From: an uncultured Eubacteriales bacterium
GTDB lineage: Bacteria > Bacillota > Clostridia > Oscillospirales > Oscillospiraceae
NCBI GenBank assembly: GCA_900319635.1
Contig: ONPF01000021.1
Span: forward strand, 1-34,267
Direction of reading: 5' to 3'
Length of the DNA stretch: 34,267 nt
Below, piece by piece: positions 1-34,267 of this stretch; position 1 is the first letter of the stretch; each line of letters begins with the position of its first letter. The notes under the pieces are model-generated. The model made no database searches and had not been told where the DNA came from. It saw nothing but the letters and a program-made list of their open reading frames with translations. The position numbers and the translations under genes are program-made.

Positions 1-355
1 GCGCTGCCAGTGGCAGGATTCCGGTTACGCGCTGCCGGTGGCAGAAAAAGCGTGACCGGAATCTCCGCAGCCGCGCCGTTGGCGGGCCGTCGTGAAACAC
101 GCCCGCCAACGGCAAATGCGGCAAGGCGTTCAGAAGCGAAGCCGGAATTTCCGCAGCGGAAGATTCCCCCGGCGGGGGAAATGTCCGCGAAGCGGACAAA
201 AGGGGGGAGGACGAAAAACGCAAGCAAACGAATGTGCGCAGCGTTTTTCGGGCACCGCAAGGCGGAGGTGGCACGGCAAGCGCAGCGCAGCCGTGACGAA
301 AGGGGTTCATTCCACTTCATTGTGCTTCATTGCTTCATTCTTTCATTCCTTCCTT
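1..355. repeat. Non-coding region rich in palindromes
   Basis: No credible gene is seen here; the open frames have random composition and no ribosome site. The stretch holds two direct copies of a 16-bp unit (GCGCTGCC A/G GTGGCAG) at 1-16 and 29-44, each nearly self-complementary. A perfect 13-bp inverted repeat lies at 75-87/101-113. Two short-loop hairpins lie at 164-170/174-180 and 182-188/192-198. A run of imperfect TTCATT repeats spans about 307-350. This looks like extragenic repeat sequence at the far end of the rsmG transcript; its function is unknown. Confidence 0.5.
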
Positions 356-399
356 GAAAAAGAATCCTCTTTGACGAACATCAAAGAGGATTCTTTTTC
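356..399 (-). terminator. Terminator hairpin overlapping the rsmG 3' end
   Basis: A perfect 19-bp inverted repeat (356-374 with 381-399) has a 6-nt loop, and the A/T-rich outer ends give a U-rich tail on either strand. The rsmG stop codon (complement of 381-383) lies inside it, so the last rsmG codons (KKNPL-stop) are encoded by the 381-399 arm of the hairpin itself. Confidence 0.8.
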
Positions 400-1070
400 A
401 TCTGTCCCCACTTGCGGGGATATTTTTTCGGCGTTTCGGATACTTTGCGGATGAGCACCGCGTTGTGCCGCAGCTCCGTGCCGGGGACGGCGTATTCCGC
501 CACCCGCTCCACTTCGCCGCCCAGGAGCCGGATGCCCTTTTCCGCCTCCCGCAGCTCCTCCGTGACCTCCGGGCCCTTCATGGCAGCGAAGACGCCGCCC
601 AGCTTCACGAAGGGCAGGCACAGCTCCGCAAGCAGGTTGAGCCGCGCCACCGCCCGGGAGCAGGCCACGTCAAAGCTCTGCCGCAGCTCGCCCGGCGCCT
701 CCTCCGCCCGGGCGTGGAGGCACTGCACGTCGGCAAAACCCAGCTCGCCGCACACGGTCGACAAAAAGCGCAGGCGCTTGTCCAGACTGTCCAGCAGGGT
801 CAGCTCCGTCTCCGGGCGCAGGATCTTCAGCACCATTCCGGGAAAGCCCGCGCCGGTGCCCACGTCGATCACCCGTTTGCCGCTCAAATCCACCAGTTCC
901 GCAAGGGCCGCGCAGTCCAGAAAATGGAGCCGCGCCGTGTCCTCCTCGCCGGAGATGGCCGTCAGATTCATGACGGCGTTCCACTCGGTGAGCAGCTCGT
1001 AATAGCGGCGGAAGCGCCGCAGCGCCGTCTCGTCCAGGGGCAGGCTCTGCCGCAGGATCTCCTCCAGCAT
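381..1070 (-). CDS. rsmG: 16S rRNA (guanine-527-N7)-methyltransferase RsmG (GidB)
   Basis: This cytoplasmic SAM-dependent enzyme methylates G527 of 16S rRNA in the 30S decoding region; in other bacteria its loss gives low-level streptomycin resistance. The 229-residue product has the usual family length. Visible motifs are NLTAI (35-39), HFLDC (49-53), the SAM-binding loop DVGTGAGFPG (69-78), the acidic strand end LLDS (about 92-95) and the SRAV motif (138-141). ATG at 1068-1070 lies 4 nt after the stop of the TSCPD gene, so the two are almost certainly co-transcribed and coupled. The C-terminal tail (KYPRKWGQMKKNPL) is an odd basic extension running into the terminator hairpin. In many Firmicutes rsmG follows mnmG; that neighbour is not visible here. 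Confidence 0.95.
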   Translation of the reverse strand: MLEEILRQSLPLDETALRRFRRYYELLTEWNAVMNLTAISGEEDTARLHFLDCAALAELVDLSGKRVIDVGTGAGFPGMVLKILRPETELTLLDSLDKRLRFLSTVCGELGFADVQCLHARAEEAPGELRQSFDVACSRAVARLNLLAELCLPFVKLGGVFAAMKGPEVTEELREAEKGIRLLGGEVERVAEYAVPGTELRHNAVLIRKVSETPKKYPRKWGQMKKNPL

Positions 1071-1074
1071 GGGC

Positions 1075-1326
1075 TTATTCCCCGTCCCGGCAGGCCTTCA
1101 GCGCCTTGGCCAGCTGATCCGGGCAGGAGGTGGGCTTGCCGCCGCAGCGGATGCCCTCCATACGCCGGATGGCCTCCTCCACGTCCATGCCAACCACAAG
1201 GCGGGAGATGCCCTGCAGATTGCCGTTGCAGCCGCCCAGCACCTCTACCTTTTGGATCTTGCCGTCTTCGACCTCCACGTCCATGCGCTGGGAGCAGACG
1301 CCCTGGGGATAGTAGGTATACTGCAT
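1075..1326 (-). CDS. TSCPD domain-containing small protein (TIGR03905-like)
   Basis: An 83-residue protein with the hallmark Thr-Ser-Cys-Pro-Asp motif near residues 66-70 and further conserved-looking cysteines in CSQR (11-14), GGCNGN (31-36) and RCGG (60-63). The family is widespread in clostridia; the related TSCPD module occurs at the end of some class II ribonucleotide reductases, and no enzymatic role is established for the stand-alone form. A metal- or thiol-binding role is only a guess from the cysteines. ATG at 1324-1326 was chosen because AAGGAG (complement of 1335-1340) lies at ideal spacing and the longer open frame upstream runs antisense through spoIIP. It is the first gene of a two-gene unit with rsmG. 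Confidence 0.85.
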   Translation of the reverse strand: MQYTYYPQGVCSQRMDVEVEDGKIQKVEVLGGCNGNLQGISRLVVGMDVEEAIRRMEGIRCGGKPTSCPDQLAKALKACRDGE

Positions 1327-1349
1327 AAAATCAACTCCTTTTCCCGTCG

Positions 1350-1378
1350 AATATACCATATTTTCCGGGCATTTGCAA
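1350..1378 (-). promoter_or_regulatory. Sigma-A promoter for TSCPD gene-rsmG
   Basis: Read on the minus strand: TTGCAA (1373-1378), a 17-bp spacer, then TATATT (1350-1355). The -10 box lies about 24 bp ahead of the start codon, giving a very short leader. Confidence 0.75.
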
Positions 1379-1385
1379 GCCAGAG

Positions 1386-1414
1386 AACTATTCATAGCCC
1401 GCCGCGCATAGAAT
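1386..1414 (+). promoter_or_regulatory. Candidate sigma-E-type sporulation promoter for spoIIP
   Basis: AACTATT (1386-1392), 14 bp, CATAGAAT (1407-1414). The -10 element is close to the B. subtilis sigma-E consensus (CATACAnT) at the expected spacing; the -35 match is weaker. Mother-cell expression of spoIIP is expected from established knowledge, which supports the call. It is inferred from sequence likeness only. Confidence 0.4.
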
Positions 1415-1440
1415 ACTCTTTGAGAACAACAAAAGGGGGC

Positions 1441-2514
1441 ATGCCTGTGCGCATTTCCGGGAAACTTGCAATCTTCGGCGCGGCGGCGCTGCTGAGTCTG
1501 CTGCTGTCGGGCACGGGCGTCTATGACCGCGCCGCCGCGCTGCACCGAGAGCGGGTGGAGGCAGGGCGGATGAGAAACGTGGTGCTGCTCACGCCGGACA
1601 GGCCGCAGCCCACCGCGCCGCCGACGGCGACGGAGCCGCCCGAGACGGAGCCGGTGGCGGAGACCGCCGCCCTGCCGGAGGCAACAGGCGTGCCGGAGGA
1701 GGAGCCGGAGATCCTCTCCTCCGTGATGGACAGCTCCCCCTCCGCAGACATCCGCCCCACCACCATCTCCGGCGGGCTGAAGCTCAAAAACGAGACCGGC
1801 TACACCGTGGACGTGGAGCAGATCCTGCAGGAGGGCCCCCAGCTGCGTCTGCCGGCGGAGGGGCCTCAGATCCTGATCATCCACACCCACGGCAGCGAGG
1901 CCTACACCCCCGCCGGGCTGGATCGCTACCAGACCGACGACCCCAACCGCACCGAGGACTGCCACTACAACGTCATCCGCGTGGGCGATGAGTTGGCCTC
2001 GCGGCTGGAGGAGCAGGGGCTGCGGGTGCTGCACGACCGGGAGATCTACGATTACCCCAGCTACACCGGCTCCTACGGCCGCTCGGCGGAGGCGGTGGAG
2101 CGCTATCTGGAGGAGTACCCGGACATCGCCGTGGTCATCGACCTGCACCGGGACGCGCTGGGCGCAGGGGGCGTGGTCTACAAGACCATGGCCGAGGAGG
2201 AGGGTACCGTGGCCAGCCAGATCATGATCCTGGTGGGCACGGACGACAGCGGTCTGGAGCACCCCAACTGGCGCTCAAACCTCTCGCTCGCCCTGTACCT
2301 GCAGGACGCCGTCACCCGCGAGCACCCCACGCTGATGCGCCCGGTGTCCCTGGTACCCCAGCGCTACAACCAGCAGCTCACCGGCGGCTCGCTGATCCTG
2401 GAGGTGGGCTGCAGCGGCAACACCCTGCAGGAGGCGCTGGCCGCCGTGCGGCTCTTCGCCGGGGCGGCGGGGCCGGCCCTGCTGGCGCTGGCGGAGGCGC
2501 CGGGGGAAAACTGA
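1441..2514 (+). CDS. spoIIP: Stage II sporulation protein P (SpoIIP), amidase/endopeptidase
   Basis: SpoIIP is the peptidoglycan hydrolase of the SpoIIDMP complex that thins septal wall and drives engulfment of the forespore. The 357-residue product has an N-terminal membrane segment (about residues 9-26), a Pro/Glu/Thr-rich linker (52-100) and a C-terminal catalytic domain. That domain carries the zinc/catalytic motifs HTHGSEAY (148-155), DLHRDA (234-239) and the LEVG glutamate (E321). The start is ATG 1441, preceded by AGGGGG; longer in-frame extensions upstream cross the divergent gene and were rejected. In B. subtilis the gene follows gpr; here it stands alone, divergent from the TSCPD-rsmG pair. 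Its presence is the clearest sign that the host is, or descends from, a spore former. Confidence 0.95.
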   Translation: MPVRISGKLAIFGAAALLSLLLSGTGVYDRAAALHRERVEAGRMRNVVLLTPDRPQPTAPPTATEPPETEPVAETAALPEATGVPEEEPEILSSVMDSSPSADIRPTTISGGLKLKNETGYTVDVEQILQEGPQLRLPAEGPQILIIHTHGSEAYTPAGLDRYQTDDPNRTEDCHYNVIRVGDELASRLEEQGLRVLHDREIYDYPSYTGSYGRSAEAVERYLEEYPDIAVVIDLHRDALGAGGVVYKTMAEEEGTVASQIMILVGTDDSGLEHPNWRSNLSLALYLQDAVTREHPTLMRPVSLVPQRYNQQLTGGSLILEVGCSGNTLQEALAAVRLFAGAAGPALLALAEAPGEN

Positions 2515-2516
2515 AT

Positions 2517-2559
2517 TTTTTGTAAAGTGCTTTACAAAAAGGCGTTCTTCTGGTACATT
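2517..2559 (+). promoter_or_regulatory. Rubrerythrin promoter with overlapping palindromic operator
   Basis: A perfect palindrome with 11-bp arms and a 2-bp centre spans 2517-2540 (TTTTTGTAAAG/CTTTACAAAAA). Its right arm contains the -35 box TTTACA (2531-2536), followed by a 17-bp spacer and the -10 box TACATT (2554-2559). A repressor bound here would block RNA polymerase. The motif is not the PerR box known for peroxide control in Firmicutes. It also lies just after the spoIIP stop and could weakly aid termination, but the 2-nt centre suits a protein-binding site better. Confidence 0.6.
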
Positions 2560-2612
2560 GAGGGCAAGCGAAATCCCAATAAAACCACTTCTATGACAGG
2601 AGGATTTTTACC

Positions 2613-3179
2613 ATGAAGAAATGGGTATGTCCCGTATGCGGTTACGTTCATGAGGGCGACACGCCCCCCGAGAAGTGCCCCATCTGCAAGGTTCCCGGCG
2701 AGCGCTTTACGCTGCAGGCCGAGGAGCTGAGCTGGGCGGCCGAGCATGTGCTGGGCGTTGGCAAGGTCTTCGGCGCCGATGTGCCCGAGGATGTGAAAGA
2801 AGAAATCATCAAGGGTCTCCGCTCCAATTTTGAGGGCGAGTGCAGCGAGGTCGGTATGTACCTGGCCATGGCCCGCGTGGCCGAGCGGGAAGGCTATCCC
2901 GAGATCGGCGAGTACTGGAAGAAGGCCGGTCTGGAAGAGGCCGAGCACGCCGCCAAGTTCGCCGAGCTTCTGGGCGAGGTGCTGACCGACAGCACCAAGA
3001 AGAACCTGGCCATGCGCGTCGACGCCGAGAACGGCGCCACCGCCGGCAAGTTCGAGCTGGCCAAGCTTGCCAAGAAGTACAACCTGGACGCCATCCACGA
3101 CACCGTACATGAGATGGCCCGCGACGAGGCCCGCCACGGCAAGGCCTTCAAGGGCCTGCTGGAGAGATATTTCAAGTAA
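2613..3179 (+). CDS. Reversed rubrerythrin (N-terminal rubredoxin + ferritin-like diiron domain)
   Basis: A non-haem NADH-dependent peroxidase of anaerobes that reduces H2O2 (and in some cases O2) in the cytoplasm. The rubredoxin domain comes first, with iron ligands C6/C9 and C22/C25. The ferritin-like four-helix domain follows from about residue 55, with diiron-ligand motifs FEGEC (73-77), EEAEH (108-112), AEN (138-140) and DEARH (171-175). This order (rubredoxin at the N terminus) marks the reversed class known from Clostridium acetobutylicum. Length is 188 residues. The start has AGGAGG at ideal distance. A rubredoxin gene lies 525 bp downstream and is the likely electron donor. The 3' end is duplicated downstream (3601-3660), see that entry. 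Confidence 0.93.
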
Positions 3180-3182
3180 GCA

Positions 3183-3605
3183 ATGGCCAAAAAGCGAAGG
3201 AACCGCAACGGGCCGCCGAAGGGAGCCGTCATTCTTTACAAGGAATCTCCCCAAAGAAAGTGGATCCATCAATGGTGGCCGCCGAAGGGTTCCGCCGCGT
3301 TTTTCTGCAGGGGTTCTGACGCCGAATTCAAGCGAGCGCACCCCATCGGGTACGGCTTTCTGGTCGCTCTGGGGATCTTCGCCTTACTGCTTCCATACTG
3401 TGTTTATGCTCTTTATACCCTGATTGTCCTGTCTGCTGCAAGCGGCTGGCTCATTCTCGGCGGAGTTGGCGCCTTTATCATCGGCATCGGACTGTTCAAT
3501 TTTGTTGCAATCATCATCAGGCAGTACCTTGGGCACTGGATTTCCCTTCTTTCTTTTTTGATTGGCGGCATCATGGTTGTGGTCAGCCTGCGCTTTCTGC
3601 GATGA
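3183..3605 (+). CDS. Small multi-pass membrane protein of unknown function
   Basis: A 140-residue product with a basic, soluble N-terminal third (about residues 1-50, many Lys/Arg/Trp/Pro) followed by hydrophobic segments at roughly 55-77, 80-110 and 118-137. No family was recognised. It begins 3 nt after the rubrerythrin stop, with no good ribosome site, so translation may depend on coupling. Its TGA stop (3603-3605) is formed inside a sequence copied from the rubrerythrin 3' end, showing that the gene lies between two copies of that end. The T-rich composition of the membrane part differs from the flanking genes. Whether it is expressed, and whether it takes part in oxidative stress defence, cannot be told from sequence. 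Confidence 0.6.
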   Translation: MAKKRRNRNGPPKGAVILYKESPQRKWIHQWWPPKGSAAFFCRGSDAEFKRAHPIGYGFLVALGIFALLLPYCVYALYTLIVLSAASGWLILGGVGAFIIGIGLFNFVAIIIRQYLGHWISLLSFLIGGIMVVVSLRFLR

Positions 3606-3660
3606 GGCCCGCCGCGGCAAGACCTTCAAGGGCCTGCTGGACCGCTACTTCGGCAGGTAA
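3601..3660 (+). pseudogene. Remnant of a second rubrerythrin 3' end
   Basis: Nineteen codons plus stop read DEARRGKTFKGLLDRYFGR, matching the end of the intact rubrerythrin ([18 protein letters not shown]). The first 41 bases are identical at 38 positions to 3123-3163. There is no start codon or upstream coding part in this frame. It is best explained as the tail of a former tandem or original rubrerythrin copy, separated from the rest by the membrane-protein segment. Confidence 0.85.
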
Positions 3661-3703
3661 AGCGCGATTCTAGGATTCCAACAATTTACAGGAGGAAAAA
3701 ATT

Positions 3704-3838
3704 ATGAAGTATGTTTGCACTGTTTGCGGCTGGGTCTATGACGAGGACGAGGCCGGCGTGAAGTGGGAAGATCTGCCCGAAGACTTCGCCTGCGAGCTCT
3801 GCGGCGTCGGCAAGGACATGTTCGAGCCCGAAGCCTGA
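3704..3838 (+). CDS. Rubredoxin (short form)
   Basis: A 44-residue one-iron electron carrier. The two Cys-x-x-Cys knuckles are C5/C8 (CTVCG) and C30/C33 (CELCG), with the typical aromatic and acidic residues between (Y12, W21, F28). It is shorter than the usual 52-54 residues because the central loop is reduced. ATG 3704 is preceded by a strong AGGAGG (3691-3696). It probably passes electrons from an NAD(P)H:rubredoxin reductase to the rubrerythrin upstream; that pairing is known from clostridia, and the link here is by context. The gene is too short for common ORF cut-offs. Confidence 0.92.
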
Positions 3839-3845
3839 ATTCCGT

Positions 3846-3996
3846 CGTAGGGGAGGGCCTTGTGCCCTCCCGTGCGGCACATAGGGCTGATCGTATGAGA
3901 AATGTGGGGCGAATTCGTGCCAAAACGCGAATTCGCCCCACTTTTTCTATGTTTTGCACCTGATCCCGCCGGGCGGGGCAAGCCGCCGCCCCTACG
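3846..3996. repeat. Extragenic repeat, copy A (CGTAGGGG ... CCCCTACG)
   Basis: An 8-bp terminal inverted repeat (3846-3853 and 3989-3996) bounds a 151-bp unit. Its core is a hairpin built on GGCGAATTCG, followed by the conserved stretch ACCTGATCC-GCCGGG (3958-3973). The same plan recurs at 21889-22088, and the right edge recurs at 10244-10261. It fills the gap between rubredoxin and the 3' end of sbcC. Confidence 0.7.
3904..3946 (+). terminator. Hairpin terminator after rubredoxin
   Basis: A perfect 14-bp stem (3904-3917 with 3928-3941), 10-nt loop, then TTTTT (3942-3946) on the plus strand. It is also the core of the extragenic repeat and sits between two convergent transcription units, so it may act on both. 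Confidence 0.7.
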
Positions 3997-4003
3997 GCTG
4001 GTT

Positions 4004-7000
4004 TTATGCCAGCTCCAAACTCAGGCTGCTGCCCTTCTCGCCGTGCTTTACCCGGATCTTTTGGGGGATGCTCTCGCTGAGCTTATCCACATGGGAGATG
4101 ATGCCCACCAGGCGCTCGCCCTCGGTGAGACCGTTCAGCACCTCCAGCGCCTTGTCCAGCACGTCGTCGCTGAGAGTGCCGAAGCCCTCGTCGATGAAGA
4201 GCGCGTCCATCCGCTTGCCCCCGGCGTGGTTCTGCACCACGTCCGAGAGTCCCAGCGCCAGGGACAGCGAGGTGAAGAAGGTCTCGCCGCCGGAGAGGGT
4301 GGCGGAGCCCCGCTGCAGGCCGGTGTTGTTGTCCAGCACCTCGATCTCCAGCCCGGCCTTGGCGTTGCGCCGGTCGGCGCCCAGCTTGTGGATCAGCTCG
4401 TAGCGGCCGCCGCTCATGCGCTCCATGCGCCGGTTGGCCGCCTCCAGGATCTCCCGGAACACCGCCCCCATGACGTAGCGGTCAAAGCTGAGCTTGCCGC
4501 CCTCGCTGTTCACGCCAACCGCCAGCGCCGCCAGATTCTCCAGCCGCCGCCAGGCGTCCTCCGTGCCAGCCAGGGCGTTTTTCGCCTCCGCCGCCCGCTC
4601 CAGAACCTGCCGGTGCTTCTGGAGAAGCCCCTCTTTTTGCAGGCATTCCTCGTTTGCCGATTGATACTGCTCGCCCAGGGTCCGGAGCTGCTCCTCCAGG
4701 GCGGCCAGATCGGTGTAGCTCTTCCCCTCCGTCTGCTCCCGCAGCTGCGCAAGGCCTTCCCGCGCGTGCCTCAGTTCCCCGTCAAAGTCGGACAAGAGCT
4801 GCTGCTCTCTCTTGAGCCAGAGATCCCCGTCGACGCTCCCGATGGGTGAGAGCGCCTCCTGCACCCGGGCGGGGTTTTCAAAGCCGCAGTCCGCCAGCAC
4901 CCGCTCCTGCTCTTGAAGGGCCTGCTCCTGGGCCAGCGTCAGCTTGTCCACCGAGCTCTCCTTCTCCCGCAGACCGCCCTCCAGCTGGGCGCAGCGCTGC
5001 TTTGCCCCGGCAAGGGCCTCCTCGTGGGCGCGAAGCCGGGCAGAGAGCGCATGCTGCCGCTCTTCCAGCCGCATCTTTTCCTCCACCGCAGAGGCCTCGT
5101 CCGAAAAGGAAAGCTGCTTGCGGATCTCCGCGATGGCGGCCTCCGCCTCTCGGGCTGCGAGAAGCTGCTTCTGCTCCTCCGCCCGGAGCACCTCGATCCG
5201 CTCCGAGAGGTTCTGCCGCGCGTTCTCCTTTTCCTGGAGCTGGCGGCGGCAGTCTTCCCTTTCCGTCTGCCGCTGCCGCGCGGCCGCAAGCGCCGCCGCA
5301 GCGGTTCTTTCATTTTCCGCAGCCTTTTCGATCGCAGCGGGCAGAAGCTTCCCGTCGCTGAGCTGCGCCCAGTCGCCGCAGGCGGGCAAAAGACGCTGTG
5401 CGCGGGCAAGAAGCGTCTGCTTTCTGGTCTCCACCCGGGCCGCAAGGGCCTGGGTTTTTGTCTGCTGTTCGCTGCGGGCCTGCTCCGCCCGGGCCATGGC
5501 CTCCTTCGCCCGGTTCACCGCGTCCTCTCCCGGGGTGTCCTCCCGCCGCAGCGCAAGCTGCCCGAGGTGGCTCCGGCACAGGCGGCTGCCGCAGACCGGA
5601 CAGTCCGCCGCGCCCTTTTCCTTCAGCTCGCCCCGCAGCGTATCGGCCAGCAGCCCCGCCTGCCCGGCGATGAAGCGCCGGTACAGCGCGGCATGGCGCT
5701 CCGCCGCCTCGGCCGCCTCCCCGGTGCGGGCGAGAAGCGCTTCCCGGGCCTGCTCCAGGGTCTTCTCCTGCCGCAGGATCGCCTCCAGCTCTTGCCGGAT
5801 CCCGCTCTCCCCTGTCAGCTCCTCCAGAATTTCGCCGGCCCGCTCCCTTTGATGGGCGCAGGCTTGCGCCTCCGCCTCGACATTTTCCAGCTCCTTGAGC
5901 CGTTCGCCCAGGGCTTGCAGCGCTTCCTCCAGCTTGGCCATTGCCGCGGCCTGTTGCGCGAGCGCATCCCCGGCGCTGTGGGCGGCGGCGTCGGCCGCGT
6001 CCCTGGCCGCCTGCCGCCGATTCAGCTCCCCATAGCGGGGCAGCTGCGCCGCCAGCAGCCCGATCCGGTTGGTGACGGTCTCCAGCTCCTGACAGGCGGA
6101 TGCGTCTGCGTCTACGGCGCGCTGCGCCTCGTCTAAGGTCAGGCGTCCATGCCGCAGCCGCTCCTGCCGGGTCTCGATCTCGGCCAGAAGGCTGTTCAGC
6201 GCGTCATAAGCCAGCTCGGCCTTCCGCAGAGCGGGCAGCGCCTTCCGATAGGCCGCGTCCGCCCGCTGCAGCCGCGCCCGGCGCAGATCCATCTCCTCCT
6301 GCCGCGCCTGGAGCGCCTGTAGGTGCTTCTGTTCCTTGTCGCGTCGGCTCAGCAGGTCGTTCACGCCCTCCGCCGCGCCCTTTTGGGTGTGCAGGGCGGT
6401 GAGCTGCCCGTGGAGGCTCTCCCGGGCGGCGCGGCTTTCCTCCAGCGCAGCCTGCTCCCGTTCCGTAAGCGCCCGCAGGTTCAAAAGCAGCTCCGGGTGC
6501 TCCGGCTGGAAGCCCTCCAGCTCCTCGCCTGTCAGCTCCTCGGGCGGAGTGAACTCCGTCTGCAGCAGCCGGCGCAGCTCCTCGCTGCGGCGCTCCCGGC
6601 GGCGGCGCAGCTCGTCCCGGGCGCCCTGCAGCAGGTTCTGGTACCAGACATAGAGGGAGTTGTCGAAGAGCTGCCCCAGGATCTCGTTTTTCTTGTCGCT
6701 GTCGGCCCGGAGGAACTCCTTGAACTCCCCCTGGGCCAGCATGATGATCTTGCGAAACTGCTCCGCGTTCAGCCCCAGCAGCTCCTCGCAGCGCTCCCGC
6801 ACCCGGTCGCTGCCCTCCAGGGGCGGCCGCTCCGGCTCCTCCAGCGTCGCCGAGACCGTGCCGGAGCCGTACTGATCCTCCGTGCCCCGCTTTTTGGCGA
6901 AGTGGATTTTGCGGGTGACGGTGTAGACCTTCTCCCCCTGGGAAAAGCAGAGCTTCACCACCGTATCGGTGGATTTGGGCACATGGTCGCAGTGCAGCAT

Positions 7001-7189
7001 GTCCCCCCGCCGGTCGTTGCCGCTGGCCACGCCGTAGAGAGCGAACATGATGGCGTCAAAAATGGTGGTCTTGCCGGCGCCGGTGTCCCCCGTCACCAGG
7101 TAGAGGCCCCGCTTGAGCTTGTCAAAGGGCAGCGCCGTTCGCTCCGCATAGGAGCCGAAAGCCGTCATTTCCAGCAAAATCGGTCTCAT
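4004..7189 (-). CDS. sbcC: SbcC, SMC-like ATPase subunit of the SbcCD nuclease
   Basis: SbcC partners SbcD (the bacterial Rad50-Mre11 complex) to cleave hairpins and protein-blocked DNA ends during repair. The 1061-residue protein has the expected order: Walker A GDTGAGKTT (34-42), a Q-loop region near AQGEFKEFL, a long Ala/Glu/Arg-rich coiled coil, and a zinc-hook CPVC (C530/C533) at its apex. A second coiled coil follows, then the ABC signature LSGGE (965-969), Walker B with catalytic Glu (about 996-1002, LFIDEGFG) and an H-loop ISHVD near 1032. Its ATG overlaps the sbcD stop (ATGA), indicating translational coupling. The 3' end abuts the extragenic repeat. All functional motifs look intact. 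Confidence 0.95.
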   Translation of the reverse strand: MRPILLEMTAFGSYAERTALPFDKLKRGLYLVTGDTGAGKTTIFDAIMFALYGVASGNDRRGDMLHCDHVPKSTDTVVKLCFSQGEKVYTVTRKIHFAKKRGTEDQYGSGTVSATLEEPERPPLEGSDRVRERCEELLGLNAEQFRKIIMLAQGEFKEFLRADSDKKNEILGQLFDNSLYVWYQNLLQGARDELRRRRERRSEELRRLLQTEFTPPEELTGEELEGFQPEHPELLLNLRALTEREQAALEESRAARESLHGQLTALHTQKGAAEGVNDLLSRRDKEQKHLQALQARQEEMDLRRARLQRADAAYRKALPALRKAELAYDALNSLLAEIETRQERLRHGRLTLDEAQRAVDADASACQELETVTNRIGLLAAQLPRYGELNRRQAARDAADAAAHSAGDALAQQAAAMAKLEEALQALGERLKELENVEAEAQACAHQRERAGEILEELTGESGIRQELEAILRQEKTLEQAREALLARTGEAAEAAERHAALYRRFIAGQAGLLADTLRGELKEKGAADCPVCGSRLCRSHLGQLALRREDTPGEDAVNRAKEAMARAEQARSEQQTKTQALAARVETRKQTLLARAQRLLPACGDWAQLSDGKLLPAAIEKAAENERTAAAALAAARQRQTEREDCRRQLQEKENARQNLSERIEVLRAEEQKQLLAAREAEAAIAEIRKQLSFSDEASAVEEKMRLEERQHALSARLRAHEEALAGAKQRCAQLEGGLREKESSVDKLTLAQEQALQEQERVLADCGFENPARVQEALSPIGSVDGDLWLKREQQLLSDFDGELRHAREGLAQLREQTEGKSYTDLAALEEQLRTLGEQYQSANEECLQKEGLLQKHRQVLERAAEAKNALAGTEDAWRRLENLAALAVGVNSEGGKLSFDRYVMGAVFREILEAANRRMERMSGGRYELIHKLGADRRNAKAGLEIEVLDNNTGLQRGSATLSGGETFFTSLSLALGLSDVVQNHAGGKRMDALFIDEGFGTLSDDVLDKALEVLNGLTEGERLVGIISHVDKLSESIPQKIRVKHGEKGSSLSLELA

Positions 7190-8430
7190 GGCCGCACCTC
7201 CTGTTCCGTCAGATAGTCCAGGAGCTTTTCGATCTCCTGCCCCGTCGGGACACCGTGGGGATCCGCGTTCTGCAGCAGCTCCCCGGCAAAGGCCAGCAGC
7301 GCCTGATCCTGCTCCGTGGGGGGCGTGCCGCCGCTGCGCTCGGCGTAGAAGTCGCAGAAGAGCTCCTCAACGCGCTTCTCCCGGACGGCCCCGGTGCTTG
7401 GCGCGGTGACTTCTCCCCGGAAGGGATCGTACTCCGAGCTTCTGTCCATCAGAATGCTGCCCCGGGAGCGGGCCAGCTCCTCAAAAAAGGCGCAGGTCTC
7501 CGGGCTCAGACGCCGGTCGGTGAGCACCAGGCGGAGATACTCCCCCGTCCGGGGATGCTGGAGCTCCGCCGCCCGCAGTTCCTCATAGGCGCCCCGCAGC
7601 TCCCGCATGGGGTGAAGGGGCGGAGTGTGCTGCAGCCGGATCTTCACCGGCTCTCCCTTCTCCCCCAGCTCCACCAGAAGCGGCCCCTTCTCCGCCTGGC
7701 GCAGCTCGTCAAAGTGGTAGCACAGGGGCGAGCCGGCGTAGCGCACCGTATCCCGGCCCACGGCGTAGGCCGCGTGGATGTGCCCCAGCGCCACATAGTC
7801 AAAGGCGTCGAAGGCGTGGAAATCCACCTGCCCCACGCCGCCCACCATGGACTCCGAACCGCCGCGGAGCGCCTCCACGCCGTTTGCCGTCACGTTTTGG
7901 TGGGCGATGAGCACGTTGCGCTCTCCGGGGTCGATGGGCTGCTCCGCCAGCAGGGCGCGCACCGCCGTGTCGTTGTCGCGGAGACTTTCATCCTCCAGGG
8001 TCTGGGCGATAAGGGCGGGGTAGACATAGGGCATCAGCCAGAAGCGGACGGGGCCGTGCTCATCCTCCAGGGTGACGCAGTCCAGCTTGCGGGAGGTGAA
8101 GAGCGGGCGGGAGATGAAAATATCCTTCTGCGCCAGCACCGGGCTCAAAAAGGAGAGCCGCTGGACAGAGTCGTGGTTGCCCGCCACCAGCATCACCGGG
8201 ATCCCCTGCGCCGCCAGCCCCTCCAGCATCCGGCTCAGCAGCTCCACCGCGTCCCCGGAGGGGGCGCTCCGGTCATAGACGTCTCCCGCGATGAGCACCG
8301 CGTCCGGCCGCAGCTCCTCCGCCAGCGCCAGAAGGCGATCCACCCAAAAGCCCTGGTCTCCGTTTTCCAGCAGCGACACGCCGTGGATGGATTTGCCGAA
8401 ATGCAGATCCGCAAGATGCAAAAAGCGCAC
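7186..8430 (-). CDS. sbcD: SbcD, Mre11-type nuclease subunit of SbcCD
   Basis: A Mn-dependent calcineurin-like phosphoesterase acting as double-strand exonuclease and hairpin endonuclease with SbcC. Motifs in order: HLADLHFG (5-12), AGDVYD (48-53), GNHDS (84-88), an IAHQ histidine and GHIHA. Length is 414 residues, normal for the family. The start is taken as GTG (8428-8430), because AGGGGG lies 7 nt upstream and the homologous N terminus (RFLHLADLHFG) begins directly there; the much longer open frame beyond it runs antisense through mgtE. It is first in the sbcDC operon, divergent from mgtE. Confidence 0.95.
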   Translation of the reverse strand: MRFLHLADLHFGKSIHGVSLLENGDQGFWVDRLLALAEELRPDAVLIAGDVYDRSAPSGDAVELLSRMLEGLAAQGIPVMLVAGNHDSVQRLSFLSPVLAQKDIFISRPLFTSRKLDCVTLEDEHGPVRFWLMPYVYPALIAQTLEDESLRDNDTAVRALLAEQPIDPGERNVLIAHQNVTANGVEALRGGSESMVGGVGQVDFHAFDAFDYVALGHIHAAYAVGRDTVRYAGSPLCYHFDELRQAEKGPLLVELGEKGEPVKIRLQHTPPLHPMRELRGAYEELRAAELQHPRTGEYLRLVLTDRRLSPETCAFFEELARSRGSILMDRSSEYDPFRGEVTAPSTGAVREKRVEELFCDFYAERSGGTPPTEQDQALLAFAGELLQNADPHGVPTGQEIEKLLDYLTEQEVRP

Positions 8431-8463
8431 GGCAATTCCCCCTTTTTTCTCTTGATTTGTTCT

Positions 8464-8493
8464 ATTGTACTCTCCCCACGCCGCTCCGGTCAA
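8464..8493 (-). promoter_or_regulatory. Sigma-A promoter for sbcDC
   Basis: Minus strand: TTGACC (8488-8493), 18-bp spacer, TACAAT (8464-8469). The -10 box lies about 33 bp ahead of the sbcD GTG. Confidence 0.7.
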
Positions 8494-8553
8494 GCAGAGC
8501 GCGAAAAAGAGGGCTGCGCCCGGAAAACTCCGCCTCCCGGAAGGGCTTTTTCC

Positions 8554-8582
8554 TTGACAGAAAACGGAAAATCCGGTATTCT
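8554..8582 (+). promoter_or_regulatory. Sigma-A promoter for mgtE
   Basis: Perfect TTGACA (8554-8559), 17-bp spacer, TATTCT (8577-8582). Transcription should begin near 8589, giving a leader of about 190 nt before mgtE. Confidence 0.8.
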
Positions 8583-8589
8583 GGACTTG

Positions 8590-8781
8590 CCATTCTATAC
8601 AAAAAAGGAGGAAGCGTCCATGGACGGTGGAAGTAGTACCGGCACATCCGCAGGCCGAAGTACAGCGGCGGAACCCCTGCCCTTGCGGGCGCTTCCGTCC
8701 CATAACTAAATAGCGGAACTTCGGTCTGCCGTACCGGCCTTCCCTACCCTGAACATCATCTATCAGAAGGAGGAAAGACCA
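8590..8781 (+). promoter_or_regulatory. Structured 5' leader of mgtE, candidate magnesium/metal-responsive RNA
   Basis: The leader can fold into one long irregular stem: GGAAG (8629-8633) with CTTCC (8739-8743), CCGG (8639-8642) with CCGG (8734-8737), and a 12-bp helix 8650-8661 with 8718-8729 (one G-U). Inside lies a hairpin, CGGAA (8669-8673) with TTCCG (8693-8697), capped by GCCC/GGGC (8679-8682/8687-8690). A short palindrome (8615-8626) is centred on the leader-ORF start codon. The mgtE ribosome site (about 8768-8774) follows the structure. No terminator-like U-run is present, so control would more likely act on translation or by another route. It does not show the sequence landmarks I know for the M-box; GGAAGTAG on the 5' side and GCCGTACC on the 3' side distantly recall the yybP-ykoY manganese riboswitch, but I cannot assign it. 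Confidence 0.55.
8620..8709 (+). CDS. Leader peptide ORF upstream of mgtE (29 codons)
   Basis: ATG 8620 is preceded by a full-strength AAGGAGG (8605-8611) at 8-nt spacing, better than most ribosome sites in the window. The peptide is Ser/Gly/Thr-rich first (MDGGSSTGTSAGRST) and Pro/Leu-rich afterwards, ending in SHN. Its codons run through the 5' arm of the main leader stem, and its TAA (8707-8709) stops just before the 3' arm (8718-8729). A translating ribosome would therefore open the stem, the geometry of attenuator or leader-peptide control as in mgtL-mgtA of Salmonella (analogy only). It may instead be a chance ORF in a structured RNA. Confidence 0.5.
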   Translation: MDGGSSTGTSAGRSTAAEPLPLRALPSHN

Positions 8782-10152
8782 ATGGCAGAACGCAACGCGA
8801 CGCTTGGCAGCACCATCGAGGTGCTGCTGGGGGAAAAGAAGTATTCCACGATCAAGGACGTTCTCGTGACCATGGAGCCGGCGGATGTGGCCGGCATCCT
8901 GGAGGAGATCGGGGACGCCCGCATTCCCAAGCTCTTCCGTCTGCTGCCCAAGGAGCAGGCGGCGGAGACCTTTGCCGAGTTGGAGCCGGAGCTGCAGGAG
9001 CTTCTGATCCGCGGCTTTTCCGATGCGGAGCTGCACGACATCATCGAGGAGCTCTATGTGGACGACGCGGTGGATCTGGTGGAGGAGATGCCGGCCAATG
9101 TGGTCAAGCGCATTCTCGCCCAGGCCAACCCCGACACCCGCAAGGAGATCAACGACCTGCTGCGCTATCCGGAGAACTCCGCCGGCTCCATCATGACCAC
9201 CGAGTATGTCTCCCTGCGCCCGGGCATGACCGTGCGGGACGCGATAGGCCGCATCCGCTCCACCGGCGTGGACAAGGAGACCATCTACACCTGCTATGTC
9301 ACCGAGAGCCGGAAGCTGCTGGGGCAGGTCTCGGTGAAGGACATGATCCTCTGCGCCGACGAGAGCACCCCCATCTCGCAAATCATGGACGAGAACGTGA
9401 TCTCCGTCAGCACCCTGACCGACCAGGAAGAGGTCGCCCAGATGCTCTCCAAGTACAACTTCCTGGCGCTGCCCGTCATCGACACCGATGGGCACATGGT
9501 GGGCATCGTCACCTTCGACGACGCCATGGACGTCATGCAGGAGGAGGTCACCGAGGATATTGAGAAGATGGCCGCCATCCTGCCCTCGGACAAGACCTAT
9601 CTGCGCTCCAACGCCTGGGATCTGTTCAAGCACCGGATCCCCTGGCTGGCGCTGCTTATGGTGTCCGCCACCTTCACGGGCATGATCATCACCGGCTTTG
9701 AGGACGCGCTGGCCGCCGTGGTGGTGCTCACCGCCTTCATCCCCATGCTGATGGACACCGGCGGCAACTCCGGCTCCCAGGCCTCGGTCTCCATCATCCG
9801 CGCCCTGTCCCTGGGCGAGCTGGAATTTCAAGACCTGCCCAGGGTGATTTGGAAGGAGATCCAGACGGCGGTGCTCTGCGGCTGCGCGCTGGCGGTGCTG
9901 TGCTTCGGCAAGATCATGCTGGTGGACGTCGTGATGATGGGGGCGGAGATCTCCCTGCTCACCGCGGCGGTGGTCTGCGTCACCATGGCGGTCACCGTGC
10001 TCATCGCCAAGGTCATCGGCTGCACGCTGCCCATGGTCGCCCAGAAGCTGGGGCTTGACCCGGCGGTGATGGCCAGCCCCTTCATCACCACCATTGTGGA
10101 CGCCCTGTCCCTGCTGGTGTACTTCGGCATCGCCAAGGCCCTGCTGTTTTAG
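8782..10152 (+). CDS. mgtE: Magnesium transporter MgtE
   Basis: A homodimeric Mg2+-gated channel of the cytoplasmic membrane. The 456-residue protein has an N-terminal superhelical MgtE_N domain (about 15-130), two CBS domains (about 135-255) that sense cytosolic Mg2+, a connecting helix, and a five-helix transmembrane domain (about 285-456). That domain contains the family motif MDTGGNSGSQ (324-333) and the pore aspartate in GLDPA (D426). Length matches the Thermus thermophilus protein. The start has AGGAGG 7-8 nt upstream. It is a single-gene unit with its own promoter, a structured leader with a small ORF, and a strong terminator, so it appears tightly and separately regulated. Confidence 0.96.
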   Translation: MAERNATLGSTIEVLLGEKKYSTIKDVLVTMEPADVAGILEEIGDARIPKLFRLLPKEQAAETFAELEPELQELLIRGFSDAELHDIIEELYVDDAVDLVEEMPANVVKRILAQANPDTRKEINDLLRYPENSAGSIMTTEYVSLRPGMTVRDAIGRIRSTGVDKETIYTCYVTESRKLLGQVSVKDMILCADESTPISQIMDENVISVSTLTDQEEVAQMLSKYNFLALPVIDTDGHMVGIVTFDDAMDVMQEEVTEDIEKMAAILPSDKTYLRSNAWDLFKHRIPWLALLMVSATFTGMIITGFEDALAAVVVLTAFIPMLMDTGGNSGSQASVSIIRALSLGELEFQDLPRVIWKEIQTAVLCGCALAVLCFGKIMLVDVVMMGAEISLLTAAVVCVTMAVTVLIAKVIGCTLPMVAQKLGLDPAVMASPFITTIVDALSLLVYFGIAKALLF

Positions 10153-10161
10153 GGAATATAA

Positions 10162-10215
10162 AACAACACACAGAGGCTGCATCCCAAAGGATGCGGCCTC
10201 TGTGTGTTGTTGTTT
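10162..10215. terminator. Strong bidirectional terminator between mgtE and coaX
   Basis: A 23-bp stem (10162-10184 with 10189-10211, one G-U) with a 4-nt loop, preceded by an A-rich stretch and followed by TTGTTT. It lies between the convergent mgtE and coaX genes. Confidence 0.85.
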
Positions 10216-10235
10216 CTATCGCAGCGCGAGTATCT

Positions 10236-10261
10236 GCGGGCGGCTGATAGCCGCCCCTACG
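10236..10261. repeat. Partial extragenic repeat (GCCGCCCCTACG edge)
   Basis: GCGGGCGGCTGATAGCCGCCCCTACG folds on itself and ends in the same GCCGCCCCTACG edge as the copy at 3846-3996. As there, it abuts the 3' end of a minus-strand gene (coaX). It probably represents a short or decayed copy. Confidence 0.5.
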
Positions 10262-10263
10262 AA

Positions 10264-11031
10264 TTACTTCCGGTTCTTCTGCCACAGGACCCACAGGCCC
10301 TTGAGCAGCAGGTCGTCGTCACAGGCGATCTCCCGCTTGCAGTAGGGGGTGATATAGGAGGCAAGGCCGCCGGTGGCCACCAGGTTGCAGGGATAGCCCA
10401 GCTCCGCCTCCATCCGCTCGATCATCCCGTCCAGGATGGCAGCGGTGCCGAAGACCGCGCCGGAGCGCATGCAGTCCACGGTGTTGGAGGAGATGGCCTT
10501 TTTCGGCGGAGTGATGGAGATCTCCGGCAGCAGGCTGGTGCCCGCGGCCAGGGCGCGGAAGCCCAGCTTCACGCCCGGCAGGATCGCGCCGCCCCGGAAG
10601 GCGCCGTCCTTGTCCACCACGGTGATGGTGGTGGCTGTACCCAGATCCATCACGATGGCCGGCGCGCCGTAGCAGCTAAGCGCCGCCACGCCCCCCACCA
10701 GCAGATCCCCCGCCAGGGTGCCGGGATCGTCGATGCGCAGGTTCAGCCCGGTCTTCATCCCGGGGCCTACCACCATGCAGTCCAGTCCCGTGACCTTCTT
10801 CACCGCATGGGTCAGCGGAACCGTCACCGGCGGCACCACGGAGGACAGGATCGCCCCCTCGAAACCCTTGGGGTCAAGGTTGGAGATGGACAGCAGCTGC
10901 ATGAGCTTGATGGCGTATTCCGCGTCCGTCTCCCCCACGCGGGTCTGGATCCGGACGATGTCCCGGATCTCTCCTTCTTCGATGCAGCCGAAGACGATAT
11001 TGGTATTGCCGACGTCGATGGCGAGGATCAT
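10264..11031 (-). CDS. coaX: Type III pantothenate kinase CoaX
   Basis: It phosphorylates pantothenate, the first committed step of coenzyme A synthesis; type III enzymes are insensitive to CoA feedback and need a monovalent cation. The 255-residue protein has the ASKHA phosphate-binding start DVGNTN (6-11), the central DLGTATT motif in the ATP site, GGAILPG, and the C-terminal ATGGLA motif. ATG at 11029-11031 follows the ECF gene by 18 nt with a GGGG-type ribosome site, so the two form an operon: uptake followed by phosphorylation of the same vitamin. Confidence 0.95.
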   Translation of the reverse strand: MILAIDVGNTNIVFGCIEEGEIRDIVRIQTRVGETDAEYAIKLMQLLSISNLDPKGFEGAILSSVVPPVTVPLTHAVKKVTGLDCMVVGPGMKTGLNLRIDDPGTLAGDLLVGGVAALSCYGAPAIVMDLGTATTITVVDKDGAFRGGAILPGVKLGFRALAAGTSLLPEISITPPKKAISSNTVDCMRSGAVFGTAAILDGMIERMEAELGYPCNLVATGGLASYITPYCKREIACDDDLLLKGLWVLWQKNRK

Positions 11032-11049
11032 GGCTGTTTCCCCTTTTCT

Positions 11050-11937
11050 TTATTGTTTGGGCTCCGCATTCAGGTGCTTGAAAAACTGCACCAGGCCGAA
11101 CGCGATCAGCAGCGCGCCGGCAAAGGCGAATACCTGCTGGAAGTCAGCGGCAAAAACCCGGCTGACGCGGTTGGCGTCAAACACCGCTTGGTTCAAGTAG
11201 GCCTCCGCGCCATCCACATAGACGGTATAGCCGCGGGCAGCGGCATACAGCTGGAACAGCACCGTGCCGCAGAGCCTGTTGCCCAGTACCAGCAGCGCGC
11301 CAACCGCCATGCTGCCCACCGCGTGGGCGGAATATTTCGTCCGCACAGGAGCCTCCCGCTTCTCTTTCCGACCAATGGCGATCAGGCGCACGATGGTCGG
11401 GGCGAGCACCAGGTTCACCAGCAGCTCGAACACGAAATTCATGCCCACGATGCCCACGATCAGGAAGGTAAAGGCATTTTCCACGCCGTTGGCAACGCCC
11501 ATGGCTCCGATCGCGTCCATAAAGAATACCAGGCAGCCCAGAATGAACACACCCGTGTTCACCACTGGGGCGGTAATGGCGGCCAAGGTCACCGCAAGAG
11601 TGCGATTCTTTTTCTCCAGTGCGCGGAAGACCAAACCGGCGCAGAGGCCGGCCAGGGTGCCCTTCAGCAGCACCGTCACCACCGTGCCGAAGACGCTCAA
11701 GGTGAGGAAGGCTGCGGCGTCACCGGAGATCAGCACTGCCACGCCGAACATAAAGCCCAGCCACGCGCCTGCTCCGGCGCCGTACAGCGCCGCGCCGATG
11801 ACGATCGGCACCAGAACCAGGGAGATGGAAAACATGCCAAAGCGGATAAAGCTGCCCAGCAGCTGGAGTACGACAACGATGGCCGTCAGCAGAGCCACCC
11901 CCGTCATAGTGCGGGTTTCCATGCGGTTCTTTTTCAT
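11050..11937 (-). CDS. ECF transporter S component, probable pantothenate uptake (PanT-like)
   Basis: A 295-residue integral membrane protein with at least six hydrophobic segments, beginning with an N-terminal TM that contains small residues (about 12-35). S components bind a vitamin and dock to the shared EcfA-A'-T energising module, which is encoded elsewhere. The substrate is inferred from the operon with coaX, a known association in Firmicutes. ATG 11937 is chosen because AAAGGAA precedes it at good spacing and an ideal promoter begins 53 bp upstream; the 27-codon longer frame would start before the -35 box. A hydrophilic basic loop lies near RKEKREAPVRTK. Confidence is high for ECF-S and moderate for substrate. 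Confidence 0.8.
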   Translation of the reverse strand: MKKNRMETRTMTGVALLTAIVVVLQLLGSFIRFGMFSISLVLVPIVIGAALYGAGAGAWLGFMFGVAVLISGDAAAFLTLSVFGTVVTVLLKGTLAGLCAGLVFRALEKKNRTLAVTLAAITAPVVNTGVFILGCLVFFMDAIGAMGVANGVENAFTFLIVGIVGMNFVFELLVNLVLAPTIVRLIAIGRKEKREAPVRTKYSAHAVGSMAVGALLVLGNRLCGTVLFQLYAAARGYTVYVDGAEAYLNQAVFDANRVSRVFAADFQQVFAFAGALLIAFGLVQFFKHLNAEPKQ

Positions 11938-11989
11938 ATTCAATTCCTTTCTGCTGTCGCCCCAGTCCAGCCGGGTGCGGCGCATTTGA

Positions 11990-12018
11990 ATTTTAGTCCC
12001 TCCGGGCGCCCTTGTCAA
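11990..12018 (-). promoter_or_regulatory. Sigma-A promoter for the ECF-coaX operon
   Basis: Minus strand: perfect TTGACA (12013-12018), 17-bp spacer, TAAAAT (11990-11995). The leader is about 45 nt; no riboswitch is apparent. Confidence 0.8.
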
Positions 12019-12043
12019 CGCCTTTTTGAAACCGGCAGTAAGA

Positions 12044-12085
12044 CGCCGCAGGGGAAAAATTGTTTCCCCCTGCGGCGCAATTTTT
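12044..12085. terminator. Hairpin between the LRR gene and the ECF gene
   Basis: An 11-bp GC-rich stem (12044-12054 with 12067-12077) followed on the plus strand by CAATTTTT. It lies 8 bp beyond the end of the LRR reading frame, so it probably ends that minus-strand unit, although the better U-run is on the plus strand. Confidence 0.55.
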
Positions 12086-12092
12086 CATTTCT

Positions 12093-13229
12093 TCAATCCC
12101 GGAACGTTACCTGGTCGTAGCCCTCATAGCTCTCCACCTTGAACCAGTAGCCAAAGGCCCGGCGGATCATGGCGTTCTTCTCCGTGTCTCGCCAGCCGTT
12201 GCCGGTGGATTCCAGATCCCCGTAGCCGATGTAGACGATCCGGGTCTCCGGCATGCGCTCCTGTCAGGCCAGATAGTCCTCCTCGGAGACGCCGGAGAAT
12301 TTGATCATCAGAAACTTCATCTTCGGCAGATACTCCAGGAAGGACAGATCCGTCAGCCCGTCGTTCCGGGCGAGATTCAGCTCCTCCAGATTCGGAAGCC
12401 GGCAGAGGAAGCTATAATCCTCCACCAGGGGGCACATGAAAAGCTCCAGATAGTGCAGCTTCGTCAGATTCGCCAGGGGGCTTGCGTCCACCAGATGGGG
12501 ATTGTCCGCCAGGATCAGCACCTCCAGATCCGTGAGCTTGCCGATCCAGGTCAGATCCGTCAGGTCATTGTGTCCCAGATCCAGGGCCCTCAGGCGCTTG
12601 CAGTACTTCATCAGCGGGTAGAGCTCCTCGTCGGTGAAGCGGTGCTTGATGCCGTCCAGCAGCGTGGAATAGACCAGGATATCCGTGGTGAGGATATGCC
12701 CGTCAAAGCGGAAGGACCAGTAGTAAAAGGCCTCGGGGTTGATCTCATACAGCCGATCCAGATCCTCCACCGTGGCGCCGGTGTCGATCACGTCGATATA
12801 GCTGAGCGCCGGCAGATAGCGCAGCGCATCCTCCAGCCCCTCCAGCCCCTGGGCTTTCAGCTCGGTGGCCGTGCTGGGGTAGACGGTTCCCTCGAACTCG
12901 TAGTTCCAGAGCACCTCGCAGTCCGGCCGCAGGCGATAGAGCTCCAGCAGCGCCTCATATTCCGTGCTGGCGGTGGCGTCGATGCGCTTCAGGCTCTCCC
13001 GCTCCGCCAGCGCCAGGATCTCCTCGGCGCTCTCGTCGGTGACGACCCACTCGGTGGGCTCCGGCGTAGGCTCCGGGGTGGGTTCCGGCGTAGGCTCCGG
13101 CGTTGGCTCCGGCGTTGGCGCTGCCGTTTCCTCCGGAAGGGGCGTTTCTTCGGTTGCGGTTGGCGCAGCCTCGCCGCAGGCGGCCAGAAACAGCGCCAGG
13201 ATCAAGAGGCAGATAAGCGCGCGTTTCAT
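12093..13229 (-). pseudogene. Leucine-rich-repeat lipoprotein split by an in-frame TGA
   Basis: The N-terminal part (12264-13229, 321 codons) has a lipoprotein signal with lipobox LAAC (Cys18), a Thr-Pro-Glu-Pro repeat linker (about residues 38-58), and leucine-rich repeats from about 190 on (LRALDLGHNDLTDL, LEVLILADN, LHYLELF, LEELNLARNDGLTDL). The stop TGA at 12264-12266 falls after EEDYLA. The same frame then continues for 56 codons without interruption (QERMPETRIVYIGYGD ... YDQVTFRD) to a TGA at 12093-12095. Protein-like sequence on both sides indicates one original gene of about 378 residues in which a Trp codon (TGG) probably became TGA. The truncated form may still fold and be exported; LRR proteins of this kind usually mediate cell-surface contacts. 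It is the last gene of the envelope cluster. Confidence 0.75.
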
Positions 13230-13242
13230 GCCCCAGCCTCCT

Positions 13243-14343
13243 TTAATAGTGATAGAGCGCGTCGGCCAGCAGCTCCCCGTTCACCCAGCGCAGCACCACC
13301 TGGGCCTGATCCTCCACCTCCACCGGCCCCTGCAGGGCGGTGATGACGGTCTTGTAGTGCACATCCGCCAGCAGAAGTCCGCCGCCCAGATCGGCAATGT
13401 CCCCCACCTCGATGCTGAGGATCTCCACATCCCGGGTGTTGGCGTAGCCAAAGCTCTCCAGGGCCTGGTTGATGCGGGCGTAGAGCTGACTGCCCGGCAC
13501 CGCCTGGGCGCGCAGCTCATTGTACCAGCGCAGGGCGCCGCCGCCGATGTCGGCGGAATAGAAGATGTAATCGTGCATGAATTCGGGGATGAAGGCCTCC
13601 ACCGCGGCGCGATCCTCCGCCGAGCAGCGGAACAGGAAGTGCTCCTGATCCAGCTCCTCCGGCCCGAGCTCCCGGCCGGTCTCATCGAAAACCCGCAGCT
13701 CCGGCTCTCCCACGAAGGGGACGCTCTCATAGCGCACCATGGAGGGCAGCCCGTCATAGTGCAGGTAGCACTCCGCCAGGGCGTCATAGGGGATGCCGGT
13801 CTGGGTGATGCAGTCCTCCCCCAGGCGGCAGCCGCCCAGGTAGACGGTATAATCGGCGGGAACGGTGATCCCGGCGGTCCGGTAGAAGGGGGAGAAGTCA
13901 AACTGCTCCTCCACCGGCGCCCAGACAGGCACGCCATATCTCCCGTGCTCGGTCACGCCGAAGACCACGGTGCCGATCCAGCCGCCGTCGGCGCGCTTGA
14001 TCCAGTAGATCAGCCGGTCATCCGCGCTGTCGGCGGCGTCATAAGTCAGATACACGCCCTTTAGCTGCTCCAGGGCCCAGGCCTGGTTTGCCTCCGGGCT
14101 CTGCACGGCGGGATCCAGATCCCCCAACGCCTCTACCGCGGCGGCGGGCAGGGTCTTCTCCAGCCCGTCCCGGTAGTCGGACAGGCAATACTTCACCTGG
14201 GACTTCTCATAGGCGATCAGATAGTCGTTCAGGATGAACAGCGCAGCCCCGCCAAGCATCAGCAGGATCCAGGCGTAGAGCAGCAGGAAGACGCCGAAGC
14301 GGCTCTTCTTTTTCTGACCGGGCTCCACGGTTTTCTCAGTCAT
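13243..14343 (-). CDS. Membrane-anchored extracytoplasmic protein of unknown function
   Basis: A 366-residue protein with a short basic cytoplasmic N terminus (QKKKSR), one strong transmembrane segment (about 17-40), and a long soluble outer domain of mixed alpha/beta character rich in Tyr, Glu and Asp. No family was recognised and no catalytic motif stands out. The start (ATG 14341-14343) overlaps the end of the phosphodiester glycosidase gene by 8 bp, and the LRR lipoprotein gene begins 13 bp downstream, so it is translated as part of the four-gene envelope cluster. A role at the cell surface with those partners is inferred from topology and operon only. Confidence 0.7.
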   Translation of the reverse strand: MTEKTVEPGQKKKSRFGVFLLLYAWILLMLGGAALFILNDYLIAYEKSQVKYCLSDYRDGLEKTLPAAAVEALGDLDPAVQSPEANQAWALEQLKGVYLTYDAADSADDRLIYWIKRADGGWIGTVVFGVTEHGRYGVPVWAPVEEQFDFSPFYRTAGITVPADYTVYLGGCRLGEDCITQTGIPYDALAECYLHYDGLPSMVRYESVPFVGEPELRVFDETGRELGPEELDQEHFLFRCSAEDRAAVEAFIPEFMHDYIFYSADIGGGALRWYNELRAQAVPGSQLYARINQALESFGYANTRDVEILSIEVGDIADLGGGLLLADVHYKTVITALQGPVEVEDQAQVVLRWVNGELLADALYHY

Positions 14344-15424
14344 TGCCGCGCCTCCCTTCCTTCAGCACCACAAAGCTGGTGGGAATGGGGCGGATCCCGA
14401 TGACGGAGGCGCTGTTGTTGATATACTCGCCGTTATAATACATCATGCTGGAGGAGCCGCCGTCCAGATTCACGGCGTTCACCGCGCCGAAGCGCAGCAT
14501 CACCTCCGCCACATCCGTGTAGCTGGCGCCCAGGCGGGAGGGCTGCCGCCCCTCGATGACCAGCATGAGGATGGCCCCGTCGGAGCGCTGACCGATGGCG
14601 GTGCGGGGGTTCAGGCCGCTGCGCAGATTCTCCTCCGGCGCCATCTCGCCGTTGATGACCAGGATCGGCCCCGGCGCAAAGCCGCAGCCCTCCTGGATAT
14701 TCCAGTCGATCACGTCCCGGGCGGATTGGAAGCCCACCCGGAGCTTGTACTCGTCGTCGATGCCGACCCAGCCGTTGCCGATCCCCTTCCAGTTGCAGTA
14801 GGTCAGTCCCTCGTGTACGACCATCGTATCCGGGGTGGAGCCGTCGCCCTGGCCGTTTTTGTCCTCAAAGCCGCTGGCGTTGATGCCCGCCACGGCGTCC
14901 ATCTCGTTTACATACCATTCCACCGAGTGGCCGCGGTGGCCGATCGTGCCCGGGTCGCAGCCCAGCACCACCCGGGATGGATCCAGCACGATGAGCATAT
15001 AGCCGGTGTAGCTGCCGCCCCGGATGGGGACGAGGATCAGCCCGTCGCCGTCGTCATCCACATAGCCCCAGGCGTCGGCCACCGGCCCTTCGGCGTCCGC
15101 GGGAGCCGGCTCCGCGATCTCCACCAGAGAGGTGTCGGTCTGCGCCTCGATCTGCACCACCGGGCGGTTGATGATGGCGTCCACCTCCTCCGGGCTGAGG
15201 AAAATATCCGCCAGAAAGCCGATGGCGCTGGTTTCCTTCACGGTGAAAACAAACTTTTCCCGCGCCGTTTCCGAGCCGCCGTGGCAGAACACAAAGACCG
15301 CCCCCAGGATCACGACGACCAACACCGCCGCGGTCACCAGCAGCACGGCCAAAAAGCGCAGCAGCGTCTTCCCGATCAGCCTTCCGATCTGCCTCTTCGG
15401 TTTTATCGCTTCATCCATCGTCAT
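14336..15424 (-). CDS. Phosphodiester glycosidase family protein (NAGPA/DUF2233 domain), membrane-anchored
   Basis: The domain is related to the mammalian uncovering enzyme that removes GlcNAc from a phosphodiester, and to bacterial exopolysaccharide proteins; bacterial members are thought to act on wall- or polysaccharide-linked phosphodiesters. The 362-residue protein has an N-terminal TM (about 19-50) that anchors it outside, a linker, and the NAGPA domain from about 130 to the end. Family landmarks include AGINASGF, GFAPGPILVINGE, LNPRTAIGQ, LVIEGRQ and the closing NLDGGSSSMMYYNG motif. The start may be the first or the third codon (both ATG). It overlaps the next gene by 8 bp. Substrate unknown. 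Confidence 0.82.
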   Translation of the reverse strand: MTMDEAIKPKRQIGRLIGKTLLRFLAVLLVTAAVLVVVILGAVFVFCHGGSETAREKFVFTVKETSAIGFLADIFLSPEEVDAIINRPVVQIEAQTDTSLVEIAEPAPADAEGPVADAWGYVDDDGDGLILVPIRGGSYTGYMLIVLDPSRVVLGCDPGTIGHRGHSVEWYVNEMDAVAGINASGFEDKNGQGDGSTPDTMVVHEGLTYCNWKGIGNGWVGIDDEYKLRVGFQSARDVIDWNIQEGCGFAPGPILVINGEMAPEENLRSGLNPRTAIGQRSDGAILMLVIEGRQPSRLGASYTDVAEVMLRFGAVNAVNLDGGSSSMMYYNGEYINNSASVIGIRPIPTSFVVLKEGRRGND

Positions 15425-15453
15425 TCACCAAATCATGCAATCTCTGTTCGTGC

Positions 15454-15957
15454 TTAGCGCAGGCCGGCCAGGGTCATGAGCCGCTCCACCGTGGAGACAG
15501 CCTTTTCGCTCCAGGGATAGCCGCAGTCCTCGCAGCCGGCGTCCGAGAGCAGGCCCATTGCCTGGGCGGCGTCCTCCCCGGTGAGGAGCTGGACCATTCC
15601 GTCCACGGCGGCCAGCTGCTCCAGGAAATCCGCGGGGATCCCGTCCTCCGGCTCTCCCAGCCAGGGGCTCAGAGCGGAGAGCAGCTCCTCGTCCGTAAGC
15701 TCCGCCTCCTCCGCCCAGTCCAGCAGCTTTGCCGCCATGGAGACCGCCCGCAGGGAGCTGCCGGCGGTGCCGATGCTCACAGTCTCCCGCAGCTCGCCAA
15801 GGAGCGCATAGAGCTCCTCTCCGGCGGGAGCGGGCGTCGCCTCCGGCTCGACCGCCGCAGGGCCTTCCGGCGCCTCCGGGGCCTCCGCCTCGGGAACCTG
15901 GCCGCAGGCACAGAGCAGCAGCATACCTGTCAGCAGCAGCAAAAACAGCTTTTTCAT
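15454..15957 (-). CDS. Small lipoprotein of unknown function
   Basis: A 167-residue product with a typical signal peptide (MKK, hydrophobic stretch) and a lipobox ending in Cys18 (LCAC), then a Glu/Ala/Pro-rich linker and a helical acidic domain. Four cysteines in total; two near the C terminus (CEDC, about 141-144) could form a disulfide or bind metal. No family was recognised. AGGGGAG precedes ATG 15957 at good distance. It is first in the envelope cluster, 29 bp before the phosphodiester glycosidase gene. Confidence 0.75.
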   Translation of the reverse strand: MKKLFLLLLTGMLLLCACGQVPEAEAPEAPEGPAAVEPEATPAPAGEELYALLGELRETVSIGTAGSSLRAVSMAAKLLDWAEEAELTDEELLSALSPWLGEPEDGIPADFLEQLAAVDGMVQLLTGEDAAQAMGLLSDAGCEDCGYPWSEKAVSTVERLMTLAGLR

Positions 15958-15990
15958 CGGGTGTTCTCCCCTTTCTGCACAGATAAAAAC

Positions 15991-16019
15991 AGTATAGCAC
16001 CCCGCAGAAAAAAGGGAAA
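15991..16019 (-). promoter_or_regulatory. Candidate promoter of the envelope cluster
   Basis: Minus strand: TATACT (15991-15996) with a poor -35 match TTTCCC (16014-16019) at 17-bp spacing. The -10 is good; the -35 is weak. Confidence 0.4.
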
Positions 16020-16067
16020 GGATTTTTTACATTTCTTTTACATTTATTGTGTTACGATAAAAAATAC

Positions 16068-16096
16068 TTGACTTGCGGAAAGCATCGTGCTATGCT
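16068..16096 (+). promoter_or_regulatory. Sigma-A promoter for the DUF2975-HTH pair
   Basis: TTGACT (16068-16073), 17-bp spacer, TATGCT (16091-16096). A short inverted repeat AATTGA/TCAATT (about 16105-16124) lies between promoter and ribosome site and could bind the HTH regulator encoded second in the unit. Confidence 0.7.
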
Positions 16097-16143
16097 GAGG
16101 ACGCAATTGAAAAGGAGCTCAATTTCAAAGGAGGCATGCAAAA

Positions 16144-16626
16144 ATGCGGCAAAAAGCTCTTTCCAACTGGCTGAAATTCATTATCATCGGCGTGGGTATC
16201 TGCGGGCTGGTGGTCTATCTGCTGGTGGTGCCCATGCTGGGGCAGACGGTGGCCGTGGCGGAGGACGGGGTCTTTGACCATCTGTACTGGCCTTGGCTGG
16301 TATTCATCTGGGTGACGGCGCTGCCGGTCTACGCGGCACTGGCCTTCGGCTGGATCATCGCCGTGAACATTGGGAGGGATCGCTCCTTCTGCGTGGAGAA
16401 CGCCCGGCTTCTCAAGTGGATCTCCGCCCTTGCCGCCGCGGACGCGGCCTTTTTCTTCCTGGGCAACATCCTCTATCTTCTGCTGGGCTGGAGTCACCCC
16501 GGCGTCACGCTGCTGTGCCTGCTGGTGGTCTTTGTGGGCGTGGCCATCTCGGTGGCGGCCGCGGCGCTTTCCCATCTGGTGATGAAGGCGGCCGCGCTGC
16601 AGGAGCAGAGCGAGCTGACCATATAG
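16144..16626 (+). CDS. DUF2975 domain membrane protein
   Basis: A 160-residue protein with four hydrophobic segments (about 10-32, 48-73, 88-112, 118-145). The arrangement fits DUF2975, a family of small membrane proteins in Firmicutes nearly always followed by a short XRE-type regulator, as here. Biochemical role unknown; the pair is sometimes regarded as a membrane sensor with its regulator. AAAGGAGG (16127-16134) is placed 9 nt ahead of ATG 16144. An ATG at 16137 is out of frame. Confidence 0.78.
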   Translation: MRQKALSNWLKFIIIGVGICGLVVYLLVVPMLGQTVAVAEDGVFDHLYWPWLVFIWVTALPVYAALAFGWIIAVNIGRDRSFCVENARLLKWISALAAADAAFFFLGNILYLLLGWSHPGVTLLCLLVVFVGVAISVAAAALSHLVMKAAALQEQSELTI

Positions 16627-16635
16627 GGCGCGGCC

Positions 16636-16878
<243 letters not shown>

Positions 16879-16989
16879 AACTTCTATTCTCGACGGAACC
16901 TTTTGCGCCGCCCAAACGTTTTTCTGGCAGAGGGGCAGGGCTTCCCTGGCACTTCGGATGACAAATCCCGAATAAAGGAGGAATATTCC

Positions 16990-17451
16990 ATGCAAAAAGC
17001 AAAGCGATCAAATAAGCTGATCGCATTTCTTTTGGTTCTGCTGTTGAGCTGCGCTGCTGTGGGCTGCGCGGGCGTTTCAACGGTGGAACGCAAGATCCCC
17101 GCGGGTTATCTGCAAAAAGAGGAGCATTTCGATCCGGACGGGTTCCAGGACTATGTGGACTACTGCAAATATTGGTATCCCGATGGGGAAGCGTTTGCGC
17201 AGGACGGGCGCTGGCATCCGGTCTCCGAAGAGGAGATCGAAGAGATCCGGGGCTATTTTGAAAACTTCCGGGCTTGGATGGAATCGGACAGGCGGCTGGA
17301 CGAATATGACTTTGACCCGGCCTGCATCGGCGCGGGAGACTATGTGAGGATCGAGATCGGCTCCACCCACTGGAGCCAGTATGACGATTATACCCTGTTT
17401 TTTTTCGACGTCGAGTCAGGAATTTTGTACTACATCCATTCCAACATATGA
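16990..17451 (+). CDS. Small lipoprotein of unknown function
   Basis: A 153-residue product with a signal peptide (basic start, hydrophobic 9-22) and a lipobox AVGC (Cys26), then an acidic, Tyr/Trp/Asp-rich domain ending in a hydrophobic strand (YTLFFFDVESGILYYI). No family was recognised. ATG 16990 has AAAGGAGG at 7-8 nt. It lies 111 bp after the HTH gene, and the gap has no clear promoter. A strong terminator follows. It may be read together with the DUF2975-HTH pair. Confidence 0.75.
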   Translation: MQKAKRSNKLIAFLLVLLLSCAAVGCAGVSTVERKIPAGYLQKEEHFDPDGFQDYVDYCKYWYPDGEAFAQDGRWHPVSEEEIEEIRGYFENFRAWMESDRRLDEYDFDPACIGAGDYVRIEIGSTHWSQYDDYTLFFFDVESGILYYIHSNI

Positions 17452-17461
17452 AATGAGGAAC

Positions 17462-17508
17462 AAAAACGGAGATAGGCACAACTTTTGAAGTGCCTATCTC
17501 CGTTTTTT
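17462..17508. terminator. Bidirectional terminator
   Basis: A perfect 18-bp stem (17462-17479 with 17490-17507), 10-nt loop, with A-run before and T-run after. It separates the plus-strand lipoprotein gene from the convergent ABC exporter operon. Confidence 0.9.
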
Positions 17509-17525
17509 GCGCAAAACTCACAAGC

Positions 17526-19445
17526 TCACTCCAGCTCAAACGCGCCGGTGTAGAGCTGGTAGTAGGTGCCCTTCTCGGCGATCAGCTTCTCGTGGCTGCC
17601 GCGCTCGATGATGCGCCCGTGATCCAGCACCATGATGACGTCGGAATTCATGACGGTGGAGAGCCGATGGGCGATGACAAAGACGGTGCGGCCCTCCATC
17701 AGCTTATCCATGCCCTTTTGCACGATGGCCTCGGTGCGGGTGTCGATGGAGGAGGTGGCCTCGTCCAGGATCATCACCGGCGGGTCCGCCACCGCCGCCC
17801 GGGCGATGGCGAGCAGCTGCCGCTGGCCCTGGGAGAGGTTGGCGCCGTTATTCTGGAGCTGGGTCTCATAGCCCTGGGGCAGACGGGTGATGAAGTCGTC
17901 GGCGCCCGCCAGCTTCGCCGCCCGGATGCAGTCTTCATCCGAGGCGTCCAGGTTGCCGTAGCGGATGTTCTCCATGACGGTGCCGGTAAAGAGATTCGTC
18001 TCCTGCAGCACGATGCCGAGAGAGCGGCGCAGATCCGCCTTCTTGATCTTGTTGATGTTGATGCCGTCGTAGCGGATCTTGCCGTCGGCAATGTCATAGA
18101 AGCGGTTGATGAGGTTCGTGATGGTGGTCTTGCCCGCGCCGGTGGCGCCCACGAAGGCCACCTTCTGGCCGGGCTCGGCGTAGACCGAGATGTCATGGAG
18201 CACGGGTTTATCCTCCACATAGGCAAAGTCCACGTCCACCATGCGCACGTCGCCCCGCAGGGGGGTGTAGGTGACGCTGCCGTCCGCCGTGTGGGGATGC
18301 CGCCAGGCCCAGTGGCCGGTGTGCTCCGCGGTCTCGGTGACGCTGCCGTCGGGCAGAACCTTGGCGTTCACCAGGGTGACATAGCCGTCGTCCACCTCCG
18401 GCGCCTCGTTCACCAGACTCAGAACGCGCTGGGCGCCCGCGCCGGCCATGACGATGGAGTTAATTTGCTGGCTGAGCTGGTTCACGTTGCCGGTGAACTG
18501 CCGGGACATGTTCAGGAAGGGCACCAGCACCGTGATGTCGAAGACCATGCCGGAGAGGCTCACGCTGGGGGCCTTTGTCAGAATGAGGACGCCGCCCACC
18601 AGAGCCAGGCCCACATAGAGGATATTGCCGATGTTGGAGATGATGGGGCCCAGGGTGCTGGCGAAGGCGTTGGCCTTGTAGCTGACCTCGAAGAGCTCCC
18701 CGTTGACCTTGTCGAAATCCTCGATGCTCTGCTCCTCGTGGCAGAAGACCTTGACCACCTTCTGGCCGCTCATCATCTCCTGGGCGAAGCCCTCCATGGC
18801 GCCCACGGACTTCTGCTGGCGCATGAAGTACTTGGCGGAGCCGCCGCCCACGGTCTTGGTGACGAAGAACATGGCCGCCACGCCCAGCAGCAGCACCAGG
18901 GTCATCCAGAGGCTGTACCAGAGCATGATGAAGAACACGGCCAGCACGATGGCCACCGAGCGCACCAGCGAGGGCAGGGAGTTGGAAACCAGCTGACGCA
19001 TGGTGTCGATATCGTTGGTATAGAAGCTCATGATGTCGCCGTGCTGGTGGGTGTCGAAATAGCGGATGGGCAGATCCTGCATGCCGTTGAACATTTCCCG
19101 GCGCATCTTGTCCAGGAAGCCCTGGGTCATGACGGCCATGAGCTGGGTCTCCAGGGTCAGGGAGCAGATGGAGACCACATACAGCCCGATCAGCAGGAAG
19201 ATATAGGGCAGCAGCTCCGCCTTGGCGGCGGCCCAGTCGCCGGATTCCACCCACTTCTCGATCACCTCCAGGATTTTCTGAATGAAGACGGAGGGGATGG
19301 CCGCCACGATGGCGGAGAAGAGGATGCAGATCATGGCCAGAGGCGCCAGGCGGGGGTAGTAGCCGAAGAACTTTTTCAGCGTCCATTTGATGGCGCCGAA
19401 GTTCTCCTTCAGCATTTCGCCGCGGGATTTATGCATCTTCCTCAC
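17526..19445 (-). CDS. ABC exporter half-transporter, catalytic-site subunit of a heterodimer
   Basis: A 639-residue type IV ABC exporter half: an N-terminal six-helix transmembrane domain (about 30-320) and a C-terminal ATPase. Walker A GATGAGKTT (433-441), Walker B with catalytic Glu (VMILDE, 557-562) and H-loop His593 are canonical. The signature is the altered LSQGQ (537-541). Together with the partner this gives one competent and one degenerate ATP site, as in TM287/288 or BmrCD-type exporters. An extra segment of about 40 residues (358-396, with HWAWRHPH) sits between the membrane domain and the ATPase. Its start overlaps the partner gene by 17 bp. Substrate is unknown; drugs, lipids or peptides are typical. 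Confidence 0.9.
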   Translation of the reverse strand: MRKMHKSRGEMLKENFGAIKWTLKKFFGYYPRLAPLAMICILFSAIVAAIPSVFIQKILEVIEKWVESGDWAAAKAELLPYIFLLIGLYVVSICSLTLETQLMAVMTQGFLDKMRREMFNGMQDLPIRYFDTHQHGDIMSFYTNDIDTMRQLVSNSLPSLVRSVAIVLAVFFIMLWYSLWMTLVLLLGVAAMFFVTKTVGGGSAKYFMRQQKSVGAMEGFAQEMMSGQKVVKVFCHEEQSIEDFDKVNGELFEVSYKANAFASTLGPIISNIGNILYVGLALVGGVLILTKAPSVSLSGMVFDITVLVPFLNMSRQFTGNVNQLSQQINSIVMAGAGAQRVLSLVNEAPEVDDGYVTLVNAKVLPDGSVTETAEHTGHWAWRHPHTADGSVTYTPLRGDVRMVDVDFAYVEDKPVLHDISVYAEPGQKVAFVGATGAGKTTITNLINRFYDIADGKIRYDGININKIKKADLRRSLGIVLQETNLFTGTVMENIRYGNLDASDEDCIRAAKLAGADDFITRLPQGYETQLQNNGANLSQGQRQLLAIARAAVADPPVMILDEATSSIDTRTEAIVQKGMDKLMEGRTVFVIAHRLSTVMNSDVIMVLDHGRIIERGSHEKLIAEKGTYYQLYTGAFELE

Positions 19446-21171
19446 CTCCCTTGGTCTGCTGTTGGTAGATCTCCCGATAGATCTCAGAGGACTGCATCAG
19501 TTCCTCATGGGTGCCGCGATCCACGATGCGGCCGTTTTCCATCACCAGGATCAGATCCGCGTCCTCCACGGAGGCCACCCGCTGGGCAATGATGATCTTG
19601 GTGGTCTCGGGGATGTAGTCCCGGAAGCCCTTGCGGATCAGGGCGTCGGTCCGGGTGTCCACGGCGCTGGTGGAGTCGTCCAGAATGAGGATCTTCGGCT
19701 TTTTCAGCAGGGCGCGGGCAATGCAAAGCCGCTGCTTCTGCCCGCCGGAGACGTTAGAGCCTCCCTGCTCGATGTGCCGGTCGTAGCCGTCCTCGTGGGC
19801 CATCACAAATTCGTCCGCCTGGGCAAGCCGGCAGGCCTCCCGGATCTCCTCCTCCGTGGCCTCGGGGTTGCCCCAGCGCAGATTCTCCCGCACAGTGCCG
19901 GAGAAGAGCTGGTTTTTCTGCAGCACCACCGAAACGGCGGAGCGCAGGGTCTCGATGTCGTAGTCCCGCACGTCCACGCCGCCCACCTTGACGCTGCCCT
20001 CGGTCACGTCATAGAGCCGGGGGATCAGCTGGATCAGGGTGGTTTTGCTGGAGCCGGTGCCGCCCAGGATGCCCACGGTGGCGCCGGAGGGGATGTGCAG
20101 GTCGATCTGATCCAGGGCGTTTTTCTCGGCCTGGGCGCTGTACTTGAAGCTGACGCCCTCAAAGTCGATGGAGCCGTCGGAGACCTCTGTCACCGGGTTT
20201 TCCGGATTGCGCAGAGAGGGCTCCTCGTTCAGCACCTCGCTGATGCGCTTCATGGACTCCCAGGAGATGGTCATCATGACGTAGATCATGGAGATCATCA
20301 TGAGGCTCATGAGGATCTGCATGCCGTAGGTGAGCATGGCGGAGATCTGGCCCACATCGATGGTGGTTCCCTTGTTCGTGACAATGAGCTTGGCGCCCAC
20401 CAGCAGCACGAAGACCATGTTGAAGTTCATGCAGAGGGTCATCAGCGGGTTATTCAGCGCCACGATCCGCTCCGCCTTGGTGAAGTCCCTGGCGATGCTT
20501 TCGGAGGCGGCGGCAAACTTTTCCTTCTCGTAGTTCTCCCGGGCGAAGCCCTTCACCACCCGCATGCCGCGCACGTTTTCCTCCACGGACTCGTTCATCC
20601 GGTCGTAGCGGCGGAAGACCGAGTGGAAGGCGGGCATGGCCTTGCGGGCGATGACGATCAGGCCGATGAGCAGCACCGGCACGATCACCAGGAAGGTGGC
20701 GGCCAGGCTCCCGCCCATGCGCCAGGCCATCACGATGGAGAAGGTGAACATCAGCGGCGCGCGCACCGCGGCCCGGATGGTCATCATGAAGGCCATCTGC
20801 ACGTTGGTGATGTCCGTGGTCAGGCGGGTGACCAGGGAGGCGGTGGAGTACTTGTCGATATTCTCAAAGGAAAAGCTCTGGATCCGGCGGAACACGTCAC
20901 CCCGGACGTTTTTGGCAAAGCCGGCGGAGGCCTTGGCCCCCATGAAGCCAGCACCGCCGCCGCAGCAGAGGCTCAGAAGCGCCATGCCCACCAGGATCAG
21001 ACCCATCTTCACCACGCCGCCCATGGGGTCGCCGGCCTTGATGCTGTTCACCAGATCCGCCGTGCGGGTGGGGATCAGCACCTCCAGAAAGACCTCTAAA
21101 ATGATGAAAAACAGGGTCAGGAGCGTGGGCGTCCTGTATTCGCGGATGCATTTGACAAAGGTTTTAATCAC
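19429..21171 (-). CDS. ABC exporter half-transporter, degenerate-site subunit of a heterodimer
   Basis: A 580-residue ABC exporter half with six transmembrane helices in 1-310 and a C-terminal ATPase. Walker A is GGTGSSKTT (370-378) and the signature is a good VSGGQ (474-478). The Walker B catalytic glutamate is Asp (ILDDS, D499) and the H-loop histidine is Gln (Q530). These changes mark the non-hydrolysing site of asymmetric exporters, and they complement the partner's changed signature exactly. The start overlaps the MarR gene end by 8 bp, and the stop overlaps the next ABC gene, so MarR-ABC-ABC is one tightly coupled operon in the cytoplasmic membrane and cytosol. Confidence 0.92.
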   Translation of the reverse strand: MIKTFVKCIREYRTPTLLTLFFIILEVFLEVLIPTRTADLVNSIKAGDPMGGVVKMGLILVGMALLSLCCGGGAGFMGAKASAGFAKNVRGDVFRRIQSFSFENIDKYSTASLVTRLTTDITNVQMAFMMTIRAAVRAPLMFTFSIVMAWRMGGSLAATFLVIVPVLLIGLIVIARKAMPAFHSVFRRYDRMNESVEENVRGMRVVKGFARENYEKEKFAAASESIARDFTKAERIVALNNPLMTLCMNFNMVFVLLVGAKLIVTNKGTTIDVGQISAMLTYGMQILMSLMMISMIYVMMTISWESMKRISEVLNEEPSLRNPENPVTEVSDGSIDFEGVSFKYSAQAEKNALDQIDLHIPSGATVGILGGTGSSKTTLIQLIPRLYDVTEGSVKVGGVDVRDYDIETLRSAVSVVLQKNQLFSGTVRENLRWGNPEATEEEIREACRLAQADEFVMAHEDGYDRHIEQGGSNVSGGQKQRLCIARALLKKPKILILDDSTSAVDTRTDALIRKGFRDYIPETTKIIIAQRVASVEDADLILVMENGRIVDRGTHEELMQSSEIYREIYQQQTKGGEEDA

Positions 21172-21634
21172 AGCCGCAATCCCTTCCTTTCTTACAGTCT
21201 TGCCGGGCGTTTTGCAGCATCACGTCCGTGGCGGAGAGGATCGCTTCGATCTGCTCCGGCGAAAGCCCCCTGCAGAGCCAGGAGAAGGTCTTGTTTTCCA
21301 CTTCGGCTACCTCGTCCCGCAGCAGATAGGCCTTCTCCGTCGCGTGGATGCACTTGCAGCGCCGGTCGCGCCCGCTCTGCTCCGCGCGGAGGAATTCCTT
21401 CTTCTCCAGGCGCTTGAGGATCTCCGTCATGGTGGGATGGGCAAGCCTGGTGGCCTCCTCCAGGTCCCGCTGGCTGATCTCCTCCTTGCCCCGGCGCTCC
21501 ATGCGCATCAGCGCGCCCATCACGCCGAACTGCACCCCGGTCAGCTCCTTCTCCGCCAGCATCTCGTCCATCTTCTTTTTGAACGAGCGGTGCAGCAGGG
21601 AAAAGCGGAGCCCGACGGGCATGTTTCCGTCCAT
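21164..21634 (-). CDS. MarR-family transcriptional regulator
   Basis: A 156-residue winged-helix regulator: dimerising helices at both ends, HTH around ISQRDLEEATRLAHPTMTEILKRLEKKEFL (about 53-82) and a wing with the basic SGRDRRCKCIHAT segment. MarR repressors of this kind usually sit ahead of the exporter they control and release DNA on binding the exported compound. It is first in the operon, overlapping the first ABC gene by 8 bp. A near-perfect 20-bp palindrome lies 16-35 bp upstream of the start codon, consistent with autoregulation. Several cysteines (five, including KCIH and a C-terminal CKKGRDCGC) leave open a thiol-based signal. Confidence 0.9.
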   Translation of the reverse strand: MDGNMPVGLRFSLLHRSFKKKMDEMLAEKELTGVQFGVMGALMRMERRGKEEISQRDLEEATRLAHPTMTEILKRLEKKEFLRAEQSGRDRRCKCIHATEKAYLLRDEVAEVENKTFSWLCRGLSPEQIEAILSATDVMLQNARQDCKKGRDCGCD

Positions 21635-21649
21635 AGCATCACCCCTATA

Positions 21650-21669
21650 ATATGTCGTGTGCGACCTAT
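21650..21669. promoter_or_regulatory. Candidate MarR operator
   Basis: A 20-bp near-palindrome (ATA-t-GTCG-TGTG-CGAC-c-TAT; 7 of 8 positions pair) overlaps the likely promoter of the MarR-ABC operon; a TATTAT -10 box is readable on the minus strand at about 21647-21652. Position and symmetry fit a MarR-dimer site. No good -35 was found. Confidence 0.5.
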
Positions 21670-21732
21670 TTTAGCACACCGTCCGGAAAAGTCAAGGGAA
21701 AAAGACGCAAAAAGCTGTCGCCGTCTCTTCCG

Positions 21733-21814
21733 CCCGTAGGGACCACCATTGGTCGTCCGGATATCGAATATGGGCGCGGATCGGCGGAGCGATCTGGGGA
21801 TCGCTCCCTACGGG
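21733..21814. repeat. Extragenic repeat with 10-bp terminal inverted repeats
   Basis: CCCGTAGGGA (21733-21742) and TCCCTACGGG (21805-21814) are perfect inverted ends of an 82-bp unit. The ends are close variants of those of the larger repeat family (CGTAGGGG/CCCCTACG). No gene lies in 21670-22101; it is all repeat sequence. Between this unit and the next (21815-21888) is another hairpin-forming stretch with CTCCCTC/GAGGGAG motifs of a type I associate with gut clostridial genomes. Confidence 0.7.
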
Positions 21815-21888
21815 GGACTCCCTCCGTCGCGGCGCTTGCGGAGGGCGCGCCGCGACACCTCCCTCAGAGAGGGAGGCTCTGTCTGCCG

Positions 21889-22088
21889 CCGTAGGGGCGG
21901 GCATAGCGACGCGCGAGAAACGCGCGACGATCCCAGCTCTGCTTGCGCCCGCCCGTGAGCGCATGAAAAAAGTGCGGCGAATTCACCGCTTGAGTCGAAT
22001 TCGCCGCACATGTTTTCATTTTTATACCTGATCCTGCCGGGAGGGGCCCTAAAGGACTAGCTTCGCGTCGCAAGTCCCTCCCCTACGG
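21889..22088. repeat. Extragenic repeat, copy B (CCGTAGGGG ... CCCCTACGG)
   Basis: A 200-bp unit bounded by 9-bp inverted ends (21889-21897 and 22080-22088). Its core hairpin (21972-21984 with 21997-22009) uses the same GGCGAATTC/GAATTCGCC centre as the copy at 3846-3996, followed by the shared ACCTGATCC-GCCGGG stretch. The core stem differs from copy A by a compensatory base pair (GTGCGGC/GCCGCAC versus GTGGGGC/GCCCCAC), suggesting that structure is kept. It ends 13 bp from the nadE stop. Confidence 0.75.
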
Positions 22089-22101
22089 TCTGAATTTGGA
22101 C

Positions 22102-24000
22102 TCAGATCTTCTCCAGATCCTTCAGGAACAGGGCTGCCTCCGCGTCGGAGGGGATGAGCCAGCCGGAGCGGGGGGAGACCGTGAAGGCCATCACCGCGGG
22201 ACCGTCCATCAGGCAGCTGCGCTTGAACTGCTGGGAGAAGAGGCGCTTGCACCAGCTGGTGAGCCAGCGCTTCAGCTCCTCGTCGCTAAACTCGTCGCCG
22301 TAGGCGGCCTTGGCCAGCCGGAAGACCTTGGAGGGAGCAAAGCCGTCCTGCAGGATGTGGTAGGTGAAGAAGTCCTGCAGCGCGTAGGAGCCCACCGCGT
22401 CCTCGCTCTTCTGCTCGATGAGATCGTCGTGGATGGGCAGCAGCTCCGGGGTCACGGGGCAGTCCAGCACGTCGTAGAGGGCGGCCTTCAGCACCTTGTC
22501 CTCGGTGGTGGCGGCGATGTGGCTCACGGCGGCGCGCACCTGGGTCTTGGTGAGACCAAGGTTCACATCGTACATGCTGGTGTGGTCGCCGTTGTAGGTG
22601 CACCAGCCGTCGATGAACTCGCTGAGATCCTCGGTGCCCACATCCAGGCCGTTCACCTTGTTGGCGATGTCCATGAGCACCTGGGTGCGCTCCCGCGCCT
22701 GGGCGTTCTCGAAGGCGATGGAGTAGTCGTCATGGGCGTGGCCGATGTCGTCAAAGTGCTGATACACGGCCTTGCCGATGTCGATGACGCGGACCTCACA
22801 GCCCCACTGCTCGGCCACCACGATGGCGTTGGACTTGGTGCGGGAGGAGGTGCCGAAGCAGGGCATGGTGCAGGCGATGACGTTGGTCGAGGGCAGACCC
22901 ATGCGCTTCACAGCCAGAGCCGAGATCATCACGGCAAGCGTGGAGTCCACGCCGCCGGAGATGCCCACCACGCAGTGGGTAAGGCCGGCGTATTCCATGC
23001 GCTTGACGAGGCCCGACACCTGCAGGTCGATCATCCGCTCGCAATAGGCGGGCAGCTCGGCCGGGTTCTCCGGCAGATGGGGGTGCTTGTTGTAGTGCCG
23101 GGTGAGGGCGGTGTCCGCCGGCTCCTCGCCCCAGGCAAAGCTGGTGTAGTCCTCGTCGATCATGTCGAACTCGCCGCTGTCCCGACGGAGGTTCGTCAGA
23201 AGCTCCACGTCGATCTCGCTGAGAGCCAGGCTCTGGCGGGCGGGGCCGTTCTGCTCGTCCTGGGCCAGGATCTCGCCGTTCTCCGCCACCAGGCAGAGGC
23301 CGGTGTAGACCCGGTCGGTGCTGCTCTCCCCCTTGCCGGGGGCGGCCAGCACGAGAGCCGCGTTCAGGTGGCGGGAGCTTGCTTTTGCCAGCAGCTCCGC
23401 CTCGGCGGTGCTGGAGACGGTGGCGGGGAAGGCGGCCATCTGGCAGACGATCTGCGCGCCGGCACGGGCGTGGCGGGTGGTGTCCGTCCAGATGCTCTGG
23501 ATATCGTTCCCCAGATCCACGGCCACGTTCAGCTCCGGCAGCGCGTCACAGTTGAACAGGGCGTCGCTGCAGAGGGGAACGGTGCCGAAGCTGTCCAGCT
23601 CGATCTCATGATAGTCCCCGTCGCCGCTTCCGTTGAAGCTGCAGCTCGCCGTCCGGCGGGGGACGAAGGCGATCAGCTCGCCGTCCCAGAGGACGGCGGC
23701 CACGCTGTAGACCCGGGGGCCGACTGCCAGGGGCAGACCCACGAAGGCCAGCACGTCCGTTCCGGCGGAGGCCTCCACCACCCGAACCAGGGCCTTTTCC
23801 GCTCCGTCCAGGATCACCCGGTGCCGGAAGAGATCCCAGCAGCTGGCGCCGGTGAGGGTCAGCTCGGGAAACACCAGCACCTTGACGCCTTTTTCATCCG
23901 CCTCGCGGATGCAGTCAATGACCCGCTGGGCGTTATAATCGCAGTCGGCCACCTTGATGACAGGGGACGCCGCCGCGACCTTCACAAATCCGTCTTTCAT
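22102..24000 (-). CDS. nadE: NAD synthetase (NadE), two-domain type with degenerate glutaminase site
   Basis: The enzyme makes NAD from deamido-NAD, ATP and ammonia, the last normally released from glutamine by an N-terminal nitrilase-type domain. The 632-residue protein has both domains. The synthetase part (about 320-632) looks intact: SGGVDS (348-353), TMPCFGTSSRTK, ENAQARERTQ, GTEDLSE, GWCTYNGDH. In the glutaminase part the Glu is present (FPEL, E46). The lysine expected in VPK-x-LPNY is Arg115 in a changed context, and the catalytic cysteine expected in EICED-W is Gly164 (VDLGNDIQ). So two of three catalytic residues are lost and the enzyme probably uses free ammonia. AAAGGAA precedes ATG 24000; it is third in the unit after glyQS and the sulfatase, 62 bp from the latter. 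Confidence 0.9.
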   Translation of the reverse strand: MKDGFVKVAAASPVIKVADCDYNAQRVIDCIREADEKGVKVLVFPELTLTGASCWDLFRHRVILDGAEKALVRVVEASAGTDVLAFVGLPLAVGPRVYSVAAVLWDGELIAFVPRRTASCSFNGSGDGDYHEIELDSFGTVPLCSDALFNCDALPELNVAVDLGNDIQSIWTDTTRHARAGAQIVCQMAAFPATVSSTAEAELLAKASSRHLNAALVLAAPGKGESSTDRVYTGLCLVAENGEILAQDEQNGPARQSLALSEIDVELLTNLRRDSGEFDMIDEDYTSFAWGEEPADTALTRHYNKHPHLPENPAELPAYCERMIDLQVSGLVKRMEYAGLTHCVVGISGGVDSTLAVMISALAVKRMGLPSTNVIACTMPCFGTSSRTKSNAIVVAEQWGCEVRVIDIGKAVYQHFDDIGHAHDDYSIAFENAQARERTQVLMDIANKVNGLDVGTEDLSEFIDGWCTYNGDHTSMYDVNLGLTKTQVRAAVSHIAATTEDKVLKAALYDVLDCPVTPELLPIHDDLIEQKSEDAVGSYALQDFFTYHILQDGFAPSKVFRLAKAAYGDEFSDEELKRWLTSWCKRLFSQQFKRSCLMDGPAVMAFTVSPRSGWLIPSDAEAALFLKDLEKI

Positions 24001-24062
24001 CTCTTATATTCCTTTCTGCTCCAACTTTATTCCGTCTTGGGTCTCGGGAAAAACACAGGCCC

Positions 24063-25919
24063 TCAGGGCTCCTCCACGGGACGTGTGTGCATGTAGTACT
24101 GGACGCAGCTGTACTCTCTCAGCAGCGCCTCCCCCGCGGGGCTCAGGCTGTGGCGGAAGACCCCGTCCTCCACATAGGAGCCGTTGTTGTTGATCACCGG
24201 CAGATGCTCCATACAGGCAGCGGTATACTGCAGATAGGAGCTGCCCTGCCAGCCCAGCGCGTCAAAGAGCAGGGCCATCAGATACCCGGGGCTGACCGCG
24301 GGGCCCTCCCCGATAAAATCGCTGCCCAGCAGCGCCTTGGCTGCGTCGTTTGCCCAGATCATGTAAGGGGTGCCGCTGCGGCGCAGGAAATCCTCCCCCG
24401 TGTCCGCGTAGATCACGCCGCACGCGGCGTAGATGTCCTGGCTGCCCAGGGTGGGGGGATGGTCGCCGTAGATCAGCACCACCACCGGCTCCGGCGCGCT
24501 CCGGATCTGCTCCAGCTCCTGCCAGAGCACGTCCTGGGTCTCCGCCATCAGCGCCAGGTAGGCGTTCAGCGCCTCCCGCGTCTCGGGCGAGACGCTGTCA
24601 TCCAGCCAGTAGCGTCCCTGGTAATTGACAGAATCGGCGGTGTAGGGGCCGTGCCCCTGGAGGCTGACGTTGAAGGAGAAGACCTGCTTTCCCTCGGCGA
24701 TGTCCTCCCGGAAAAGGCGGAAGACCTCCGGCAGAAAGATCCCGTCGCAGTTCCATTTGCCGCCAGTCAGGGCGTTATAATGGTCGGCCGCGAAGAAATA
24801 CTCCGCAAAGCCCAGGTACTTGCAGACATTGACCCGGTTATAGAAGTCCGCGCGGTTGGGGTGGCTGCCGGTGGTAAAATAGCCCTGCTCGTCAAAGTAG
24901 CGGACGAAGGAGCTGTGATCCCGGGTAACGTCGGGCATGCTATAGTCCCCGGTGAGGACGCAGCGCTCCGTGCGGATGGTGCCGCCGCCGATGACGCTGG
25001 GCACCATGGTGCCGGAAATGCTCTCGGCCTGGATCCGGTGCAGCAGGTCATAGGTTCCCGGCGCAACGCCGGAAAAGCCTGCGGCCTCCAGATCCGTGAA
25101 GGACTCCAGCTGCAGCACCAGGATGTTCACCCGGCGCTCCCCCGGAATGTCCGCCTCGGGATAGCGCGCCAGCACCGCTGCCGCACGCTCCGGGTCGTAG
25201 CCCTCCGGCGGTCGGGGGCGACTGGTCTCGATGCTGTGCAGAAAGGGGTAGACAAAGCCCGCGGCGATGAAATTCTGCTGCTCGCTGATGTTGCCGATGT
25301 AGGTATTCCGGGCGGAGACCTGCTGGTACAGCTCCCGGTTGGCATAGACGCCGAACCACAGGGGCACGGCGGCCAGCACCGCCAGCGCGCCGACGGCGAG
25401 CCGCTGCCGTTTCCCGGGGCGGAGCCGCGCCAGCAGCCCCAGGGCGGGCGTGCTCAGCAGCACCCAGGCCGCCGCCAGCAGGACGCGCTTGTTGAGCGTC
25501 AGCGGATAGGCGCCCGCCACCTGCAGTCCCGCCAGAACGGAGTCCATGTCCTGAAAGGTGAAGGGCTCGTAGCGGAACTGGATCTTGTAATAGTCTCCCG
25601 CGGAGGCCAGCAGCACGGGCAGCGCGCTCAGCAGGAAGGCCAGCCAATTCCGGCGGCAGAGGCAATAGAACAGGGTCTGCAGCAGCAGGACCGGCAGCCA
25701 GTTCAGCAGCAGGATGACCGGGTGGGTGAAATAGCCGATGAACTCCTCCACCTCGTAGGTGCCGACGGCAAGCGCCAGGCTCAGCACCGTGGTGCCCAGG
25801 GAGCTCAGCAGCAGCGCCGCCAGGTTCCAGGCCGTGAGCAGACCGCGCTGCCAGGGCTGCTCCAGCTCGCCCCCGTGCCTTGCCCGCAAAAGGGCAAGGG
25901 CTTTTGTCTTGGTCTTCAC
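24063..25919 (-). CDS. LTA synthase-family sulfatase/phosphoglycerol transferase
   Basis: A membrane enzyme of the alkaline-phosphatase superfamily that moves phosphoglycerol or phosphoethanolamine-like groups to lipids or glycans outside the membrane. The 618-residue protein has about five to six hydrophobic segments in the first 190 residues and then the extracytoplasmic catalytic domain. Metal and nucleophile positions are visible: E272 (LQLESF), T314 (GGGTIRTE, at the same T-to-E spacing as the LtaS nucleophile Thr), H423 region (SLQGHGPY) and D486/H487 (YGDHPP). The start is GTG 25917-25919, 6 bp after the glyQS stop, with a weak ribosome site, suggesting read-through from glyQS. It could be a LtaS-type or a related modifying enzyme; the substrate is not decided by sequence. 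Confidence 0.85.
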   Translation of the reverse strand: MKTKTKALALLRARHGGELEQPWQRGLLTAWNLAALLLSSLGTTVLSLALAVGTYEVEEFIGYFTHPVILLLNWLPVLLLQTLFYCLCRRNWLAFLLSALPVLLASAGDYYKIQFRYEPFTFQDMDSVLAGLQVAGAYPLTLNKRVLLAAAWVLLSTPALGLLARLRPGKRQRLAVGALAVLAAVPLWFGVYANRELYQQVSARNTYIGNISEQQNFIAAGFVYPFLHSIETSRPRPPEGYDPERAAAVLARYPEADIPGERRVNILVLQLESFTDLEAAGFSGVAPGTYDLLHRIQAESISGTMVPSVIGGGTIRTERCVLTGDYSMPDVTRDHSSFVRYFDEQGYFTTGSHPNRADFYNRVNVCKYLGFAEYFFAADHYNALTGGKWNCDGIFLPEVFRLFREDIAEGKQVFSFNVSLQGHGPYTADSVNYQGRYWLDDSVSPETREALNAYLALMAETQDVLWQELEQIRSAPEPVVVLIYGDHPPTLGSQDIYAACGVIYADTGEDFLRRSGTPYMIWANDAAKALLGSDFIGEGPAVSPGYLMALLFDALGWQGSSYLQYTAACMEHLPVINNNGSYVEDGVFRHSLSPAGEALLREYSCVQYYMHTRPVEEP

Positions 25920-25925
25920 GCCTGT

Positions 25926-27259
25926 TTAGAAGCGGACGCGGGCCTCGATATAGTCCTTGACTTCCGCGATGGGGATGCGCACCTGCTCCATGCTGTCCCG
26001 CTCCCGGATGGTGACGCAGCCGTCATTCTCGGAATCGAAGTCGTAAGTCACGCAGAAGGGGGTGCCAACCTCGTCGGCCCGGCGGTAGCGCTTGCCGATG
26101 GAGCCGGTCTCGTCGTACTCCACCATGAAGGACTTGGACAGCTCGTCCCGGATCTCCATGGTCTTCTCGCCCAGCTTCTTGGAGAGGGGCAGGATCGCGG
26201 CCTTGATGGGGGCCATGGCGGGGTTCAGGTGCAGCACCACGCGCACATCGTTCTTCTCCGCGTCCACGACCTCCTCGTCGTAGGCCTGGCAGAGCAGGGC
26301 CAGCACCGTGCGGTCCAGGCCGTAGGTGCTCTCCACGATGTAGGGCACGTAGCGCTCGTTGGTAAAGGGGTCGATATACTCCAGCTTCTGGCCGCTGTAC
26401 TCCTGGTGACGGCTCAGGTCGAAGTCGGTGCGGTCGTGGGTGCCGTTGATCTCGCCCCAGCCCAGGGACGGGAAGAGGAACTCGATGTCGCAGGCGGCCT
26501 TGGCGTAGTGGGCCAGCTTCTCATGGTCGTGGAAGCGGAGATTCTCCTCCGGCAGACCCAGATCCATGAAGAACTTCTTGCCGAATTCCTTGAAGTAGGC
26601 GTAGAAATCAAGATCCTCGCCGGGCTTGCAGAAGGTCTGGAACTCCATCTGCTCGAACTCGATGGTGTCTGGCCGATGGAGAAGGGCAGCTTTGTGCGCA
26701 TGGAGCGCAGCACGTTGGGGTAGTTCACATACTCGCCCTGGGCGTTCTCCGGGCGGAGATAGATGACGGACTTGGCGTCGTTGGTGACGCCCCGGTAGGT
26801 CTGGAACATCAGGTTGAATTCCCGGATGTCGGTGAAGTTGTGCTTGCCGCAGTTGGGGCAGGGGATGTGGTGATCCTTGATGTACTGGAACATCTGCTCC
26901 TTGGTCATGCCGTCGGCATGGGCCTCGGGATCAAAGTCGTCGATCAGATTGTCGGCGCGGAAGCGCATCTTGCACTCCTTGCAGTCCAGCAGCGGATCGG
27001 AAAAGCTCTGCACATGGCCGCTGGCCTCCCAGACCCGGGGGTTCATCAGAATGTCGGCGTCCACCTCATAGCTGTTGCGGCGCTCCTGGATGAAGCGCTT
27101 GCGCCAGGCGTCCTTCACATTGTTCTTGAGCCGGGTGCCCAGAGGGCCGTAGTCCCAGGTGTTGGCAAGGCCGCCGTAGATCTCCGAGCCGGCGAATATG
27201 AAGCCGCGGTTTTTGCACAGGGCGATGATCTTGTCCATGGTTTTTTCGGTGTTGTTCAT
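25926..27259 (-). pseudogene. glyQS: Glycyl-tRNA synthetase (dimeric GlyQS type), disrupted by deletion and frameshift
   Basis: A class II aminoacyl-tRNA synthetase charging tRNA-Gly. The N-terminal part (27259 to about 26669) reads normally: motif-1 region, the CKEC (113-116) and CPNCG (149-153) zinc pairs, and RPENAQGEY. After KLPFSIGQ the frame is lost. The second part resumes in another frame at about 26666 with TIEFEQMEFQTFCKPGED and runs to 25926 with GIRS-type conserved blocks (WGEINGTHDRTDFDLSRH, PYIVESTYGLDRT). The usual IGKSFRNEITPGNF-FR block between them is missing: about 49 nt are deleted at 26667/26668. That block is class II motif 2, whose Arg contacts ATP, so this allele cannot encode an active enzyme as written. 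Total length without the deletion would be about 461 residues, normal for the family. Confidence 0.85.
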
Positions 27260-27335
27260 GTTTTTCTTCCTTTCCTGCGGCTGGCTGCCGCAGAGATCAA
27301 GTTATTGTATGAAGGCAGCGCTTTCACAAAAAAAT

Positions 27336-27364
27336 AGTATAGCACATTCTCCCCCCGGCAGCAA
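27336..27364 (-). promoter_or_regulatory. Sigma-A promoter for glyQS operon
   Basis: Minus strand: TTGCTG (27359-27364), 17-bp spacer, TATACT (27336-27341). The leader is only about 70 nt. It holds one small hairpin (CTGCGGC/GCCGCAG near 27274-27292) next to the ribosome site, and lacks T-box landmarks. Confidence 0.65.
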
Positions 27365-27466
27365 GAAAAAATGCGCAGCAGAGCGGCTTTTCCGCAGTCC
27401 CGCCACAAAATCCTTAATCTTTCTGAATTTCCGAAAAATTTCTCTTCCATCCCGGGTCGAATGGTG

Positions 27467-27472
27467 TATAAT
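27467..27472 (+). promoter_or_regulatory. Perfect -10 box upstream of the polysaccharide deacetylase
   Basis: TATAAT at 27467-27472, 33 bp before ATG 27506. The -35 at proper spacing is poor (CTTCCA), so an activator or a weak promoter is possible. No other feature was seen in the 27365-27505 part of the divergent region. Confidence 0.5.
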
Positions 27473-27505
27473 AAGGTTACATAACTATTTATTCGAGGCG
27501 GCAAG

Positions 27506-28960
27506 ATGGCAGCTCAAAAGAAACAGAAAAAAAGCTCCGGCAGAGGGTGGAAGCTCACCCTGCTGCTGTTCTTCGTTGTGATCATCGGCGCGGGGGCGGC
27601 GCTTTTTACCCTGGACGGGCGGCATGTGCAGTTTCGCCTGGTGGGAAGCTCGGAGATCACCGTGCCCTATGGCGTAGAATACGTGGATCCCGGCCGCAGC
27701 GCCGTCACCACCGGGCGGCTCTTCGGCCCCGGCGTGCGGGAGCTGCCGGTGGAGACCCAGGGCACCGTGGACACCAACACCATCGGCACCTATATCCTCA
27801 CCTATTCCACCGAGTTTCTGTCCACCACCTACACCGCACGGCGGGTGGTCCATGTGGCGGATCTGACGCCGCCCACCATCACCCTCCAGACCGTGGACGG
27901 CTATGAGCCCAGCTGGTTCACCGGCTACGAGGAGGAGGGCTTCCTGGCCTGGGACGATATAGACGGAGACGTGACCGCCCTGGTGCAGCGGGAGGATCTG
28001 GGCGACCGGATCGAGTACCGGGTCACGGACAAGGCCGGCAACGAGGGTCTGGCCGTGCGGGAGCTTTCGGCTGTCGCGCCGCCGGAGATCAAGCTCAACG
28101 GCGGGGAGAACATGACCATCAGCGCCCGCATCGAGTTTGAGGATCCGGGCTTCACCGCCGTGGACGGCAGCGGGAACGATCTCTCCGAGTATGTGCAGGT
28201 GGAGGGCAAGGTGACGCCTTACCGGGCGGGCACCTACGAGCTGGTCTACAGCATTTCCAACGATTCGGGCGACACGGTGAGCGTGACGCGGACGGTGGAG
28301 GTGGAGCCGGTGGAGATCCCCGCCACGGTGCCGCCAGACGAGAAGACCATCTATCTGACCTTTGACGACGGCCCCGGCCCCTACACCGAGCATCTGCTGG
28401 ACATTCTGGCCGAATATGACGTGAAGGCGACCTTCTTTGTCACCTGCCTGAATCCGGAGTATGAGGATATGATCGGCCGGGCCTATCGGGAGGGGCACAC
28501 CATCGCCGTCCACTCCGCCAGCCACAACTACTATCTGATCTACGCCAGCGAGCAGAACTTCATGAACGACTTCAACGAAACCGAGGAGATGATTTTCCGG
28601 CAGACCGGGGAATACACCCGCCTGTTCCGCTTCCCCGGCGGCAGCTCCAACACCGTCAGCAACTTTAACCCCGGTATCATGTCCCGCCTCTCCTCCACCA
28701 TGAACGACATGGGCTACCAGTACTTTGACTGGCATGTGGACAGCGGCGACGCCGGCGGCACCAACACCACCCCGGGGGTGGTGGCCAACGTCACCTCCGG
28801 CTGCGCGGAGCGGCGCACCTCCATCGTGCTGCAGCACGACGTGAAGGACTACAGCGTGAACGCCGTGGAGCAGATCATCACCTGGGGGCTCCGCAACGGC
28901 TACACCTTCCGGGCGCTGGAGCTGGACAGCCCCACGGCCCACCACCGGATCGCGAATTAG
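27506..28960 (+). CDS. Polysaccharide deacetylase with Ig-like domains, membrane-anchored
   Basis: A NodB/carbohydrate-esterase-4 enzyme that removes acetyl groups from peptidoglycan or other surface glycans. The 484-residue protein has a basic N terminus, one TM anchor (about 16-36) and two bacterial Ig-like or DUF5011-type repeats (about 45-117 and 120-265, with DKAGNEG and YRAGTYELVYSI). A NodB domain follows from about 280: TFDDGPG (285-291; D287 catalytic base, D288 metal), HSASH (336-340; metal histidines), RFPGGSSN and the closing IVLQHD motif. All catalytic motifs are present. It starts after a weak GAGGCGG site. It is a single gene, divergent from glyQS and with its own terminator. 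Confidence 0.92.
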   Translation: MAAQKKQKKSSGRGWKLTLLLFFVVIIGAGAALFTLDGRHVQFRLVGSSEITVPYGVEYVDPGRSAVTTGRLFGPGVRELPVETQGTVDTNTIGTYILTYSTEFLSTTYTARRVVHVADLTPPTITLQTVDGYEPSWFTGYEEEGFLAWDDIDGDVTALVQREDLGDRIEYRVTDKAGNEGLAVRELSAVAPPEIKLNGGENMTISARIEFEDPGFTAVDGSGNDLSEYVQVEGKVTPYRAGTYELVYSISNDSGDTVSVTRTVEVEPVEIPATVPPDEKTIYLTFDDGPGPYTEHLLDILAEYDVKATFFVTCLNPEYEDMIGRAYREGHTIAVHSASHNYYLIYASEQNFMNDFNETEEMIFRQTGEYTRLFRFPGGSSNTVSNFNPGIMSRLSSTMNDMGYQYFDWHVDSGDAGGTNTTPGVVANVTSGCAERRTSIVLQHDVKDYSVNAVEQIITWGLRNGYTFRALELDSPTAHHRIAN

Positions 28961-29025
28961 TGCGTAGTGCTTAGTGCGTAGTGCGCAGCGCTTTTCACTT
29001 CCCTCGTCCCCTAAGTACTAAGCAC
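28958..29025. repeat. Short direct and inverted repeats (TAGTGCGTAGTGC)
   Basis: Two adjacent 14-bp copies (28958-28971 and 28972-28985, one difference) start at the deacetylase stop codon. A 9-bp stretch GTGCTTAGT (28967-28975) has its inverse ACTAAGCAC at 29017-29025. This is an extragenic repeat with no visible gene. Confidence 0.7.
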
Positions 29026-29072
29026 GAATTCCTAACTGCTGTAGTGGTGCTTCGTGCTTGGAAAAGCGCAAG

Positions 29073-29116
29073 AATGCCCCTCCCGCAAATTGCGGGAGGG
29101 GCATTTTGTGTTTTTT
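29073..29116. terminator. Terminator between convergent genes
   Basis: Inverted repeat with arms AATGCCCCTCCCGCAA (29073-29088) and its complement (29090-29105), then TTGTGTTTTTT on the plus strand. It serves the deacetylase and lies at the end of ricT. Confidence 0.85.
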
Positions 29117-30476
29117 ATTCGGCGGTACCTTTGCCCTCGCCGTCGGGCTTGCCCTTGCCCCGGGGACGGCGCCGGCGATTGCCGCCGCGATGCCCTTCCC
29201 TGGCGGGCTCGCCTTCCCCCTTCGGCGCCTTCTCGGCCCTGGGGGGCTTCTCCTCCCTGGGCGCCGGGGGCTTGGCGGCCTTGTCCTCGGCCTTCACGGC
29301 CTTCACATGGCTGTGCCGCCGGCCGAAGCTCTTCTTGTGCTCCTCCTGGGGCTTCTGCTCGGGCTCGGGGCTCTCCGTCTTCTTCCGGACGGGCTTGGGC
29401 TGCTTCTGCTTCTTCTCCCCGGCGGGCTTGGCCGGGCTCTCCTCCCGGACGGGCGCGGCGCTCTCGCCCTTGCCCTTGCCCCGGCCGCCTCTGCGGCGGC
29501 GGCTCCGGCGGTTCTCCTCCTGGGGCTCCTGGACAGGCACCGTCTCCGGCACCGGCTCCGGCACCACCGGGATCGCCCAGACATCCTCCGGCGCTTCCGC
29601 TGCCTCCGTCTCCTCCGGCACATAGTTCAGCACATGGGGCGGCTCTTCTCCGTCCCGGGGCCGTCCTCCGGGGACGGCAGCCAGCTCGTTGGCCTTGTAG
29701 AGATGCAGGGTGTCGTCCTTATCCGCATCCAGCTTGACCTTCACGGTCTGGCGCAGGAGATTGACCTGGGCGGCGGTACCGTAGCCGTCGATGGTCTCCA
29801 CAAAGGCGCCCTGCTTGGGCACCTTCTTGATCAGATCCTCATAGGCCTCCTGCTCATAGCGCAGGCAGCACATGAGCCGCCCGCAGCTGCCGGAGATCTT
29901 GGTGGGGTTCAGGGACAGGGACTGGATCTTGGCCATCTTGGTGCTGACCGGCTGGAAATCCTCCAGAAACTGGCTGCAGCAGTAGGGGCGGCCGCAGATG
30001 CCGATGCCGCCGATCATCTTGGCCTCGTCCCGGACGCCGATCTGCCGAAGCTCGATGCGGTTGCGGAAGATGCCGGCCAGATCCTTCACCAGCTCCCGGA
30101 AGTCCACCCGCCCGTCGGCGGTGAAGAAGAACAGGGTCTTGTTCCCCTCGAAATTGCACTCCACGTCCACCAGTTTCATCTCCAGGCCGTGCTCGGCGAT
30201 CTTCTGCTGGCAAATCTGGAAGGCCTCCTTCTCCCGCTTCTTGTTGAGCTCCGCGATCCGAAGATCGTCGGCGGTGGCGATCCGCGCCACGGGGCGCAGG
30301 GGCTGCACCACAGCGGTATCCTCCACAGTGTGGTTGCCGTGGCTGCACTCGGCGATCTCCAGACCCTTGGCGGTCTCCACGATCACCCGGTCGCCGGTTT
30401 TGATATTCAGGCCGTTGGGGGCGAAGGTATAGCTCTTGCCCCGGTTTTTAAAACGAATACTGACTACTTCGATCAA
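29115..30476 (-). CDS. ricT: RicT/YaaT (PSP1 family), with long basic C-terminal tail
   Basis: In B. subtilis RicT (YaaT) forms the Ric (RicA-F-T) complex, which carries [4Fe-4S] clusters and affects RNase Y processing, sporulation and biofilm formation. Residues 1-270 match the family, including the cysteine-rich motifs CGRPYCC (C161, C166, C167) and SCGRLMCC (C198, C203, C204). From about 270 to 453 there is a low-complexity Lys/Arg/Glu/Pro tail (RRSRRRRGGRGKGKG, RGGNRRRRPRGKGKP) that the 275-residue B. subtilis protein lacks and that looks RNA-binding by composition. Its ATG overlaps the holB stop (ATGA), reproducing the conserved holB-yaaT order. Confidence 0.9.
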   Translation of the reverse strand: MIEVVSIRFKNRGKSYTFAPNGLNIKTGDRVIVETAKGLEIAECSHGNHTVEDTAVVQPLRPVARIATADDLRIAELNKKREKEAFQICQQKIAEHGLEMKLVDVECNFEGNKTLFFFTADGRVDFRELVKDLAGIFRNRIELRQIGVRDEAKMIGGIGICGRPYCCSQFLEDFQPVSTKMAKIQSLSLNPTKISGSCGRLMCCLRYEQEAYEDLIKKVPKQGAFVETIDGYGTAAQVNLLRQTVKVKLDADKDDTLHLYKANELAAVPGGRPRDGEEPPHVLNYVPEETEAAEAPEDVWAIPVVPEPVPETVPVQEPQEENRRSRRRRGGRGKGKGESAAPVREESPAKPAGEKKQKQPKPVRKKTESPEPEQKPQEEHKKSFGRRHSHVKAVKAEDKAAKPPAPREEKPPRAEKAPKGEGEPAREGHRGGNRRRRPRGKGKPDGEGKGTAE

Positions 30477-31294
30477 TGTGGTTCTCCTCTGTTTTCCTCG
30501 TCGGCGATGGCGTCCACCGCCAATAGTCCAAAGATATGCCGGGCGCCGGTGTTGACCTTCGCCCAGGCCCTGCAGCGGTTCAAAAGCCCATGGAGGCGCA
30601 GCAGCTCCTCCAGGCGCAGACCGGAAGCCTTGACCCTGCCGGTGATCCGCTCCGCCGTACAGGCGGCGGCGCAGTCCAGAAAGGCGCTCAGGCGCCGGTT
30701 GTCCATGTCCTCATTGGCCACGCACCAGCGCAGCAGCGCAGCCCGATCCCCCTGGGCGCAGAGCCGGAGAAAGTCCTCCGAGAGCTTCCGCAGCTCCGGA
30801 TCCAGCTCCTCCTCCCCGGTCACCGGGCTCCAGACGGCGCAGCGGGAGCGCACCGTGGGCAGCAGCAGGGAGGGATTGGTGACGCACAGGAGGAAATACA
30901 CCCCCTGGGGCGGCTCCTCCAGCAGCTTCAGCGCCGCGTTCTGGGCGGCAATGTTCATCGTGTCCGCATCCTCGATGAGATAGACCTTCCGCTCGCTCTC
31001 GTTGGGCAGCACCGCAGCGTCCGCCGCCATGCCGCGGATCAGATCCACGGGGATCTCCTTTTTGGGCCGCCCCTTGTCGTCCTCCGGGCGCCGGATGCGG
31101 ATGATGTCCGGGTGGATGCCCGCCTCCGCCTTCCGGCAGGCGCGGCAGACGCCGCAGGGCCTGGCCCCCTCCGCCTGGCAGACCAGCGCGGCGGCAAGCT
31201 GGGACGCGTTGGAAAGGCAGGCCTCCCGATCGGCGGCGGACACAACGGTCGCATGGGCGATCCGCTCCACCTGCTCCCTGTTCATCCGCTCCAC
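30473..31294 (-). CDS. holB: DNA polymerase III delta' subunit (HolB)
   Basis: Part of the clamp loader that places the beta clamp on primed DNA. The 273-residue product is shorter than usual (about 320). The zinc-module region is partly visible (CGVCRACRKAEAG, with the upstream Cys at about residue 39), followed by HPDIIRI, the IEDADTMN segment (Walker B position) and the sensor/arginine-finger region LLLPTVRSRC. The first 35 residues lack a recognisable P-loop, which is not unusual because delta' does not hydrolyse ATP. The start is GTG 31292-31294, with AGGGGGG upstream; ATG 31283-31285 is an alternative. It is coupled to ricT by a 4-bp overlap. Confidence 0.85.
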   Translation of the reverse strand: MERMNREQVERIAHATVVSAADREACLSNASQLAAALVCQAEGARPCGVCRACRKAEAGIHPDIIRIRRPEDDKGRPKKEIPVDLIRGMAADAAVLPNESERKVYLIEDADTMNIAAQNAALKLLEEPPQGVYFLLCVTNPSLLLPTVRSRCAVWSPVTGEEELDPELRKLSEDFLRLCAQGDRAALLRWCVANEDMDNRRLSAFLDCAAACTAERITGRVKASGLRLEELLRLHGLLNRCRAWAKVNTGARHIFGLLAVDAIADEENRGEPH

Positions 31295-31326
31295 GGGCTC
31301 CCCCCTCTCTGCATGATAACTGAGTT

Positions 31327-31355
31327 ATTTTACAATTTTATTTTTCCCTCGTCAA
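31327..31355 (-). promoter_or_regulatory. Sigma-A promoter for holB-ricT
   Basis: Minus strand: TTGACG (31350-31355), 17-bp spacer, TAAAAT (31327-31332), about 33 bp ahead of the start codon. Confidence 0.75.
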
Positions 31356-31404
31356 TCACAAATCCGCAAGTTTTTGAAAAGCCGGCAAAATTTTCCCGCA
31401 GCGC

Positions 31405-31433
31405 TTGTGTTTTTCGACAATTCTTGCTAAAAT
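31405..31433 (+). promoter_or_regulatory. Promoter of the CotH-kinase gene
   Basis: TTGTGT (31405-31410), 17-bp spacer, TAAAAT (31428-31433). The leader is about 70 nt. The divergent region 31295-31508 holds only this and the holB promoter. Confidence 0.55.
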
Positions 31434-31508
31434 AATAAAGTCTATGCGTTTTATGGAGCCCTGCTGGACGCGGGGCTTTCCGAACCTTTGTTTTCTCGGG
31501 AGATTTCC

Positions 31509-33986
31509 ATGAAAAGACTATTGCTGATCGTATTTATTCTTCTGCTGAGCTTCTTCGGTCTGCTGGCCGACAGGGGGCTTATGTTCCTCGGGCCGGCAGA
31601 CGCGCCCGGGCAGAGCGTGCAGGCGCCGGGCGCAGCGCCCGCAGCGCCGGAGCCCGGCGAGAGCGAGAGCGAGGGCGAGGACGCAGAGGAGGCTCCCACG
31701 CTTCCCGCCGTGCCCCCCATCCTCTTCTCCGGCGAGTATGCCGACAAGCTGCAGATCTCGGAGCTGATGCCCAAGAACAAGGCCGCCGTCCGGGACGGTA
31801 CCGGCGGCTACGCCGACTGGGCGGAGCTGGAGAACATCTCCGGGGAGACGCTGTCTCTGGAGGGCTGGTCTCTCAGCGACAAGGAGGGCGCGGCCCGCTG
31901 GAGCTTCCCGGAAACGGAGCTCAAGGCCGGCGAGCGGCTGCTGGTCTTCTTCGACGGGGTGGAGGGCCCGGACTTCTCTCTCTCCGAGGATGAGACGCTG
32001 TATCTCTACTCGCCGGAGGGGGCCCTGCGGGATCAGGCCGCCTGCGCCGGCGCCCATTCCGACCGCTCTCTCGTCCGCCGGGCGGACGGCAGCTTTGCCG
32101 AGACGCCCTGGTTCAGCCCGGGGCTGGAAAACAGCACTGCCGGCTATGAGGCCTGGTGCGAGACCCAGCCTGTTGGGGAGGGGCTGGTGATCAACGAGAC
32201 CGCGGTCTACAACCGGAGCTTTGTGGCCCAGGGCAACTGGGACGCCTGCGACTGGACGGAGATCAAGAACGTCTCCGACGCGCCCATCTCCCTGGCCGGC
32301 TGCTCCCTCTCCAACAAGAGCGGAGAGCTGCGCTGGACCTTCCCGGAGGATCGCACCTTGCAGCCGGGGGAGCTTCTGGTGATCTGCTGTCACGACGACA
32401 CGGAGGAGGGCAGCATCGGCAGCGCCCTCAACACCGGCTTCGATCTGAGCGCCGCGGGCGATCAGCTCTACCTGTACGACGCAAACGGCGTCCTGCTGGA
32501 CGCGGTGGCCCTTCACGACATCCCCATCGGCTGCAGCATGGGCCGCATGGACGGGCAGCCCGGCCACTTCTACTTCTCCGACCGCACCCCCGGCTCCAAC
32601 AACGCCCAGGGCTACCGCCGGGTGACGGAGCAGCCCCTGCCCGCCGAGCCCGACGGGGTCTACAACCAGGTGGAGACCGTCACCGTGGAGCTCCGCTCCG
32701 AGGGCGAGATCCACTACACCACCGACGGCACCGTGCCCACCATGAGTTCTCCCCTGTACACCGAGCCGCTGACGCTGAGCAGCACCACCGTGGTGCGCGC
32801 CGTCGCCCGGGAGGAGGGCGCCCTGCCCAGCAATGTCGCCACCTACAGCTACATCATCAACGAAAACCACACCCTGCCGGTGCTGAGCCTGGTGGTGGAC
32901 GACATGTCCGACTTCAACAACATCTGGTACAATAAGCTCAAGCATCACGACATCCCCTCGAACCTGGCCCTCTACGACGGGGAGCACAGCTTCAACCGGG
33001 CCTGCGATCTGAGCATGAAGGGCTACACCAGCCTGGATCTGCCCAAAAAGAGCATGGGCGTCAGCTTCAAGGGCCGCTACGGCGGCAACCTGGAGGCCAA
33101 CGTCTTCGATAACGGCATCACGGAGTATTCCTCCCTGGCCATCCGCGCCGGGCAGGACTACACCTTCTCCATCTTCCGCAACGAGCTCTTCCAGCAGCTC
33201 TGTCTGGAGGCCGGGGATGCCTGCCTCACCCAGGCCAGCAAGTACTGCATCCTCTATGTCAACGGCCGCTATTACGGGATCTACTGCCTGAAGGAGGACT
33301 TCTCCAAGCAGTATTACGCCTCCCACGCCGGCGTCAGTGTGGACAGCGTGGTGGCCAACAAGTGCCCTGTGAGCCTGGATTCCGAGTTCTATCACGAGGT
33401 GCTGGACTTCATCTACCACAACGACCTGACCATTGAGGAGAACTACCAGTACGTCTGCGACCATGTGGACATCGACAGTCTGATCGACTGGTTCCTGCTG
33501 GAGAGCTACTGCGCCAACACGGACATCCAGGGCAACACCCGCATGTACCGCTCGCCGGAGAACGGCAACAAGTGGACCTTCTGCTTCTATGATCTGGACT
33601 GGGGCTTCTGGTACGCCCAGAGCGACTTCACCATCATCATGAAGGAGATCGGCAACGCCGGCAACCAGATGCCGCCGCTGATCAAAAACCTGCTGAAAAA
33701 CCGCTACTTCCGGGACAAGGTGCTCTACCGCTTCGCGGAGCTGAACCGCACCGTGCTCTCCAACGAGCATGTGCTCTCCCTCATCGACGAGTACCAGGCG
33801 CTGCTGGAGCCGGAGATCGTGCGGGAGCGGGAGCGCTGGTATCTGCAGGCCGACCAGTGGTACGTCCGGGTGGACGAGCTGCGCAGCTTCATCACCTCCA
33901 ACAACTGGGAGCAGCACAACGTGGATCAGATCTGCCGTTTCCTGAACGTGGGCGAGATGGAACGGGAGCAGATCTTCGGCCGCTGA
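31509..33986 (+). CDS. CotH-kinase family surface protein with two lamin-tail domains
   Basis: CotH of B. subtilis is a spore-coat protein kinase with an unusual kinase-like fold. This 825-residue protein has an N-terminal signal/anchor (about 3-20), a Pro/Ala/Glu linker, and two lamin-tail domains (about 80-190 and 225-345; ISELMPKN, EGWSLSDKEG, LAGCSLSNKSG). A chitobiase/beta-hexosaminidase C-terminal-like module follows (about 385-440; IHYTTDGTVPT), then a CotH domain (about 450-770) with SMKGYTS, the LKEDF lysine segment and the FYDLDWGF metal-binding Asp-x-Asp motif. ATG 31509 was chosen over an upstream in-frame TTG because GGGAG precedes it and the signal peptide begins there. Secretion and domain mix suggest a surface rather than a coat role; the host's sporulation genes leave both open. 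Confidence 0.88.
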   Translation: MKRLLLIVFILLLSFFGLLADRGLMFLGPADAPGQSVQAPGAAPAAPEPGESESEGEDAEEAPTLPAVPPILFSGEYADKLQISELMPKNKAAVRDGTGGYADWAELENISGETLSLEGWSLSDKEGAARWSFPETELKAGERLLVFFDGVEGPDFSLSEDETLYLYSPEGALRDQAACAGAHSDRSLVRRADGSFAETPWFSPGLENSTAGYEAWCETQPVGEGLVINETAVYNRSFVAQGNWDACDWTEIKNVSDAPISLAGCSLSNKSGELRWTFPEDRTLQPGELLVICCHDDTEEGSIGSALNTGFDLSAAGDQLYLYDANGVLLDAVALHDIPIGCSMGRMDGQPGHFYFSDRTPGSNNAQGYRRVTEQPLPAEPDGVYNQVETVTVELRSEGEIHYTTDGTVPTMSSPLYTEPLTLSSTTVVRAVAREEGALPSNVATYSYIINENHTLPVLSLVVDDMSDFNNIWYNKLKHHDIPSNLALYDGEHSFNRACDLSMKGYTSLDLPKKSMGVSFKGRYGGNLEANVFDNGITEYSSLAIRAGQDYTFSIFRNELFQQLCLEAGDACLTQASKYCILYVNGRYYGIYCLKEDFSKQYYASHAGVSVDSVVANKCPVSLDSEFYHEVLDFIYHNDLTIEENYQYVCDHVDIDSLIDWFLLESYCANTDIQGNTRMYRSPENGNKWTFCFYDLDWGFWYAQSDFTIIMKEIGNAGNQMPPLIKNLLKNRYFRDKVLYRFAELNRTVLSNEHVLSLIDEYQALLEPEIVRERERWYLQADQWYVRVDELRSFITSNNWEQHNVDQICRFLNVGEMEREQIFGR

Positions 33987-34051
33987 GCATCCGGATCTCT
34001 GACAGCAAGCAACATCAAAAAGGGCGCGTTGCAAAATAGCGCAGAATAACA

Positions 34052-34092
34052 AAAGCACCAGTTAGGTCCAAAAAGGACTTGGCTGGTGCTTT
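34052..34092. terminator. Hairpin at the end of the CotH gene or the left end of the IS
   Basis: A 10-bp outer stem (34052-34061 with 34083-34092) and a 6-bp inner stem (34064-34069 with 34075-34080, one G-U). It could terminate the CotH transcript, or shield the transposase gene from outside transcription if it belongs to the insertion sequence. Confidence 0.6.
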
Positions 34093-34146
34093 CGTTTGCG
34101 TTAGAATTTGGTTGTGAAGACAAAATCCACGCTAGAACAGTGTAAT

Positions 34147-34267
34147 ATGACGGAGCGGAATGGTCAAGTGGTATTTACACTGAACAGCGAAATCATGTTG
34201 CCGGAAGACGCACCCGTGCGGCTGACCAACGCCCAGCTTGAGGAACTGGATTACAGGAAACTGTATG
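34147..34267 (+). mobile_element. IS1182-family transposase, N-terminal fragment at the window edge
   Basis: Forty codons are visible from ATG 34147 to the end. The sequence MTERNGQVVFTLN ... LPEDAPVRLTNAQLEELDYRKLY resembles the start of IS1182-type DDE transposases, where an ELDYRKLY-like motif precedes the conserved N-terminal DNA-binding domain. No ribosome site is obvious. The insertion-sequence boundary is probably between the CotH stop (33986) and 34050 but cannot be fixed without the other end. Confidence 0.65.

Follow-up and report, generated by a model that had tools for sequence, protein, structure and literature searches.

The mgtE gene of the window, which is the whole 34,267-nt stretch of DNA analysed here, is preceded by a leader that is, with near certainty, real, widespread and apparently undescribed. 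Comparison of related genomes demonstrated, at the level of sequence, a kept reading frame of a short upstream ORF (uORF), two kept helices, a kept CGA codon and an association with Mg2+ transporters of two unrelated families; how the mgtE start is affected is predicted from folding. On balance, we favour the interpretation that this is a uORF-gated translational leader for Mg2+ transporter genes, working like the enteric mgtL and corL leaders.

Architecture of the leader in the window

The leader is about 190 nt long (Table 1). The promoter, the 29-codon ORF with its AAGGAGG site, the three-part stem and the apical hairpin, all described in an earlier note on this DNA, were recovered at the same positions, and the uORF does span the whole 5′ arm of the stem, as had been claimed; the order of its stop codon and the 3′ arm was also given correctly there, but the gap between them is 8 nt, not 9. 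As judged by eye, the stem consists of 5 bp in P1, 6 bp with one mismatch in P2 and 12 bp in P3. Folding of the window leader alone gave an MFE of −69.9 (z −1.81), with 9 of 200 shuffled sequences folding equally well, which is weak by itself. No intrinsic terminator was seen in the leader. The minus-strand ORFs flanking mgtE (4004-8435 and 10264-11031) presumably resemble SbcC/SbcD and type III pantothenate kinase.

Table 1 Features of the mgtE leader and its surroundings in the window
Feature	Position	Strand	Basis or remark
Sigma-A type promoter	8554-8582	+	TTGACA 8554-8559, 17-nt spacer, TATTCT 8577-8582; consensus scan, 10/12 matches
uORF Shine-Dalgarno sequence AAGGAGG	8605-8611	+	Sequence; kept in genus alignment
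Helix PS, 5′ strand GGAAGCG	8610-8616	+	Duplex test
uORF, 29 codons + TAA, MDGGSSTGTSAGRSTAAEPLPLRALPSHN	8620-8709	+	N-terminus and reading frame conserved
Stem, 5′ arm (uORF codons 4-14)	8629-8661	+	Sequence, covariation
Parts of the 5′ arm	P1 8629-8633, P2 8639-8645, P3 8650-8661	+	
CGA codon, Arg13	8656-8658	+	Rarest Arg codon in window genes; kept as codon
Apical hairpin P4	about 8669-8697	+	Sequence, folding
P4, 3′ strand CGCUUCC	8690-8696	+	Alternative partner: uORF Shine-Dalgarno region (PS)
Stem, 3′ arm (P3, P2, P1)	8718-8743	+	Sequence, covariation, folding
CUUCC at the end of the 3′ arm	8739-8743	+	Complementary to the mgtE Shine-Dalgarno sequence
mgtE Shine-Dalgarno sequence AAGGAGG	8767-8773	+	Sequence
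mgtE, Mg2+ transporter, 456 aa	8782-10152	+	TIGR00400 461.4 bits (cut-off 232.75); PF03448, PF00571, PF01769

None of the 4227 families of Rfam 15 matched anywhere in the window at gathering score, and the only match to Rfam in the region 8480-8900 at E ≤ 10 was mir-140 (E 7.5), taken as chance. The M-box model (RF00380, gathering score 44 bits) gave 0 matches in the window and none in 8480-8900 at E ≤ 10, which agrees with the absence of M-box landmarks noticed earlier by reading the sequence, and yybP-ykoY (RF00080) had no match in the window. A distant or degenerate known riboswitch, formerly held to be the main alternative, found no match among these covariance models, and a known riboswitch was ruled out on this ground.

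Distribution of the leader

A protein search of 61 genomes of the same genus provided 48 mgtE orthologues (72-100% identity) with upstream DNA, and the leader was present at all 48; fragment G010 (95 aa, contig end) was without upstream DNA, and 13 genomes contained only a paralogue or its fragments. In one of these leaders, L037, an insertion of about 240 nt, which begins with an inverted repeat, lies between the uORF stop and the 3′ arm (L037:1098-1500), with the uORF and the 3′ arm intact as judged by eye. The second mgtE of the genus (about 54% identity) had no such leader within 330 nt in L057 and L058, the two copies read.

The covariance model R1, comprising P1-P3 and built from 29 genus leaders, had matches at E ≤ 0.01 in 43 of the 200 genomes of the family sample, and all 30 loci inspected precede mgtE. 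The model R2, built from 75 leaders, matched 40/295 genomes of the order and 13/291 of the class, the window genome being counted in both. Among the 50 distinct matches at E ≤ 1e-4 in the family, order and class samples, a few of which had served in model building, 49 were located before mgtE and 1 before mgtA. Of 27 new loci in the order, 25 precede mgtE, 1 precedes mgtA (L145) and 1 looks like chance; in the class, mgtE follows 8 of the 13 loci, and the other 5 resemble chance matches. Inspection of 19 weak places gave 13 before mgtE (one without a patterned uORF), 1 before mgtA and 5 that look like chance; L240 is situated upstream of mgtE with no uORF by pattern. The matches without a transporter downstream (L150, L156, L159, L160, L162, L163, and further L231, L236, L245, L246, L247) were taken as chance, and five weak places of the family sample (G199:C212, G086, G129, G109:C13, G148) stand outside the tally.

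The uORF-start pattern was present in 7/391 class genomes, and the reversed pattern in 0. A scan of titled genomes with the pattern provided 34 loci, all from Oscillospiraceae, Ruminococcaceae, Lachnospiraceae or Clostridia/Clostridiales, many of them from ruminant or other gut samples. Additionally, an order sample chosen by protein (117 genomes) contained 63 mgtE places, 5 of which were left out since upstream DNA was too short or not retrieved or the mgtE start was not found. The 58 judged places carried a canonical uORF (MDxG or VDAG start, 20-40 codons) in 22 cases, a looser candidate (e.g. METGSSKGKPRS) in 13 and an M-box in 3, and no recognised leader element was read in 20. A looser uORF class, MDASGVTVPRQ / MDAAGDTVPE, stands before mgtE in family f18 (L192, L193, L207) and could be a diverged relative or another leader.

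Ahead of mgtE orthologues, ORF and pairing alike are retained, both within the genus and in the family, order and class samples; neither outcome that the earlier note had named as refuting its idea, a lack of such conservation or a hit to a known riboswitch family, occurred. Note that the 118-leader set used below omits the copies L059, L062, L085 and L123, L145 (mgtA), L156, the uORF-less matches L150, L159, L160, L162 and L163, and the loci L228-L247.

Conservation and covariation of the stem P1-P3

Two alignments of genus leaders were used, one (A1) with 45 of the 48, L015, L023 and L037 being left out due to insertions, and the other (A2) with 29 of these 45, after removal of awkward rows by eye. 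In the 29 leaders, 91.2% of cells pair across the 25 stem pairs, and sliding of the partner by 1-3 columns lowers pairing to 30-49%. Eight of the 25 pairs were double-changed, a number reached by 17 of 500 shuffles, and the covariation score was reached by 0 of 500. In the 75 leaders, 18/25 pairs were double-changed, with 93 double-changed cells against 33 in shuffles, in an alignment fitted to the structure. At the same time, RNAalifold on an unfitted MAFFT alignment of 45 leaders recovered 13 pairs of P2 and P3, 7 of them double-changed; P1 was not recovered there.

In a duplex test on 117 leaders (the 118-leader set minus L037), codons 4-15 paired with the post-stop region better than with shuffles of that region in 49/49 leaders of the genus, 24/25 of the rest of the family and 39/43 of other families, and better than with partners swapped within the same group in 35/49, 20/25 and 35/43, respectively. 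In other families, the P3 sequence differs and pairing is retained, as seen by eye in L134, L139 and L243. Because the leader is conserved, it is more than chance, although the single-sequence fold is weak; chance pairing or an ordinary UTR was ruled out by conservation together with covariation.

Predicted access to the mgtE Shine-Dalgarno sequence

The consequence of ribosome position for the mgtE start was modelled by folding 115 leaders (L037 and two leaders without a recognised Shine-Dalgarno (SD) sequence being left out) with a ribosome footprint of 31 nt. Opening of the mgtE SD had a median cost of 7.2-7.6 kcal/mol when the 5′ arm was shuffled; with the real arm, it was 3.0 in the genus, 5.0 in the rest of the family and 5.2 kcal/mol in the others. 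A footprint with codon 13 in the P-site raised the cost by 4.75, 3.56 and 1.35 kcal/mol in the same three groups, thus more weakly in other families, against only +0.12, +0.40 and +0.00 with the shuffled arm. In single-codon steps over the 115 leaders, the effect peaked at codon 13 (3.19), formed a plateau over codons 7-15 and was gone by codon 19; its extent was uncorrelated with the position of the CGA codon (rho 0.007). It is likely, according to this modelling, that ribosome position governs access to the transporter start.

The output step is the weakest link of the proposal, because the predicted shift in the window itself is small (6.2 to 7.6 kcal/mol), the flanks of the anti-SD/SD pair do not covary, and the exact CUUCC..GGAGG pair, present in 76/117 leaders, is missing in 41/117. 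Covariation of these flanks had been convincing by eye and failed the permutation test (p 1.0, 0.12, 0.98). Moreover, the mean unpaired probability of the SD was low in all states (0.17-0.29), so the switch may be partial.

An unlikely alternative is an mgtL/corL-like Rho or transcription attenuation, in which mutually exclusive structures would expose or hide a Rho or pause site and the uORF would control transcript extension. The nearest known systems act in this way, according to the passages on their mechanism in PMC11552253 and PMC11282234, and Rho is conceivable here since the leader has no intrinsic terminator. Two results speak against it: on its 3′ side the stem ends in a sequence complementary to the mgtE SD, and the folding effect on SD opening nearly vanishes with the shuffled arm.

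Reading frame, peptide and CGA codon of the uORF

In the alignment of 45, each gap that falls between the uORF start and the last position of the 5′ arm spans three columns; the bulges of this arm vary, with codons gained or lost in threes. The distance from the uORF stop to mgtE is distributed over the three frames as 43/42/33 among the 118 leaders. Taken together, this means that the frame is kept along the arm and not beyond it, and the sequence pattern makes it very likely that a translated uORF is under selection.

The N-terminus follows the pattern MDxGSSxGT..GRS: codon 2 is Asp in 115/118 leaders, and Gly stands at codon 4 in 115, encoded with each of the four third bases, most leaders having been found by models or patterns that contain the motif. 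These constant residues favour, to a degree, the unlikely possibility that the nascent peptide is the sensor, either in the exit tunnel or by an early acidic residue that destabilises ribosomes at low Mg2+ as in MgtL, the RNA being the output only; early acidic residues do destabilise in MgtL, as described in the relevant part of PMC11282234. Against it, acidic residues close to the start mostly number one or two, an EPDP-like run is lacking, the conserved residues largely overlap the paired arm, and the fixed third base of the CGA codon is needless for a peptide. The window peptide, beginning MDGGSSTGTSAGRSTAAEP.., is likewise neither EPDP-like nor proline-rich early; it has a single early acidic residue, and proline appears first at codon 19.

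The first Arg at codons 10-17 is encoded by CGA in 111 of the 113 leaders with Arg and by another codon in 2, Arg being absent in 5/118. By comparison, 14 window genes contain 465 Arg codons, of which CGA makes up 2.6%; this set replaced an initial one that included ORFs antisense to recognised genes (2.8% of 573 Arg), and a fifteenth stretch with in-frame stops was excluded. In the mgtE genes at leader loci, the share is 3.9% of 1864 Arg codons. The codon lies mostly within P3, and pairing may explain much of its conservation; in the 15 leaders in which it is unpaired in the best duplex, it is still CGA in 15/15. As the models contain CGA, a control set of 18 canonical uORFs was assembled via mgtE and the start motif only: Arg is present at codons 9-17 in 16, the first is CGA in 16/16, and further Arg codons are CGA in 0/12. 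Twelve of these 18 uORFs are also strong model matches, and the never-matched L200, L203 and L215 likewise carry CGA. Among the looser candidates, 10 of the 13 were counted; 8 of these have an Arg, and CGA is the first Arg codon in 5 of the 8.

Additionally, the conserved part of the uORF (8620-8661) is rich in rare codons, AGT and TCA making up 2.7% and 1.6% of Ser codons in the window genes, and AGT comes after the first Arg in 77/113 leaders. Slow reading of CGA is described for the his leader of Salmonella in PMC4046918; four CGA codons left lacZ activity undiminished in B. subtilis, by the corresponding passage of PMC10454642. On a pause at CGA, these passages pull in opposite directions. 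A role of CGA as a timer is plausible.

The helix PS at the uORF start

A second helix, PS, pairs the uORF start region, from the SD to codon 3, with the 3′ half of the same uORF. This pairing was better than with dinucleotide shuffles of that 3′ half in 49/49 leaders of the genus, 25/25 of the rest of the family and 41/43 of other families, and better than with 3′ halves swapped within the same group in 36/49, 23/25 and 37/43. Two control pairings exceeded shuffles slightly (34/49, 16/25, 28/43 and 28/49, 16/25, 23/43) and showed no excess over swaps (21/49, 14/25, 23/43 and 23/49, 10/25, 19/43). The window has GGAAGCG/CGCUUCC, and much of the genus GGAAACG/CGUUUCC, which is a compensated change. 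PS and P1-P3 cross, and the full set of both can hardly coexist, as we infer from the almost complete lack of a linker between the PS 5′ strand and P1. Probably, PS shuts the uORF and frees the anti-SD.

Two crossing, coevolving helices, together with the exchange with the M-box aptamer (see below), would also suit a direct metal-binding riboswitch in which PS, P4 and P1-P3 formed a Mg2+-dependent fold, perhaps with a partial PS/P3 pseudoknot, and the ORF were passive. Such a riboswitch is improbable, since the bulges of the 5′ arm change by whole codons and a passive ORF would keep neither the frame nor the CGA.

Proposed mechanism

According to the interpretation of translational gating, the 3′ arm, ending in CUUCC, would cover the mgtE SD by default. 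The uORF codons 4-14 would be the anti-sequestering strand, whose pairing with the 3′ arm (P1-P3) would give access to the mgtE start. While a ribosome stands within roughly the first 17 codons, this strand would be occupied and mgtE closed; the ribosome may be held near codon 13 by a pause at the conserved CGA. Efficient uORF translation would then repress mgtE, if the sign is as we suppose, and poor translation, presumably at low Mg2+, would let P1-P3 form and mgtE be made. The helix PS would act as a second gate, setting the frequency of uORF initiation. An arrangement of opposite sign, in which a ribosome near the uORF end opens mgtE via coupling or re-initiation and uORF translation activates, could use the decrease of about 1.4 kcal/mol in SD opening cost with a footprint at codons 22-25 in other families, but has little chance in view of a stop whose distance to mgtE ranges from 18 to 165 nt (305 in a single leader) in near-uniform frame and of medians for codons 19-28 within 0.2 kcal/mol of the ribosome-free state in the genus and the rest of the family.

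The footprint folding supports the core idea of the earlier note, that ribosome position decides whether the stem forms; overlooked there were the complementarity between the 3′ arm and the mgtE SD, the second helix, the CGA codon, mgtA and the exchange with the M-box. We regard as possible, rather than probable, a fuller picture of a Clostridia-wide Mg2+ sensor, in which ribosome speed would be read by a single slow codon, a frame-locked CGA near codon 13 that would hold the ribosome on the anti-sequestering strand, and a coevolving helix at the uORF start would tune its entry, and which would have arisen apart from mgtL/corL, serve both MgtE and MgtA, and be swapped with, or stacked behind, the M-box.

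M-box, mgtA and the proposed link to Mg2+

An M-box precedes mgtE in L188, L190 and L221 and in further genomes of the order, 17/295 of which have an M-box; a scan of 19 mgtE loci that bear the leader gave no M-box. A tree of 70 MgtE proteins places L188, which has an M-box, among leader-bearing genes from the family to which it belongs (100/100); L190 and L275 cluster with the leader-bearing L228 and L230 (99/94 and 96/94). The leader label was no more clustered on this tree than when shuffled (15 changes against a mean of 15.4), so the leader has been gained, lost or missed often. We claim no genome-wide exclusion between the two elements: among 295 genomes, 27 have the leader at E ≤ 1e-4, 17 the M-box and 2 both (G293, G415), which is near independence.

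The leader also precedes mgtA, whose product, a P-type ATPase for Mg2+, belongs to a different protein family; this is so in L251 and L252, which are two genomes of one genus (L145 being the same place as L252), and in L243/L278 of the window's family. Two of these proteins (L251, L252) scored 1161.3 and 1160.8 with TIGR01524 (cut-off 610.75), and the partial L278 sequence scored 690.2. Among 13 mgtA genes listed, only L251 and L252 carry the canonical leader. At all three leader-bearing mgtA, an M-box is located further upstream, the L278 stack lying at 1770-2290 on the minus strand; L243 had been considered as an mgtA leader without an M-box until more upstream DNA was checked and the M-box was found.

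Downstream of the M-box, 9 of the 17 loci with this element in the order have a short ORF with an SD and an MD or ME start (L261-L274); the search pattern restricted position 2 to D, E, N or K. Several of these ORFs are Arg-rich, e.g. MDPSSRRRRADRR, and the Arg-rich ones resemble, as we assume, MgtL; the post-M-box ORFs may be a second family of leader ORFs. Mg2+ as the signal is plausible, judging from the genes and the M-box.

Comparison with known systems

Within open-access PMC (titles and starts of abstracts), no description of the present leader was found, and none of control of Mg2+ transporters by leader translation in Clostridia; the peptide word MDAGSS was absent from the open-access PMC texts searched. 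Leader-translation control of Mg2+ transporters has been described for enteric bacteria, and MgtE would join them if the proposal is true. The leader would then also be a natural case of one codon, beyond the peptide, seemingly kept for regulation, and the M-box and the uORF leader would be two RNA solutions that replace each other or stack on related genes, so RNA-based and ribosome-based Mg2+ sensing could be compared on orthologous genes.

The mgtE motif SRC-65-1, too, is a putative cis-regulatory RNA that lies ahead of mgtE and includes the SD in a stem, but its description in PMC11109978 reports it only in Thioalkalivibrio, as a riboswitch candidate, and the passages on it mention no uORF. 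In the pe20 leader of M. tuberculosis, as outlined in PMC12810186, an M-box, uORFs (among them a conserved uORF2) and an SD/anti-SD/anti-anti-SD arrangement are combined in one Mg2+-related leader. There, however, the M-box controls the uORF and the peptide is said to be mycobacteria-specific (same outline), whereas the present leader precedes mgtE without an M-box. With amino-acid attenuators, as portrayed for the Corynebacterium ilvB uORF in PMC11109978 and the his leader in PMC4046918, it shares, as predicted, the choice of helix by ribosome position; it differs in having a Mg2+ transporter as the target and neither a run of codons for a biosynthetic product nor a terminator hairpin. In close relatives, the M-box (ykoK leader, RF00380) is found at the corresponding place ahead of mgtE, but its sequence and structure are different, and a conserved ORF belongs to the present leader.

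The closest resemblance is to mgtL and corL, the leaders of enteric mgtA and corA: in each case, the 5′ region of a gene for a Mg2+ transporter contains a short uORF. RNA structures that exclude each other are predicted here as well, and so is a uORF translation inverse to transporter expression, as stated for mgtL and corL, where efficient uORF translation represses the transporter, in the pertinent passages of PMC11552253 and PMC11282234. The present leader differs in its occurrence in Clostridia, with a different uORF and mainly before mgtE, and in the predicted hiding of the Shine-Dalgarno sequence, compared to Rho-dependent termination in the enteric systems. It carries a conserved CGA codon in place of their proline/acidic EPDP sequence, and a helix over the uORF start.
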